In this document: in pieces, positions 1 through 55,794 of the stretch
Numbering within the stretch: position 1 is the first letter of the stretch
Layout: each line of letters begins with the position of its first letter
The notes under the pieces: generated by a model
What the model saw: only the letters and a program-made list of their open reading frames with translations
The model's database searches: none
Told to the model about the DNA's origin: nothing
From: Nanobdellati archaeon
GTDB taxonomy: Archaea > EX4484-52 > WAPT01
NCBI GenBank assembly: GCA_027038505.1
Contig: JALVWC010000013.1
Coordinates: 1 to 55,794, forward strand
DNA length: 55,794 nt
Direction: 5' to 3'
Position numbers and translations under genes: made by a program

Positions 1-2011
1 TGAGGATTACGTACCACAAACCTGTTTCTGATTTTAAGGTTGTGTTCTGCAGGAAGTAGGTGTGGTTTGTTCCGTTCGGATCTGTGATGGTTACCCACAC
101 TTCATCTATGGGGTTGTCTATGTTTCTGTAGACAAGACAAGAGATATTAACCAGTTGATCGTCAACATCCAAATAGCCCTGAACTCCTGTTTTTACTGAA
201 ACCGCTTTTTGGTTTCTTATTGCTATTCTTGATATGAAAGTGGTCGAGTTTTCTCCTACTATCCCATTGGGGTTTGTGAGGTTGACTTTTACTGTGTGGG
301 TTCCGGCTTCTAAGGGGGATGAGAATGTGTAGTTGTAGAAGCCGGAGGAGTTTGTTTGGGTTGTGTTCAGCAATTGTCCGTTCAGCCAGATTGAAATTGG
401 GTTGTTCGCTACGGGTGTGTTATCGGGCTGTAGTAAAGCCTGACCATGGACTATTATCGCCTGGTTTGGATTTACAATATAACCATCTAGAGCTATTGAG
501 ACATTGATTGTCTTAACCTCAAAGGTTAAGTTTTTTTCCGTTCCCGAAACCTGTTCAACTGTTATTGTATGGGCTCCCAGAGCAGAGGGTGCGTTAAATG
601 AATAGCTGTAATATCCCGTGGTGTTTGGAGTCAAGTTCTGAACCAGCAGGTTCCCATCAAGATAGATGCTAACGTTTACAGGGGAGGCATTTAAAATCCC
701 GCTGAATGTTGCATTGTAAAGTTCTTCAACTGTACTTCCGCTTATCCCGGAAACCGTTACAAGCTGGTCCGGATTAACCACATAATCATCAAGACCTGCT
801 GTGAATTCCGGGTGGTTGTAGTAAATTGAACCCCTCTGCCCCGCTTTATATCCTGAGCCACCAAGGGATTCCACATTCCCTGTAAAATTCCATGTTCGGT
901 AATATATTGCTATCCTTCCTCCCGCTCCACCTCCTCCATAATAACGTCCGCTCCCTCCGTTCGCTGAGATCGTGCCGTTTCCTTCCAGAGTGTTTGTAAG
1001 TATCAAAATGGAACCGCCAGAACCTCCTCCTCCATAACCATTAACAGTATACCCTCCATTAATTCCGTTTGCAGAGATTAATCCATAGATTGTTAGAATA
1101 TCAGAAATGTTAATGAATATTTTTCCTCCTCCCGGTCCTCCCTGATTTCCAACATCGTTTAATTCATCTCCACCTCCTGACCCAAAATCTATCGGCCAAG
1201 AGTAAGAACCATAAGAAGGACCTCCAGATACTGAGTAACCAGATCCTCCTTTTCCACCATATCCTGCTCCTCCTCCTGCAGAATATGTCGATCCACCTGC
1301 TCCTGGTCCTTGTGTACCTGGATATCCCTTACCGTTTGCACTTATACTTGCTCCCGGCTCGACTGTTAGATTGGTTGCAGTTATGTTGAAATTACCTTCC
1401 AGGCTCCCGCCGGTTTCGATCAGAACATAACCCTGCATGTCAATCACAGCTCCCTGCAGAGCATCCGTGAAGAGACTGCCGTTACCCGTTATCACGAGGT
1501 TGCCCAGTCCGGAAAGCACTTCACCCGTTACATTCTGGGTCGTATTGACATAACAGGTTGTATTCAGAGTTCCGGAGTCACACGCAAAGTTTCTGGCCAC
1601 AGCCAGATTTCCGGAAAAATTGAAGATAAGCATGTGAGCTCCGGAGACTTTTACCCGGAAAACCACCTTTCCTTCCTTATAGTCCCAGTTCCTGATGATT
1701 ATTTTGTTATCGCACACCTCGGCTCTGACCTTTTTTCCGTTCCCGTAGATCTCTACGAAATCTACGTCATTCGGATAAGAGGGACCGTAAATCTCCAAGA
1801 CGCCGTTACCCTGAGTTTCAAAATGAATAACCCAGTATCCTCCAAGCACGGGATTAGAATACGGATTAATCACATTTATGGTTTCTTTTCCCTTTGAGAA
1901 AGAAAACGGTGAAAAAAGTATCAGGCCGCAAAGCACCATAATTAAACAGCTAACAATTTTCAGTCTTAAGTTCATCCTTACCTTTTTTGTTTTCTTGGAA
2001 ATTTCAGGCAT
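1..2011 (-). CDS. Secreted glycine-rich repeat protein, C-terminus cut off by window edge
   Basis: An uninterrupted reading frame of about 670 codons starts at ATG 2011 (or ATG 1975) and runs off the left edge. Residues 1-40 look like a signal peptide: a Lys/Arg-rich start followed by a hydrophobic stretch ending near FSFSKG. Residues about 226-395 are very rich in Gly, Ser, Tyr and Asn (GAGG, GGGG, GSGG runs). Residues about 405-600 hold at least two similar Ig- or transthyretin-like beta units, each with a DDYVVNP/DGYIVNP-like opening and a GYYSYSF/GFYNYTF core. Many NxT/NxS sequons suggest a glycosylated surface protein. Function is unknown; an adhesin or S-layer-associated protein is an inference. 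A TATA-like TTTTTATA lies near 2095-2105. Confidence 0.8.
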   Translation of the reverse strand, partial: MPEISKKTKKVRMNLRLKIVSCLIMVLCGLILFSPFSFSKGKETINVINPYSNPVLGGYWVIHFETQGNGVLEIYGPSYPNDVDFVEIYGNGKKVRAEVCDNKIIIRNWDYKEGKVVFRVKVSGAHMLIFNFSGNLAVARNFACDSGTLNTTCYVNTTQNVTGEVLSGLGNLVITGNGSLFTDALQGAVIDMQGYVLIETGGSLEGNFNITATNLTVEPGASISANGKGYPGTQGPGAGGSTYSAGGGAGYGGKGGSGYSVSGGPSYGSYSWPIDFGSGGGDELNDVGNQGGPGGGKIFINISDILTIYGLISANGINGGYTVNGYGGGGSGGSILILTNTLEGNGTISANGGSGRYYGGGGAGGRIAIYYRTWNFTGNVESLGGSGYKAGQRGSIYYNHPEFTAGLDDYVVNPDQLVTVSGISGSTVEELYNATFSGILNASPVNVSIYLDGNLLVQNLTPNTTGYYSYSFNAPSALGAHTITVEQVSGTEKNLTFEVKTINVSIALDGYIVNPNQAIIVHGQALLQPDNTPVANNPISIWLNGQLLNTTQTNSSGFYNYTFSSPLEAGTHTVKVNLTNPNGIVGENSTTFISRIAIRNQKAVSVKTGVQGYLDVDDQLVNISCLVYRNIDNPIDEVWVTITDPNGTNHTYFLQNTTLKSETGLWYVIL

Positions 2012-2160
2012 CGAAGTTTTACCCCCGACCACATCATCAAGTTATTTTTGCATTATAACATATAGACATATTAAATACTTTGAGAATTATGTATAAAAAA
2101 AGTATATAAAAATTATTCTTGCACGGACGGCAGAACGAGAAGTATTCAATTCAAAAAAGA

Positions 2161-2900
2161 TCAGTGCATTCTCACCATCATCAGTGCAAGCCCCATAAGA
2201 AACAACACCATAGAGATAAGCGATTTTCTCAGATTTTTCTCCCTGTGGAGCTCCGGAATCAGATCGCTTGTTGCGATGTAAAGAAAGCCTCCGGCTGCGA
2301 ACGGCAGCAGATAAGAGTGTAAGCCCATGGCAGTACGTGAAACCGTGAAAAGAAAGTACGCAGAAATTGCTCCAGCGAGAGCGGTAAGCTGTGAGATAAA
2401 ATTGTAAAGCAGAGCTTTTTTCTTGCTGAAACCCCCGTAAACAAGCACACCGAAGTCTCCGAGCTCCTGCGGAATCTCGTGCATTACTATAGCCAGGGTG
2501 GTCATGTAACCCAGAGCCACGGATGTTATGTAGCTTGCGGCCATTACCACGCCATCAATGAAATTGTGAATGGCATCTCCGATAGGATCAGGTAGGAAAA
2601 TGTGTGAATATCACATTCCCTTTCATGGCAGTGATGCCAGTGAAGCACACGTTCCAAAACAAAAAATGCAACAAAACCCGCTGTTAGTAACTTAGCCGAA
2701 AGATTATAACCGATTTCGGAAATCCCTTTGGGATAGAGATGAAAAACCGCCCCCATCGAGAAGCGTGCCGGCCGCGAGCCCGACGAGTGCAAAAATCAGC
2801 TTGTAAAGGACATCATCCTGATAAGGAAGGTCAGCGCCCCCACAAGAGCTATCAGACTAACGACAAGCGCTGAAAGGAAAATATAGCAGAAGACTCCCAT
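2161..2900 (-). pseudogene. ZIP-family metal transporter, broken by three frameshifts
   Basis: Four consecutive pieces in different frames together spell a ZIP (zinc/iron permease) protein. The first piece begins at ATG 2900 (MGVFCYIFLSALVV). A second frame gives a DDVLYKLIFALVGLAAGTLL segment, a third AVFHLYPKGISEIGY and a His-rich HWHHCHE stretch, and a fourth covers about 2161-2593. The fourth piece holds the two family hallmarks, HNFIDGVVMAA in helix IV and HEIPQELGDFGVL in helix V, which carry the metal-binding His, Asp and Glu. All expected membrane segments are present, so decay is recent or the breaks are sequence errors. If the breaks are real, no functional transporter is made unless the C-terminal piece is translated alone. 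Confidence 0.82.
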
Positions 2901-2944
2901 TACCGCCACACCTATGAAAACGTGGGAGGGGCGTGTGAGAAAAC

Positions 2945-3256
2945 TTATTTCTCTCTAAGCTCTATCTCAACGTGAACACCATCGGGCACTTCAACCCTCA
3001 TTATGTGTCTGAGAGCCCTGTCGTTGACGGTTATGTCAAGGACGCGCTTGTGTATCCTCATCTCCCACCTTTCGTAGGTCTCGCTACCTCTACCGCATGG
3101 AGCCTTTCTGGTAACGATCCTCATCCTTTTGGTGGGTAGAGGAATTGGCCCGGATACCGATACTCCAAACTTTTCAGCTATTTCCTTGATCTGCCTAGCT
3201 ACTTCATCCACCTTCAGGTGATCCGAGCTGCTGAGCTTAACCCTTGCTATTTGCAT
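2945..3256 (-). CDS. rps10: Small ribosomal subunit protein uS10
   Basis: This 103-residue protein is full length for archaeal uS10, a component of the 30S subunit head. The family pattern is clear: the ARVKLSSSDH start, the LPTKRMRIVTRKAPCGRGSETYERWEMRIHKR-type loop and a VPDGVHVEIE end. It lies about 100 bases downstream of EF-1alpha on the same strand, the usual archaeal pairing at the end of the str-like cluster, so it is probably cotranscribed. The ATG start gives the expected N-terminus. Confidence 0.97.
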   Translation of the reverse strand: MQIARVKLSSSDHLKVDEVARQIKEIAEKFGVSVSGPIPLPTKRMRIVTRKAPCGRGSETYERWEMRIHKRVLDITVNDRALRHIMRVEVPDGVHVEIELREK

Positions 3257-3358
3257 GATCCCACCACCACAAGCACCACATTCTTAAACATTCCGACAAC
3301 TGCTTATGGGACATATTGAAATGTTGGGTAAAATTTAAAAAAGAAGGGGATGGAGTCT

Positions 3359-4633
3359 TCACTCCTCCCACGGCACAAGGTCTATGCACATGCCGGCTGC
3401 CACTGTCATACCCATGTCCCTAATGGCAAACTTTGCAAGCTTGGGGAAGTCCCTCTGCCTTTCTATGCACACCGGCTTGAGTGGCTTCACTTTTATCACC
3501 GCAGCATCTCCCTGTTTGATAAAGTCGGGGTTCTCTTCCACGACCTCTCCCGTCCTTGGGTCTATCTTCTTCAGGATCTCCTCTATCATCCCTGCAACGT
3601 GCGCTGTGTTTATGTGGAACACCGGAGTGTAACCTTTGGTTATGACTGTTGGGTGCTGCAGCACGATTATCTGTGCCGTGAATTCCTGCGCGACGGTTGG
3701 CGGGTTGTCCGGGTGGCCCGCAACATCTCCCCTCTTTATCTCGTCTTTACCGACACCTCTAACATTGAACCCTATGTTGTCGCCCGGTCTGGCCTCCTGA
3801 ATTGGTTCGTGGTGCATCTCGATGCTCTTAACCTCTCCCTTCTTGTTGGACGGCATGAAAACCAGGCTGTCACCGACTTTAAGTATGCCGCTCTCCACCC
3901 TTCCGACGGGCACCGTACCCACGCCGGTTATCGAGTAGACATCCTGAATCGGTATTCTGAGCGGCTTGTCAATTGGCTGTTCCGGAGGACTTATGGAATC
4001 GAGCGCTTCCACCACGGTCGGACCATCGTACCATGACATCTTATCGCTTCTCTGAACCACATTATCCCCGTACCATGCGGAGATCGGCACGAAAGGTATC
4101 TTGCTTGTGTCGTAACCAACCGTTCTGAGAAGCTTCTCCACCTCCTCCTTTGTCTTCTCGTACGCTGCCTTGTCGTAGTTCACCTCATCCATCTTGTTTA
4201 TAACCACAATGAGCTGAGTTATACCGAGAGTCCTTATAAGATAAACGTGCTCCTTTGTCTGGGGCATGACACCTTCCTTGACACCCACCACCAGTATCGC
4301 TGCATCTGCCTGGCTCGCTCCGGTAATCATGTTCTTAACGAAGTCCCTGTGCCCCGGTGCGTCGATTATTGTAAAATAGTATTTGTCCGTCTCGAATCGC
4401 TGGTGCATGATGTCTATCGTAAGGCCTCTCTCCCTTTCCTCCTTCAGCCTGTCCATTACGAACGCAAACTTGAAGCTCTCCTTTCCGAGCTCCTTTGCCT
4501 TTTCCTCTATCTTCCTCATCTCCTGCTCGGGGATACTGTTTGTATCGTAGAGCAACCTTCCGATCAGGGTTGATTTACCCTGGTCAACGTGCCCTATCGT
4601 AACCAAGTTTACGTGCGGTTTCTCCTTTGCCAT
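3359..4633 (-). CDS. tuf: Translation elongation factor 1-alpha
   Basis: EF-1A delivers aminoacyl-tRNA to the ribosome as a GTP complex. At 424 residues it is full length. The G1 motif GHVDQGKST is at 14-22, followed by DAPGHRDF (G3), NKMD (G4) and a SAWYGDN region (G5), then the two beta-barrel domains ending in [14 protein letters not shown]. The ATG at 4633 is chosen over an in-frame ATG at 4654 because GGTGAT lies about 8 bases before it and the family N-terminus MAKEKPHVN follows. The G1 spacer is Gln where most relatives have His or Ser. uS10 follows downstream. Confidence 0.97.
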
Positions 4634-4775
4634 AATCTCATCACCTTTTTTCATGATATTTTTTGAACGAAGACCGTTTCAGGTAACCTTATTTGAAACA
4701 TAAAATTTAAAAAAATAGATGGGTCGTTCCGTCTAAATGTGTTGCAAGGAGCTGGACCATACACCACATTCTTTT

Positions 4776-6463
<1,688 letters not shown>

Positions 6464-6539
6464 TTAAATTCATTAGCGGAAGTAATATTTTTAAATGAAA
6501 ATCAAGTTCAGTTCCAACTAACCCAATAATTGGTATAGA

Positions 6540-6887
6540 TTAGTAAAAGTCGTTCTTCTTGAGGATGTTGTACAGTTCTCTTCCCCCTTCCGTCAGTCTG
6601 TACTTACCGGGAGAGGTCTTCTCTATAAGACCAACATCCTGCAACCATCTCAGAACTTTTCTCTCCATATCTTTCTGTTTGGACCTATAATCTCTCAATC
6701 CCCGGGGGCTGTACGAGGTTGCCTTCACCAAAGCAGGAAGAGAAAGGGAATAACCGTTCTGCTTTCCAAGCACATATATCGTTTTGCGGAGAGTAATTCC
6801 ATAAATATTCTCGGCCAGAATGTTTTTTGCTATTCTGTAATTGACATCACAACGCTCCACAATCTTATCTATTATTCCCTCACCCAT
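6540..6887 (-). CDS. Winged-helix protein, probable transcription regulator
   Basis: A 115-residue protein with a predicted helix-rich N-terminus and a C-terminal wing pattern (VLRWLQDVGLIEKTSPGKYRLTEGGRELYNIL), typical of winged helix-turn-helix DNA-binding proteins. No effector domain is visible. Its ATG overlaps the end of the upstream frameshifted winged-helix gene when that gene's frame is restored, which implies translational coupling. The specific family is not recognised. Confidence 0.7.
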   Translation of the reverse strand: MGEGIIDKIVERCDVNYRIAKNILAENIYGITLRKTIYVLGKQNGYSLSLPALVKATSYSPRGLRDYRSKQKDMERKVLRWLQDVGLIEKTSPGKYRLTEGGRELYNILKKNDFY

Positions 6888-7244
6888 CCGTACACCTCTT
6901 CGATTTTATTATGCACTTTTATGAAAGTTTCATCTTCTTCTTTTTTTAATTCCAACCAGTCCTTTCCCTTGTACGTGAGCGTCCACCTCTTCCCCTGTTT
7001 TAAACATAACCTGTCTCTTGAGGTTTTTAAATCTCTCCCTTGTCAACCCCACGTGGGGAAAAGAAGAGAATTTAGCTATCTGGTTTAGTTTCATGCCGTA
7101 AGCAAAATGATAAAGATACGCTAACAGTTCAATGGTCTCCAGACGCGCATCATATCCGTCTTTTTTCAAACCACGTGTGTTGGTGTTCAAGAACGTGCTC
7201 CTGCTGACCACGTCCGCATACAATTCTTGCGGTGTTTCTTCCAT
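6872..7244 (-). pseudogene. Winged-helix gene with one frameshift
   Basis: The frame from ATG 7244 reads as a helical protein up to about residue 84 (ERFKNLKRQVMFKTG) and then turns into an unlikely basic tail ending at 6930. Shifting one base near 6990-7000, in a GGGG run, continues into KRWTLTYKGKDWLELKK, a normal wing, and ends at TAA 6872-6874. That end overlaps the start of the next winged-helix gene, the pattern expected of an intact two-gene unit. The break may be a true one-base deletion or a homopolymer sequencing error. No known regulator family is recognised. Confidence 0.65.
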
Positions 7245-7268
7245 GACACGGATTTTTAATCCAAAGAT

Positions 7269-8114
7269 TCAAATTTTTATTTTTTCAAGCCTGGCTATCC
7301 TCTCCTCCACCGGAGGGTGTGTGGAGAAAAGTCTCGCGATGAGACCCCGGTTAAAAGGATTTATTATCCACATGTGTGCCGTCGCCACAGATCCCCTTTC
7401 CATCGGAATTCTCTCCGCGTAACTTGCTATCTTCCTTAGAGCCGACGCCAGAGCATAAGGTTTTTTGCACAGTTTCGCTCCCGTCTCATCTGCGAGAAAC
7501 TCCCTGCTGCGCGAAATGGCAAGTTGAATCAGTGTGGCTGCGACTGGAGCGAGGATTATGGCCGGCAGTACGGCCCAGAAAGGCCTTCCCTCATCATCCC
7601 CGCCGAACAGCGAGCCCCACCAGAGAATCTCGGCTATGTAGCTTATCGCCGCGGCTATTGTTGCCGCTATCGTTGAGATGAGTATGTCCCTGTTCTTGAT
7701 GTGAGCGACCTCGTGGCTCAACACGCCTTCCAGTTCCTCATCATCCATAAGCTCAAGGAGACCTCGAGTTACCGCTATTGCGCACCTTTTTTTGCTTCTG
7801 CCGGTGGCAAATGCGTTCGGCTGATTGCTATCAATAATGTAAAGCTTCGGCATGGCTATCCCTGCCTCCTTCGCAAGTCTTCTCACGATTCTTTCCACCC
7901 TCTCATCCCTCAGGGGCTTTGCCCCGTACATCGCGAGCACGATTCTATCAGAGAACCAGTACGCCAGAAAGTTCATGAGAAAAGCCAGAATCAGAGCCAA
8001 GGTCATTCCCAATGTGCCGCCCAGATAATATCCAATGGCCAGAAATATGCCTGCAAGCAATCCGAGCAGCAGTGCCAGCTTTGTGTAGTTGATTATAGAG
8101 GAAGCAGCGCCCAT
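7269..8114 (-). CDS. htpX: HtpX-type membrane zinc metalloprotease
   Basis: This 281-residue peptidase family M48B protein degrades misfolded membrane proteins. Two N-terminal membrane helices (about 10-30 and 36-58) precede the conserved IDSNQPNAFATGR segment. The zinc motif HEVAH is at 134-138, and the third ligand lies in SREFLADETGA. Two more hydrophobic segments lie between these, and the end STHPPVEERIARL is characteristic. Length and topology fit archaeal HtpX. It reads away from the membrane protein and ProRS genes upstream, separated by 180 bases. Confidence 0.95.
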   Translation of the reverse strand: MGAASSIINYTKLALLLGLLAGIFLAIGYYLGGTLGMTLALILAFLMNFLAYWFSDRIVLAMYGAKPLRDERVERIVRRLAKEAGIAMPKLYIIDSNQPNAFATGRSKKRCAIAVTRGLLELMDDEELEGVLSHEVAHIKNRDILISTIAATIAAAISYIAEILWWGSLFGGDDEGRPFWAVLPAIILAPVAATLIQLAISRSREFLADETGAKLCKKPYALASALRKIASYAERIPMERGSVATAHMWIINPFNRGLIARLFSTHPPVEERIARLEKIKI

Positions 8115-8235
8115 ACTGCCATAATTCCTCCACTAAACTTTTAAGATTTTTTTCATGTCATGCGGATGACTTTATTGCAGAATTTAACGGATCAACAGGC
8201 CCCAGTAGAAAGAGGGTCGTTATCCGCTGTATTTC

Positions 8236-8297
8236 TGACCGGATGAATTTTCGTTATTTGAGGTGATGGTAGCGTGACATTCCGGGATGTCCGGTCA
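8236..8297. repeat. Inverted repeat at the 3' end of a membrane-protein gene
   Basis: TGACCGGA at 8236-8243 is exactly inverted as TCCGGTCA at 8290-8297, overlapping the stop codon of the minus-strand gene. Inside it, GACAT(TCCGGG)ATGTC forms a smaller competing hairpin at 8276-8291. The structure may be an RNA terminator or processing element. No poly-T follows directly, so the role is uncertain. Confidence 0.45.
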
Positions 8298-8897
8298 TCT
8301 TTCATGCCCTCGCTTTCTGGCGGTGCTCATCATCGAAAGAGCACGATACGTCCGGACAAAGTTGATGAAAAACATGGTCGATCCAAAAGAGCCGAAAGCA
8401 ACGAATGTTGAAAATTCAAACTCCCCTTTAGATATTGTTGCTATCAGGAGAGTGAAGAGTGCAGCGCTCACCAACGAAATAAAGAGAGAATACAGAACAG
8501 AGGCCCAGAACCTTCCGAATCTCTGATCAAGGTAGGCTATCGGCTTCCAGGTGAGGATGAGATCTCTGTAACTCAGCTTTCCATCGTAATCCTTCATCTG
8601 CCTGATCATGGCTCGATATGCCCTGCTCTTTTCACCGCCAAAGAGCATCTGCGCAACAGAATAGATGCTGCCAACGATCAGCGCTGCAAGTCCAAGAACG
8701 GTGAGTTTGATATTGTTAAGGAGTACGCCGAGCGGCATGAGCGAAAAAGCAAATGCAAATAAGGACATTATCAGGTCATCCCTTTCCCGGCTCTCGGCGT
8801 ACTTCCTGAGTATGGAGATTCCCGCTGCAAGGAAAAACACAAATCCAAACGCGAGGAGAGCTGTGTCTCCACTACCCACATCTCCACCGGCTATCAT
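8295..8897 (-). CDS. Polytopic membrane protein of unknown function
   Basis: A 200-residue protein with about five hydrophobic segments (residues roughly 12-30, 42-60, 64-82, 132-152 and 165-180) and a soluble, charged loop between the third and fourth. The start at ATG 8897 is set by the strong GGAGGTG site 6 bases upstream, which overlaps nothing of ProRS; ProRS ends 20 bases earlier. It is likely cotranscribed with proS. I do not recognise the family and see no catalytic motif. Confidence 0.75.
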   Translation of the reverse strand: MIAGGDVGSGDTALLAFGFVFFLAAGISILRKYAESRERDDLIMSLFAFAFSLMPLGVLLNNIKLTVLGLAALIVGSIYSVAQMLFGGEKSRAYRAMIRQMKDYDGKLSYRDLILTWKPIAYLDQRFGRFWASVLYSLFISLVSAALFTLLIATISKGEFEFSTFVAFGSFGSTMFFINFVRTYRALSMMSTARKRGHER

Positions 8898-8917
8898 AAC
8901 AACCACCTCCGAATTTT

Positions 8918-10396
8918 TCAATAGGCCTTGGCAAGGTAAACCATCACCTTGGCCTTCTTTCCGCAGATTATGCACCTGTCATCCTCTGATGGTTTCTCCT
9001 CACCATCCAGAGGCACACCCCTCACTTTAAGCGTTGTCATCTCCTGCAGTCTGTCAGCACAGCTCTCAGCCTCTTCTCCCATCCCGCAGAAGGGAGCTTT
9101 TATGAATCCGCCCTTCCCGGCAAGCTCCCTGACCTCCTCCAGCGTCTTTGCCTCGTGAATAACATGATGGCGTGCGCTTCTTTCCTTTATCACCTCATCG
9201 TTCCTCAGTAGCTGTTCTTTGAGTGCTTTCTCAACCTCGTCCTGGCTTACAACCGCTCTTTCTCCATCAGCGCGCCTGACAAGAACAACCGTATTCTTCT
9301 CCACGTCTTTGGGGCCTATCTCTATCCTCACCGGCACGCCGTACAGCTCCCACCTGTAGAACTTGTAGCCTGCAGTCTTTTCCTTGTCATCATCAAAGAT
9401 CACGCGGAATCCCGCGCTTTCCAGCTTTCCTTTAAGACTTGTCGCGACTTCATCCACGATTTCCTCCTTCCCTTTGAAATAGATGGGAACTATTACGGCA
9501 TGGTACGGAGCAACGGATGATGGCAATACGAGACCCTTATCATCTCCGTGTATGGCTATGAGTGCTGCCATCATCCTCCATATACCTGGGCCGAAGCAGG
9601 TTATGTAAGCGTATTTGTCCTTTCCATCCTTATCCTTGAAGGTCACATCAAACGCTTTGCTGAACCTCTGCCCGAGATCGTGGGTGGAACCTATCTGGCT
9701 TACCTTACCGTCGGGCATTACCATATCGGCAGCATAGGTATCCTCAGCTCCGGCAAACTTATCCCATTTGGGCCTGCGGAAAAAGATGAACGGGATGAAG
9801 AGCTTCTTTTCCACAACTTCCTTCAGTATGTGCATATCCCTCTTTATCTGTTCAAGCGCTTCCTCATGCGTTCTGAAGGCATCGTGCGTCTCGAAGAAAA
9901 GGAATTCCCTCCCCCTCAAAAACGGGCGGGTTGTGCTTTCGTACCTGTAAACGCAAATCCTGCTCTGATATCTCTTGAAAGGCAGATCCTTCCAGCTCCT
10001 TATCCAGAGAGAGTACATGGAATAAAAAGCGGTCTCGCTTGTTGGCCTCAGAGCAAAAGGCTCGGCAAGGTCATCATCCCCAGCTTTAGTCACCCAGAAG
10101 ACCTCCGGAGCAAAGCCCTCCACGTGTTCCTTTTCCTTCTCAAAAAAATGTTTTGGGATAGCTATGGGGAAAAGCACAGGAAGATGCCCGTCCTTCTCAA
10201 CCTCCCTTTCAAGCATCTCATAGATTCTGCGCAGGATGAGCATGCCCCACTCTCTGTGCACCACGAAACCCTGTAGCCCGTACCTCATGTCCGCAAGCTC
10301 AGCTTTAAACACAGCCTGACTGAACCATTCCGAAAAGTTTTCTTCCTTGCTCACCGTTATGCCCAGCTCCTTTTTTTCCTCCCCATCTGGTGCCAT
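8918..10396 (-). CDS. proS: Prolyl-tRNA synthetase, archaeal/eukaryotic type
   Basis: This class II enzyme charges tRNA-Pro. The 492-residue protein shows class II motif 2 (FLRGREFLFFETHDAF) and motif 3 (GPGIWRMMAAL), the proline-binding RPTSE segment, and the anticodon-binding domain (VIVPIYFKGKEE onward). It also has the short C-terminal zinc domain with four cysteines (CGMGEEAESC and CIICGKK) ending in a tyrosine (AKAY), features of the archaeal/eukaryotic form. The bacterial editing insertion is absent. It starts divergently from mre11 across 257 bases. Confidence 0.97.
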   Translation of the reverse strand: MAPDGEEKKELGITVSKEENFSEWFSQAVFKAELADMRYGLQGFVVHREWGMLILRRIYEMLEREVEKDGHLPVLFPIAIPKHFFEKEKEHVEGFAPEVFWVTKAGDDDLAEPFALRPTSETAFYSMYSLWIRSWKDLPFKRYQSRICVYRYESTTRPFLRGREFLFFETHDAFRTHEEALEQIKRDMHILKEVVEKKLFIPFIFFRRPKWDKFAGAEDTYAADMVMPDGKVSQIGSTHDLGQRFSKAFDVTFKDKDGKDKYAYITCFGPGIWRMMAALIAIHGDDKGLVLPSSVAPYHAVIVPIYFKGKEEIVDEVATSLKGKLESAGFRVIFDDDKEKTAGYKFYRWELYGVPVRIEIGPKDVEKNTVVLVRRADGERAVVSQDEVEKALKEQLLRNDEVIKERSARHHVIHEAKTLEEVRELAGKGGFIKAPFCGMGEEAESCADRLQEMTTLKVRGVPLDGEEKPSEDDRCIICGKKAKVMVYLAKAY

Positions 10397-10653
10397 GAAA
10401 ATTGGAAAATAGAGTGAAAATATTTAAAGCTGATATCCCTCGAGCTGTTTTCAGCTTTCCGTCAAAAATCAGGAGAAAACCCGAGATTCCGATCTCCCCG
10501 TTTCAAAATCTATTCAGGATATTGTTATTAAGTTTTTGGAGCAAGCCAACAGATGCTCCGACGATTTTTCAAGAGAAATTTAAGTTTAAGTGAAAAATGT
10601 GTGTATGAGATCCACAGCAAGGATGATCTTATCTCTGGAAAGGTGCTGGAGTT
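10397..10653. promoter_or_regulatory. Divergent proS / mre11 intergenic region
   Basis: This AT-rich spacer must carry both promoters. On the plus strand TTTAAGTTTA at 10579-10588 is a TATA-like element. On the minus strand a TATTTTC/TTTAAATATT patch lies near 10415-10430, about 25 bases upstream of proS. A short GTG frame (10601-10663) begins downstream of the plus-strand TATA and overlaps the mre11 start. Confidence 0.4.
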
Positions 10654-10663
10654 ATGCGCATAG
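10601..10663 (+). CDS. Possible 20-codon leader ORF overlapping mre11
   Basis: GTG at 10601 opens a 20-codon frame (VYEIHSKDDLISGKVLELCA) whose TAG at 10661-10663 lies just inside mre11, so the mre11 ATG sits within it. A TATA-like element ends 13 bases before the GTG. Such an arrangement could couple mre11 translation to the short frame. The composition is protein-like, but at this length it could be chance. No homologue is known to me. Confidence 0.2.
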   Translation: MYEIHSKDDLISGKVLELCA

Positions 10664-12105
10664 CCATAGCATCCGATTTCCATCTCGGCTATGACTGGGG
10701 TGGGGAGAGGCAGGAGGACAGTTTTGAGGCTGCCGAGGAGGTGCTGAAAAGAGCTGTTGAAAAAGCCGATGCGCTCATTCTCGCGGGGGACATCTTCGAT
10801 ACCAGGACGCCGAAACAGGAAATAATAGCGAGGGCGATACGGATCTTTAAGGGTCTGAAAATGAGGGAAAGCGAGGCAAAAATCGTTGAAGTTAAGAAGA
10901 GAAACGGTAAGAGTATCTCGAATCCGCTTGCCCTTAAGGGTTTTCCTGTCATCACCATTTACGGCACACACGAGAGAAGAACAAGAGGTAGCGTGAACCC
11001 CGTTGAGCTGATGGAGGAAGCGGGGTATCTTGTTTGTCTGCACGGAGAGGTTGCGATACTTGAAAAGGCCGGAGAGAGAGTTGCCATCCATGGCATTTCT
11101 GGAGTGCCGGAGATTTATGCGAGAGATGTGTTCAGAGAGCTCAGACCGAGGCCCGTTGAAGGTATAAAAAACATCTTTATGTTCCACCAGTCCGTAAAGG
11201 GCTTCGTTTACATGGATGATGACAGCCCCACACTCACGCTTGAGGATCTGCCAAAAGGCTTCGATCTCATAATTGACGGCCACATCCACTGGGCGAATGA
11301 GACGAAGATCGGCAACACGCTGTTCCTCATCCCGGGCAGCACCGTAACCACGCAGGTTAGAAAGACTGAAGCCGCCATTCCGAAGTATATGTACTATTAC
11401 GACACCCTGAGCGGAAAGCTTGAGAAGGAAGAGCTGGAATCCCCCAGAAAGGCGTTTTATATAGAGCTGGATGTCACCGGCAGGAGCGGGAAGGAGATTA
11501 AGGAGCTCGTCATCTCGTCCATAAACGAAAAGCTTTCTTTCGTAGATGCGCTGGAAAAGATTCCGCTCGTGAGGGTGGTGCTGAAGGGTGTTGTTAACGA
11601 GAACGTGAAGGCCATGGGGCTTGAGGAAATCGTGAAGGCATTTGAAGGTAGAGCCATCGTGAACATGGCCAAGAAACTCATAACGAAGGACGAGATGGAA
11701 AAGAGGGAGAGATTTGTGGAAGCGGTGCAGAGTTCCGAAACCGCCGAGTCAATATTCGCGAGGGTGATGCAGAGAAGGTTGAGGGATGTGGGGTTACCCC
11801 AGGCGTTTCTTGATGTAATAGAGCTCCTCGCTGATGGCGAGATTGAAAAAGCTGAGAGCGTGGCAAGGGAAGCTGTGCGGGGTCCGGAAACCCGTGAAAA
11901 GTTAAAGGATCCGGAGAAAAGTGCAGCAGCGTCCGATCTGCTGAAAGAACCGGAGGGGAAGAACAGCGATAGCACACTCTCCCGTTCGGAGGTTGGGACA
12001 GCCCTTTCAGATAAAACAGAAGAGAATGATGGTGCGGAGAACAAAGTTAAAAACAACGAACAAAAGCAAACTAAGATGACCGGGAAACTTACGGATTTTA
12101 TCTAA
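10654..12105 (+). CDS. mre11: Mre11 DNA double-strand-break nuclease
   Basis: Mre11 is the metal-dependent nuclease of the Mre11-Rad50 end-processing complex. The 483-residue protein has the calcineurin-like motifs SDFHLG (D8, H10), GDIFD (45-49), GTHE (104-107, where most relatives have GNHD), FMFHQS and DGHIHW. The capping domain follows, then a low-complexity charged tail from about residue 400 ending KMTGKLTDFI. rad50 lies 500 bases downstream on the same strand and nurA a further 1 kb on, opposite strand. HerA is not in the window. The replacement of the motif III Asn by Thr and Asp by Glu is notable because this Asn normally binds metal. Confidence 0.95.
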   Translation: MRIAIASDFHLGYDWGGERQEDSFEAAEEVLKRAVEKADALILAGDIFDTRTPKQEIIARAIRIFKGLKMRESEAKIVEVKKRNGKSISNPLALKGFPVITIYGTHERRTRGSVNPVELMEEAGYLVCLHGEVAILEKAGERVAIHGISGVPEIYARDVFRELRPRPVEGIKNIFMFHQSVKGFVYMDDDSPTLTLEDLPKGFDLIIDGHIHWANETKIGNTLFLIPGSTVTTQVRKTEAAIPKYMYYYDTLSGKLEKEELESPRKAFYIELDVTGRSGKEIKELVISSINEKLSFVDALEKIPLVRVVLKGVVNENVKAMGLEEIVKAFEGRAIVNMAKKLITKDEMEKRERFVEAVQSSETAESIFARVMQRRLRDVGLPQAFLDVIELLADGEIEKAESVAREAVRGPETREKLKDPEKSAAASDLLKEPEGKNSDSTLSRSEVGTALSDKTEENDGAENKVKNNEQKQTKMTGKLTDFI

Positions 12106-12151
12106 TTTTCCCGAAAAATTTTATTTGCCATCAGTTAACTTTCCGCATCCC

Positions 12152-12462
12152 ATGAATTACAGAAACTGGATAGTACGGTGGTGGGGAGTTTCCTTGCAAT
12201 GAGAAATCCTGTTGTGGCGCTTTTCGTGATAGCGGTGCTTTCCGTGCTGTGGAAAATACGGCGATCTTCCGAAAATCGGCTGTAGGTGGTTCGCGGCAGG
12301 TGTGATGCTCTTCCTCCTGGCAGCATCGCTGGAACAGTTCACAGCCGTTACCGGAGCGCCAACACACGCGATACGGCAAGTTAAGCCATGATAACAGCAA
12401 TCGGTGCTATCTTTGTGGTTGTCGGTGCTTTACTGAACTTCGTCAGCATGTTCAAGAAGTGA
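12152..12462 (+). pseudogene. Decayed small membrane-protein gene between mre11 and rad50
   Basis: Three short pieces in different frames look like one protein. ATG 12199 gives MRNPVVALFVIAVLSVLWK. A shifted frame, about 12249-12390, gives a GDLPKIGCRWFAAGVMLFLL segment and a following LAASLEQFTAVTG. ATG 12388 gives MITAIGAIFVVVGALLNFVS and ends FKK at TGA 12460-12462. Each piece has a clear hydrophobic helix, so the ancestor was probably a three-helix membrane protein of about 90-100 residues. At least two frame breaks separate the parts. The family is not recognised. Confidence 0.5.
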
Positions 12463-12605
12463 AAACAGTGGAGCATGTGTAATCTTAACTGTGTAGCAAA
12501 AGGATTTCCTTTTTCCATCACTTTTATTTTTGAAGAAGTTTTTCCGTGTTACGAGTTGTGTGCTTCCCTCAAGATTTAAAAATTGAAGAAATATTTCTTC
12601 TCGGT

Positions 12606-14885
12606 ATGATAAGGAAAGTACTTTTGAAAAGCTGGAGGACACACCTAAACAACGAGCTGGAGTTCCATGAAGGGGTTAACTGCCTTCTCGGCTCTATGGG
12701 TTCCGGGAAGACTTCAGTACTTGAGGCCATATGTTTTGCACTCTACGGAAAGACCCCATCTCTATCCTCAAAAAAGCTTAACCTGGGAGACATGATAATG
12801 CAGTTTCCCACAAGAAAGCACGAGGCTGAGGTCAGGATATGGCTGGAAGTGGACGGCAAGACTTACGAAATAACAAGAAAGCTCAGTTCCTCCAAAGGCA
12901 CATATCACAGCGAGATAAGGGAAAACGGCAGGTTGCTGGCAGCACCACAGACGCAGGAGGTCACGAAAGTGGTGGAGAAAATTATCGGGATAGATTACGA
13001 TACCTTTGTTCAGATCGTTTACGGTGAGCAGAACCGGATGGATCTGTTTCTATCTTTGAGGCCGGGTGAAAGGAAGAAGAGAATGGACGAAATTCTGAAA
13101 CTTGAAAGGATAGAGAAAGCGAGGGCCAATCTCACCACCCTTATCAACTCCCTTCAGAGAGAGGTAAGGGGTAAGGAGAGCATGCTTGCTCAGTGGAAAG
13201 CGGAGCTGGACGGTGTGGATGTTGATGCGATCAGAAGGGAAATTGAAGAAAGGGAAAGGGAGCTCGAGGCTCTCGAAAAGGAAATAAACTCTATATCCGA
13301 CCGGCTGGGTGAGAAGGAGAACCTGCTCATGAAGCTTAAGGTAAGGAAGAGAGAAGCTGAAGCTATCAAGCACGAGATAGCCCTGGTAAGGGGCAAGGTG
13401 GAAAACTTAATGGCTGAGATAGAAAACAGCGGGCTTAAGGACAGGGTCGAGAGCTCAAGCATGGAGGAAATAAGCAAGGAATTGGAATCTCACAGAAACC
13501 GTCTTGCCGAGATCTATGAGCTGGAAAAGGAACTTGAAAGAGCTTCCTCCACCGCAAGCATGCTCAAGAAGGAAATCGAGAAGGATGGCAACGAGCTCAG
13601 AAGGCTTCTTGCCGAGATTGAGAACGCACCCTCGCTGGAGGAAATAGAGAAGGACATAACCGAGCTGGAAATGAAAGATAGGGATCTTCTGGAGAAGATC
13701 TCAAAGCTGAAAGCCATGATCGAGAAGGAAAAAGAAACGCTGGAAGCTCTGAAGGGTGCGGAGTCCTCCTGTCCAGTATGCGAGGCGAAGCTTACCGAGG
13801 AGAAGAAAGCAGAAATAACACGCAAAAAGGAGGCAAGGATCGAGGAGTGCAGGAGGGAGATAGGGAATCTTAACGTGGAAAGGAAGAATATCATGGAGAA
13901 AATGAGCGAACTGAAGACAATGAGGATGGAAGCCATCAAAATAAGATCGAAAAAAGATGCCGCAAACAGACTGAGCGTGAGAATCAACGAGAACGAACAG
14001 CTCCTGAAGAAGATGGATGAAAGAGTGAGAGAGCTTCAGAACAAGTTAGCTAAAACCGATAAGAGCGAGCTGGAAGAAAAAATAAAGACGCTGGAGAAAC
14101 TGCTCGAGCTGGTAAAGAAAAGAGATGAAGCGCTCTCGCTTCAGAAAAGGATGGAGGAACTTTCAAAACGGTTGTCCGAGCTTGATGTTGACGACCTCGC
14201 TATAGAGTCTCTGGAAAAGGAGGTCGTTGAGCTGACATCGAGAAAAGCGCAGATCACAGGCAGAGTGGAAGGCCTGAAACTCACCATTCAGGAAAAGAAA
14301 AACCGCCTCCAGGAGATTGAGGAAAGGTTAAAGAGACTTAAAGAGGTGGAGAAAGAGGTGGATGAACTCAAATTAACGAGAAGCATGCTCATCAGGCTCC
14401 AGGACGTGCTTGTTAAATCACAGGTGGAAATAAGAGAGGAGTTTATAGCCGCGCTCAACTACCAGATGAGCAGGATGTGGGAGGTTCTTTACCCTTACGA
14501 GGACTATCAGGACATCAGACTGTTTGTGGAGGGCGATAGCTACACCTTGAAGTTGCTGAACGCTGAGGGCGTATGGGTAGATGCCGATACTTTTGTTTCG
14601 GGAGGGGAAAGAATGACCGCAGCGCTAACCCTTCGGCTCTCGCTTGCCAACCTCCTGGCGCCATCCTTCAGGGTGATAATTCTGGATGAGCCCACCCACA
14701 ATCTTGACTGTAAAGCTGTGGAAGAGCTGGGGAGAACGCTAAGAGAGAAAGCGATAGAGGTGCTCAAGCAGGTTATTCTGATAACTCACGACGAGTTGCT
14801 CGCTGAAACGGCTGCCGAGCACCTCTACAAATTTGAAAGAGGGGAAGGAAAAAAGGACATCACCAGGGTCATCAGGGTTTACTGA
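12606..14885 (+). CDS. rad50: Rad50 ATPase of the Mre11-Rad50 complex
   Basis: This SMC-like ATPase (759 residues) partners Mre11 in DNA-end processing. Walker A GSMGSGKTS lies at 29-37, a long heptad-rich coiled coil runs from about 180 to 620, and the zinc hook CPVC sits at 389-392 in its middle. The ABC signature is FVSGGERM, Walker B is VIILDEPTHNLD and the switch histidine is in LITHDE. The ATG at 12606 gives the standard IRKVLLKSWRTH start; the open frame begins earlier at 12546 but those residues do not match the family. Length is slightly short, with shorter coiled coils than bacterial SbcC. Confidence 0.97.
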   Translation: MIRKVLLKSWRTHLNNELEFHEGVNCLLGSMGSGKTSVLEAICFALYGKTPSLSSKKLNLGDMIMQFPTRKHEAEVRIWLEVDGKTYEITRKLSSSKGTYHSEIRENGRLLAAPQTQEVTKVVEKIIGIDYDTFVQIVYGEQNRMDLFLSLRPGERKKRMDEILKLERIEKARANLTTLINSLQREVRGKESMLAQWKAELDGVDVDAIRREIEERERELEALEKEINSISDRLGEKENLLMKLKVRKREAEAIKHEIALVRGKVENLMAEIENSGLKDRVESSSMEEISKELESHRNRLAEIYELEKELERASSTASMLKKEIEKDGNELRRLLAEIENAPSLEEIEKDITELEMKDRDLLEKISKLKAMIEKEKETLEALKGAESSCPVCEAKLTEEKKAEITRKKEARIEECRREIGNLNVERKNIMEKMSELKTMRMEAIKIRSKKDAANRLSVRINENEQLLKKMDERVRELQNKLAKTDKSELEEKIKTLEKLLELVKKRDEALSLQKRMEELSKRLSELDVDDLAIESLEKEVVELTSRKAQITGRVEGLKLTIQEKKNRLQEIEERLKRLKEVEKEVDELKLTRSMLIRLQDVLVKSQVEIREEFIAALNYQMSRMWEVLYPYEDYQDIRLFVEGDSYTLKLLNAEGVWVDADTFVSGGERMTAALTLRLSLANLLAPSFRVIILDEPTHNLDCKAVEELGRTLREKAIEVLKQVILITHDELLAETAAEHLYKFERGEGKKDITRVIRVY

Positions 14886-14915
14886 AGGGCATTGCTCGAT
14901 GCTTAATGCCGACGA

Positions 14916-15728
14916 TTACTTTTCTTCAAAAAGCTCTTCGAAAAATTTTTCAGGATCGGTGGATCTTCTGGAACCAATCCCCTTTCCGAGTAATTCCTCA
15001 ATAATTTTGTAGTTATGAGTACCCACTGCTTTAAACAACGGATCCACTGGCTTTTTAGGCGTTTTTTTAAATTCCTTCGTCATCCTCCTTTCGGGTGGTG
15101 CTCCTGCCTTCAGTTCATCCAGACCACGTCCATAGATGAGGTCGCGAACCTTCTCCGTGAACTTCTTGTGCACCGCCGGGTCGAACTTCTTGTAGTTGTG
15201 TGTCTCACGTATCGTTTCGCTTTTTATGCTTTTACGCCCTATTTTCATAAGGATGCTTCTACCTGTTGTTGATAGATCAATGCCGAGGTACTTATTTTCT
15301 TCAAGCTCATTAAATGGAACAAACCACGCCCCGTTCTTCTGGGTAATGATGCACAGATCCTTGGTGTGATAGACGGTCATGTTATCGAGAACAACTCTGT
15401 TGTTCAGAAGTTCTTTCACTTCTTCACGGACATCTCCGTAAATTTTCGCTGGATCTTCTTCAAACCTCTTAGCCATTACCTCGGGAGTGTAACCCCTGGC
15501 CGCGCTGACCCCTGCAAAAAGGTATGCGACTTCCTTCTCTGTGCAGTCATGCACTCTATACGCTCCGCTGCATACGTCATCTGTGAGATCGTTGATAAAA
15601 TCTATAAATACCTCTTTTCCCTCTTCTGATAGCGTCTCCCACATCCTACCTATGTAAGACCCTCTGGATGCTTCTTCTGAATATTCCATCCCGTTTGTGT
15701 TTTTCAAACTGTCGACACCTTCCCTCAC
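14916..15728 (-). CDS. Unknown protein in the mre11-rad50-nurA neighbourhood
   Basis: A soluble protein of about 270 residues, convergent with rad50. GTG 15728 is preferred because GGAGG lies 8 bases before it; GTG 15737 overlaps that site. The sequence is mixed alpha/beta: an acidic N-terminal half, a central block around NGAWFVPFNELEENKYLGID, and a basic Lys/Pro segment (MTKEFKKTPKKPVDP) before an amphipathic end. There is no signal peptide, membrane helix, P-loop or cysteine cluster. I do not recognise the family. A DNA-repair role is only suggested by position. Confidence 0.7.
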   Translation of the reverse strand: MREGVDSLKNTNGMEYSEEASRGSYIGRMWETLSEEGKEVFIDFINDLTDDVCSGAYRVHDCTEKEVAYLFAGVSAARGYTPEVMAKRFEEDPAKIYGDVREEVKELLNNRVVLDNMTVYHTKDLCIITQKNGAWFVPFNELEENKYLGIDLSTTGRSILMKIGRKSIKSETIRETHNYKKFDPAVHKKFTEKVRDLIYGRGLDELKAGAPPERRMTKEFKKTPKKPVDPLFKAVGTHNYKIIEELLGKGIGSRRSTDPEKFFEELFEEK

Positions 15729-15737
15729 ACTTAACAC

Positions 15738-15949
15738 CTCCGTTAGGATTTTTGATTATCATAAATAAATAATCCATAATGCTTGTAATATGGATAAAAG
15801 ATCTGAGGAGTCGCTGGAGAGGTTGCGATACCCGTCCCCTCTGAGATACATCCAACAGATCTCTACTAACAATGTGATCACCATTAATTAATAATAAATC
15901 TCAATTCAAAATATTGTACTAAAAATTTAAAAACATAATTAACACGGTA
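15738..15949. other. Intergenic region with an unexplained GC-rich core
   Basis: AT-rich flanks surround a GC-rich core at about 15790-15860 that is not in any convincing frame. The core starts GGAT and ends ATCC and contains AGAGG and CCTCT arms, so a folded RNA is possible. A TATA-like AT-rich stretch at 15745-15775 probably serves the minus-strand gene that starts at 15728. Confidence 0.35.
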
Positions 15950-17032
15950 TCACACAAAACGTTTTTTTCTTCTCTTCCGAAGCGCGATTACATTTTTACC
16001 GAGAGCGGAGTATAGGAACATGTTCGCCTCGTTTCTTGGTATCCTCGCCCTTCTGTCTGCCTCCACAAGCACCGCGGGCATCCCGTAATTGTGAGAGAGG
16101 ATTGTTGTGCATATGACTTTAGAAACGAACATGGCCGCTTCATTTGCGCTTTTACTACCAGGATATACCTCAACTCTGAGCGGAGAATCGTTCCTAGTTG
16201 CCTTCAGGTAAAACACTCCTGATCTTCGAAGATGGGGCTGGAGGTGTGGATAAACCCTGCCTATTGCTTCAATAACTTTCGACTGCACGTAACTGACAGG
16301 AGCTGTGTATTCCCCCTCCTCGAGCACCGCATCCAGCAGTTCCGTGTCCGAAATGAAAGGAATGTTACCGGCATCATTTTGGACACCATCATCATTGATT
16401 TCTTCCGCTTCATTTTCCGAATCCCGAAGCACACTCTCCATGTACGTCCTGCCCCTGCTGTCCTCCACCACTCCCGCAACCACGAACCCTTCCATATCGG
16501 CTTTGCTCAGGAGAGATGCAAGGAGCTCCGTCACGCGTGAATAAAGTTCAGAGAGGCTTTTGTTTGAGACTTCAAAACCCTCTGACAGTTTGGTGTTCTT
16601 CAGAAAGTGCGGGTAGAGAGGGCCGTGAAGAAAAAGGACAGAAATCCCTTCAAACTCTTCCGCAACACGGAGAGCTGTTTCAACCTCCCTCATCACCCTG
16701 TAAGCGTGGGAAATCAAACGTACGGAAGTTTCATCCTCTCCGTCAGCTATGAAGAGTTCCGGCATGAGATAACCTTCCGGAAAATAGCGCAGTCCCGGGC
16801 TCTGCGGGTTCATCTCCATAACAACGCCCACGGCCCTAATAGCAACGATGGGCAACACAAGCTCGTCAAAGAGAGCGTAGCCACCATCAATCCCCGCGAC
16901 GGAGAGGGGTAGAGAAAGCTTGAATTTGTCAACCTTTTGCACGGTTATTCTTTCCCTCATTTTTCTGGCTAGCTCCTCTATTTTCTCCCTCCTCCTTCTT
17001 AACATCTGGGCGAGCTCGTTTTGAAAGGTCAT
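15950..17032 (-). CDS. nurA: NurA-family 5'-3' nuclease
   Basis: NurA resects DNA ends with the HerA translocase alongside Mre11-Rad50. This 360-residue protein shows the RNase H-like NurA core: AGIDGGYALFDEL (first catalytic Asp, about residue 49), FLHGPLYP, VVEDSRGR, a conserved SYVQSKVIEAIGRVYP region, and ADRRARIPRNEANMF near the end. An acidic insertion at about 220-260 (DSENEAEEINDD) is not typical. herA, its usual neighbour, is absent here. The gene reads toward rad50 and divergently from the HAD gene. Confidence 0.9.
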   Translation of the reverse strand: MTFQNELAQMLRRRREKIEELARKMRERITVQKVDKFKLSLPLSVAGIDGGYALFDELVLPIVAIRAVGVVMEMNPQSPGLRYFPEGYLMPELFIADGEDETSVRLISHAYRVMREVETALRVAEEFEGISVLFLHGPLYPHFLKNTKLSEGFEVSNKSLSELYSRVTELLASLLSKADMEGFVVAGVVEDSRGRTYMESVLRDSENEAEEINDDGVQNDAGNIPFISDTELLDAVLEEGEYTAPVSYVQSKVIEAIGRVYPHLQPHLRRSGVFYLKATRNDSPLRVEVYPGSKSANEAAMFVSKVICTTILSHNYGMPAVLVEADRRARIPRNEANMFLYSALGKNVIALRKRRKKRFV

Positions 17033-17169
17033 GTTATATACAGTGTAATGTTGAAAAATAAAAAGAGCACGTAAAGGGGTAATAAGATTTCGGAGCCAAG
17101 GGGGCAGATGGATGGTGAAAAAGGAACAAATAAAAATTTCAACTCGCTTTTACTCTATCGTGATGTCAC

Positions 17170-17958
17170 ATGCTGAGCTTTATGAAGAACATAAAAACAG
17201 TCATATTCGATCTTGATGGCACCATATGGAACTGGAATGAGCTTCTCCCGCAGGTGAAATACACCATCGAGAAGCTCAGGGAAAGCGGGAAGGAGATATA
17301 TTTCATGACCAACAACACAGTCCTGTCGAGGGAAGGTCTCGCCGCAAAGCTCCAGAAGATGGGTATAAGAACCTCGCCGGAGAGAATGATAACCTCTGGA
17401 TATTCGTCGGCCAAATATTTCAGAAAAAATGGAGTAAGTGCGGTTTACGTTATCGGGGAACAGGGGCTTCTGAAGGAGCTGTCTTTACAGGGAATAAAAG
17501 TGGATGATGATGCCAAGCATGTTCTCATCTCGGTGGACAGGAATTTCAATATATGGAAGCTCAAGAGAGCTTTTGAACTTGTGGAGAGGGGTGCAAAGGT
17601 CTATGCAACGGGCAACTACCCCTACTGGCAGATAGGTAGCAATGGTACAAAGATACCCGCTGAGCTACCGATAATCAGGGCTCTTCAGGCTATGGTAAGG
17701 GTGCCCGTGCTGAACCTTGGAAAGCCCTCTGAAGCTATGAAGGATGTTGTGCTGAAAACCGTCAAGAGCTTTCCGGAGGATGTTGTGATGGTGGGGGACG
17801 ATATATACACGGATGTTGTGCTGGCAAACAGGTGCGGGTTCCGCTCCGTTCTCGTGCTTACGGGTGTGACAAGCGAGGAAGAAGCAAGAAAGGCCAAGGG
17901 AGAGTACAAGCCGACAGAGATCATAAGGAGGCTTGACGAACTCGTGAGCGTGTTCTGA
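17170..17958 (+). CDS. HAD-superfamily phosphatase, NagD/IIA-like
   Basis: This 262-residue hydrolase has motif I DLDGTIWN (nucleophile Asp, about residue 15), motif II TNN, motif III lysine in LGKPSEAM and motif IV GDDIYTDV. The IIA-type cap lies between motifs II and III (NYPYWQIGSNGTKIPAEL), as in NagD, 4-nitrophenylphosphatase and phosphoglycolate phosphatase relatives. The substrate cannot be told from sequence. ATG 17170 and ATG 17182 are both possible starts. The tRNA-binding protein gene follows 33-52 bases downstream and is probably cotranscribed. Confidence 0.9.
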   Translation: MLSFMKNIKTVIFDLDGTIWNWNELLPQVKYTIEKLRESGKEIYFMTNNTVLSREGLAAKLQKMGIRTSPERMITSGYSSAKYFRKNGVSAVYVIGEQGLLKELSLQGIKVDDDAKHVLISVDRNFNIWKLKRAFELVERGAKVYATGNYPYWQIGSNGTKIPAELPIIRALQAMVRVPVLNLGKPSEAMKDVVLKTVKSFPEDVVMVGDDIYTDVVLANRCGFRSVLVLTGVTSEEEARKAKGEYKPTEIIRRLDELVSVF

Positions 17959-18009
17959 TAAAGGAATATGAAACGGTTATAATGGGGGTGAATGCCGGGG
18001 GTGATGATG

Positions 18010-18483
18010 ATGGAGTATCAGCTTCTCATAAAGATAGGTAAGATTATTGACGTGGAGGACCATCCTGATGCTGACAAACTGTATGTCGTGGCTGTTGACC
18101 TTGAAGACGAGGAGAGACAGCTGGTCGCGGGTCTTAAGGAAATATACCGTAAGGATGAGCTGAAGGGCAAAAAGGTTGCTGTACTGTGCAATCTCAAGCC
18201 AGCGAAGATAAGGGGTGTGATCAGCGAAGGTATGTTGCTTGCTGCCGATGACGGTAACGGGGTTGCTCTCATAACGAGTGATGCTGATGTCGGTGCGGTT
18301 GCTTTGCCGGAGGGATTTGAAATCGATACAGACTCGATGCCTCAGATCTCCTTCGAGAAGTTCATGAAGCACGGACTGAGGGTGAAGGGTGGTTGCGTTG
18401 TCTGGCAGGACAGAAAGCTAATTGCGGGGGATAGCGTGCTCTACCCTGAAAGAGAAGTCAGGGACGGTGCGCTCGTAAGGTAG
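18010..18483 (+). CDS. tRNA-binding OB-fold protein (EMAP-II / MetRS-C like)
   Basis: A protein of about 157 residues made of one OB-fold of the tRNA-binding family. Characteristic are GKIIDVEDHPDADKLYVVAVD near the start, GKKVAVLCNLKPAKIRGVISEGM in the middle, and an ADDGNGVALI turn. Such domains sit at the C-terminus of MetRS or stand alone as tRNA- or chaperone-like proteins. The third of three consecutive ATGs (18010) is preferred because GGGGGTG lies 6 bases before it; ATG 17992 is in frame. The C-terminal 50 residues are extra to the OB fold. Confidence 0.85.
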   Translation: MEYQLLIKIGKIIDVEDHPDADKLYVVAVDLEDEERQLVAGLKEIYRKDELKGKKVAVLCNLKPAKIRGVISEGMLLAADDGNGVALITSDADVGAVALPEGFEIDTDSMPQISFEKFMKHGLRVKGGCVVWQDRKLIAGDSVLYPEREVRDGALVR

Positions 18484-18540
18484 CGGGTGGTTGGAACACT
18501 AAGGCCCGGAGCGGGTGGGTGTGGATGTCCTGCTAAAAAG

Positions 18541-18584
18541 CATCATGGCTTCTCGGAGAAGCGCTCCGGTTGCGCATCTTTTTT
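18541..18584 (+). terminator. Tandem hairpins followed by poly-T
   Basis: GCTTCT-CGG-AGAAGC (18548-18562) is a perfect 6-bp hairpin. It is followed by GCGC...GCGC (18561-18575) and then ATCTTTTTT. This lies 60-100 bases downstream of the tRNA-binding gene and fits a terminator, or the 3' end of a small RNA spanning the GC-rich 18484-18584 segment. Confidence 0.45.
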
Positions 18585-18640
18585 GAGGGATGGCAGACTT
18601 GTGGAGACTTAAAAGTTATGAATAAATTATTCTAAAAAGC

Positions 18641-19321
18641 ATGGCAGGGATGAAAGTGTCGGAAAAGGTCAGGGTGGTGGTGGAAAGGCTTGTACCGCTG
18701 TACTGGGACGAACATCTCTATTCCAACGATCCCTTCCGTGTGCTCATCTCCACCATCATTTCGCAGAGAACAAAGGATGAGCAGACTTACGGAGCTTCGG
18801 AAAGACTCCTGAAAGCTTATCCGACACCGGAAGCGATATTGGAGGCTGGTGAGGAGAAAGTCGCGGAGATGATAAGGAACACGGGTTTTTACAGGCAGAA
18901 AGCGAGGAGAATAGTGAAAACATGCAAGATGCTGATTGAGAAATATGGCGGAAAAGTTCCGTCAACGATGGATGAGCTGCTCACGCTGCCGGGCGTTGGG
19001 AGGAAAACCGCGGGATGCGTCCTGGCTTATGGCTTTGGCAAGGATGCCCTCCCCGTTGATACGCACGTGCATCGCATTGCAAACAGGCTGGGGTTCGTGA
19101 GCACAAAAAAACCGGAGGAGACCGAAATGGAGCTCAAAAAGCTCATACCTAAAGAACTGTGGAGAAAGGTGAATCTAACCCTCGTGAGGTTCGGTCAGCA
19201 GGTATGCAGGCCATTAAAACCGAGGTGCGGGCAGTGTCCCGTTAGAGATGTGTGCAATTGGTGGAGAGAGAATAAAAATGAAACGAATTCAACACATTCC
19301 GGGCACAATTCCCATAAATGA
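18641..19321 (+). CDS. nth: Endonuclease III, DNA glycosylase/AP lyase
   Basis: This base-excision-repair enzyme removes oxidised pyrimidines. The 226-residue protein has the helix-hairpin-helix LPGVGRKTA with catalytic Lys122, catalytic Asp140 in PVDTHVHRI, and the C-terminal [4Fe-4S] loop CRPLKPRCGQCPVRDVC with the C-x6/7-C-x2-C-x5-C spacing. A short polar tail (ENKNETNSTHSGHNSHK) follows. It starts within a few bases of an AT-rich promoter and may have a very short leader. Confidence 0.96.
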   Translation: MAGMKVSEKVRVVVERLVPLYWDEHLYSNDPFRVLISTIISQRTKDEQTYGASERLLKAYPTPEAILEAGEEKVAEMIRNTGFYRQKARRIVKTCKMLIEKYGGKVPSTMDELLTLPGVGRKTAGCVLAYGFGKDALPVDTHVHRIANRLGFVSTKKPEETEMELKKLIPKELWRKVNLTLVRFGQQVCRPLKPRCGQCPVRDVCNWWRENKNETNSTHSGHNSHK

Positions 19322-19397
19322 GTTTATTCGTACAGCATAAAAGTGCTTTGTCTTTCAGTGAGAAGTCCCGAATGTGACGGTGTTCATTCGTTCGAAA

Positions 19398-19409
19398 CTT
19401 ATATAAAGG
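19398..19409 (+). promoter_or_regulatory. TATA box upstream of the 19441 gene
   Basis: ACTTATATAAAGG lies about 35 bases before ATG 19441, which also has GGTGAG 5-10 bases upstream. This is a clear archaeal core promoter for the two small genes that follow. Confidence 0.6.
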
Positions 19410-19440
19410 AAGGAGTCGAATTTAAGTGTTGGTGAGAAAT

Positions 19441-19725
19441 ATGCCTGATTATACGATCAACATAAAGCCCCCGGAGAACATGTATCTGACCGTTGTGGGA
19501 ACGCCCGGACAGCAGCTGGAACTGAAAGCCGGTGAGTTCGCTCAGGTTACATTCGACTATGAGGGAACAACGCTCATCTTTGAGGGCAAACACACATATT
19601 TTGTTGCATCCCTCAAAACCATATCCGATGTTTTTTGGATGATGCTCGCTCTGACCGCAAGAGGTTTCGAAATCAAGCCTAATGAACCTCTCGACATACT
19701 CAAAACGGTACTCAATAAAAAATGA
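19441..19725 (+). CDS. Small conserved-looking protein of unknown function
   Basis: A 94-residue soluble protein starting MPDYTINIKPPENMY; ATG 19441 is chosen for the GGTGAG site and TATA box. The beta-rich first half (GQQLELKAGEFAQVTFDYEG) is followed by a more hydrophobic helix (LKTISDVFWMMLALTARGFE). No cysteines or catalytic motifs are visible. It precedes the zinc-ribbon/Hsp20-like gene by 27 bases and is likely in the same transcript. Family not recognised. Confidence 0.65.
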   Translation: MPDYTINIKPPENMYLTVVGTPGQQLELKAGEFAQVTFDYEGTTLIFEGKHTYFVASLKTISDVFWMMLALTARGFEIKPNEPLDILKTVLNKK

Positions 19726-19752
19726 TTAAAAACGATGAGTGTGTGAATCGCC

Positions 19753-20400
19753 ATGTTCAACAAAAAATGCAAAAGATGTGGAGCTGAACTGGAAAACGAA
19801 TGGAGATTCTGCCCCTTTTGTGGTGAAAAAATAGAGTCGAGATGGAAGAGCTTCTGGGAGTTCGGTGTGGAAGATCTGTTGGAAAAGATGTTCTCGATCA
19901 CCAACGAGATGTTCAGAGAGCTGATGGGAATGGAAGACGACGGAAAAAACAAGGATGCGGAGGTTCTTCCTTTCAGAAGAGACACATCCACACAAGTTGT
20001 GAGGATAAGGATAACGCCGGATGGTGTGAAAATTGAGGGTAACGCCGCCGGAGAGAACAAATCAGCGAACGGAACTGAATCTGTGGATAGAGAAGTAAGC
20101 CCGCTGAGGAAACCGAGGAAAAATAAAAAGTTCAGTAAGGTGGTGGAGCCGAAACTTCTGAGGTTCGTGAAGAAAAAAAACGGGGAGATAGAGGTGGAAC
20201 TGGAAGTCGAGGATATAAAAAAACCAGAGGATATTGAAATCCTTCAGCTTGATGAGTCCGCGGAGTTCAGAGCATATGGAAAGAACAAGATGTACTTCAA
20301 GATTCTGGAAATCCCTTCATCCTATGAACTCGTGGAAAATAAAATAGGAGATAACACAATATATCTCAAATTTGTTCCGAAGGATCCGATTGCTTTCTGA
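19753..20400 (+). CDS. Zinc-ribbon protein with C-terminal Hsp20-like domain
   Basis: A 215-residue protein in three parts. Residues 6-24 form a zinc ribbon (CKRCGAEL...CPFCGEKI). Residues about 70-140 are a variable Lys/Glu-rich linker. Residues about 145-212 have an alpha-crystallin/p23-like beta pattern (EVELEVEDIKKPEDIEI, MYFKILEIPSSYEL, NTIYLKF). By analogy to Hsp20-fold proteins it may bind partner proteins, but no function is established. It converges on the eS6 gene. Confidence 0.7.
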   Translation: MFNKKCKRCGAELENEWRFCPFCGEKIESRWKSFWEFGVEDLLEKMFSITNEMFRELMGMEDDGKNKDAEVLPFRRDTSTQVVRIRITPDGVKIEGNAAGENKSANGTESVDREVSPLRKPRKNKKFSKVVEPKLLRFVKKKNGEIEVELEVEDIKKPEDIEILQLDESAEFRAYGKNKMYFKILEIPSSYELVENKIGDNTIYLKFVPKDPIAF

Positions 20401-20436
20401 AGACTGCAGGAAAAATAGAATTCTACTGTTTTGTTT

Positions 20437-20841
20437 TCATGCTGTTTGTGTCTGTTCTTCTTCCTTCTTTCCGAGGATCTCTTCGAGCTTCTGTTTGCCC
20501 TCCTTAACCACCACGCAGTTTATCTGTACTATGTCGTCCGCTATAACATCTCCTCTGACTGTCTTTCTCCTTTTAACGCCTTTCTCTTTGGGTCTGTAAC
20601 CCACACCACCCGAAAGAAGAAGCCTTTTTCTGCCGGTGCCTTCAACACCCTTCTTCATGGGAAAACCGTCCTTATCACTGCCTCCGGTTATTTTGAGCTT
20701 GTATCCCGGCAGATTAATTATACCTCCGTCAAATTCATCCCCTATCTTAAGACCGAAAAGGTTCTCTATTTTGCTCTGCTCGACCTCTTTTTGGTAGCTT
20801 TTCCCCGTCGTGGGATCGTTTATGACGAACTTAACGTTCAT
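20437..20841 (-). CDS. rps6e: Small ribosomal subunit protein eS6
   Basis: A 134-residue archaeal eS6 with the family core KFVINDPTTGKSYQ, GDEFDGGIINLPGYKLKITGGSDKDGFPM and RKRLLLSGGVGYRP, then KGVKRRKTVRGD. ATG 20841 is chosen because GGTGATGG lies upstream; an in-frame ATG lies at 20850. In many archaea rps6e is followed by aIF2-gamma. Here a divergent unknown gene separates it from aIF2-gamma, which is on the opposite strand. The C-terminus is acidic (KLEEILGKKEEEQTQTA). Confidence 0.95.
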   Translation of the reverse strand: MNVKFVINDPTTGKSYQKEVEQSKIENLFGLKIGDEFDGGIINLPGYKLKITGGSDKDGFPMKKGVEGTGRKRLLLSGGVGYRPKEKGVKRRKTVRGDVIADDIVQINCVVVKEGKQKLEEILGKKEEEQTQTA

Positions 20842-20930
20842 CACCATCACCTCTTCAAAGAAGACACCACTTATTCATGCTGCAACTTTTTTAAAATTAA
20901 TTCTCAGAGTTTGATAACGGTAGGTTCCAC

Positions 20931-21674
20931 ATGGAAAGCCGTGATCCTGAATCGTGCCTATCGACATATCTGCGGGATGTTCTTAGAGAAAAATTTGAAA
21001 AATTCAATGAGCTTTATAATGCTGTCTGCGCTCACGAGGAAGGAAAACCCGTGAATGTGAGCTCTCACCACACATGTCCCGCGTGCGGTAACAATACAGT
21101 GACGAGGTACGGATATTTAAGCGGAGGGAGCTTTCTTGACAGCGAGGAGCTCTATCTTTACGATATAATGAGCTGCGGGGTTTGTGGATGGAAACAGGTT
21201 AGCAACATCCCTTTATCCCTTCTAATTAGGTATTCGGATGATGGCAGAATTCCTGAAAAGGGATACATCTACCGGACGGAAGACGGCCTTATGATCACAG
21301 TATGCTCCCCGCTGGAGGGCTGCGCCCTCGAGGATGTGAGGTGGGATGATTTGGGGTCTGCGGGGATTTCCGTCAGTGGAGGAAAGCTTGAGGTTAACTT
21401 CTTCAGCAAGAAGATGATGGAAAGTGTTCTGTATTTCCAGACGGGAGGGAAATCCTGCACGCTGGGAAACATAGTTGAAAATGTACCTTCCTGTGGAAAA
21501 GATGCCATGACAAGATGGAAGAAGAAAAACGACACGATATCCGTTTACATCGGGCCTCCGCTCAGAGATGAAGAGGATTTCTTAAACATACCCCCGTATT
21601 ATGAGGTGTGGGTACTTGAGGATTCCGATCTTCGAGATAAACTTGAGATATATTCCTTTTCCAGAAATTTTTAG
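20931..21674 (+). CDS. Zinc-binding protein of unknown function
   Basis: A 247-residue soluble protein with a treble-clef or ribbon-type zinc site: CPACGNNTV at about 49-57 and CGVCGW at about 82-87. The middle and C-terminal parts contain further single cysteines and a beta-rich pattern with no recognised motif. It is divergent from rps6e (89-base spacer) and precedes aIF2-gamma. The ATG lies close to an AT-rich promoter. Not recognised; a nucleic-acid-binding role is only a guess from the ribbon. Confidence 0.65.
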   Translation: MESRDPESCLSTYLRDVLREKFEKFNELYNAVCAHEEGKPVNVSSHHTCPACGNNTVTRYGYLSGGSFLDSEELYLYDIMSCGVCGWKQVSNIPLSLLIRYSDDGRIPEKGYIYRTEDGLMITVCSPLEGCALEDVRWDDLGSAGISVSGGKLEVNFFSKKMMESVLYFQTGGKSCTLGNIVENVPSCGKDAMTRWKKKNDTISVYIGPPLRDEEDFLNIPPYYEVWVLEDSDLRDKLEIYSFSRNF

Positions 21675-21772
21675 CTGGGTTCAATAAAGCTTTGCTTTTG
21701 CTGAGTAACAAATTTAAAAGGCACTGTCTCAATTAGTTTATTCCACCTTAACGGATATTGATGGTGATACTT

Positions 21773-23035
21773 GTGGCTGGAAAGGAAAAAGAACATGAAG
21801 CTGAGGTTTCTATAGACCCGCGGGAGATCTCGCAGATGAACATAGGGATGATAGGGCATGTTGATCACGGCAAAACCACTCTGACCGAAGCGCTCACCGG
21901 CAAATTTACGGATGAACACAGCGAGGAGTTGAAAAGAGGCATATCCATAAGGCTGGGTTATGCTGACTTCACCATCAGAAAGTGCCCGAAATGTGATGTA
22001 CCCCAAGCATACACAGTACTTCCCGTTTGCTTTTACTGTGGATCGCAGACGGAACCCGTAAAAACTGCCTCCATAGTGGACTGTCCGGGACACGAAACTC
22101 TCATGGCTACCACCCTGACGGGAGCGGCGCTCATGGACTATGCTATTCTCGTAATCGCCGCCAACGAACCCTGCCCAAAGCCGCAGACCGTCGAGCATTT
22201 TATGGCGGCGGAAATAGCCGGTATTGAGAAGTTCATAGTGGTGCAGAACAAAATTGACCTCGTTGATGAAGAACAGGCAAGGGAAAATTACCGTCAGATA
22301 AGGGAATTCCTTAAGGGTACGAAGGCCGAAAATGCCCCGATAATTCCGGTTTCAGCTCAGCTCAGGGCAAACATCGACGTTCTTCTCTATGCCATAGACA
22401 GAGAATTTCCCGCTCCAAAGAGAGACCTGACTAAGAGTCCGCTCATGTACGTGGCAAGAAGCTTTGATGTGAATAAGCCGGGTACAAGCATAGAGAAGCT
22501 TGTTGGGGGTGTTCTTGGAGGCAGCATAATGCAGGGTAAACTCAAGGTTGGGGACGAAATAGAGATAAGACCCGGAATAAGGGGCGAGGACGGAAGGTAC
22601 CACTCCGTAATAACCGAAATTACGAGCCTCATGCAGGGCAATAAAAGACTTGAGGAGGCAACGCCCGGTGGACTTGTTGCCATTGGGACGCTTCTCGACC
22701 CTGCTTTCACCAAAGCCGATGCGATGGTGGGGAACATTATCGGACATGTGAACGAGCTACCGCCTGTGTACTACGATGTTGTGCTCGAGTATCATCCTCT
22801 TGAAAGGATTTTGGAGAGCGGCGAGAAGTTCAAGGTTGAGAGAATAAATCCCGGCACACCGCTTCTCATGAATGTTGGCACGGCAAGAACCGTTGGTGTG
22901 TGCACGAAAGGTGGCAGCGACACGATAGAAGCAAAGCTAAAGCTTCCCATCTGCGCGCAGCCCGGAAGCAAGATAGCGCTATCCATGCAGATAGATGGAA
23001 GATGGAGATTGGTGGGTTACGGAGTTCTAAAGTGA
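21773..23035 (+). CDS. eif2g: Translation initiation factor aIF2 subunit gamma
   Basis: The GTPase subunit of aIF2, which delivers Met-tRNAi to the ribosome. It has G1 GMIGHVDHGKTT, G3 DCPGHE, G4 NKID and G5 SAQ, plus the zinc-binding insertion CPKCDVPQAYTVLPVCFYCG typical of the gamma subunit. It ends in the family's GWRWRLVGYG-like strand (DGRWRLVGYGVL). GTG 21773 with GGTGAT upstream gives MAGKEKE; ATG 21761 is an alternative. Length about 420 residues is normal. A TATA-like TTTAAAAGG lies near 21712. Confidence 0.96.
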   Translation: MAGKEKEHEAEVSIDPREISQMNIGMIGHVDHGKTTLTEALTGKFTDEHSEELKRGISIRLGYADFTIRKCPKCDVPQAYTVLPVCFYCGSQTEPVKTASIVDCPGHETLMATTLTGAALMDYAILVIAANEPCPKPQTVEHFMAAEIAGIEKFIVVQNKIDLVDEEQARENYRQIREFLKGTKAENAPIIPVSAQLRANIDVLLYAIDREFPAPKRDLTKSPLMYVARSFDVNKPGTSIEKLVGGVLGGSIMQGKLKVGDEIEIRPGIRGEDGRYHSVITEITSLMQGNKRLEEATPGGLVAIGTLLDPAFTKADAMVGNIIGHVNELPPVYYDVVLEYHPLERILESGEKFKVERINPGTPLLMNVGTARTVGVCTKGGSDTIEAKLKLPICAQPGSKIALSMQIDGRWRLVGYGVLK

Positions 23036-23144
23036 AAAATAATAAATCGCAATTTCCCACCAACTCAAATAAATTAAAATCATCAAAATCAAAAAGAAAA
23101 ATAAAAGAATGAAATGCAAGAAATTGAGAGTATGAGCTGTTCAC

Positions 23145-23339
23145 TTATTTGGTTTCCTCAATTTTTATGCACTGCACGGGGCAGATATTTGCGGCATCCT
23201 GATTGCATCCGATTTCCTCCACTTCCGTCTTTATTGGTTTTGCCTTGCCATCGTCGCCCATCTCCCAGTTATCCGGGCAGACTGAAACACAGGCCCCGCA
23301 ACCTATACAAGCCTCTCTGTCATGAACTATTCTGTACAT
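23145..23339 (-). CDS. Monocluster [4Fe-4S] ferredoxin
   Basis: A 64-residue electron carrier. CIGCGACVSVCP supplies three cluster cysteines with the C-x2-C-x2-C-x3-C pattern, and ANICPVQCI supplies the CP cysteine at the other end. The second half lacks a complete C-x2-C-x2-C set, so one [4Fe-4S] cluster with a possible disulfide is expected, as in Pyrococcus-type ferredoxins. It follows the DUF1858 gene by 13 bases and is likely cotranscribed. Confidence 0.92.
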   Translation of the reverse strand: MYRIVHDREACIGCGACVSVCPDNWEMGDDGKAKPIKTEVEEIGCNQDAANICPVQCIKIEETK

Positions 23340-23352
23340 TTTTCATCACCCC

Positions 23353-23619
23353 CTATTTCTCTTCTTTCCCATCTTCCAAGGATTTTCTAATATTTTCTAT
23401 GGTTTCATTTATTTCGGACACGACTCTTTTAATATCCTCCTCGGTCATTCCGTGAGCGAGAAGTCCGTCCCGGAGAGTCTCCATCATCGCTATCTGGCAT
23501 CCTATGCAGTGCAGACCGTACTTCAGAAGGACGGGCACGGCTTCAGGATAATTTGCCACCACCTCTCCTATTGGCATATCCTCACTGACATATTTTTTGC
23601 CTGCGGTGTCCTCGGGCAT
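23353..23619 (-). CDS. DUF1858-domain protein (redox-type CxxC)
   Basis: An 88-residue protein with the DUF1858 pattern: MPIGEVVANYPEAVPVLLKYG, then LHCIGCQIA (CxxC, about residues 38-41) and ETLRDGLLAHGM. Such small helical domains are found alone or in front of hybrid-cluster and disulfide-reductase proteins; biochemical function is not established. Pairing with a ferredoxin supports a redox role by inference. It is 25 bases downstream of the TIM-barrel gene. Confidence 0.85.
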   Translation of the reverse strand: MPEDTAGKKYVSEDMPIGEVVANYPEAVPVLLKYGLHCIGCQIAMMETLRDGLLAHGMTEEDIKRVVSEINETIENIRKSLEDGKEEK

Positions 23620-23644
23620 GTAACATTCCTAGGCACAAAAATAT

Positions 23645-24505
23645 TTATTTGGATGCCTTGTAAATCTTCCCCAGCATTTTCTTCAGGTTTTTGATGGACC
23701 TCAACATTTCCCTGAGACCGACAACCTCCACATTAAAGTATAAGGGCTTGTTTTCAGCTTTCTGAAGGAGGACCGGCAGGAATTCGTCATAATCTATGAT
23801 GTTGTTCTCGTCTATCGCCACATGATCCCTCATACCATCAAAGCCATGAATGTGCATCGCCACCAGCCTCTTGACATGAATCTTTTTTATGACCGCTTCT
23901 TTATCCTTTCCCGCGAAGAGGTGAGGTACGTCCAGAACAAAGTAAAGATCTTCAACATTTTTCAGGATCCTCTCTATTTCCTTCATGCTTGAGCCGTACG
24001 GCTCTGAGAGTGAGGGTACGTACGGCACATTTTCGATCACGACTCTGACCTTTTTTCTCTTTCCGTATCTGACCAAGCTCTCGAGGCGGGAAATCAAAAT
24101 GTCCTCCACCTCTCTCCGCTTCAGGTAGAAGGGTGCATTTCCAGCATGAAAAAGAACGTAAGAAGCTCCAAGCGCCTCTCCAATGTCTATGGTTGCCTTC
24201 GCTTCCCTGAGAATTGCTTTCTCAAGCGCAAGCGAAGGGTTCGCAAGATTGAGGTTCAGAATCGGTCCATGAATACCAATCGGCGTCTCCTCTCCAACAA
24301 GCGACAGAACCGTTTCGGCAACCTCGTCCCTTTGGTCAAGCAAAGCGAAATTTCCGCGAGCGTTCTCCAGCCATATCTCGCAGAATTCCATAGCCTCAGC
24401 ACATTTTCTTGCGAGTTTATTGTCCAGAAGTTTTCTGAACTCCTCCAACGAGTGAAACGCGAAAAACCCTCCGATGAGAATTTCCCTGTTTTTTTCGGAG
24501 ACCAT
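23645..24505 (-). CDS. Xylose-isomerase/endonuclease IV-like TIM-barrel protein
   Basis: A 286-residue protein of the AP-endonuclease-2 TIM-barrel superfamily. Strand-end motifs include IGIHGPIL, YVLFHAGN, VVIENVP, YFVLDVPHLF, VAMHIHGFDG and YFNVEV. His, Glu and Asp residues are placed for metal binding. It could be a sugar-phosphate isomerase/epimerase-like enzyme or a nuclease; the substrate cannot be assigned. ATG 24505 with GAGGT upstream is preferred to a TTG at 24535. It follows cobO closely, so it is probably in the nrdR-nrdJ-cobO transcript. Confidence 0.8.
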   Translation of the reverse strand: MVSEKNREILIGGFFAFHSLEEFRKLLDNKLARKCAEAMEFCEIWLENARGNFALLDQRDEVAETVLSLVGEETPIGIHGPILNLNLANPSLALEKAILREAKATIDIGEALGASYVLFHAGNAPFYLKRREVEDILISRLESLVRYGKRKKVRVVIENVPYVPSLSEPYGSSMKEIERILKNVEDLYFVLDVPHLFAGKDKEAVIKKIHVKRLVAMHIHGFDGMRDHVAIDENNIIDYDEFLPVLLQKAENKPLYFNVEVVGLREMLRSIKNLKKMLGKIYKASK

Positions 24506-24537
24506 TCTATCGACCTCGTTTACCGAAAGACTCAACT

Positions 24538-25281
24538 TCAGTATTCTATACCCTTCCTTGCAGGTATGCCTCTTCTCCAGGGGTGTTTTACCTCCCTCAT
24601 CTCCGTCACGAGGTCGGCAACCTCCAGAATTTCCGGAGGGGCATCCCTTCCCGTTATGATTATCTCCACACCCTTCTTTCTGTTCTTGATGATCTCCACC
24701 ACCTCATCCACACCCACAAGCCCCTTATTTATGGCATGTGTAATCTCATCAAGAACTATAACGTCATATGTGCCGTTGAGAGCATATTCCCTGAACATGC
24801 GTATGGCCTTCCTTGTCCGGAGGTAATCCTCATCATGTATCAGAAAGCAGTACCTGCATGCACCGCAATTCAACACATCTCTCTCCGAGGTATAATTACG
24901 TGGACACAGTTGTTTCTGCGTGCCGTTGTAGGCGGAGATTTTTATCTGTTTGCCCATCTTCACGCATCCCGTGCCAAATTGCTCGATTCTGATGAGCTTG
25001 TCCAGAAAGTTCGTTATGGACTTCACCTCTCCGGTGTAGTAACCGCCCTTCAGAAATTGAAAAATAAAAACTCTGTAACCATGACCCGCAGCCCTGAGTG
25101 CAAGGCCAAGAGAAGCCGTGGTCTTGCCCTTTCCATCGCCCGTATAAACCTGAACCAACCCGGGGCCCCTGATCTCTACGGGCATCTCGGCCATTGACGT
25201 GGATGCGCTCTCCGTACTGCTTTCAGCCTGCGGCTGGATTTCGGATGGTTGTGCTCTTTCCGCACCATTTCCGTTGATCAT
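24538..25281 (-). CDS. cobO: Cob(I)alamin adenosyltransferase, CobO type
   Basis: This enzyme adenosylates corrinoids to give coenzyme B12. The P-loop GDGKGKTTA is at 48-56 and the core has VIVLDEITHAINKGL and the IIITGRDAPPEILEVADLVTEM segment of CobO/BtuR enzymes. Two features are unusual: an N-terminal polar extension of about 35 residues, and a cysteine-rich insertion at about 106-145 (Cys 106, 126, 139, 142 and 145, with NCGACRYC) that could bind metal. It sits directly downstream of the B12-dependent ribonucleotide reductase, which needs its product. Confidence 0.9.
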   Translation of the reverse strand: MINGNGAERAQPSEIQPQAESSTESASTSMAEMPVEIRGPGLVQVYTGDGKGKTTASLGLALRAAGHGYRVFIFQFLKGGYYTGEVKSITNFLDKLIRIEQFGTGCVKMGKQIKISAYNGTQKQLCPRNYTSERDVLNCGACRYCFLIHDEDYLRTRKAIRMFREYALNGTYDVIVLDEITHAINKGLVGVDEVVEIIKNRKKGVEIIITGRDAPPEILEVADLVTEMREVKHPWRRGIPARKGIEY

Positions 25282-25354
25282 ACCTCATCGACCTGCATGG
25301 AAAGCGAGCGAACCGCAAATGGAATTTATATGAAGGGTCGTTCTTCAACCGGAA

Positions 25355-27526
25355 TCAGCATGTTTGGCACGATTTTGCATCACTCTTCTCCTTCTTTTTG
25401 TCCTCCCTGTACTCTATGTTCAGTACCTGCTGGCTCCTGCACCTGTCCCTGTACACGGTTATGCCCTTGCACTTGAGCTTATAGGCAAGCCAGTAAACCT
25501 TCTCCACGTCCTGCGGCGTGGCGTGGTGCGGTAAATTTACAGTCTTGGATACCGCGTTGTCCGTATACTTCTGGAAAGCAGCTTGCATCCTAACGTGCCA
25601 CTCCGGTGCTATGTCGTGTGCTGTGACAAATATTCTTTTGAGTTCTTCAGGCATACCGTCTATGTGCTGAATTGAACCCATCTTGGAGACTTTCTTCATG
25701 AGCTCCTCGCTGTAAAGTCCCATCCTCTTCGCCATCTCTATGAAAAGCGGGTTGATCTCTATGAGCTCCTCTCCACCCAGTATATTTTTCCTCACATAGG
25801 AGATGGCGAAGATAGGTTCTATACCGCTGGAGGCTCCGGCTATTATGCTTATCGTCCCCGTGGGGGCTATGGTGGTTGTTGTTGCATTCCTCAGCTTGTC
25901 ATAACCTCTCTCGGGCCATACGCTCAGCTCGAAGTTGGGAAAGCTCCCCCTTTCCTCGGCAAGCTCAACTGAAGCTTCCTTGCTCTTCTCGTTTATGAAT
26001 TTCATAATCTTCTCCGCCATTTTTGTAGCTTTGTCCGAGTTGTAGGGTATGCCCATCTTTATCAGCAGATCTGCAAAACCCATAACTCCAAGTCCGATCT
26101 TTCTGTTGGCCTTCGTCATCTTTTCTATCTGCTTAAGAGGGTATTTGTTCATATCGATTACATTATCGAGGAAGTGCACGGCTGTCTTCACAGTGTATTC
26201 TAACCTTTCCCAGTCGATGTAGGGTTTACCGTCATCCATAACCACGAACTTGCCCAGATTGATGGATCCGAGATTACAGGACTCATAGGAGAGAAGGGGT
26301 TGCTCCCCGCAGGGATTTGTGCCCTCTATTCTCCCAAGAGCAGGGGTCGGGTTGTGTCTGTTTATTTCATCGATGAATATCACACCCGGGTCTCCGCATT
26401 TCCACGCCATGAGCACCAGAAGATCCCACACCTCTCTTGCTGGAAGCTCTCTTACAACCTCTCCGTTCCTCGGATTGATGAGAGGGTATGTATCGTTGCT
26501 CTTCACAGCGTCCATGAAAGCGTCAGTCACAGCCACGGATATGTTAAAGTTTGTGAGCACGCCTTCCCGTTCCTTGCACGTAATGAACTCAAGTATGTCC
26601 GGATGATCAACATTGAGCACACCCATGTTGGCTCCTCTTCTTCTACCACCCTGCTTTATCACATCCGTCACGACATCGAAGATGCGCATGAAGGATACCG
26701 GCCCGGAGGCAACGCCGTGTGTGCTCTTAACTATGTCGCCTTTGGGTCTCAGTCTGGAAAAGCTGAAGCCGGTACCGCCGCCACTTTTATGTATCATGGC
26801 CGTGTATTTCACAGCATCAAAGATGCTCCCTATATCATCCTCTATAGGCAGAACGAAACATGCCGATAACTGCTGGAGAGGTGTGCCAGCATTCATGAGT
26901 GTGGGTGAGTTCGGCAAAAACTCAAGAGAGGTCATGAGTTTGTAAAACTTTTCTTCCGTTTCCTTAACCTCATCAGGAGTTTTACCGTAAAATCTATCGG
27001 CTTTTGCTATGTTGTGCGCAACACGCCTGAACATACCCGCAACCGTTTCTATAGGCTTGCCGTCCTCATCCTTCATTAAGTACCGGTTTTTGAGTACGAT
27101 TATCGAGTTGATGGGAAGTTTGAGTTCATCAACCACACCCAGCGCTGCCTTTATTTCTCTTATTCTCGCTCTCTCCCTCCTGTATGCTATGTAAGCTCTC
27201 GCGGTTCTGTCATGACCTCTCTTGATCAGAACCTCCTCCACGATATCCTGTATGTCCTCCACGGAGGGAATCTCACCGGGTTTGAACCTCCGATTGAGCA
27301 CCATTACAACCTCATCCGCTATTGACTCCGCCATCTTTCTGTCATGTCCGCCAACGGCCTGGGCTGCTTTAAAAATAGCATTAACGATCTTCTCCTTTTC
27401 GAAGGGCACAATCCTGCCATCCCTTTTTCTGACCTTTTTTATGTGGTTTTTCACCATCTCGCCCGCTTCCTTTTTATTTTCTTTCTGCTGTCCCTCATCT
27501 TCGACTTTCCTTTTTTCACAGCTCAC
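25355..27526 (-). CDS. nrdJ: Ribonucleoside reductase, class II, adenosylcobalamin-dependent
   Basis: This enzyme makes deoxynucleotides using a B12-generated thiyl radical. The 723-residue protein begins with an ATP-cone (VRKRDGRIVPFEKEKIVNAI, about 32-51). The catalytic barrel shows SACFVLPIEDD, the radical-site segment NPCGEQPLLSYESCNLGSINL, an APTGTISIIAG loop and the C-terminal redox pair SCQTC. The GTG start at 27526 overlaps the nrdR stop by four bases, so translation is coupled. No class I or III partner genes are nearby. Confidence 0.95.
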   Translation of the reverse strand: MSCEKRKVEDEGQQKENKKEAGEMVKNHIKKVRKRDGRIVPFEKEKIVNAIFKAAQAVGGHDRKMAESIADEVVMVLNRRFKPGEIPSVEDIQDIVEEVLIKRGHDRTARAYIAYRRERARIREIKAALGVVDELKLPINSIIVLKNRYLMKDEDGKPIETVAGMFRRVAHNIAKADRFYGKTPDEVKETEEKFYKLMTSLEFLPNSPTLMNAGTPLQQLSACFVLPIEDDIGSIFDAVKYTAMIHKSGGGTGFSFSRLRPKGDIVKSTHGVASGPVSFMRIFDVVTDVIKQGGRRRGANMGVLNVDHPDILEFITCKEREGVLTNFNISVAVTDAFMDAVKSNDTYPLINPRNGEVVRELPAREVWDLLVLMAWKCGDPGVIFIDEINRHNPTPALGRIEGTNPCGEQPLLSYESCNLGSINLGKFVVMDDGKPYIDWERLEYTVKTAVHFLDNVIDMNKYPLKQIEKMTKANRKIGLGVMGFADLLIKMGIPYNSDKATKMAEKIMKFINEKSKEASVELAEERGSFPNFELSVWPERGYDKLRNATTTTIAPTGTISIIAGASSGIEPIFAISYVRKNILGGEELIEINPLFIEMAKRMGLYSEELMKKVSKMGSIQHIDGMPEELKRIFVTAHDIAPEWHVRMQAAFQKYTDNAVSKTVNLPHHATPQDVEKVYWLAYKLKCKGITVYRDRCRSQQVLNIEYREDKKKEKSDAKSCQTC

Positions 27527-28011
27527 ACAACATCACCCTTCATCATCGTGTCTGACGGTTTCGTCTCCTTTTTGAGAAGCATGATCTCCCGCGTGAAGGA
27601 ATCAACATCTTTGAACTCCTTATAAACGGATGCGAATCTTATGTATGCGACATGATCAAGCTCTCTGAGCTTTCTCATGACTATCTCCCCTATTTCCCTG
27701 CTGCTCACCTCCACACCATCGCTCTTCCTCACCTCGCTTTCCACCTCCTCAACAATGCGATCTATTGCTTCTATGCTAATCGGCTTTTTTTCACAGGCCT
27801 TCATTATCCCCCTTCTCACTTTTTCCCTGTCGAACCTCTCCCGTCTGCCGTCCTTCTTTATGACATATATATCCATCCTTTCCACTCTCTCGTAGGTGGT
27901 GAAGCGCCTCTCGCACTTAAGACACATCCTCCTTCTTCTGATTGCATCATCTCCTACATCCCTCGTCTCTATCACCTTGCTCTCCGAAAACCCGCAATAC
28001 GGACATTTCAC
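27523..28011 (-). CDS. nrdR: NrdR transcription regulator of ribonucleotide reductase
   Basis: NrdR represses nrd genes in response to ATP/dATP. The 162-residue protein has the N-terminal zinc ribbon (CPYCGFSESKVIETRD, then RRMCLKCERRFTTYE) and an ATP-cone (VIKKDGRRERFDREKV...). Length and order match bacterial NrdR. NrdR is common in bacteria and known in only some archaea, so transfer is plausible. It is the first gene of the nrdR-nrdJ-cobO unit. Confidence 0.95.
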   Translation of the reverse strand: MKCPYCGFSESKVIETRDVGDDAIRRRRMCLKCERRFTTYERVERMDIYVIKKDGRRERFDREKVRRGIMKACEKKPISIEAIDRIVEEVESEVRKSDGVEVSSREIGEIVMRKLRELDHVAYIRFASVYKEFKDVDSFTREIMLLKKETKPSDTMMKGDVV

Positions 28012-28239
28012 ACCTCACACCCCTGCTTTCTGGTGTTCTCGAGATCCAAGAGGTACAGCATGATGGAGATAGGTAAGTCTATATCAATAACTCTGCAACA
28101 CAAAATGTTGTTTCTGTCTTAACCATACCCTACAAATTGTGTATCTAGATATATTATTGCACTATATTTATATATAAACATTTTCAGCCTGCGACATCCA
28201 AAATTCTGAGCATATATTGCAGAGGTGACTTAGCATTAT
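28012..28239 (-). promoter_or_regulatory. nrdR-nrdJ promoter region with a palindrome
   Basis: The spacer is AT-rich. TTTATATATAAATATA on the minus strand (about 28160-28176) is a strong TATA-like element, followed on the minus strand by ATATAGTGC, which resembles one half of the bacterial NrdR box. CAACA-CAAAA-TGTTG at 28096-28110 is an inverted repeat that could be an operator. A weaker TATA-like GATATAGA lies near 28075. No full NrdR box pair is recognised. Confidence 0.4.
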
Positions 28240-29733
28240 TCATGATTCGTTCAACATGCTCTCAAGTATCTCCCTAACCTTCTTGGGGTCTGCTCCCCCT
28301 CTCGTCTCTTTCATCACCTGCCCCACAAGAAAGTTTATCGCCTCCTTCCTGCCAGCTTTATAGTCTTCCACCGCGCTTCTGTTTCCTTTCACAACTTTCC
28401 TGATTATCTCTTCCAAGTTTCCAACATCCTTAAGGCTGGGGTATTTATATTTCTCGACTATGACACTCATAGGCTGTTTTTCCTCCACCATCTTTCTGAG
28501 TATCTCTTCGGTGACAACATCGGAGTAGCAGCCATCCTCGTAGGCCTTCACGAGTTCAACCATCCAATTATCGGGTATGCCGGCTTCCCTGTACTTCATG
28601 CTGTGGTAGTTGAGGGTCTTCATCAGCACGAGTGTCCATGTCACAGCATTCTTGACGGACACGCTCCTGCACAGCTTTTCAAAGAGATCGGCAATTTCAA
28701 CATCAGCTGTTAAACTCTCGGCAGTTTTTTCCTTCAGCCCGTACTGCTGCATGAACCTTCTTCTCTTTTCATCCGGGAGTTCCGGAAGATTTCCCCCTAT
28801 CTTTCCGATGAAATTCTCATCGATCTCTATCACGGGAAGATCCGGATCAAATATGTATCCGTATTCCTCTTCCTCCTCCTTCATCCTCAAGCTCTTGCTG
28901 ACACCGACATTCTCATCCCATGCTCTGGTCTCTCTCGAAGGAACACCACCCCTCCTGAAAACGTTCAGCTGCCTGATGACTTCGTAGCTTAACGCTCTTT
29001 CTATCTCCCTGGTTCCTGTTATGTTCTTCAGCTCGACTCTCTCGCCAGCGATGCCGTTATATTCCATGGAGATGTTGGCATCGCTCTTGATTGTTGCCTG
29101 AGTCGTGGAATCATAAACACCGAGATACTCGAGAATTTGAACGAGCTTCTGAAGATATGCTCTGGCTTCTCTCGGGCTGGAGAAGTCGGGCTCCGTGACT
29201 ATCTCCAAGAGAGGTATGCCGGCTCTGTTGTAGTCCACCAGAGTGTATCCATCCCTGTGAACAAGCTTTGCGGGATCCTCCTCTATGTGGATGCGCCTTA
29301 TCCTTATTTTCTTTTTCGAACTATCATCCCCCTCTATCTCCACCCAGCCACCAGACGCTATGGGAATCTCGTACTGGGTTATCTGATAGTTCTTGTTCAT
29401 GTCGGGATAAAAGTATGTTTTTCTTGAGAAGAAGGTTCTTTTTGCTGGATCCGCGTTTAACGCAAGGGCGACCATTATCGCCTGCTCCACCACCCTTTTG
29501 TTGAGCACGGGCTTGGTTCCCGGCATTCCGAGACAGACATCACACACAAGGGTATTGGGAGCGGGCTCCTCCTTCAGGGTAACGGGATTTTTGCAGGAGC
29601 AGAACAACTTTGAGCGAGTTATGAGCTGAACATGCGTCTCAAGTCCGATCCTTACGGTAATATTTTCATTCTTATTGCTCGGAGTGTGCGTTGCTATGTT
29701 CTCTTCCGCTTCAACCCGAGAGGATGAGCTCAT
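28240..29733 (-). CDS. gatB: Asp/Glu-tRNA amidotransferase subunit B
   Basis: GatB binds the misacylated tRNA and phosphorylates its amino acid for amidation by GatA. The 497-residue protein has IGLETHVQL, the zinc cysteines CSCKNP and CDVCLGMPG, YPDMNKNYQITQYE and DYNRAGIPLLEIVTEPD, then the tail domain ending GGADPKKVREILES. About 25 N-terminal polar residues precede the usual start. gatC and gatA are elsewhere in the window (47.4-49.3 kb). In archaea GatCAB usually makes Asn-tRNA, with GatDE used for Gln. Confidence 0.97.
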   Translation of the reverse strand: MSSSSRVEAEENIATHTPSNKNENITVRIGLETHVQLITRSKLFCSCKNPVTLKEEPAPNTLVCDVCLGMPGTKPVLNKRVVEQAIMVALALNADPAKRTFFSRKTYFYPDMNKNYQITQYEIPIASGGWVEIEGDDSSKKKIRIRRIHIEEDPAKLVHRDGYTLVDYNRAGIPLLEIVTEPDFSSPREARAYLQKLVQILEYLGVYDSTTQATIKSDANISMEYNGIAGERVELKNITGTREIERALSYEVIRQLNVFRRGGVPSRETRAWDENVGVSKSLRMKEEEEEYGYIFDPDLPVIEIDENFIGKIGGNLPELPDEKRRRFMQQYGLKEKTAESLTADVEIADLFEKLCRSVSVKNAVTWTLVLMKTLNYHSMKYREAGIPDNWMVELVKAYEDGCYSDVVTEEILRKMVEEKQPMSVIVEKYKYPSLKDVGNLEEIIRKVVKGNRSAVEDYKAGRKEAINFLVGQVMKETRGGADPKKVREILESMLNES

Positions 29734-29833
29734 GATGGAAAAACTGCAGACTCATATTTTTAAAGGTTAGAGGTGTGGGTTGCCGAGAGACCAAGAGAAA
29801 AAATTATTAAACTCTTAACACACAAGTCTGAGC

Positions 29834-30472
29834 ATGCGCGCATTTGTACTGTACGCAAGAAAAGCCACAACAGCTCCGATCTTCTCCCTTAACGATCTCC
29901 CCGGGAGCGGGGGAAGAATGGATCTTGTGGCCAGATGCGTGACTCAGGCGCTCTGGCTCAGCCACAGGTTGAGAGAGAACACAGCTTTCTATGCTGTTCT
30001 CACCGGGCCTCCCGACCCTCCGAAGACGGTTGCCTTCTTTTCCGATAACATGCGGAAGGTGTCACCTGATGAGAGGAATGTTGGTAGCTGGATAAAGAAA
30101 GCTCTGGAAGTGTGGGAGAGAAAGGGCAGAAAAGCTGAAGAGAAGGGCGAGAGCTGGGTAAAAGTTCAGGACGGGATATGGGTTGCGAGGAAGGATGTGG
30201 TGCCGTTGCTCAAAGAGCTTGTGGAGCAGTGCAGCTTCCATCTTTACGTGTTGCATGAGAAAGGAAAGGACATAAGGGAGGTTGAACTCCCCTCCAACAA
30301 TGTGTGCTTCGTGCTTGGTGACCACATAGGGCTGCCGAAGAAAGTGGAAGATTACGTGATGGATAAACTTGGAGCGTGTAAGGTATCTGTCGGGCCCATG
30401 CCATATCTCGCTTCATCCTGCATAACAATAGTGCATAATGAGCTCGACAGGAGAACAGATGAAAATGTCTGA
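29834..30472 (+). CDS. trmY: tRNA pseudouridine-54 N1-methyltransferase, TrmY
   Basis: TrmY (SPOUT class) methylates pseudouridine 54 in the T-loop of archaeal tRNA. The 212-residue protein begins RAFVLYARKATTAP and FSLNDLPGSGGRMDLVARC, and the SAM-binding knot is FVLGDHIGLPKKVE followed by VSVGPMPYLASSCITIVHNELDR. Length and conserved C-terminal Cys/Ser match the family. It is divergent from gatB across a 100-base spacer. Confidence 0.93.
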   Translation: MRAFVLYARKATTAPIFSLNDLPGSGGRMDLVARCVTQALWLSHRLRENTAFYAVLTGPPDPPKTVAFFSDNMRKVSPDERNVGSWIKKALEVWERKGRKAEEKGESWVKVQDGIWVARKDVVPLLKELVEQCSFHLYVLHEKGKDIREVELPSNNVCFVLGDHIGLPKKVEDYVMDKLGACKVSVGPMPYLASSCITIVHNELDRRTDENV

Positions 30473-30532
30473 CCTCGATTTCTAATCCGTTGCTTCCTCA
30501 ATCCCGAAATGTGCTGGAGATTGTCCGCGCTT

Positions 30533-31579
30533 TTACACAACCATCTGAAACACGGCACTCATCGCCTTAAGACTTCCGTAGTAGATGGCGAACGCAATCA
30601 CCATGAATAAGGGTATGTATTTTATCGCAGCTTTAGCATCTCCGTGCTGAATGATCGAAATGAGCATGCTCGCAAAGATTATGTTTATCGAGAGACACAG
30701 AATGGAAAAAAGGGAAAACGCGCCGGTATCAATTTTTGTTGGTTTGAGAGATATGAAACCCCCTCCCATAAATGAAGCCACATCCTGATTAATATTCATC
30801 GTACCCCATGCTGAAGATGAAGTGTTAATCAACACCTTGGATATAGCAAATAGAAACGGAGCCGCAACCACACCTGCAAGAAATATGAACATCATATACA
30901 TCGATACGTTCGACCTTATTTCCCTTTGAAGCACCTCCACATTTCTCAGATCGTTAGCCGTCTCCTCCAGCAGACTGGCTATGGTTCCCCCCGATTTTAA
31001 CCCCTCCAGCAGAAGTTTCACCGTTCTTTCCAACGCTATGGACTTTATCCGTGTGAGCATTTTCCTGAAAGCCTCGCTGACCTCTTCTCCACCGTAAATC
31101 TCAAACGCCACCTTCTTGAACTCGTCAGACAGTTCGCCGAACTCCGGACGGGAGGCAAAGAGAATGGCTCTGTCAATGGTCAGCCCCGACTTTATGTTTG
31201 CCGATATCAGCATGAGTATGTCCGGGAGCACGACCTCCATCCTTTTTCTCCTCGCATCCGCAAGATAGGTGAAAATCAGATATGGCAGGAAGTAACCGAA
31301 CGGAAAAAGAATGCCCATGGGGATTACCGCGAGGTGAAGAGGGACTCCGAATGTGAAGAAGAGTACCGAGGTTTCCACCAAACCTATGAGCCACATGATC
31401 AACATAATTGCACCGCAGAAAGCGCTTTTGTCACCTTCTATTCCTGCATAAGTTTTTTCTCGCTCTATTTTTTTGCGGTAGTTTCTCGGCAGTAGGGAGT
31501 AAACGGTCACCATTGCGTCTGTGATGAGCTGTTTCATATTCAAGCTCTTTTTCCTGAGGAGGAACCTGACCCTTTTCAT
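30533..31579 (-). CDS. Type IV pilus-like membrane platform protein (T2SF), second copy
   Basis: A 348-residue membrane protein with the type II secretion F domain (about 120-240: LPDILMLISANIKSGLTIDRAI and LLLEGLKSGGTIASLLEE) and paired hydrophobic segments before and after it. It resembles archaeal TadC/ArlJ-type proteins that anchor the pilus motor. Its ATG overlaps the stop of the preceding T2SF gene by four bases. The two T2SF genes and the ATPase form one operon. No pilin-like gene (class III signal peptide) is seen nearby. Confidence 0.88.
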   Translation of the reverse strand: MKRVRFLLRKKSLNMKQLITDAMVTVYSLLPRNYRKKIEREKTYAGIEGDKSAFCGAIMLIMWLIGLVETSVLFFTFGVPLHLAVIPMGILFPFGYFLPYLIFTYLADARRKRMEVVLPDILMLISANIKSGLTIDRAILFASRPEFGELSDEFKKVAFEIYGGEEVSEAFRKMLTRIKSIALERTVKLLLEGLKSGGTIASLLEETANDLRNVEVLQREIRSNVSMYMMFIFLAGVVAAPFLFAISKVLINTSSSAWGTMNINQDVASFMGGGFISLKPTKIDTGAFSLFSILCLSINIIFASMLISIIQHGDAKAAIKYIPLFMVIAFAIYYGSLKAMSAVFQMVV

Positions 31580-32439
31580 ATTTTCACCGATGGTCTTTTG
31601 TTCTTCACGACCTGCACGAACATAAACTGGAACGCCACAAGGGTGAAGAGTCCGATGGCAAGCATGCTCTTATCGATAACCATACCGACAAAGGACGACA
31701 AAATCATGAGGAATGTTATGCCGAGGGACGGCACTATTATGCCGAACATCATGTACATGAGGGTCCACGGGTTGAGTTCCTGACCGTATTTTTTGATCGC
31801 TATCAGTTGTTCCCTCATTATCTCGTCCACGACCGCTTCCAGAGATCTTGTCAGATCAGCGCCCGTCTTTACGGCGGTGAGCAACTGCCACAGAGCCCTG
31901 CGGAGAGGTAAGGAGGGGTTCCTCGATATGCTATCTTCCAGCGCCTCAACCTGGCTTTTGCCCGCATTTATGCTCTCGATTATTTTTCTGAACTCCCTCG
32001 AAGCTTCTCCGTAGCCTTCCGAAACTGTAACCATGGCCTGATAAAGAGGCACACCGGCCTTGACCTGAATCAAAAGGTGTCTCAGAGCATAGGGTAAGTC
32101 CTCCTCGATTTTTTTGGCTTTCTTGTACGAAATAAACCTGGGGTAGTAAAGGGATGTGTAAAAGTTCAGGAGGAAGAAAAGCAAAAAGGATATGGCCGCT
32201 ATCTTCATTATCATGGCATCCTGAAGGATGATACCAAGGAGCCCTATTAAAGTCCCGAACATGATGGCTGTGTAAACGCCCTTGTAGAGCGAGACCGCGA
32301 TGTGTTCAACCAGGCTGAGTTTTGATTCCACCCTTGCAAGGTCGGCGTTGAGGTGATAAAATAGAGGTTCGAGCTTCTTGGCAATGGGAAAGAATATTCT
32401 CGCCCTGCTTACAAGCGCTTCCTCGTTGATTCGAGCCAT
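31576..32439 (-). CDS. Type IV pilus-like membrane platform protein (T2SF), first copy
   Basis: A 287-residue membrane protein. A cytoplasmic N-terminus is followed by two helices (about 55-95), the T2SF domain (LPYALRHLLIQVKAGVPLYQAMVTV and LLTAVKTGADLTRSLEAVVDE) and two C-terminal helices. It starts 20 bases downstream of the ATPase gene. Two separate T2SF proteins, rather than one fused TadC/ArlJ, is a common arrangement in archaeal pilus-like loci. Confidence 0.88.
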   Translation of the reverse strand: MARINEEALVSRARIFFPIAKKLEPLFYHLNADLARVESKLSLVEHIAVSLYKGVYTAIMFGTLIGLLGIILQDAMIMKIAAISFLLFFLLNFYTSLYYPRFISYKKAKKIEEDLPYALRHLLIQVKAGVPLYQAMVTVSEGYGEASREFRKIIESINAGKSQVEALEDSISRNPSLPLRRALWQLLTAVKTGADLTRSLEAVVDEIMREQLIAIKKYGQELNPWTLMYMMFGIIVPSLGITFLMILSSFVGMVIDKSMLAIGLFTLVAFQFMFVQVVKNKRPSVKI

Positions 32440-32459
32440 ACACCAACCCCCAAGATACG

Positions 32460-34052
32460 TCAGAGTGTGACCCTCTCGAGTTCTTTCAACAGATCCTCAT
32501 CGAGAAGTTCTTTTGGATCAGCATCTTTCGCTGCCAGATCCACTATTTCGTCCTCGTTTCTGTAATATTCTGCAATGATCTTCCCGATGGTGTTGACGGT
32601 CTTTATTCCGTGTTTCCTGAGCCATTCAAGTATTATCATCTTTCGCTTTATATTCTCGTCTATTTCCTTTTCAGTCATCCCCGCGTAAAGGTTTATCTCC
32701 CTGTATACCCTCCAGCATTTGTTCAGCTTCTTGAAGGTGTCGCTGGCCGCGTTCCACCTGTAAACAGCATTGAGGCCAAGCTCCTTTTCTCCCGGCAGTA
32801 TCTCCACAACCTCCAGAGTTCTTCTGACGCCCATTCTCCTGTGGCGGAACTGCACAACTATGAGATGGAGAGCGCTCAGAACGGAAGGAGGAAGATCCAT
32901 CGGGGGGTTGGTAAGCCTCTTTATCACCTCATCGGCCCTGTCTCCGTGGAAGGTTGCGTATGCGCTGTGCCCCGTCCTTATTGCTTCAAACATCACCTCA
33001 GCCTCCTCTTTCCTTCTTATTTCACCGATTATTATCCTGTCAGGCCTCATCCTGAGGGAGTTAACGAGCAGATCCAGCATGGTAACAGCTCCCCTTCCCT
33101 CGGGATTAGCCTCCCTGCTGGAAAATGGGACCCAGTGCAGGAACTTGGGGAGGTTTATCTCCCTTGTGTCCTCTATGGAGATTATCCTTTGATTTGGAGG
33201 AATGAACGGCAGGAGTGTTGAAAGCATGGATGTTTTACCGGAAGCTGTGCCCCCGGCAACTATTATGTTCATCTCATACTGCATGGCAAGCCAGAGTATG
33301 GCCGCTATCTCGGGGGAAAGAGTGTTGTTATCAATAAGGTGGATTATGGTCCATGGAGAACGGGAAAATTTCCTGATCGTCAGCGTGTTTCCGTGGGTGG
33401 AGATGGGAAAGAGTGTGGCGTTTACCCTATCTCCGGTGGGAAGGTAAGCGTCCATGAGCGGGTGTAGGTTCGTTATCTGTCTCCCAACCCTCCTGCCTAT
33501 CGCCGCAGCGTAATTGTAAATCTTTTCCTCGCTTCCTATCACGATGTTTGTCTTGAGCCAGCCGTACTTTTTGTGATACACCCACACCGGCTCTTTGGAG
33601 GAGTTAACGACTATCTCTTCAAGGTGAGGATCTGCTATAAAAAACTCGATGTCCTCAAGTCCGAGCATCTCGTGGATCAACGTACCGACCAAGATGTTTT
33701 TTTCCTTTTCAGAGAGAGCTGGCAAATAGTTATCTATGAGTTCCATTGCCTTTGCCCTGAACCGCTGCTTTAAGGATGCCACGGCTGAAGGATCAACAAA
33801 CTCTTTGGTTGAGATCTCCACGAGTTTTATGAGCTCCTCCCTTATTGCGTTAAGAATGGCCTTTGTTGCTATATCTATCCGGGGTCTGTTGAGAATGTAA
33901 AGTGGCACATACTCGTGTTTGGTTTCAGCAATCTCCACATCTGCCTCCACACCATCAGCAACGATGGTGTATGACTCTATTATTCTTTCCTTCTTTACCG
34001 GAGTGTGCTTGGTGTTTTTTTCTTTGGTGGACTCTTTACCATCTTTGCTCAT
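32460..34052 (-). CDS. Type II/IV secretion-family motor ATPase
   Basis: A 530-residue hexameric ATPase of the GspE/TadA/ArlI family that powers pilus assembly. Walker A is GGTASGKTS. The Asp box is ISIEDTREINLP, followed by RMRPDRIIIGEIRRKEEAEVM (Walker B region) and the His box TFHGD. The N-terminal part has a charged leader of about 25 residues, then the N-terminal domain with LIHEMLGLEDIEFFIADPHLEEIVVN. It leads an operon with two T2SF proteins. It could equally serve an archaellum-like or adhesion pilus; no arlB or pilin is present to decide. Confidence 0.92.
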   Translation of the reverse strand: MSKDGKESTKEKNTKHTPVKKERIIESYTIVADGVEADVEIAETKHEYVPLYILNRPRIDIATKAILNAIREELIKLVEISTKEFVDPSAVASLKQRFRAKAMELIDNYLPALSEKEKNILVGTLIHEMLGLEDIEFFIADPHLEEIVVNSSKEPVWVYHKKYGWLKTNIVIGSEEKIYNYAAAIGRRVGRQITNLHPLMDAYLPTGDRVNATLFPISTHGNTLTIRKFSRSPWTIIHLIDNNTLSPEIAAILWLAMQYEMNIIVAGGTASGKTSMLSTLLPFIPPNQRIISIEDTREINLPKFLHWVPFSSREANPEGRGAVTMLDLLVNSLRMRPDRIIIGEIRRKEEAEVMFEAIRTGHSAYATFHGDRADEVIKRLTNPPMDLPPSVLSALHLIVVQFRHRRMGVRRTLEVVEILPGEKELGLNAVYRWNAASDTFKKLNKCWRVYREINLYAGMTEKEIDENIKRKMIILEWLRKHGIKTVNTIGKIIAEYYRNEDEIVDLAAKDADPKELLDEDLLKELERVTL

Positions 34053-34079
34053 GTCTCAATATTATGACTCGCCTCTATA

Positions 34080-34532
34080 TTAATGTTTCGAGGACTTCCA
34101 GCCCGATTCGTTTCTCTTCTCCGGGAGTTCTGCTTCGCTTCCTGTTTTTTCCAGCCTTACCCAGACCTGAGCACCGCGCGGAATCTTCACCTCCTGCTTG
34201 TGATCAAACTCCTCGGCGCTTTCAAAAACCCATGCGTACAGCTCCCTTCCTTCGGAGTACTCCTCCAGCTCTTTTTCGTCAACTCTGTGAAGATGCTTGA
34301 ACCGTCTCAGTTCCTCAACGCTGAACGGGCCTTTAACATCCACAAGCTCGGCTTTACCCAACACATTACCTCCGGAAAGAATTATCACATCCCCTCTCAC
34401 GTTCGTCCTTCTCTTCCTGAGTTCCCACTTTTTTATGCCCCTAACTATCATCGAGGCGTACGGCTGTTTGATTATGAGACCACGTTTTTCTTCCGTTTTT
34501 GATTTCTTAATGTACTTGTTTTTTCTCTCCAT
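34080..34532 (-). CDS. ASCH-domain protein
   Basis: A 150-residue protein whose core (about 18-100) fits the ASCH/PUA-like fold: RGLIIKQPYASMIVRGIKKWELRKRRT, RGDVIILSGGNVLGKAELVDV and a later ELYAWVFE strand. ASCH domains bind RNA or modified nucleotides and some hydrolyse N4-acetylcytidine; no activity can be assigned here. ATG 34532 is chosen because upstream in-frame residues overlap the divergent gene's promoter. It shares a 54-base spacer with the acetyltransferase-ABC fusion gene. Confidence 0.75.
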   Translation of the reverse strand: MERKNKYIKKSKTEEKRGLIIKQPYASMIVRGIKKWELRKRRTNVRGDVIILSGGNVLGKAELVDVKGPFSVEELRRFKHLHRVDEKELEEYSEGRELYAWVFESAEEFDHKQEVKIPRGAQVWVRLEKTGSEAELPEKRNESGWKSSKH

Positions 34533-34586
34533 GTGTTCATCTATCAAAAGAAAACTAATTAAATAATTGCACGGGTACATTTTCTC

Positions 34587-36491
34587 ATGGAGCGTGTCAT
34601 CAAGGCAAAGGTAACGAAGCACGAGCTTCCCGAGCACAAGCACAGATGGTTCGGCGTGGTGGAGCTTGACAACGGTCTTTATCTTTACATGTCCGGCATA
34701 GCGGCCTGGTTGTTTGAAGGGGATGCTGTGGAGGTCGTTCTTAAGAACCAGCCGAAAAAGATCTACGGCAGAAATGTTCTGTTATTTGAGGACTACGAAC
34801 TCTACAAAATATACGAGGGGGAGAGAATCAAAGTCTGGGATGTTTTTCGCAAGCACATAGAACTCCCGAGACTGAGCTTTGGCAGGGAGGTTTACAGGTA
34901 CAAGATCCTTGCAAGAGAGGCAATATATGAAAGAGACTTTGAGGCTATAGCCGAGCTTGAACAGTACCATTACGCAAGCGAGAAGAGTAAAGTTGCTCTC
35001 TGGAAATGTTACGATTGCGAAGCGCTGATGGAAGCGAACACAAAACCCCGATGTGAAAACTGTGGCAGCGAGAATGTACACATAGTGGAGATAAAGGGCT
35101 CAACCCCGGCGTCCCGCTTCCTCATATTCGAGCTTTTGGACAGGCAGCCGTACGAACCCGACGTTATAGCTTACGTCAGGGTCGATCCCGCAATTCCTCT
35201 CATGCACAGGAGAGTGGATGGTAAGGTGATAAAAAATATAAGGGAGCGCGTCTTCCCGAAGGAGTGGTTCGAGAATGTGTTCTGGCCGGAGAAGGAGTTT
35301 CCGAAGCTGTTTAGAAAGCTGAGGATGGAGTATTCCCTTAAAATAGCGAGGCACAAATTGTGGGAAAAGGCAAGCGAAGAAGCCATGAGAAAGTGCAACT
35401 CTGCGGCCTCGCGGATTGCAAGGGTTGTGGTGCACCCGGACTACAGGGCTGATGGGATAGGGGTGTGTGCCGTCAGAACTGCCATAGAGTGGATAGCGGA
35501 GAGAAGAATCCCGGAGATGAGGATGAAAAAGCATCTCGTGGAAACGATAGCCCAGATGGCGAGATACAACCCCTTCTTTGAAAAGGCGGGCTTCTACTAC
35601 ATGTGGGATACCGCATCAGGAAGACCGGTGCTGTACTACCCGCTGACCGAGGAAGCGGAACACTACATAAAATCCTTCCTCACGGAGGACGAGATCGCGA
35701 AGAAGCACAAGGGCAGGCTGTGTGTTTCGCGCTACGGAAAGGTCAGGGAGATGGAGAAGCTCAGATTCATCAACGTCTCCAAGCTGTTCCGGAGTGTGCT
35801 TGACCTTGAGGGGCTGAACGATGATATCAAGGAAGTGCTGTCATCATTCGGTGTGAAGCAGAGGGTGGTGGAGAGGTATGTTTTCAGGAATGTCAACCTC
35901 GAGATCGGGCCGGGGGAAGTAGTGGCGGTGGTCGGAGCGAGCGGAGCGGGCAAAACAACATTGCTGAGACTCATAATTGGAGCTGCCCTCGGGATCAAGG
36001 ATAAGGCCTACCTCCCGACCAGCGGAAAAATCGAGGCATCGGTGCCAGAAATCGCAGCGATAATACCCGCAGAAATCGAGCCCGATATTGATGAAGAGAA
36101 AAGCATTCTCGAACAGGTTTATGAGGTGTGCGGAGACATACACCTGGCTGTTGAAGTGTTGAACAAAGCAGGAATTTCCGACGCGGTGCTTTTCAGAGCA
36201 AGATACAGCGAGCTCTCCACCGGCCAGAAGGAGAGATTTCGCCTTGCTCTGTGTCTTGCAAAGAAACCAAGTTTAATGCTCGTGGACGAATTTGCAGCAC
36301 ACCTTGATGAAATCACAGCCATGCGCGTGGCCAGAAAAATATCGCAGCTCGTGAGGGAAGCGGGCATAACTCTGATAGCGGTGACGCACAGAAAGGAAGT
36401 AATAGATGCCCTTGCTCCCGACAGGATTTTGTATGTGGGGTATGGGGGTGTGACAGAAGCTTCTTCCGAACCATCCCGGGGTTCCCAATGA
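34587..36491 (+). CDS. Zinc-ribbon / acetyltransferase-like / ABC ATPase fusion
   Basis: A 634-residue soluble multidomain protein of the COG2401 type (ABC ATPase fused to a predicted acetyltransferase). Residues about 1-120 are an N-terminal domain. A zinc ribbon (CYDCEAL...CENCGSEN) lies near 145-165. A GNAT-like region contains IARVVVHPDYRADGIGVCAVRTAIEWI and FFEKAGFYYM. The ABC domain (about 425-620) has Walker A GASGAGKTT, signature ELSTGQKERF, Walker B LMLVDEFAAHLD and a switch His in AVTHRK. There are no membrane helices, so it is not a transporter. Biological role is unknown. Confidence 0.88.
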   Translation: MERVIKAKVTKHELPEHKHRWFGVVELDNGLYLYMSGIAAWLFEGDAVEVVLKNQPKKIYGRNVLLFEDYELYKIYEGERIKVWDVFRKHIELPRLSFGREVYRYKILAREAIYERDFEAIAELEQYHYASEKSKVALWKCYDCEALMEANTKPRCENCGSENVHIVEIKGSTPASRFLIFELLDRQPYEPDVIAYVRVDPAIPLMHRRVDGKVIKNIRERVFPKEWFENVFWPEKEFPKLFRKLRMEYSLKIARHKLWEKASEEAMRKCNSAASRIARVVVHPDYRADGIGVCAVRTAIEWIAERRIPEMRMKKHLVETIAQMARYNPFFEKAGFYYMWDTASGRPVLYYPLTEEAEHYIKSFLTEDEIAKKHKGRLCVSRYGKVREMEKLRFINVSKLFRSVLDLEGLNDDIKEVLSSFGVKQRVVERYVFRNVNLEIGPGEVVAVVGASGAGKTTLLRLIIGAALGIKDKAYLPTSGKIEASVPEIAAIIPAEIEPDIDEEKSILEQVYEVCGDIHLAVEVLNKAGISDAVLFRARYSELSTGQKERFRLALCLAKKPSLMLVDEFAAHLDEITAMRVARKISQLVREAGITLIAVTHRKEVIDALAPDRILYVGYGGVTEASSEPSRGSQ

Positions 36492-36549
36492 AGGAGGAGA
36501 GAAAGATGCTCAAATTCCCATCCGATTCCTCCTGATTCACACTAACTTC

Positions 36550-37131
36550 CTATTTGCGTTTCTTAAGCACCACTTTCTTGTACCAGAGATACCAGTAAAG
36601 AACTATAGTCCCCGTGAGTCCCCACCTCCAGAGGTGGATGTGCACAACCTCCATGACTTTGATCCCGTAAGCCACGCCCACCAGTATCGTTGTCACCAGC
36701 CTTATAAGATTCGCCGCTGTGATAACGAGAGCTCCTGCAAGAATTGCCGTGATTCTGTCCTTCCAGGAGGCATCTGGAGTTGCGATAACAAGCCCGCACA
36801 CCGCCATGAAGGACTTCCACCCGGTGCAGTCTCTTATTATCTCTATTCTCATCCCGTTGATATAGATGGAAATACCGTCGTGTACGGCATTAAATCCGAG
36901 AAGATTTAGCACCGTGATTACCATCCCTGCGGTTATTTCCTGTAGCGATGTCATATCAACATTCATCCAGATAATAAGATGCATGGGCAGAGCCACGCAT
37001 GTAAACTTCAAAAGAAACACGAGGGCTTCGTAGAGTTTTCTGTCCCTTCTCGAAAGTTTCCTTACAAATCTGCGGTGTGCTCTTCTTTTCTCCCTTACAA
37101 ACGCTTTTATGGAGCGGAGCACATCCCCCAT
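36550..37131 (-). CDS. Archaeosortase/exosortase-family protease-transpeptidase
   Basis: A 193-residue membrane protein with about five hydrophobic helices after a basic N-terminus. The family triad is present: Cys102 in IIRDCTGWKS, Arg144 in AANLIRLV and His166 in VVHIHLWRW. Archaeosortases cleave C-terminal sorting signals (such as PGF-CTERM) and attach surface proteins to lipid. No C-terminal sorting tail is visible in this window because the only large secreted protein (1-2011) is truncated at its C-terminus. It is 82 bases downstream of a small zinc protein and converges with the ABC fusion gene. Confidence 0.88.
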   Translation of the reverse strand: MGDVLRSIKAFVREKRRAHRRFVRKLSRRDRKLYEALVFLLKFTCVALPMHLIIWMNVDMTSLQEITAGMVITVLNLLGFNAVHDGISIYINGMRIEIIRDCTGWKSFMAVCGLVIATPDASWKDRITAILAGALVITAANLIRLVTTILVGVAYGIKVMEVVHIHLWRWGLTGTIVLYWYLWYKKVVLKKRK

Positions 37132-37213
37132 ATCCAGAAATGTGGAAGGTCAAATATAAAGGGGTTATGCTGGTGTGTAGCGCGAACTCTCCGCCGAATT
37201 CCTCATTGGAACT

Positions 37214-37339
37214 TCAGCTCGCCACGAACATTTTCAGTCCACAACACTCCGGCGGAGAATTAAATGCATGCTCCTCCTTCTCCACGTGCTGCTCCACAAT
37301 CCTGCCACACTTCGTACACACATACTTCTTTTTTGCCAT
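37214..37339 (-). CDS. Small zinc-ribbon-like protein, 41 residues
   Basis: A short frame from ATG 37339 to TGA 37214-37216 encodes a 41-residue basic protein. Two cysteine pairs are visible: YVCTKCGRI at about 7-13 and ECCGLKM at about 32-38, separated by a His/Glu-rich stretch. This is the pattern of a compact rubredoxin-like or zinc-ribbon fold. It lies between the TrmB-type gene and the archaeosortase on the same strand. Function unknown. Confidence 0.7.
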   Translation of the reverse strand: MAKKKYVCTKCGRIVEQHVEKEEHAFNSPPECCGLKMFVAS

Positions 37340-37473
37340 AGATCTAATAATGATCAAAGGACGCATATAAAGCTTCGTGCTGATATATCAAGATATGCAG
37401 AAAGAGATGCGCAAAACTTTCCGAGTTTCAGTGTATCGCTAAAAAGGGGGAAAATACACGGAAAGCGGAAGCG

Positions 37474-38304
37474 TTATTCAAGCTCCAGCTCCTCCGCCTG
37501 GTTCCACAGAATTTCAAATACGCTGTGTGCAAAATTGCTGGCGAAGTGCTCGGATCCCGTCCACAGAGAGACCTCCTGCGATGGGTGCGTGTCCTCCCCG
37601 CTGAGTGTCATGATCGCTTCTTTGCCGTCGGCAAGAAACATCTTTGCATACGGCACCTTCGGTATCTTGCCGTGGAGGGAATTTAGATCCTTTATCTCCG
37701 CAACATTCTTGAGAATTTCTGCTGCCCTTCTGTTCGTCTCAGTGATGGGAGCGAGAATTCTTATGCGAACACCATTATCTGCCGCTCTCTGAAGGACACC
37801 GGAGTGTACGTTAACCAGCTCTTTGAGCCCCTCTTCCGTTGTGATTATGTCCAGGGTTTTTTCGGCTGATTTTGCCATGTTCTCAAAGCGCTGGTAAAGA
37901 GCATACCTTCCCTTCAGGGAGCCCGTCAGGTCAGCGGGCTCAACAAGGCTCACACCCCGAGAATACAGATTCTTCAGCTCAACAAATGCATCACTGGACT
38001 TGAACTCCTCTATTCTGCTAACCATCTCTCTAAGGTCCTCGTGAAGTCTTGCCTTGATCCTTTCCAGAGCTTCTTCCGGATCGATAGCAACATACTTTAT
38101 GGGTTTGGAATGCTGAATGATCACAAATCCCTTTTCAGCAAGGGACTCAAGAACATCGTAAGTTCTCGATCTTGGCACATTTGCCATCTCAGCGAGTTCT
38201 CCTGCCGTGGCGGCTCCACGAGCAAGAAGAGCGGCGTACAATTTTCTCTCATAGAGGTTAAGACCCAACATTTTCAATGCGTCCATGGTCTTTCTACTGA
38301 TCAT
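37474..38304 (-). CDS. TrmB-family transcription regulator
   Basis: A 276-residue protein. The N-terminal winged helix (LGLNLYERKLYAALLARGAATAGELAEMANVPRSRTYD, about 13-50) is characteristic of TrmB regulators, followed by LESLAEKGFVII and a coiled stretch. The C-terminal effector part (YALYQRFENMAKSAEKTLDIITTEEGL, VRIRILAPI, FLADGKEAIMTLS) is the phospholipase-D-like TrmB region that senses sugars in known members. The effector and targets are unknown; the genes downstream on the same strand are a small zinc protein and an archaeosortase. Confidence 0.9.
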   Translation of the reverse strand: MISRKTMDALKMLGLNLYERKLYAALLARGAATAGELAEMANVPRSRTYDVLESLAEKGFVIIQHSKPIKYVAIDPEEALERIKARLHEDLREMVSRIEEFKSSDAFVELKNLYSRGVSLVEPADLTGSLKGRYALYQRFENMAKSAEKTLDIITTEEGLKELVNVHSGVLQRAADNGVRIRILAPITETNRRAAEILKNVAEIKDLNSLHGKIPKVPYAKMFLADGKEAIMTLSGEDTHPSQEVSLWTGSEHFASNFAHSVFEILWNQAEELELE

Positions 38305-38349
38305 TCAACCACCACTCTGTGTTTTGTTATTTATTAAGCTGTGATGAAT

Positions 38350-38360
38350 CTATATAAAGA
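38350..38360 (-). promoter_or_regulatory. TATA box for the TrmB-family gene
   Basis: On the minus strand TCTTTATATAGA lies 46-56 bases before the start codon at 38304, an ideal distance for a short leader. The rest of 38305-38515 is AT-rich; a plus-strand GGGC-TGTCAT-GCCC hairpin with a CTTTTT tail is at about 38465-38485. Confidence 0.6.
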
Positions 38361-38515
38361 TTACTTTTGAGTAATGCAGTTACGATGTTTCGTATTGGAT
38401 TTTTAGCATGGCATGTTTTTAAACGTTTCGGTTTTCATTACCATAAAGTAAAAAATGTTTGGATGGGCTGTCATGCCCGCTTTTTGTTTCCAATTCCGAA
38501 AATAAGGGTTGGACT

Positions 38516-40519
38516 TCATTTACCGTCGCTGCCGCCACCTTCATTCCTGTGCCTCTGCACCCTATAGAGGTGTTCTATCCTCTGAAGCGTGTCTATTTCT
38601 TCCACACTCTTGTCCGTGCGGAGCCTCACAAATCTCGGGAATCTGAGGGCATATCCCGAAGTGTAGTGGGGTGATTTCTGGATTTCCTCATAAGTAACCT
38701 CGACCACTATTTTCGGAATCACCTCGACCTCCTTACCCTTTTCCTTCACTATCAGCGGTTTGAGAAGTCGGGTCATCTCTTCATAAGTGGTGCCATCCTC
38801 GCTCTTCTCTTTCAGGCCGGTTGACATCTTACCGATGGTGAGAAGCTCTCCGGTATCCTCATCACGACACGCAAGGATGTACGAGGTAAGCCAGCCGGAG
38901 CGCTTACCCTCTCCCCATTCGGCACCCACGATCACGAGATCAAGGGTCTCAAGCGTGGTTTTGAGCTTGACCATGTGACCGACTCTAACTCCGGGTTTAT
39001 AAGCTGCATCGAGGTTTTTGAACATGATCCCTTCGTTACCCATGGAAAGTGCTTCCTCAAAGAAGCGCTGCGCCTCCTCATCCCTGTCCGTTATTATCTG
39101 CTTTGCGAGAACCATTTCGTAGGGCTTTTCCTCAACTATCTTTGCAAGAAGGGTTCTTCTCTCTTTGAAGGGTAAGTCGATCGTGAGCTTACCATCCAGA
39201 TAAATTATATCGAAAAGGTTTGTCATTGTCGGTATCTCTTTCATCATTTTTTCTATATCGTACTTCCTCCTTATTCTTCTCGAGATCTTCTGGAAGGGCA
39301 GCCACTTCTTTGTCTCTTTATCATAACCTATCGTCTCTCCCTCAACCACACATTGATCTGCTTTTATGCATTCCCTCACAGCCCTGACAACGTCCGGGAA
39401 CTGTCTGGTAACGTCCTCCAGCCTCCTCGTGAAGATCTTAACCTTATCCCCGTCCTTGTGTATCTGCACCCTGAAACCGTCATATTTATACTCCAGGGCT
39501 GCCGGTCTGCCAACGGTGCTGAACGCCTCCCTGATCGAGTAAGCTCTCTGTGCAAGCATCACCCTTATCGGGCGGAAGAGCACAAGGCTCACGTTCCTCA
39601 GGCCTTCCTCCCCTTCATTTTTGGCAACCACGGCAACATGAGCAAGATCATTGGTGAGAGCGAACGCCCTTTCAAGCAAATCTATAATTTTCTGTTTCAT
39701 CTCCGAGCCCTTCTCCGCTGAAACAAGGATGATCATATCCACATTGCTCTTTTTCTTCCACAGGCTTTCGAGCTTTTCTATTTCCTCCCGTTCAACCAGC
39801 TTAACCTCGTTGTTTTCCATGAACCGCCTGAGCTTCAGCGAACTCAACCGGCCGAGAGTTATGTATGCTGGCTTTTCTATCCACACCCTTCTGCCCTTTT
39901 CCTCAAAGATCAGGTCGTATCTGCTCTTCCCCTCGCCGCACGGCTGGGTGAGCAGCGCTTCCCAGATTATGTCTGTAAAGTACGCCTTAGCTATGGCATC
40001 CTTGACTATACCCTCCGCCACACCAACACGGAGATCTCCGAGCACGGTTCTAACTATATATTTGGCCTCTTTTGAGGTCGCGTGGATCAGAAGTTCCGAT
40101 ATATACATTATCTTTCTCTCCTGCGAACCCTCCCCCTCAGCCTCTGCGGCCTTTTTGAGGTTATCGTACACCTTTTCGACCGTTAAGTCCCTCTGGAAGA
40201 GCGTTACCTGTTTTTTTCTGGTCGCTATCTCCTCAACTATGAGGCCGAGATCGCCTTTTTCCTTCCATTTTGCCTCAATATTCTCCTCACTCACGCCGTA
40301 TGCTCGGGATATCGCTCTGATGGTCAGCTTTGTTGCCACACCTATTTCTTCCTCACTCCAAGGGGGGAACACGGTACCCATTATCAGGAGAAGTGCTTTT
40401 CTGAGCAATGTGTCATCATCTATTTTTTCCAGAAATCTGGCCAGTATTTCCGTTTTTCTTATCTTGGACGAGGTGGTTGCCAGCTGATCGTAAAGATCCA
40501 CAAGCTCCGTGTACTTCAT
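38516..40519 (-). CDS. lig: ATP-dependent DNA ligase with an inserted segment
   Basis: This enzyme seals nicks in replication and repair. The nucleotidyl-lysine motif EYKYDGFR places the catalytic lysine at 345, followed by IFTRRLEDVTRQFPD (III), VEGETIGYD (IIIa), NEGIMFKNLDAAYKPG (IV) and VKLKTTLETLDLVIVGAEWGEGKR (V-like). The DNA-binding domain starts normally. Typical euryarchaeal ligases have about 560-600 residues and the lysine near 250; here about 90 extra residues (roughly 190-280) interrupt the DNA-binding domain between IIWEALLTQP and ERAFALTNDL. The rest is complete, so the enzyme should be active. Confidence 0.95.
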   Translation of the reverse strand: MKYTELVDLYDQLATTSSKIRKTEILARFLEKIDDDTLLRKALLLIMGTVFPPWSEEEIGVATKLTIRAISRAYGVSEENIEAKWKEKGDLGLIVEEIATRKKQVTLFQRDLTVEKVYDNLKKAAEAEGEGSQERKIMYISELLIHATSKEAKYIVRTVLGDLRVGVAEGIVKDAIAKAYFTDIIWEALLTQPCGEGKSRYDLIFEEKGRRVWIEKPAYITLGRLSSLKLRRFMENNEVKLVEREEIEKLESLWKKKSNVDMIILVSAEKGSEMKQKIIDLLERAFALTNDLAHVAVVAKNEGEEGLRNVSLVLFRPIRVMLAQRAYSIREAFSTVGRPAALEYKYDGFRVQIHKDGDKVKIFTRRLEDVTRQFPDVVRAVRECIKADQCVVEGETIGYDKETKKWLPFQKISRRIRRKYDIEKMMKEIPTMTNLFDIIYLDGKLTIDLPFKERRTLLAKIVEEKPYEMVLAKQIITDRDEEAQRFFEEALSMGNEGIMFKNLDAAYKPGVRVGHMVKLKTTLETLDLVIVGAEWGEGKRSGWLTSYILACRDEDTGELLTIGKMSTGLKEKSEDGTTYEEMTRLLKPLIVKEKGKEVEVIPKIVVEVTYEEIQKSPHYTSGYALRFPRFVRLRTDKSVEEIDTLQRIEHLYRVQRHRNEGGGSDGK

Positions 40520-40565
40520 ACAGAAGAGATTGTAGAAAGAATTTTAAATAATTTCAACAACGCAT

Positions 40566-41420
40566 TCACTTCTTCCCGCTTTTCCTTGCTTTTTCGTTGT
40601 TATCCCCTTTCACCAAGTATTTTATCGTATCGAACGGAACCAAGAATATCACTTTCTGGTTCGGATCGGACGAAATATCAGCAAGTGTGTGCAGAGTTCT
40701 CAGCTGTAGGGCTGCTGGTGTCTTTGAGATCAGCTCGCTCGCCTTAGCCAAGTTTTCGGCAGCCTTTATCTCACCCTCAGACTTTATTATGATCGCTCTT
40801 CTTTCCCTCTCGGCTTCAGCCTGTCTGGCCATCGCTCTTCTCATTTCTTCAGGCAACTCAATATCCTGAAGCCTCACGCCTGTAACATCAATTCCCCACT
40901 TATCTGTTATTTCATCAACTATTTTCCTTATTTCTTCAGCCACTTCTTCACGTTTCTGAAGGATCTCGTCAAGCTCTTTACCTCCGATAACATCCCTAAG
41001 AACCGTCTGTGAGTACATCATGGTCGCGTATTTAAAATCTCTAACGTTCAGCACAGCTTTATCGGGGTACTGAACCCTGAAAAAAACCGTCGCATTAATC
41101 TTGACCGGCACATTATCCTTGGTTATGACTTCTTGCTTCGGTAAATCTATTGTCTGAATCCTCGTGTCTATTTTGCGCAGCGACTGAATTATGGGTGCAA
41201 CCCAGACGAGACCGGCATTGAGCAACCCTTTATACTTACCCAAAGTAAAAAGAACCCCTGTCTCGTACTGGTAAATTATTCTGATGCCGGCAAGGGTGTA
41301 TAGAATGATAAAAATCCCCACAATCGTCCAGACAACCCCGCCAACACCGAAAATCAGCGCAACTCCGGCCAGAAGTAAAAGTACAAGAATACTTATCTGA
41401 AGTGTGTTTTTATATGCCAT
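40566..41420 (-). CDS. Stomatin/prohibitin-like (SPFH) membrane protein
   Basis: A 284-residue protein with one or two N-terminal hydrophobic segments (about 5-45) and an SPFH domain (YQYETGVLFTLGKYKGLLNAGLVWVAPII, VFFRVQYPDKAVLNV, RDVIGGKELDEILQKREEVAEEI, WGIDVTGVRLQDIELP). An Ala/Glu-rich helix follows (RRAMARQAEAERERRAIIIKSEGE). ATG 41420 with GGGTG upstream is preferred to GTG 41429. Such proteins form membrane-bound oligomeric cages, often with an NfeD partner; none is next to it. Confidence 0.93.
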   Translation of the reverse strand: MAYKNTLQISILVLLLLAGVALIFGVGGVVWTIVGIFIILYTLAGIRIIYQYETGVLFTLGKYKGLLNAGLVWVAPIIQSLRKIDTRIQTIDLPKQEVITKDNVPVKINATVFFRVQYPDKAVLNVRDFKYATMMYSQTVLRDVIGGKELDEILQKREEVAEEIRKIVDEITDKWGIDVTGVRLQDIELPEEMRRAMARQAEAERERRAIIIKSEGEIKAAENLAKASELISKTPAALQLRTLHTLADISSDPNQKVIFLVPFDTIKYLVKGDNNEKARKSGKK

Positions 41421-41723
41421 GACTTTCACCCTGGCATTAAAAATTTATATAATTTTGGAAGAATTCACACATGATCATTTCGGGTGGGTGTCACATCTCA
41501 AAAATCCGCAAACCTAAAGTCGAAACAACCATGTATTGGATTTCAAAAAATTCTCTTAAATTTTTTCTGATTCTGAAACATTATAATCTGAAATCATAAT
41601 CTGAATAATCATCGAAGAAAAACAGAACCCGAGATCAAATAATGAAAAAATTGTTGATAGGTGCGCCTTTGGTTCTACGGCACACCCAAACGTGAAATAC
41701 GCCGTGATTTTGTTTGTCAAAAA

Positions 41724-42830
41724 CTATTTTATGATTTCTATGCCCAGCGCCTCACCGAGACTCTTTTTCTCCAGCTCCTCTGCAGCCTCTGATGGACCAA
41801 GCACGTACGGGCTCTTCACGCCTGTTATTATCGTTATCACCCTTATCTTGCCGTCCATACTGGAATCAATCCTCGCACCCCAGATCGTCTGTGCATTTGC
41901 ATCAAGGTGTTTCTGCACGTACATCCCTATCTCGTTTATCTCGCTCAACTTGAGATCCTTACCCCCGGTTATGTGTATGAGCGCTCCATTAGCCCCCGTG
42001 TAGTCCACGTCAAGCAGCGGGTTCTCAAGAGCTTTTTCAACAGCTTCTCTCGCTCTTGAGGCAGAGGAGCTCTCCCCTATACCTATCATCGCCACTCCTC
42101 CGACGCTCATCACGGCCTTGACATCAGCAAAGTCCAGGTTCACAAGCGATGGTGTTGATATGGTCTCGGTTATTCCCTTTATCATTGTGACGATAATCTC
42201 ATCCGCAACTGCAAAGGCCTGATCAAGAGACATCTCTCCTGCTATCTCGAGCAGTCTGTCGTTCTCTATGACAATCACCGTGTCGGTTACCCTTCTGAGG
42301 TTTATCAAACCTTCCTCAGCTTTGTGAATTCTTGCGCCCTCTATCCTGAATGGCATGGTGACAACTCCGATGACTATTGCGCCCTGCTGCTTTGCCACCT
42401 CCGCAGCTATGGGCGCGGCTCCGGTTCCAGTACCACCACCCATACCTGCAACCACGAAAACCATGTCCATGCCACGGAGAGCTTCCTTTATCTCATTTAT
42501 GGACTCCTCAGCAGCTCTCCTCCCCACTTCCGGATAACCTCCCGCGCCAAGACCTCTGGTAATCTCCTGTCCCAAAAGGATCTTTCTATCGGCTTTGATC
42601 ATTTTGAGGTGTTTTGCATCCGTGTTCATGGCTATGGTCTCGGCTCCGATAATACCTATCGTGCTCAGCCTGTTTATCGCATTGCAGCCCATCCCGCCGA
42701 TGCCCAAAACCGCTATTCTGGCCTCCTGCGGCATCAAAAACTCCTCCTCCTTTTCCGTTTCATAAACGTAGGGAACTTCCCTATTCATCTGTCTTTCGAT
42801 TGCCTTTTGTATAATAGACTCCATTTCCAT
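41724..42830 (-). CDS. ftsZ: Cell-division GTPase FtsZ
   Basis: FtsZ forms the division ring. The 368-residue protein has VLGIGGMGCNAINRL, NTDAKHL, the tubulin signature AGMGGGTGTGAAPI, the T6/T7 region (INLRRVTDTVIVIENDRLL and SLVNLDFADVKAVMS) and a normal C-terminal domain. It starts at ATG 42830, with GGAGGGGG 5 bases upstream; a longer in-frame start at 42854 overlaps that site. The spacer between ftsZ and the SPFH gene downstream (41421-41723) is AT-rich, with no gene seen. Confidence 0.97.
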   Translation of the reverse strand: MEMESIIQKAIERQMNREVPYVYETEKEEEFLMPQEARIAVLGIGGMGCNAINRLSTIGIIGAETIAMNTDAKHLKMIKADRKILLGQEITRGLGAGGYPEVGRRAAEESINEIKEALRGMDMVFVVAGMGGGTGTGAAPIAAEVAKQQGAIVIGVVTMPFRIEGARIHKAEEGLINLRRVTDTVIVIENDRLLEIAGEMSLDQAFAVADEIIVTMIKGITETISTPSLVNLDFADVKAVMSVGGVAMIGIGESSSASRAREAVEKALENPLLDVDYTGANGALIHITGGKDLKLSEINEIGMYVQKHLDANAQTIWGARIDSSMDGKIRVITIITGVKSPYVLGPSEAAEELEKKSLGEALGIEIIK

Positions 42831-42920
42831 CAACCCCCTCCGCTTTTTTAGCATGCATTTTTTGAGCTATAGGTTACACTAACGAAATGTTTTTATTTTC
42901 CAAAGTACCCACTATTATTT

Positions 42921-43081
42921 GCCCGCAAGAAGCCGAGCGGTCTGTACGCTGAGTAAAAGCTGCAGACTGCAAGATAGTTTAAGCCCGCAAAACCTTCAGC
43001 CCGCAACAGCTGATCTGAATTTTTGCCCGCAAAATTTTTCCCGTGTAAGCCGGAAGTTTGTGATCTGATTCTTCAGCCCGC
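42921..43081 (+). repeat. Five GCCCGC repeats in the ftsZ / tRNA / orc1 intergenic region
   Basis: GCCCGCAA occurs at 42921-42928, 42983-42990, 42999-43006 and 43025-43032, with GCCCGCTT at 43076-43083, all in the same orientation. Larger units are partly shared: CTTCAGCCCGC at 42994-43004 and 43071-43081, and TGATCTGA-WTT-N(2-4)-GCCCGC at 43011-43030 and 43061-43081. An AT-rich stretch follows at 43082-43160. Iterated short words beside an AT-rich tract and an orc1/cdc6 gene resemble an archaeal replication origin; they could instead be ftsZ operators. Confidence 0.6.
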
Positions 43082-43230
43082 TTAATTAAATCCTGCCGTT
43101 AATACCTATATAAATCTTTTCGTTGGATTAAATAGAATTTTGAAAATATATATCCCGGATGGGTACTTGACTCCTGTTGAATTGGCGAAGCATTCTCAGC
43201 TTCATGCAAATTTTTTAAAATTACCCTTCT

Positions 43231-43239
43231 ACTTATATC
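43231..43239 (+). promoter_or_regulatory. TATA box for tRNA-Ile
   Basis: ACTTATATC lies 25-33 bases before the first base of the tRNA, the standard archaeal TATA-to-start distance. Confidence 0.55.
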
Positions 43240-43301
43240 TCGTCACAATGCCGTTGGTTTTCCGGTCCCGTAGCTCAGCTGGTTGGAGCGCCGGTCTTAT
43301 A

Positions 43302-43351
43302 TGACCGCAGGGGCAAAAGATTGCGATGAATTTCGCCCCTGTGTCTTGGCC
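43302..43351 (+). other. Probable tRNA-Ile intron 1, anticodon loop
   Basis: About 50 nt after position 37. Its core folds as CAGGGGC/GCCCCTG, extended to nine pairs (43306-43314 with 43335-43343). A canonical bulge-helix-bulge is not fully resolved: GGTC/GGCC is one candidate central helix. Confidence 0.65.
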
Positions 43352-43373
43352 AGCCGGAGGTCGGGGGTTCGAA

Positions 43374-43418
43374 AGCCAGCCAGAAGGAGAAAATAAGGGT
43401 TTGATGGCTGGCAGAACA
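43374..43418 (+). other. Probable tRNA-Ile intron 2, T-loop position 59/60
   Basis: About 45 nt. Helix GCCAGCC (43375-43381) pairs exactly with GGCTGGC (43406-43412). Exon-side GTTC (43367-43370) pairs with GAAC (43414-43417), giving a 4-bp helix between a GAA and an ATC bulge: a good bulge-helix-bulge splice motif. Confidence 0.75.
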
Positions 43419-43529
43419 TCCCCCCGGGACCATCTTTTTCTGTATTGAATCGGTGTTATCTTTTTTATTCATTCGGTGGTGCTCTCAAAAATCGTTACGT
43501 TTTTACCTTTTCCTGTTCAGATTTAGATT

Positions 43530-44540
43530 ATGGATGATGATTACCAGATAATACTCAAAGAAGATGTTTTCGAGGAGGCTTACATTCCTTCAAGAATGCT
43601 TCACCGTGAGGGGCAGATTCAGGAAGTCACAAGATGTCTGAACCCCCTGATTGAAGGAAGACGGGCTCTCAACCTCTTTCTTTACGGCCCTCCGGGAACG
43701 GGTAAGACGACCCTTGTCAAGTACATGTTTGAAGAGATCTCAGCGAGGAGTGTGAGCTTCAAACCCATCTACATAAACTGCTGGGAAAGAACTGGTAAGC
43801 ATGCCATCGCTTCAGCTATGCTGAGCTGCGTTGATCCGCTCGCTCCGCTCAAGAGAACTCCTGCCGAACTTCTCGAGAGCTTTTTCCAGATTGTGGAAAG
43901 GAAGAATTACAATGTTGTTGTGTGCCTGGATGAGGTTGACAGGATGGAGGACAAAGATATGCTTTACGATTTATCGAGGGGTGGTGCTGCGCTTGTCCTC
44001 ATTTCCAACGACCCGTATGCGCTTGCCGACCTCGATCCGAGAATCAAGAGCTCCCTCCTCCTCAACTTCGTGGAGTTTCCAAAGTACAAGCCGGATGAAC
44101 TTGTGGACATACTGAAGGAAAGGGCCGAAATCGGACTGAGGCCGGGGGCGATCGAACCCCACCTCCTGCGGGTGGTGGCAGTTGCAGCTGGGGGGGATGC
44201 GCGCGTTGCCATAGCCACGCTGAGAAATGCTGCAATGCTCGCTGAGAGCAGAGGATCGAGCAAGATAGAGAAGGAAGATGTGTTACAATCAATAAAAGCT
44301 GCAAAGAAGCTCAAGGTGCAACAGATACTCTCAACTCTGAACGATGAAATGAGGTTGCTTTACTCCATCCTCGAGAAACACGGGGAAATGAGCTCTGCCG
44401 ATCTTTACAAGGCTTACGTGGAAAGAAGTAAAAACCCCGTGGCGGAGAGGACGTACAGAGCATACATGGAGAAACTTGTAAGTCTGAAGCTTGTCAAAGC
44501 TGAGGGAAATGCCAGGTGGAGGAAGTACAGGGTTGTGTGA
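43530..44540 (+). CDS. cdc6: Orc1/Cdc6 replication initiator ATPase
   Basis: An origin-binding AAA+ protein of 336 residues. It has PSRMLHREGQIQEV, Walker A GPPGTGKTT (about 55-63), Walker B VVCLDEVDRM, sensor 1 VLISND, the initiator-type DPRIKSSL segment, sensor 2 GGDARVAIATLRNA and a C-terminal winged helix (EMSSADLYKAY, RTYRAYMEKLVSLKLVK). It is somewhat short, with a compact winged helix. It starts about 100 bases after the tRNA and 450 bases after the repeat cluster. Only this copy is in the window. Confidence 0.94.
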   Translation: MDDDYQIILKEDVFEEAYIPSRMLHREGQIQEVTRCLNPLIEGRRALNLFLYGPPGTGKTTLVKYMFEEISARSVSFKPIYINCWERTGKHAIASAMLSCVDPLAPLKRTPAELLESFFQIVERKNYNVVVCLDEVDRMEDKDMLYDLSRGGAALVLISNDPYALADLDPRIKSSLLLNFVEFPKYKPDELVDILKERAEIGLRPGAIEPHLLRVVAVAAGGDARVAIATLRNAAMLAESRGSSKIEKEDVLQSIKAAKKLKVQQILSTLNDEMRLLYSILEKHGEMSSADLYKAYVERSKNPVAERTYRAYMEKLVSLKLVKAEGNARWRKYRVV

Positions 44541-45046
44541 AATATTTAATTAATAAAATCTCCATATTGTAACCTGATATTCTCGCCACAAACCCGTCAA
44601 GCGATTCCTCCGACGGGAAAATCATGTCAAAAACGTCGATTTATCCCATCTATCTCGGAAATTCTTCGGAAGATAGCAGTGAAATGCCGTAATTGCTTGG
44701 ATTTCTTACCAAATAACAGTCTCTAAGAACTCCATTCTAAGCTGAGCTTAAGAAATTCTTTTCAGTACAAACACCCTACAGGCGCATCTCCAAACACATC
44801 ATACATTCCCTTGGTCTTTGCCCATTAAATTTTATTTATAACAATCCCGATAACATCACGAATTTGCGCGTTTCTTAAAAATATATCCGGATTTTAAATG
44901 TCCTCCCATATAGCATGGCCACATTCCATGGCCGTAGCTTGTTGGATTTTCTCCCGGTGACGGGATTTTGCCATTCTCACAGACCAGAATGCCATCCCGT
45001 CTGGTCACGGACCCTTAACCAACGAAAAAGAGGAAATTTTTTAATA
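44541..45046. other. Gene-free stretch between cdc6 and dph2
   Basis: About 500 bases, AT-rich. An in-frame extension of dph2 to ATG 44915 exists but lacks a ribosome site and matches no family residues. I see no tRNA fold or repeat array. TATTTATAAC near 44832-44841 and an AAAAATATAT patch near 44877-44886 are TATA-like. The segment could also belong to a replication origin. Confidence 0.4.
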
Positions 45047-46084
45047 ATGCGGCGAGAATTGCCTGAAATGTACAGAGTGTGTGTTGACGAGATCGTTCAG
45101 CTTCTGGAGAGCTGGAAAGCAGCACTGGCAGCAGAAAAGAAGAGGGTAAGGATTTTCCTTCAACTCCCCGAGGGAATAAAAAAGCGAGCCATAAACGTGG
45201 CGAGATGCCTTGAAAATGAGGGATTTGAAGTTGTGGTGGATGTTGAGCCCTGCTTCGGCAGCTGTGATCTGCCGTTCCACAGGGCGAAAATTGAGGGTTG
45301 TGATGTCATTTTGCATCTGGGACATGCGCCGCTTGTTGAAACATCGGGGTGGGTGAAGAAGGAGGGTCTGGGGGTGCTTTTCTACCCGGTAAAAGCTGAA
45401 GTAAGTCGGGATGAACTCTCATACCTCATTGATAAGTGCGTAACGATCCTGAAGGACAAAGGTGCAAGGGCTGTGAGCATCGGGGCTACGGTGCAGAACG
45501 TTGAGATTGCAGAAAGACTCAGGACGGAGCTGGAAAAGCGCAACATAAATGTATTTACGGCAAGAAGCTCGAGAACCGCGCTGGAGGGTGTAGTGCTCGG
45601 CTGTGATTACTCCGCTCTCAGACTTGTTGAGAAAAGGATAGATGTTCACATTCTCATCGCGGGAGGTGCTTTTCATCTCAGGGGCGCGATTCTCGACCTT
45701 AAAAAACCCATTCTGCACGTGAATGTGGAAGAAAGGACCGTCAGATTCGTTGAATTAGATGAGAGGGAAAGGCTCACCAAACAGCGCTTGATGCTTGTGG
45801 AAAAGTTCAAGGAAGCAAAATGCATTGGAGTTGTGACGAGCACCAAGCCGGGACAGAGATTCGCTGATCCTTGGAAAGTCAAAGAAGCGCTCCAAAAAAT
45901 GGGCAAGGACATTGTTATCATTTCCGGAGACAACATTTCGAGGGAAAAGCTGGAGGGGTTAAAGGTCGATTTTTTCGTCAATCTCGCGTGCCCAAGACTG
46001 GAGGAGGATAAGAATAGGTTTCCCAATCCCGTTATAAGCTGGAGCACTCTACTTAAATATTTAAAAGTTATAGACATTGATTAA
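45047..46084 (+). CDS. dph2: Diphthamide synthase subunit Dph2
   Basis: Dph2 is a non-canonical radical-SAM enzyme that transfers a 3-amino-3-carboxypropyl group to the diphthamide histidine of EF-2. The 345-residue protein carries the three spaced cluster cysteines: EPCFGSCD (about 78), LGCDYSAL (about 185) and LACPRLEED (about 310). The Dph2 pattern FLQLPEGIKKRA opens the first domain. Archaeal Dph2 works as a homodimer. ATG 45047 is the likely start, with GAGGAAA 12-18 bases upstream. rpoL follows 35 bases on. Confidence 0.93.
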   Translation: MRRELPEMYRVCVDEIVQLLESWKAALAAEKKRVRIFLQLPEGIKKRAINVARCLENEGFEVVVDVEPCFGSCDLPFHRAKIEGCDVILHLGHAPLVETSGWVKKEGLGVLFYPVKAEVSRDELSYLIDKCVTILKDKGARAVSIGATVQNVEIAERLRTELEKRNINVFTARSSRTALEGVVLGCDYSALRLVEKRIDVHILIAGGAFHLRGAILDLKKPILHVNVEERTVRFVELDERERLTKQRLMLVEKFKEAKCIGVVTSTKPGQRFADPWKVKEALQKMGKDIVIISGDNISREKLEGLKVDFFVNLACPRLEEDKNRFPNPVISWSTLLKYLKVIDID

Positions 46085-46119
46085 ATGTCCGCTACAGGGG
46101 GAATAGAGGTGGTATAGGA

Positions 46120-46401
46120 ATGGAAGTAAATCTAAACAAAAAGGATGACGGAACACTCATCGTTGAAATCAAAGGCGTGGATGCTTATCTTCCGAACCTT
46201 CTACGGCAGGAATTATGGAACGATGATTCTGTCACTTTTGTTGCCTTTGACAAGGACCATCCTTATATAGGCACGCCAAAGCTCATCGTGAGGGGTAAAG
46301 ACCCTGAGAAGTCCGTGATTGATGCCATCGAAAGGCTTAAGAAGACCTTCGAAGCTTTGGAAGGGGCTTTCAAAAATTCAATCTCCGAAAAAAAGAAATG
46401 A
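46120..46401 (+). CDS. rpo11: RNA polymerase subunit Rpo11 (RpoL)
   Basis: A 93-residue RNA polymerase assembly subunit that dimerises with Rpo3. The family pattern is clear: LIVEIKGVDAYLPNLLRQELWND, then VTFVAFDKDHPYIGTPKLIVRG and a long C-terminal helix. GGTGGTATAGG lies just before the ATG. It is probably cotranscribed with dph2, as in several archaea. Confidence 0.95.
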   Translation: MEVNLNKKDDGTLIVEIKGVDAYLPNLLRQELWNDDSVTFVAFDKDHPYIGTPKLIVRGKDPEKSVIDAIERLKKTFEALEGAFKNSISEKKK

Positions 46402-46514
46402 ATATCAATCGACCATTCCATACAGCATTTGTCGAAAATCTGTTCACTTAAAACAAAACATTTTAAAAATTTTCTGGCTTTTATAGTTAGCTCAGATTTT
46501 TGCGGTGTGAGATT

Positions 46515-46991
46515 ATGTCCTCCCGTAAAGAAAAGAAGAAAATTGAACTCATTAGAAAATTTGGAGATATTATTTACATTTTTTTAGGAATGTTTCTTGC
46601 TTTCCTCATATATCAGATAATGGCTTTTGCGTTGCATACCCATTACCCAATAGTTTCGGTCGTATCATGCTCGATGGTTCCTACCCTAAACAGAGGAGAT
46701 CTGCTTATTGTGAAGGGCGTCACCTTTAATGATATAGTTGCCGGCAGGCAAAACGGAACAATCATAGTTTACAAAAGTCCCGTCGATGGGAGGCTCATAG
46801 TTCACAGAGTGTATGAAAAATTTCCGAACGGCACGCTTCGCACCTGGGGTGACAATAATCCCGTACCCGATCCGTGGTTGGTGTCGATGAAAAATGTGGT
46901 CGGGAAGGTTGTCTACAGGATTCCATACCTAGGCTATCCCAAGATACTGCTCTCCGAATTAGTCGGTACCGTACCACCGGTAAAATGTTGA
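46515..46991 (+). CDS. Archaeal signal peptidase I
   Basis: A 158-residue membrane-anchored S26B protease that removes secretory signal peptides. A helix at about 18-40 anchors it. The nucleophile is Ser53 in VSCSMVPTLNRGDLL. His97 in RLIVHRVYE replaces the bacterial lysine, as in archaeal/ER enzymes, and GDNNPVPDPW holds the acidic residues. ATG 46515 is chosen for the GGTGTG site 7 bases upstream. Confidence 0.93.
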   Translation: MSSRKEKKKIELIRKFGDIIYIFLGMFLAFLIYQIMAFALHTHYPIVSVVSCSMVPTLNRGDLLIVKGVTFNDIVAGRQNGTIIVYKSPVDGRLIVHRVYEKFPNGTLRTWGDNNPVPDPWLVSMKNVVGKVVYRIPYLGYPKILLSELVGTVPPVKC

Positions 46992-47041
46992 CAATGTTCG
47001 CGGTTTTTGGGTTTTATCTTTCAATTGTGAGGTGATGCGCC

Positions 47042-47380
47042 ATCAGAATTTGTAAAAAATGCGGCAGTCTGATGCATCCTGTCAAAAAAGACGGCAAGGT
47101 TGAGCTTGTTTGCATGAGATGCGGAAGGAAAGAAAAGATAAAGAATGGTGAGAATTTCAAAATAACGGAAAAAATAGAGCATGATGCGGCAAAGGACAGC
47201 ATACCCGTGGTGGATCAGGAAAGCCAGGTGCAAAAACTCCCGACGACCACTATAGAGTGCCCCAAGTGCGGAAACGACACAGCGGAGTGGTGGACCATGC
47301 AGACAAGGAGCAGTGATGAACCTGAAACGAGGTTCTACCGCTGCACAAAGTGCAAACACACATGGAGGGAGTATAGTTAA
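47042..47380 (+). CDS. tfs: Transcription elongation factor TFS, apparent AUC start
   Basis: TFS is a TFIIS-like cleavage factor for archaeal RNA polymerase. The N-terminal ribbon is CKKCGSLMHPV...CMRCGRKEKI and the C-terminal ribbon is CPKCGNDTAEWWTMQTRSSDEPETRFYRCTKCKHTW with the catalytic Asp-Glu pair. The complete first ribbon requires the frame to begin upstream of ATG 47072, but no ATG, GTG or TTG exists in frame. ATC at 47042 is exactly where relatives have Met (M-x-x-C-x-x-C-G), and GGTGAT lies 6 bases before it. A one-base insertion after ATG 47035 is the alternative. Length 112 is normal. Confidence 0.88.
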   Translation: MRICKKCGSLMHPVKKDGKVELVCMRCGRKEKIKNGENFKITEKIEHDAAKDSIPVVDQESQVQKLPTTTIECPKCGNDTAEWWTMQTRSSDEPETRFYRCTKCKHTWREYS

Positions 47381-47459
47381 ATTAAAGAATGTTCTTTTCT
47401 TCCTCCATCCCTCCATCTTGGATCAGTTTTTAAAATTTTATCATATCTATATTCTCCAC

Positions 47460-47756
47460 ATGAAAATAGAGGTGGACGAAAACACGGTTAAAAAAGTTGC
47501 TTTTCTTGCAAGACTCAAGTTAAGCGACGAAGAAATTCGGAAATATGCCGAAGACCTAAAATCGATTCTGGAGAGTTTCCACACCCTCCAGCAAGTAAAT
47601 GTTGATGATGTTGATCCCTCATTTCAGCCCGTTCCGATCAAAAATGTTACCAGAGATGATGAAGAAAGAGAAAGCATACCTCAAGAAGTTGCTCTTTCAA
47701 ATACTTCGAACAAAGAGGACGGTTACTTTAAAGGTCCAAAAATCATTGAAAAATGA
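47460..47756 (+). CDS. gatC: Asp/Glu-tRNA amidotransferase subunit C
   Basis: A 98-residue GatC that stabilises the GatA-GatB complex. The family start MKIEVDENTVKKVAFLARLKLSDEE is followed by the ILESFHTLQQVNVDDVDP belt and a C-terminal DGYFKGPKIIEK. ATG 47460 follows an AT-rich, TATA-like stretch (TTTTAAAATTTTATCATATC, about 47430-47449) by only a few bases, so the transcript may be nearly leaderless. gatA follows 65 bases downstream. Confidence 0.95.
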   Translation: MKIEVDENTVKKVAFLARLKLSDEEIRKYAEDLKSILESFHTLQQVNVDDVDPSFQPVPIKNVTRDDEERESIPQEVALSNTSNKEDGYFKGPKIIEK

Positions 47757-47821
47757 AGTGGGATTTTAATTTCGTGCATTTATCGATGAAAAAACTGTGG
47801 TTTGAATTGCTGGTGAGCTGA

Positions 47822-49276
47822 ATGGCAGAAAAGTGCAAAAGTGTAAGGGAGTTCGTGTCCGAAGTTAAGGCGGAAAATATTGATCCGCTCGATATCCTCG
47901 AAAAAGCTGTCAAAGAATGCGAAAAAGCTAATCAAGATCACGAAGCGTTCATAACGCTGAGAGGTTCAGAAGATACAATTAGAGATGCTGAACAAATTTT
48001 CTCGGGAAGCTGGAAAAATCTTGAAGTGCCATTTCTTCCGTTGACGGTGAAAGATAACATCTGCACGGAAGGGGTAAGAACAACTGCGGGAAGCAAAATA
48101 CTGGAAAATTATGTACCGTTCTTTGATGCCACCGCGGTAAGGTTATTGAAAAATGAGGGAGCAATTGTAATAGGTAAGACTGCAACAGATGAGTTCGGTT
48201 TTGGAACTTTCTGCACCAACTGCGCTTTCTGCACACCCAAGAATCCTCACGATCCGAAAAGAGTCTGTGGCGGCTCTTCTGGAGGAGCAGCCTGTATAAC
48301 CGCTCTAGCCACTTTTCCTCACGTTGCCTTGGCCGAGAGCACAGGTGGATCAATATCCTGTCCTTCGTCCTTCTGTGGTGTCGTTGGCTTTACCCCGACA
48401 TACGGAGTTGTGAGCCGCTACGGTCTTATAGACTACGCCAACTCGCTGGATAAAATAGGACTCATGGGAAAAAGTGTCGATGATGTCGCTTTTGTGTTTC
48501 CACTAATCGCTAAAAAGGATCCCAAAGATTCAACAAGTGTGGGACTTGAAAATCGGAAAAATGCGATACCCAAGCCCAGCATCAAGAATATGAAATTCGC
48601 GATTCCAACAGAGTGTCTGGATGCCATAAAAGATGAAAAGGTCCTGAATGTTTTCTACAAGTTTGTGAGTGAGCTTGAGAGCGAAGGGGCCAAAATCATG
48701 AGGGTCTCCCTTCCACTGATAGCAGAGGCGCTTGCAGCCTATTACATAATCGCAACAGCTGAGGCTTCAACAAACCTCGCGAAGTTCTGCGGAATGAGAT
48801 ACGGTTATTCCGAAAATCCGGAAGGAAAACACTTCGATGAGTACTTCAGCGAGATAAGGAGCAAGGCGTTTGGAGAGGAGGCAAAACGCAGAATCCTGCT
48901 GGGCACTTTTGCCAGAATGGCGGGATACAGAGATGCGTTTTATCTGAGAGCCATGAAGGTCAGAACTCTCGTGATAAAAAGCTTCAAAAAAATTCTGAAG
49001 GATGCGGATTTTATTCTTTATCCCACGATGCCCGTACGTCCTCCCGAAATTCAATCCGTTAGAGACATGAAGCCCTCAGAAATATACGCGATGGATGTTC
49101 TTACAGTTCCGCCAAACCTTGCGGGATTGCCGCACATCTCCATCCCTGCAGGCAATGCCGATAACTTACCGGTGGGCGTGCAGATCATCGGAGACCACTT
49201 TGACGATATGAAGGTGCTCAAGGCATCCAACGAAATTGAAAAAATGTTCTCAGAGGATATCGTCATACGGATTTGA
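47822..49276 (+). CDS. gatA: Asp/Glu-tRNA amidotransferase subunit A
   Basis: GatA supplies ammonia from glutamine or asparagine for tRNA-dependent amidation. The 484-residue amidase-signature protein has catalytic Lys77 (LTVKDN), cis-Ser about 153 (CGGSSGGAA) and nucleophile Ser177 (STGGSISCP). The glutaminase core continues through GFTPTYGVVSRYGLIDYA. It is full length. GatB lies 18 kb away on the opposite strand. Confidence 0.97.
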   Translation: MAEKCKSVREFVSEVKAENIDPLDILEKAVKECEKANQDHEAFITLRGSEDTIRDAEQIFSGSWKNLEVPFLPLTVKDNICTEGVRTTAGSKILENYVPFFDATAVRLLKNEGAIVIGKTATDEFGFGTFCTNCAFCTPKNPHDPKRVCGGSSGGAACITALATFPHVALAESTGGSISCPSSFCGVVGFTPTYGVVSRYGLIDYANSLDKIGLMGKSVDDVAFVFPLIAKKDPKDSTSVGLENRKNAIPKPSIKNMKFAIPTECLDAIKDEKVLNVFYKFVSELESEGAKIMRVSLPLIAEALAAYYIIATAEASTNLAKFCGMRYGYSENPEGKHFDEYFSEIRSKAFGEEAKRRILLGTFARMAGYRDAFYLRAMKVRTLVIKSFKKILKDADFILYPTMPVRPPEIQSVRDMKPSEIYAMDVLTVPPNLAGLPHISIPAGNADNLPVGVQIIGDHFDDMKVLKASNEIEKMFSEDIVIRI

Positions 49277-49493
49277 TGAATACCAGGACACTAAGGAGCA
49301 TCACCACGTCGATGTTGTAAATGCTGATTCCCGGTGCAGATCCATGCTCGGCGCTATCAGTAACGATTGCTGTCATTAACACCGCGGCATCTATAATTAC
49401 AGGATTCCGCGATTTTTTCCTCACAGTTAAAAATATAAATGTTGCGCCAGATGAAAAACCTGTAATAACATGCCATTCTCGAAGGGATGAGTT
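49277..49493. promoter_or_regulatory. Spacer upstream of eL15 with a TATA element
   Basis: GTTAAAAATATAAATG at about 49427-49442 is a TATA-like element about 55 bases before the eL15 start, where GGGATGAG sits as ribosome site. On the minus strand an open hydrophobic frame (49263 to about 49440) ends IYNIDVVMLLSVLVFIKSV and resembles the tail of a Mrp-type antiporter subunit, but has no start or ribosome site. Confidence 0.4.
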
Positions 49494-50075
49494 ATGGGAA
49501 TGTATCAGTACGTAAGGACTCTGTGGAAGAGACCTAAGGAAAGTCTCGGCAAGCTCTGGCAGGAAAGGCTGATAGGGTGGAGAAGAGAGCCTGCTGTTGT
49601 TAGGATAGATAAGCCGACAAGGATTGATAGAGCGCGGGCACTCGGTTACAAGGCAAAGCAGGGAGTTATAGTTGTGAGAGTACGTGTTAAAAGAGGAGGA
49701 AGGGAAAGGCCAAGGCACAGGCAGGGCAGGAGACCGAAAAGGTATGGTTTCATTTACTTCAGCCCCAAGAAGAGTCTTCAGTGGATAGCGGAAGAGAGAG
49801 CAGCAAGGAAATTCCCTAACCTTGAGGTGTTGAACAGCTACTATGTCGGGGAAGACGGTCAGTATATCTGGTATGAGGTGATAATGCTTGACCCCCACCA
49901 TCCGGCGATAAAGAACGACAGGCACCTCGGATGGATAGCCGGTAAGGCTCACAGGGGAAGGGTATTCAGGGGGCTAACCTCCGCTGGAAAGAAAGCCAGG
50001 GGCCTCAGAAACAAGGGCAAGGGTGCCGAGAAAGTCAGACCAAGCATAAGGGCGAAGCAGGGCAGGGGTAAGTGA
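49494..50075 (+). CDS. rpl15e: Large ribosomal subunit protein eL15
   Basis: A 193-residue eL15 with the family start [42 protein letters not shown] and the basic tail ([27 protein letters not shown]). GAAGGGATGAG precedes the ATG. It stands between gatA and thiI on the same strand but has its own promoter. Confidence 0.97.
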
Positions 50076-50154
50076 CACTTTATCCCTCCCGTTCTTTGAT
50101 CTATGGTCATTCTTCATTACAATTTTAAGTTAATAAAAACGAAATCTGATCCTT

Positions 50155-51339
50155 ATGACCAGAAAGGTTTTTGTTGTGCACTATTCTGAAATAGGACTCA
50201 AGGGTGCGAACAGAGTCTTTTTTGAGAGAAAACTTGTGGAAAACATCAACTACAAGATCAAAAGCCTCGGTGGATCGGCAAAAAGAAGATCCGGCAGGAT
50301 TCTTGTTGAGCTGAAGGAGGACAGCAACATCAATGCAATAAAGGAAGCGTTACGAACCACGCCCGGAATAAGATATTTCGCACTTGCAGAAATAGCCCCG
50401 CTGGATCTGGATAAAATTGCCGAGACCTGTCTTCTTGTTCTGAAGGATAAGGAATTCGGGAGTTTTAAGGTCAGCACATCCAGATCGAACAAAAACTTTC
50501 CTCATAATTCTGTGGAAGTAAACAGAATTGTTGGCGAAAAAATAGTGAAAAGTACGGGCAAGAGTGTCAACCTTGCACAACCGGATGTTGTTGTGCACAT
50601 CGAAATATGCGAGAAAGAAGCTTATGTGTACACTGAGAGAGTTGATGGTACAGGGGGTTTGCCCGTCTCCGTCTCCGGAAAGGTCATTTCCCTTCTCTCG
50701 GGGGGTATAGACAGCCCCGTAGCGGCCTTCCTCCTTATGAAACGGGGTTGCAAAGTGGTTTTTGTGCACTTTTTTAACCAAACGATCCACAGCAGGGAAG
50801 TAAGAAGGAAGATAGAGGAGATCGTCAGAGTTCTTGCGAAATATCAGGGCAGGAGCAAACTGTATATGGTGGATTTTGGAGATGCGCAGAGAGAAATAAT
50901 AAAGCTCGTGCCAGCAAAGTGCAGGATGATAATTTACAGAAGATTCATGATGAGAATAGCATGCGAAATAGCGCGTAAAGAAGGTGCTAAAGCTCTCGTC
51001 ACGGGAGATAACGTTGCACAGGTTGCTTCACAGACCTTAGATAATCTTGCCGTAATTTATGAAGCCTCGAGACTTCCCGTGCTTACCCCTCTGGCTGGTT
51101 TTGACAAGGAGGAAACCATAAACCTTGCTAGAAAAATAGGCACATACGAGATTTCAATCCGGCCTTACCCGGATTGCTGCTCGCTGATGATAGCGAAACA
51201 TCCGGAAACGAGATCAAAACTTGATACGGTCGTGAAAATTGAAAACATCATGAACACTGAAGATTTAGTTGAGAAAGCACTAAAGAATACGGAGGTCCTT
51301 ATTATTGACCCCCGTGAAAAAACTCAAGAATCACTTTAG
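50155..51339 (+). CDS. thiI: ThiI-type tRNA 4-thiouridine / thiamine sulfurtransferase
   Basis: A 394-residue enzyme that activates U8 of tRNA for sulfur insertion. An N-terminal ferredoxin-like domain ([21 protein letters not shown]) and THUMP domain (about 60-165) precede the PP-loop [10 protein letters not shown] at 182-191. [13 protein letters not shown] stretch and the Cys pair YPDCCSLM follow. There is no C-terminal rhodanese domain, which is normal in archaea. Three tRNA genes follow on the opposite strand. Confidence 0.95.
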
Positions 51340-51412
51340 CTGCTTGAGGATCGGGAAGCTCTTGAGGTAATTAAGGGACTTCTTTGTGTTTGTTATCTTG
51401 GCGGTAATTTGG

Positions 51413-51501
51413 TGGTGCGGGGGGTGGGATTTGAACCCACGCAGGCACTAAGCCACGGAGTCCTAAGCCCCGCGCCTTTGGCCAGGCTCGGCAACCCCCG
51501 C
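51413..51501 (-). tRNA. tRNA-Leu (UAG)
   Basis: Acceptor GCGGGGG/CCCCCGC with discriminator A, a long variable arm (GGC-TTAGT-GCC) and anticodon loop CTTAGGA (anticodon UAG). The T-arm is GTGGG-TTCAAAT-CCCAC. The discriminator is followed by CCA (51413-51415), so the 3' CCA appears to be encoded. No intron. It is nearly identical in acceptor, D- and T-arms to the neighbouring Leu gene. Confidence 0.95.
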
Positions 51502-51638
51502 ATAACAGGAGAAAGGAAGCGCAAAAAGCCTGCAAACATTTTTTCGAACTTAAGATTTTAAATGTTCAGCGCGCCGTCAGACTTAGGGTTTGAGGTAAAC
51601 TCCAAGTAGAAGGGGAAGGAACAGAAAAACAGATGGTG

Positions 51639-51770
51639 TGGTGCGGGGGGTGGGATTTGAACCCACGAACCCACTTAGGGAATGGACCGCTGCGGCGCTG
51701 CCAACCCTACACACACCGCGGCGGCTGCCCCCTCAAGGCAGCGCCTTTGGCCAGGCTCGGCAACCCCCGC
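51639..51770 (-). tRNA. tRNA-Leu (GAG) with a 43-nt insertion
   Basis: Acceptor, D-arm and T-arm match the tRNA-Leu (UAG) gene almost base for base, and CCA is again encoded (51639-51641). The anticodon stem-loop CTGCC-TTGAGGG-GGCAG (51725-51741) gives anticodon GAG. Between this stem and the variable arm (CCC-TAAGT-GGG) lie 43 extra bases, 51682-51724. Removing them gives 89 nt with CCA, exactly the length of the neighbour. Confidence 0.9.
51682..51724 (-). other. Probable intron in the tRNA-Leu (GAG) variable arm
   Basis: The insertion folds by pairing CCGCCGCGG with CCGCAGCGG (nine positions, one C-A mismatch) around a 20-nt loop. It lies at about position 43/44-45, a non-canonical site. 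The splice motif is not clearly resolved, and GGCAG occurs both at the true stem and inside the insertion. Confidence 0.65.
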
Positions 51771-51893
51771 AGGAATGATACCGTTTTTATGAGGTAACGA
51801 AATTACTTATAGCATATGAATTTTTAAATTTTGGTGAGACTTTTGCCGGGAGAATTTCAAGCGAATATACTTCCTCAGAAAGAGAGGCGGTTA

Positions 51894-51966
51894 TGGGCCG
51901 GGGCGGATTCGAACCGCCGACCTTCGCCGCGTGAGGGCGACGTCATAGCCACTAGACCACCGGCCC
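51894..51966 (-). tRNA. tRNA-Val (CAC)
   Basis: Acceptor GGGCCGG/CCGGCCC with discriminator A, D-arm GGTC..., anticodon stem-loop TCGCC-CTCACGC-GGCGA (anticodon CAC) and T-arm CGGCG..TTCGAAT. It is 73 nt, uninterrupted, with no encoded CCA. A TATA-like GATAAATATACC lies on the minus strand near 51995-52006. Confidence 0.95.
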
Positions 51967-52028
51967 ACTAGGCAAAAGAGCAAGAGATGGACACGTGGTA
52001 TATTTATCCTTATACCGTTAAATTGTCG

Positions 52029-54452
52029 CTAAATATTAATTATTTTTGCAGCGTCCACAACCCTATCTCCTTCTTTAAGTTTTATGAGTCTCACACCCAT
52101 CGCATTTCTGCCCTGTTCGGGTATGCTTTTCACACTAACTCTTATTGCCATTCCGCTGGCGGTGATGGCAACCAATTCATCGTTGTCATTCACGCAGAGG
52201 GTCGTAACGACCTCTCCGTTCTTTTCTCTGAGCTTTACGTTGATTACTCCCTTACCACCTCTGCCTATTACCCTGTACTCATCAAGCCTCGTCTTCTTCA
52301 CAAACCCTCTCGAAGTAACGGTGAGGATATACTCACAGTTATCCGCGACATCTCCGCTCACAACTTCATCATCGTTCTCAATCTTTATGCCGGTAACACC
52401 TGCAGCGTTCCTTCCCATGGGTCTTACATCCTCCTCTTTGAAAAGAATTGCCATACCCTTCTTTGTGGCAAGAAGTATGGTGTTTCTCCCAGATGTGAGC
52501 ATTGCACCCACAAGCCCATCATCCTTCCTGAGCTTTATCGCTATGACCCCGCTCCGTCTTACATTTTCGAAAAGGTACAGCTCGCTCTTTTTCACCACAC
52601 CTCTCTTCGTGTACATAAGGAGGTACTTGCAGGAATTTTCCTTTTTGAGGGGCAATATGGCCGCAACCCTCTCCTCACCGTCGAGCCTGACAAGTTGGCT
52701 CAGATGCTTGCCCCTGCTCTGCCTGCTTGCTTCAGGTACCTCATAGGCCTTAAGTGCCCTCACGATCCCTTTTGTTGTGAATATGAGCAGCGTATCGTGT
52801 GTGGAGCAGACAACCAGATGTTTCGTGTAGTCCTTCTCACCGCTCTTCTGGCTTATTATTCCGGTTCCGCCCCTCCTCTGTGACCTGTAGAGCCTTGCAG
52901 GCACTCTCTTTATAAATCCGTCCCTGGTGCAGACAACCATAACCTCCTCTTCCTGTACCAGATCCTCCAAGTCTATCTCTTCATAGCGTTCCTCTATGCT
53001 TGTTTTCCTCGGCATTCCGTATGACTTTTTGAGCTCGAGGAACTCCTCCCTGAGAATTCTGTAAACCTCATCATCATCCCTCATTATTTTTTCCAGGTTC
53101 TCTATTCTCCTCTCAAGCTCCTTCTTCTCCTCTTTAAGTTTCTGCACCTCTATTGATGTGAGCTTCTGCAGCTGCATGGTGAGGATAGCGTTAGACTGCT
53201 TCTCGCTGAGCTGGAAGCTGGAAATGAGGGCCTGCATTGCCTCCTTTCTGTCCTTCGACTTCTTGATCAGCTCGATGACCTCATCGATGTTTGCAAGAGC
53301 GACAAGCAACCCGCCAACTATGTGTGCTCTCTCTTTTGCGAGCCTCAGTTCATGAGCTGCCTTTCTCCTTATTACTGTGAAGCGGTGCCTGAGAAATTCT
53401 TCCAGCATCTGTCTGAGAGTCAGGATTCTCGGCTGATTGTCCACCAGCGCAAGACTCAGAACATTAAAAGATGTCTCAAGTTCCGTATGTTTGTAAAGCT
53501 GGTTGAGAACAACGTTAGCATCAGCATCCCTTCTCAACTCGATAACCACCCTGAGACCCTCTCTGTCGGACTCGTCTCTTATGTCCTTTATGCCATCTAT
53601 GACTCCCTCCCTGACCAGCCCGGCTATTCTTTCGATCATCCTCGCCTTGTTGACCTGATACGGCACTTCGGTTATGACAATTTTTGTCGTTCTCCCCCCT
53701 TCCTCTATATTTACTCTGCCTCTGATTATGATCTTGCCTTTTCCCGTAAGGTAGGCTTTCCTTATTCCGTCAACACCAAGAACGATCCCACCAGTCGGAA
53801 AGTCGGGTCCCTTAACGATGGCGAGAAGCTCCTCATCCTTTATCTCGCGGTTTCGGTTATCAATGAGGAATACGAGCGCATCAACGATCTCGTTTAGATT
53901 GTGCGGCGGTATGTTCGTGGCCATCCCCACCGCTATGCCGGAAGAGCCATTTACCAAAAGGTTGGGGAAGGCTGCCGGCAGCACCACAGGTTCCTTCAGC
54001 GTGCCATCGAAGTTGGGCACGAAATCAACAGTCTCCTTATCAATGTCCTTCAACATTTCCTCCGCTACTTTTGAGAGCCTTACTTCAGTGTAACGCATCG
54101 CAGCCGGAGGATCACCATCTATACTACCGAAGTTTCCATGACCATCAACCAGCGGGTAGTTCATAACAAAGTCCTGCGCCATCCTCACGAGAGCATCATA
54201 TACTGAAGCGTCTCCATGCGGGTGGTACTTACCCAGCACTTCTCCGACCACTCTCGCGGACTTCTTGTACGGTTTGTTGTGGAGCAGTCCCATTTCGTAC
54301 ATTGCATAAAGAATGCGCCTGTGAACCGGCTTTAGGCCATCCCTGACATCGGGCAGAGCTCTGCCTATTATAACGCTCATCGCATAATCAAGATATGCCT
54401 GCTTCATTTCCCGCTCAAGCGCTACTTCGATTGTCCTTAATCCGTGTGGCAT
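52029..54452 (-). CDS. gyrA: DNA gyrase subunit A
   Basis: The DNA-breaking subunit of gyrase, which introduces negative supercoils. In the 807-residue protein, catalytic Tyr121 lies in [12 protein letters not shown]. The breakage-reunion core has [17 protein letters not shown] and YHPHGD, a long coiled coil follows, and a six-bladed C-terminal beta-pinwheel has repeated GxxKK-type strands. The GyrA box reads QRRGGTG (canonical QRRGGKG), supporting gyrase rather than topoisomerase IV. It follows gyrB by about 30 bases. Gyrase in archaea is of bacterial origin and is confined to some, mainly euryarchaeal, groups. Confidence 0.96.
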
Positions 54453-54482
54453 TTTTATTCACCACAGCTCAGGAATCTGTCT

Positions 54483-55794
54483 TCACACATCTATATTCAC
54501 AGCCTCTTTTGCATGACTCATGATGAACTCCTTTCGAGGCTGGGTATCCGGACCCATGAGAATGGAGAAGATCCTGTCAGCTTCTATCGCATCCTCCATA
54601 AAGACCTTCTTTATCACTCTGGTTTCGGGATTCATGGTCGTCTCCCACAGCTGCTCGGGGTTCATCTCGCCCAGACCCTTGTACCTCTGGACCTCCACAT
54701 TCTTGACACCCTTAGCTTCAAGCTCCTTTAGCACCCTTTCTTTTTCTTCCTCGCTGTAAACATACCTCACCTCCTTTCCCGCCTTTATGCGGTAGAGGGG
54801 TGGCATAGCTATATAGATGCGCTCCTCTTCTATAAGCTTCGGCATGTATCGGTAGAAAAATGTGAGCAACAGGGTTCTTATGTGCGCTCCATCAACATCG
54901 GCATCCGTCATTATGATTATCCTGCCGTACCTCAGCTTCTTTATGTCGAACTCCTCCCCGATGCCCGTGCCGATAGCAGCGATAAGCGCTTTTATTTCCT
55001 CGTTGCGCAGCACTTTGACCAATCCTGCCTTCTCCACATTGATTATCTTCCCCCTGAGGGGCAACACCGCTTGCGTTGTTCTCGTCCTTGCCAGCTTCGC
55101 GCTGCCTCCAGCGCTTTCGCCCTCCACTATGAAGAGTTCACACTTCTCGGGATCCTTCTCTATGCAGTCCGCGAGCTTTCCGGGCAGGGTCGTTGACTCC
55201 AGAGCGGTCTTTCTCTTTACAAGCTCCCTTGCCCTCTTCGCCGCTATTCTTGCTTTTGCGGCAAGCAGGATCCTGTTGGCAATGGTCTTAAGCGTGTCAG
55301 GATGCTTTTCAAAATATTCTTTGAGGTTTGCATATACTGTGCTGTAAACTATGTTCTTTACCTCCGTATTCCCGAGCTTTGTTTTTGTCTGGCCCTCAAA
55401 CTGAGGGTTGGGAACCTTAACAGAAATTACAGCTGTCAGGCCATCTCTCACGTCCTCGCTTTCAATTGTCAGGCCCTTTTCTTTTATCAGGCCATGCTTC
55501 TCCATGGCTTCCTTTACAGCTTTGGTGAGCGCCATCCTGAATCCCGTGAGATGTGTTCCACCCTCTATCGTATTTATGTTGTTGGCAAAGGAGAACTCGC
55601 TCGAACCTTCCATCTGAGTGTAACGAAGAGCAACTTCCACCACCACGCCGTTCTGTTCTCCCCGAACGTAAATGATGTCCTCATGAAGCGGGCCTTTTCC
55701 TCGCGTGAGATCCCTGACAAGATCCACAATGCCCCTCTCAAACTTGAACACTTTTTTCTCGCCAGCTTTCTTATCGATCAATATTATTTCAAGT
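54483..55794 (-). CDS. gyrB: DNA gyrase subunit B, N-terminus cut off by window edge
   Basis: The last 436 or so residues of the ATPase subunit. Visible are the end of the GHKL ATPase domain (LIDKKAGEKKVFKFE), the transducer (FANNINTIEGGTHLTGFR), the TOPRIM motif EGESAGGSA and Mg-binding TDADVDGAHIRTL, and the C-terminal QRYKGLGEMNPEQLWETTMNP. The frame runs to the right edge without a start. No large insertion is seen. It is the upstream gene of a gyrB-gyrA pair. Confidence 0.96.
   Translation of the reverse strand, partial: LEIILIDKKAGEKKVFKFERGIVDLVRDLTRGKGPLHEDIIYVRGEQNGVVVEVALRYTQMEGSSEFSFANNINTIEGGTHLTGFRMALTKAVKEAMEKHGLIKEKGLTIESEDVRDGLTAVISVKVPNPQFEGQTKTKLGNTEVKNIVYSTVYANLKEYFEKHPDTLKTIANRILLAAKARIAAKRARELVKRKTALESTTLPGKLADCIEKDPEKCELFIVEGESAGGSAKLARTRTTQAVLPLRGKIINVEKAGLVKVLRNEEIKALIAAIGTGIGEEFDIKKLRYGRIIIMTDADVDGAHIRTLLLTFFYRYMPKLIEEERIYIAMPPLYRIKAGKEVRYVYSEEEKERVLKELEAKGVKNVEVQRYKGLGEMNPEQLWETTMNPETRVIKKVFMEDAIEADRIFSILMGPDTQPRKEFIMSHAKEAVNIDV

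Follow-up and report, generated by a model that had tools for sequence, protein, structure and literature searches.

A tRNA-Ile(UAU) gene interrupted in both its anticodon loop and its T-loop raises two questions: does such a gene work, and which enzyme could splice its transcript? In the accepted picture, scattered tRNA introns are tied to heteromeric or loop-bearing forms of the splicing endonuclease, EndA. The gene lies on a contig of a Nanobdellati archaeon (GenBank assembly GCA_027038505.1, contig JALVWC010000013.1), all 55,794 nucleotides of which were analysed (hereafter, the window). The host genome, G000, contains the window; G001 and G002 are the genomes of the other two species of the same genus. 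The best explanation of the locus, very probable as a whole, is that it is a functional UAU gene whose bulge-helix-bulge (BHB) introns would be spliced by EndA and RtcB, in a lineage in which introns accumulated in the T-loop and the catalytic lysine of EndA may have been relocated; the lysine replacement is its least certain part.

The sequence-only reading of this DNA had proposed that the gene is interrupted at positions 37/38 and 59/60 and that removal of 50 and 45 nt yields a 74-nt tRNA, which proved correct to the base (Table 1). The joined exons form a cloverleaf with all four stems paired, the anticodon UAU, and the discriminator A. The insertion in the T-loop keeps both ARAGORN and Rfam from calling the gene. 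When the window was scanned strictly with introns allowed, it was recovered with a score of 39, together with two intronless tRNAs, and the chance control, 40 Markov-simulated windows, gave one weaker match (score 36). Elsewhere in the window (51639-51770, minus strand), ARAGORN calls an Ala or Ser tRNA that is better read as a tRNA-Leu(GAG) with a variable-arm intron, given its Leu-type body and intact anticodon arm (CTGCC-TTGAGGG-GGCAG).

Table 1. Elements of the tRNA-Ile(UAU) locus, 43264-43432, and its immediate surroundings (positions in the window).
Element	Positions	Strand	Length (nt)	Description
Probable TATA-like promoter element	43211..43223	+		TTTTTTAAAATTA; inferred
tRNA-Ile(UAU) exon 1	43264..43301	+	38	Positions 1-37: acceptor 5' strand, D-arm, anticodon stem 5' strand, C32 T33 TAT A37; identical in G001 and G002
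Intron 1	43302..43351	+	50	Canonical position 37/38; intron helix GAC-GTC plus GCAGGGGC/GCCCCTGT
Exon 2	43352..43373	+	22	Positions 38-59: A38 GCCGG AGGTC GGGGG TTCGAA
Intron 2	43374..43418	+	45	T-loop position 59/60; BHB motif
Exon 3	43419..43432	+	14	Positions 60-73: T CCCCC CGGGACC A; CCA not encoded
T-rich run immediately after the gene	43433..43441	+		Possible terminator, from sequence only

As in archaeal introns of the EndA type, BHB motifs stand at both exon-intron joins, excision leaves a normal tRNA, and the genome encodes both EndA and the ligase RtcB. At intron 2, the exon (outer) helix is the T-stem, the two bulges are of 3 nt each (AA|A and CA|T), the intron helix GCCAGCC/GGCTGGC is of at least 7 bp, and a cut after the second bulge nucleotide restores the normal loop TTCGAAT. 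The motif is therefore as well formed as had been noticed, save for the central helix, in which TTCG (positions 54-57) faces AGAA (the end of the intron) with three Watson–Crick pairs and a G.A opposition rather than four pairs. With this opposition, common to all three species, the helix falls a little short of the strict consensus, and so does the central helix of intron 1 in the host species (CTTA/TTGG, 3/4 pairs); in G001, the latter reads CTTA/TAGG and has 4/4 pairs. Judged by its pairing, intron 2 is essentially a canonical BHB at a non-canonical position. A relaxed endonuclease, which the sequence-only reading had thought necessary for non-canonical sites, is thus not required by the T-loop site; the enzyme must only accept a BHB in the T-loop. 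Indeed, all 33 T-loop introns examined have at least three of the four central pairs (4/4 in 27 and 3/4 in 6), with at least three contiguous intron-helix pairs in 26, and most clearly differ from shuffles of the same intron; the parser gave a bonus for BHB pairing among solutions, and the boundaries were fixed by T-stem and acceptor pairing. One point against the proposed splicing is that, in the predicted minimum-energy fold of the precursor, a competing hairpin (CGGUC-UUAUAU-GACCG) is preferred over the 37/38 BHB.

Splicing would proceed as follows. The transcript would fold so that both introns are flanked by BHB motifs, the single EndA would cleave behind the second nucleotide of each bulge, and the exons would then be ligated by RtcB. 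For the T-loop site, nearly all that the enzyme needs would come from the universal exon sequence, with the T-stem as the outer helix, TTCR (54-57) as one side of the central helix, and AA|T as the 5' bulge, and an insert with complementary arms at its start and end, and ending in approximately YGAAAA, would make a good site. This may be why introns accumulated at 59/60 in many tRNAs of the lineage, partly, it would seem, as copies passed between tRNA genes. The sequences establish the structure of the gene, its conservation, the intron load, the absence of TiaS from the assemblies, and the substitution and insertion in EndA; we infer the splicing of both introns, the cleavage by EndA, the ligation by RtcB, the essentiality of the gene, the order of events, the mode of intron spread, and the lysine replacement.

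Which form of EndA could make these cuts? One EndA gene was found in each of the host genome and G001, and no second EndA-like gene at E values up to 10 in either, which led us to reject a second, weak EndA subunit. At 195 aa, the host protein carries both Pfam EndA domains, the N- and the C-domain, as in alpha4 enzymes with one gene and a single two-domain subunit of about 180-200 aa. Its AlphaFold model (monomer, pLDDT 86) has as best PDB fold match 1a79 from M. jannaschii (TM 0.79/0.90). The check on subunit type proposed with the sequence-only reading thus points to a single, small, homotetramer-like (alpha4-like) subunit. The Tyr/His/Lys triad of alpha4 enzymes is, however, incomplete: Y124 and H141 are present, as is the conserved Arg, but the position of the lysine is occupied by A172. 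This Lys-to-Ala change (IRA/VRA) is found in 14/14 sequences of the host's order, in 7/7 of family f24, and in 2/2 of family f64; the lysine is kept in the 20 other EndAs compared, including four from solved structures. The lost residue aligns with K282 of the ARMAN-2 enzyme (triad Y236/H251/K282, numbers that the alignment reproduces), in which K282A abolishes cleavage (PMC12397907).

In all 23 Lys-to-Ala EndAs, an insertion immediately precedes the catalytic histidine; 22 of them have a lysine at G-x-K, and the remaining one has a lysine nearby. In the order, the motif is Y-x-R-G-V-N-P-Y-K-x-G-x-K-x-x-[KR]-[ED]-H. EndA here has lost its ancestral catalytic lysine; the lysine of this 7-residue insertion beside the histidine (K136 in the host) is the most likely substitute, a replacement that we propose tentatively from the sequence correlation. 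Insertions at the same place also occur where the old lysine is kept (Nanoarchaeum 3iey, G072, G092, and G202); the loop may therefore predate the loss of that lysine.

Two other accounts of this enzyme have to be weighed. Host EndA, having lost its lysine, might be inactive or structural, with an unrecognised second enzyme or subunit making the cuts. The effect of the alanine mutation in ARMAN-2 (PMC12397907) argues for this, as do two f64 genomes (G139 and G294), each of which has two EndA genes, one for a lysine-less single-domain protein and one for an ARMAN-like long protein that keeps the lysine; in these genomes, a structural role for the lysine-less form is possible. The host and G001, however, yielded no such second gene in the search above, this EndA retains its catalytic Tyr and His as well as the conserved Arg, and the G-x-K lysine recurs almost throughout the Lys-to-Ala sequences, which makes an inactive host EndA unlikely. 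The second account attributes the introns to a short CSL/ASL-like loop (FGKW[VI]EEEK[VI]) that would give this EndA the broad specificity of the crenarchaeal or ARMAN type. There are indeed extra residues at the loop position, and the host's K-V-K resembles the K-[PV]-[KR] of CSL (PMC12397907). Broad-specificity CSL/ASL enzymes, however, have a loop of 11-18 residues (15-18 in CSL, 11 in ASL) and a conserved lysine near the active site, whereas the EndAs of the host's order have only 3-4 extra residues and a lysine that is not conserved across the order; it is absent from a subgroup that has T-loop introns (IDIEDVS; G023, G027, and G033). Moreover, G045 and G055 have T-loop matches, at the level of the pattern rather than of whole tRNAs, alongside single-subunit EndAs that lack the insertion. 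The alignment does not support the CSL explanation, which we regard as improbable. The preferred reading, then, is of an alpha4-like enzyme acting on near-canonical motifs, possibly with a relocated lysine.

How far do such introns extend? In the host genome, T-loop (59/60) introns interrupt at least nine tRNAs, namely Ile(UAU), Leu(UAA), Glu(CUC), Arg(GCG), Ser(GCU), Ser(CGA), Ser(GGA), Pro(UGG), and His(GUG), and the sister species G001 has at least 23, these inventories being lower bounds obtained from searches and short stretches. D-arm introns were found in Arg(UCG) of the host and in Arg(UCU), Arg(CCU), and Val(CAC) of G001. Eleven intron pairs from different tRNAs, all within G001, exceed the highest score reached in 3000 shuffled comparisons; among them are Gly(UCC)/Glu(UUC), Gly(CCC)/Cys, Pro(CGG)/Pro(UGG), and Ala(GGC)/Thr(GGU); the same comparison gave no such pair within the host genome. 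The similarity of introns in different tRNAs, a mark of transposition of the Thermoproteales type, is thus seen in G001 only; it suggests that introns were copied between tRNA genes in this lineage.

At the level of the order, the T-loop intron pattern matches 22 of 34 genomes, in which the reversed-pattern control matches none; the matches were only partly checked by hand. The best matches of the host's FtsZ are in MAGs named 'archaeon', 'DPANN group archaeon', 'Candidatus Aenigmatarchaeota', and 'Candidatus Nanohalarchaeota', which places the host in a DPANN-type lineage. The expectation that such introns are rare in archaea with gyrase and FtsZ consequently fails for the host's DPANN order, where T-loop introns are common. 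The spacer between the tRNA gene and ftsZ (42915-43085 in the window) contains several copies of a short CCCGCAA-like motif, and G001 has a comparable set upstream of its ftsZ. The tRNA-Ile(UAU) genes parsed from other families of the order have the 37/38 intron only, which suggests that this gene gained its T-loop intron at the genus level. The doubly interrupted Ile(UAU) is not unique, however, since at least six genomes outside the order parse likewise. The idea that a UAU tRNA always needs a 37/38 intron (for pseudouridylation) is also weakened: this intron is present in 56 of 69 parsed archaeal tRNA-Ile(UAU) genes. A wider claim would be that a DPANN clade has a class of EndA in which a lysine from a new loop beside the catalytic histidine stands in for the universal catalytic lysine, and that this enzyme serves a genome-wide colonisation of the invariant T-loop by mobile BHB introns, including that of its sole AUA-reading tRNA; we consider this possible rather than probable.

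Other observations concern these and further genomes. In many unrelated DPANN-like genomes, the 37/38 introns of tRNA-Ile(UAU) share a start like TGRCNACGTTCTGNTACA, which the host genus lacks. The elongator Met, Trp, and Leu(CAA) tRNA genes of the host have 37/38 introns with TGATGA/ATGA and CTGA motifs like those of box C/D guide RNAs; in Nanoarchaeum, the Met intron is known to contain a stable C/D RNA (PMC3491384). In G001, a 9-kb contig (C11) carries clustered bacterial-type Thr-Gly-Tyr-Thr tRNAs and is probably contamination of that MAG, and a tRNA-like gene at C3:58900-59240 keeps its T-arm intact and carries a long, base-paired insertion in the region of the anticodon.

Is the doubly interrupted gene alive? 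It occurs with both introns in all three genomes of the genus, and its exons are identical among the three species (38/38, 22/22, and 14/14, or 74/74 positions). Between the host and G001, identity is 34/50 in intron 1, 23/45 in intron 2, and about 40% in the flanks (92/224 aligned positions for the upstream 200 nt, and 84/220). The string TTTTTTAAAATTACC is present upstream of the gene in G001 despite this divergence, as well as in G002, and the element in Table 1 is probably a promoter element. The helices have changed in a compensatory manner: from the host to G001, AGGGGC/GCCCCT of intron 1 becomes GGGAGC/GCTCCC, and the fifth pair of the intron 2 helix goes from G-C to T-A.

Most archaea read AUA with the agmatidine-containing tRNA-Ile2(CAU) made by TiaS. 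In the host's order, TiaS (PF08489) was found in none of 34 genomes, the same search being positive in 15 of 27 other archaea. The combination of a UAU anticodon with an absent TiaS is that of TiaS-less AUA decoding. Only one UAU tRNA gene was found in the host genome (0.88 Mb and 94% complete; a further tRNA-Ile or second EndA subunit may lie in the gap, although several relatives agree), and the two CAU tRNAs recovered look like those for initiator and elongator Met. An intact UAU copy elsewhere, once considered as a sign of a dead gene here, therefore did not turn up, and the usual alternative, TiaS, is absent. Furthermore, ATA is the commonest Ile codon (349/633, or 55%, in the 15 window ORFs counted). 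With one UAU gene found, no TiaS, and ATA in such use, the tRNA should be indispensable. We take the locus to be a functional and, as far as the assembly shows, the only tRNA-Ile(UAU) gene, the reader of AUA.

The T-loop segment might instead be kept in the mature RNA as an extended arm, since it folds as a stable hairpin continuous with the T-stem. Its retention would, however, destroy the elbow between the T-loop and the D-loop; such segments vary in length (16-59 nt) and sequence across tRNAs and species while the splice-motif nucleotides are kept; and the same tRNA lacks the segment in other families of the order. A retained segment is hence very improbable. Still less credible is a decaying gene killed by its insertions, with another tRNA reading AUA: the failure of standard finders to call the gene is in its favour, but the identity of the exons in three species with diverged flanks, the failure to find a second UAU gene or TiaS, the Met-like character of both CAU tRNAs recovered, and the use of ATA led us to reject it. 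A spliced, working tRNA-Ile(UAU) remains the preferred reading.

These results bear on more than one locus. The lineage has a single-gene, alpha4-like EndA and yet many introns at one invariant site, and this EndA lacks a residue whose replacement by alanine inactivates the enzyme of a relative. Two testable questions follow: which features really license the spread of introns, and can the RNase A-like triad of splicing endonucleases be rewired? The results also suggest that UAU-based decoding of AUA is widespread among archaea and that, in genomes of this kind, essential tRNAs escape standard tRNA finders. Searches of the literature outside subscription journals turned up neither T-loop introns nor an EndA lacking the lysine in these archaea.

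Compared with known systems, the multi-intron tRNAs of Thermoproteales, Korarchaeum, and ARMAN are alike in their short, BHB-flanked introns, in having several per gene, and in using the 59/60 site, which is among the known archaeal intron sites (PMC4090602). The differences lie in the host, a DPANN archaeon whose one EndA is alpha4-like rather than (alpha-beta)2 or epsilon2, and in its introns, which are concentrated at a single site, 59/60, with a near-canonical BHB. Thermoproteales average 0.84 introns per tRNA (PMC8450103); there, transposition is suggested by the likeness of introns in different tRNAs (Fujishima 2010, cited in PMC4033280). Alpha4 and alpha2 enzymes have been described as restricted to canonical BHB motifs, with Korarchaeum named as the sole alpha2 species with non-canonical introns (PMC4033280).

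As in Nanoarchaeum equitans and Korarchaeum cryptofilum, the UAU anticodon replaces TiaS and tRNA-Ile2(CAU), but the K. cryptofilum gene has one intron, whereas the host gene has a second, in the T-loop (PMC6000648, PMC8450103). A tRNA-Ile(UAU) was reported in only 2 of 167 archaeal genomes in 2018 (PMC6000648), far below the 84 of 346 sampled here that match the UAU tRNA pattern. In a eukaryotic case (PMC9602550), the same tRNA is interrupted in the anticodon and T-arm, with introns at 12/13, 37/38, and 53/54, a likeness that is presumably convergent. Host EndA resembles the alpha4 enzyme of Methanocaldococcus jannaschii (1a79) in fold, size, and the catalytic Tyr and His; it differs in having Ala for the catalytic Lys, the 7-residue lysine-bearing insertion, and a short extra loop at the CSL/ASL site. 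The chemistry and position of the introns are, then, known from other archaea; what is new is the lineage, the high density of the introns, and the altered EndA.
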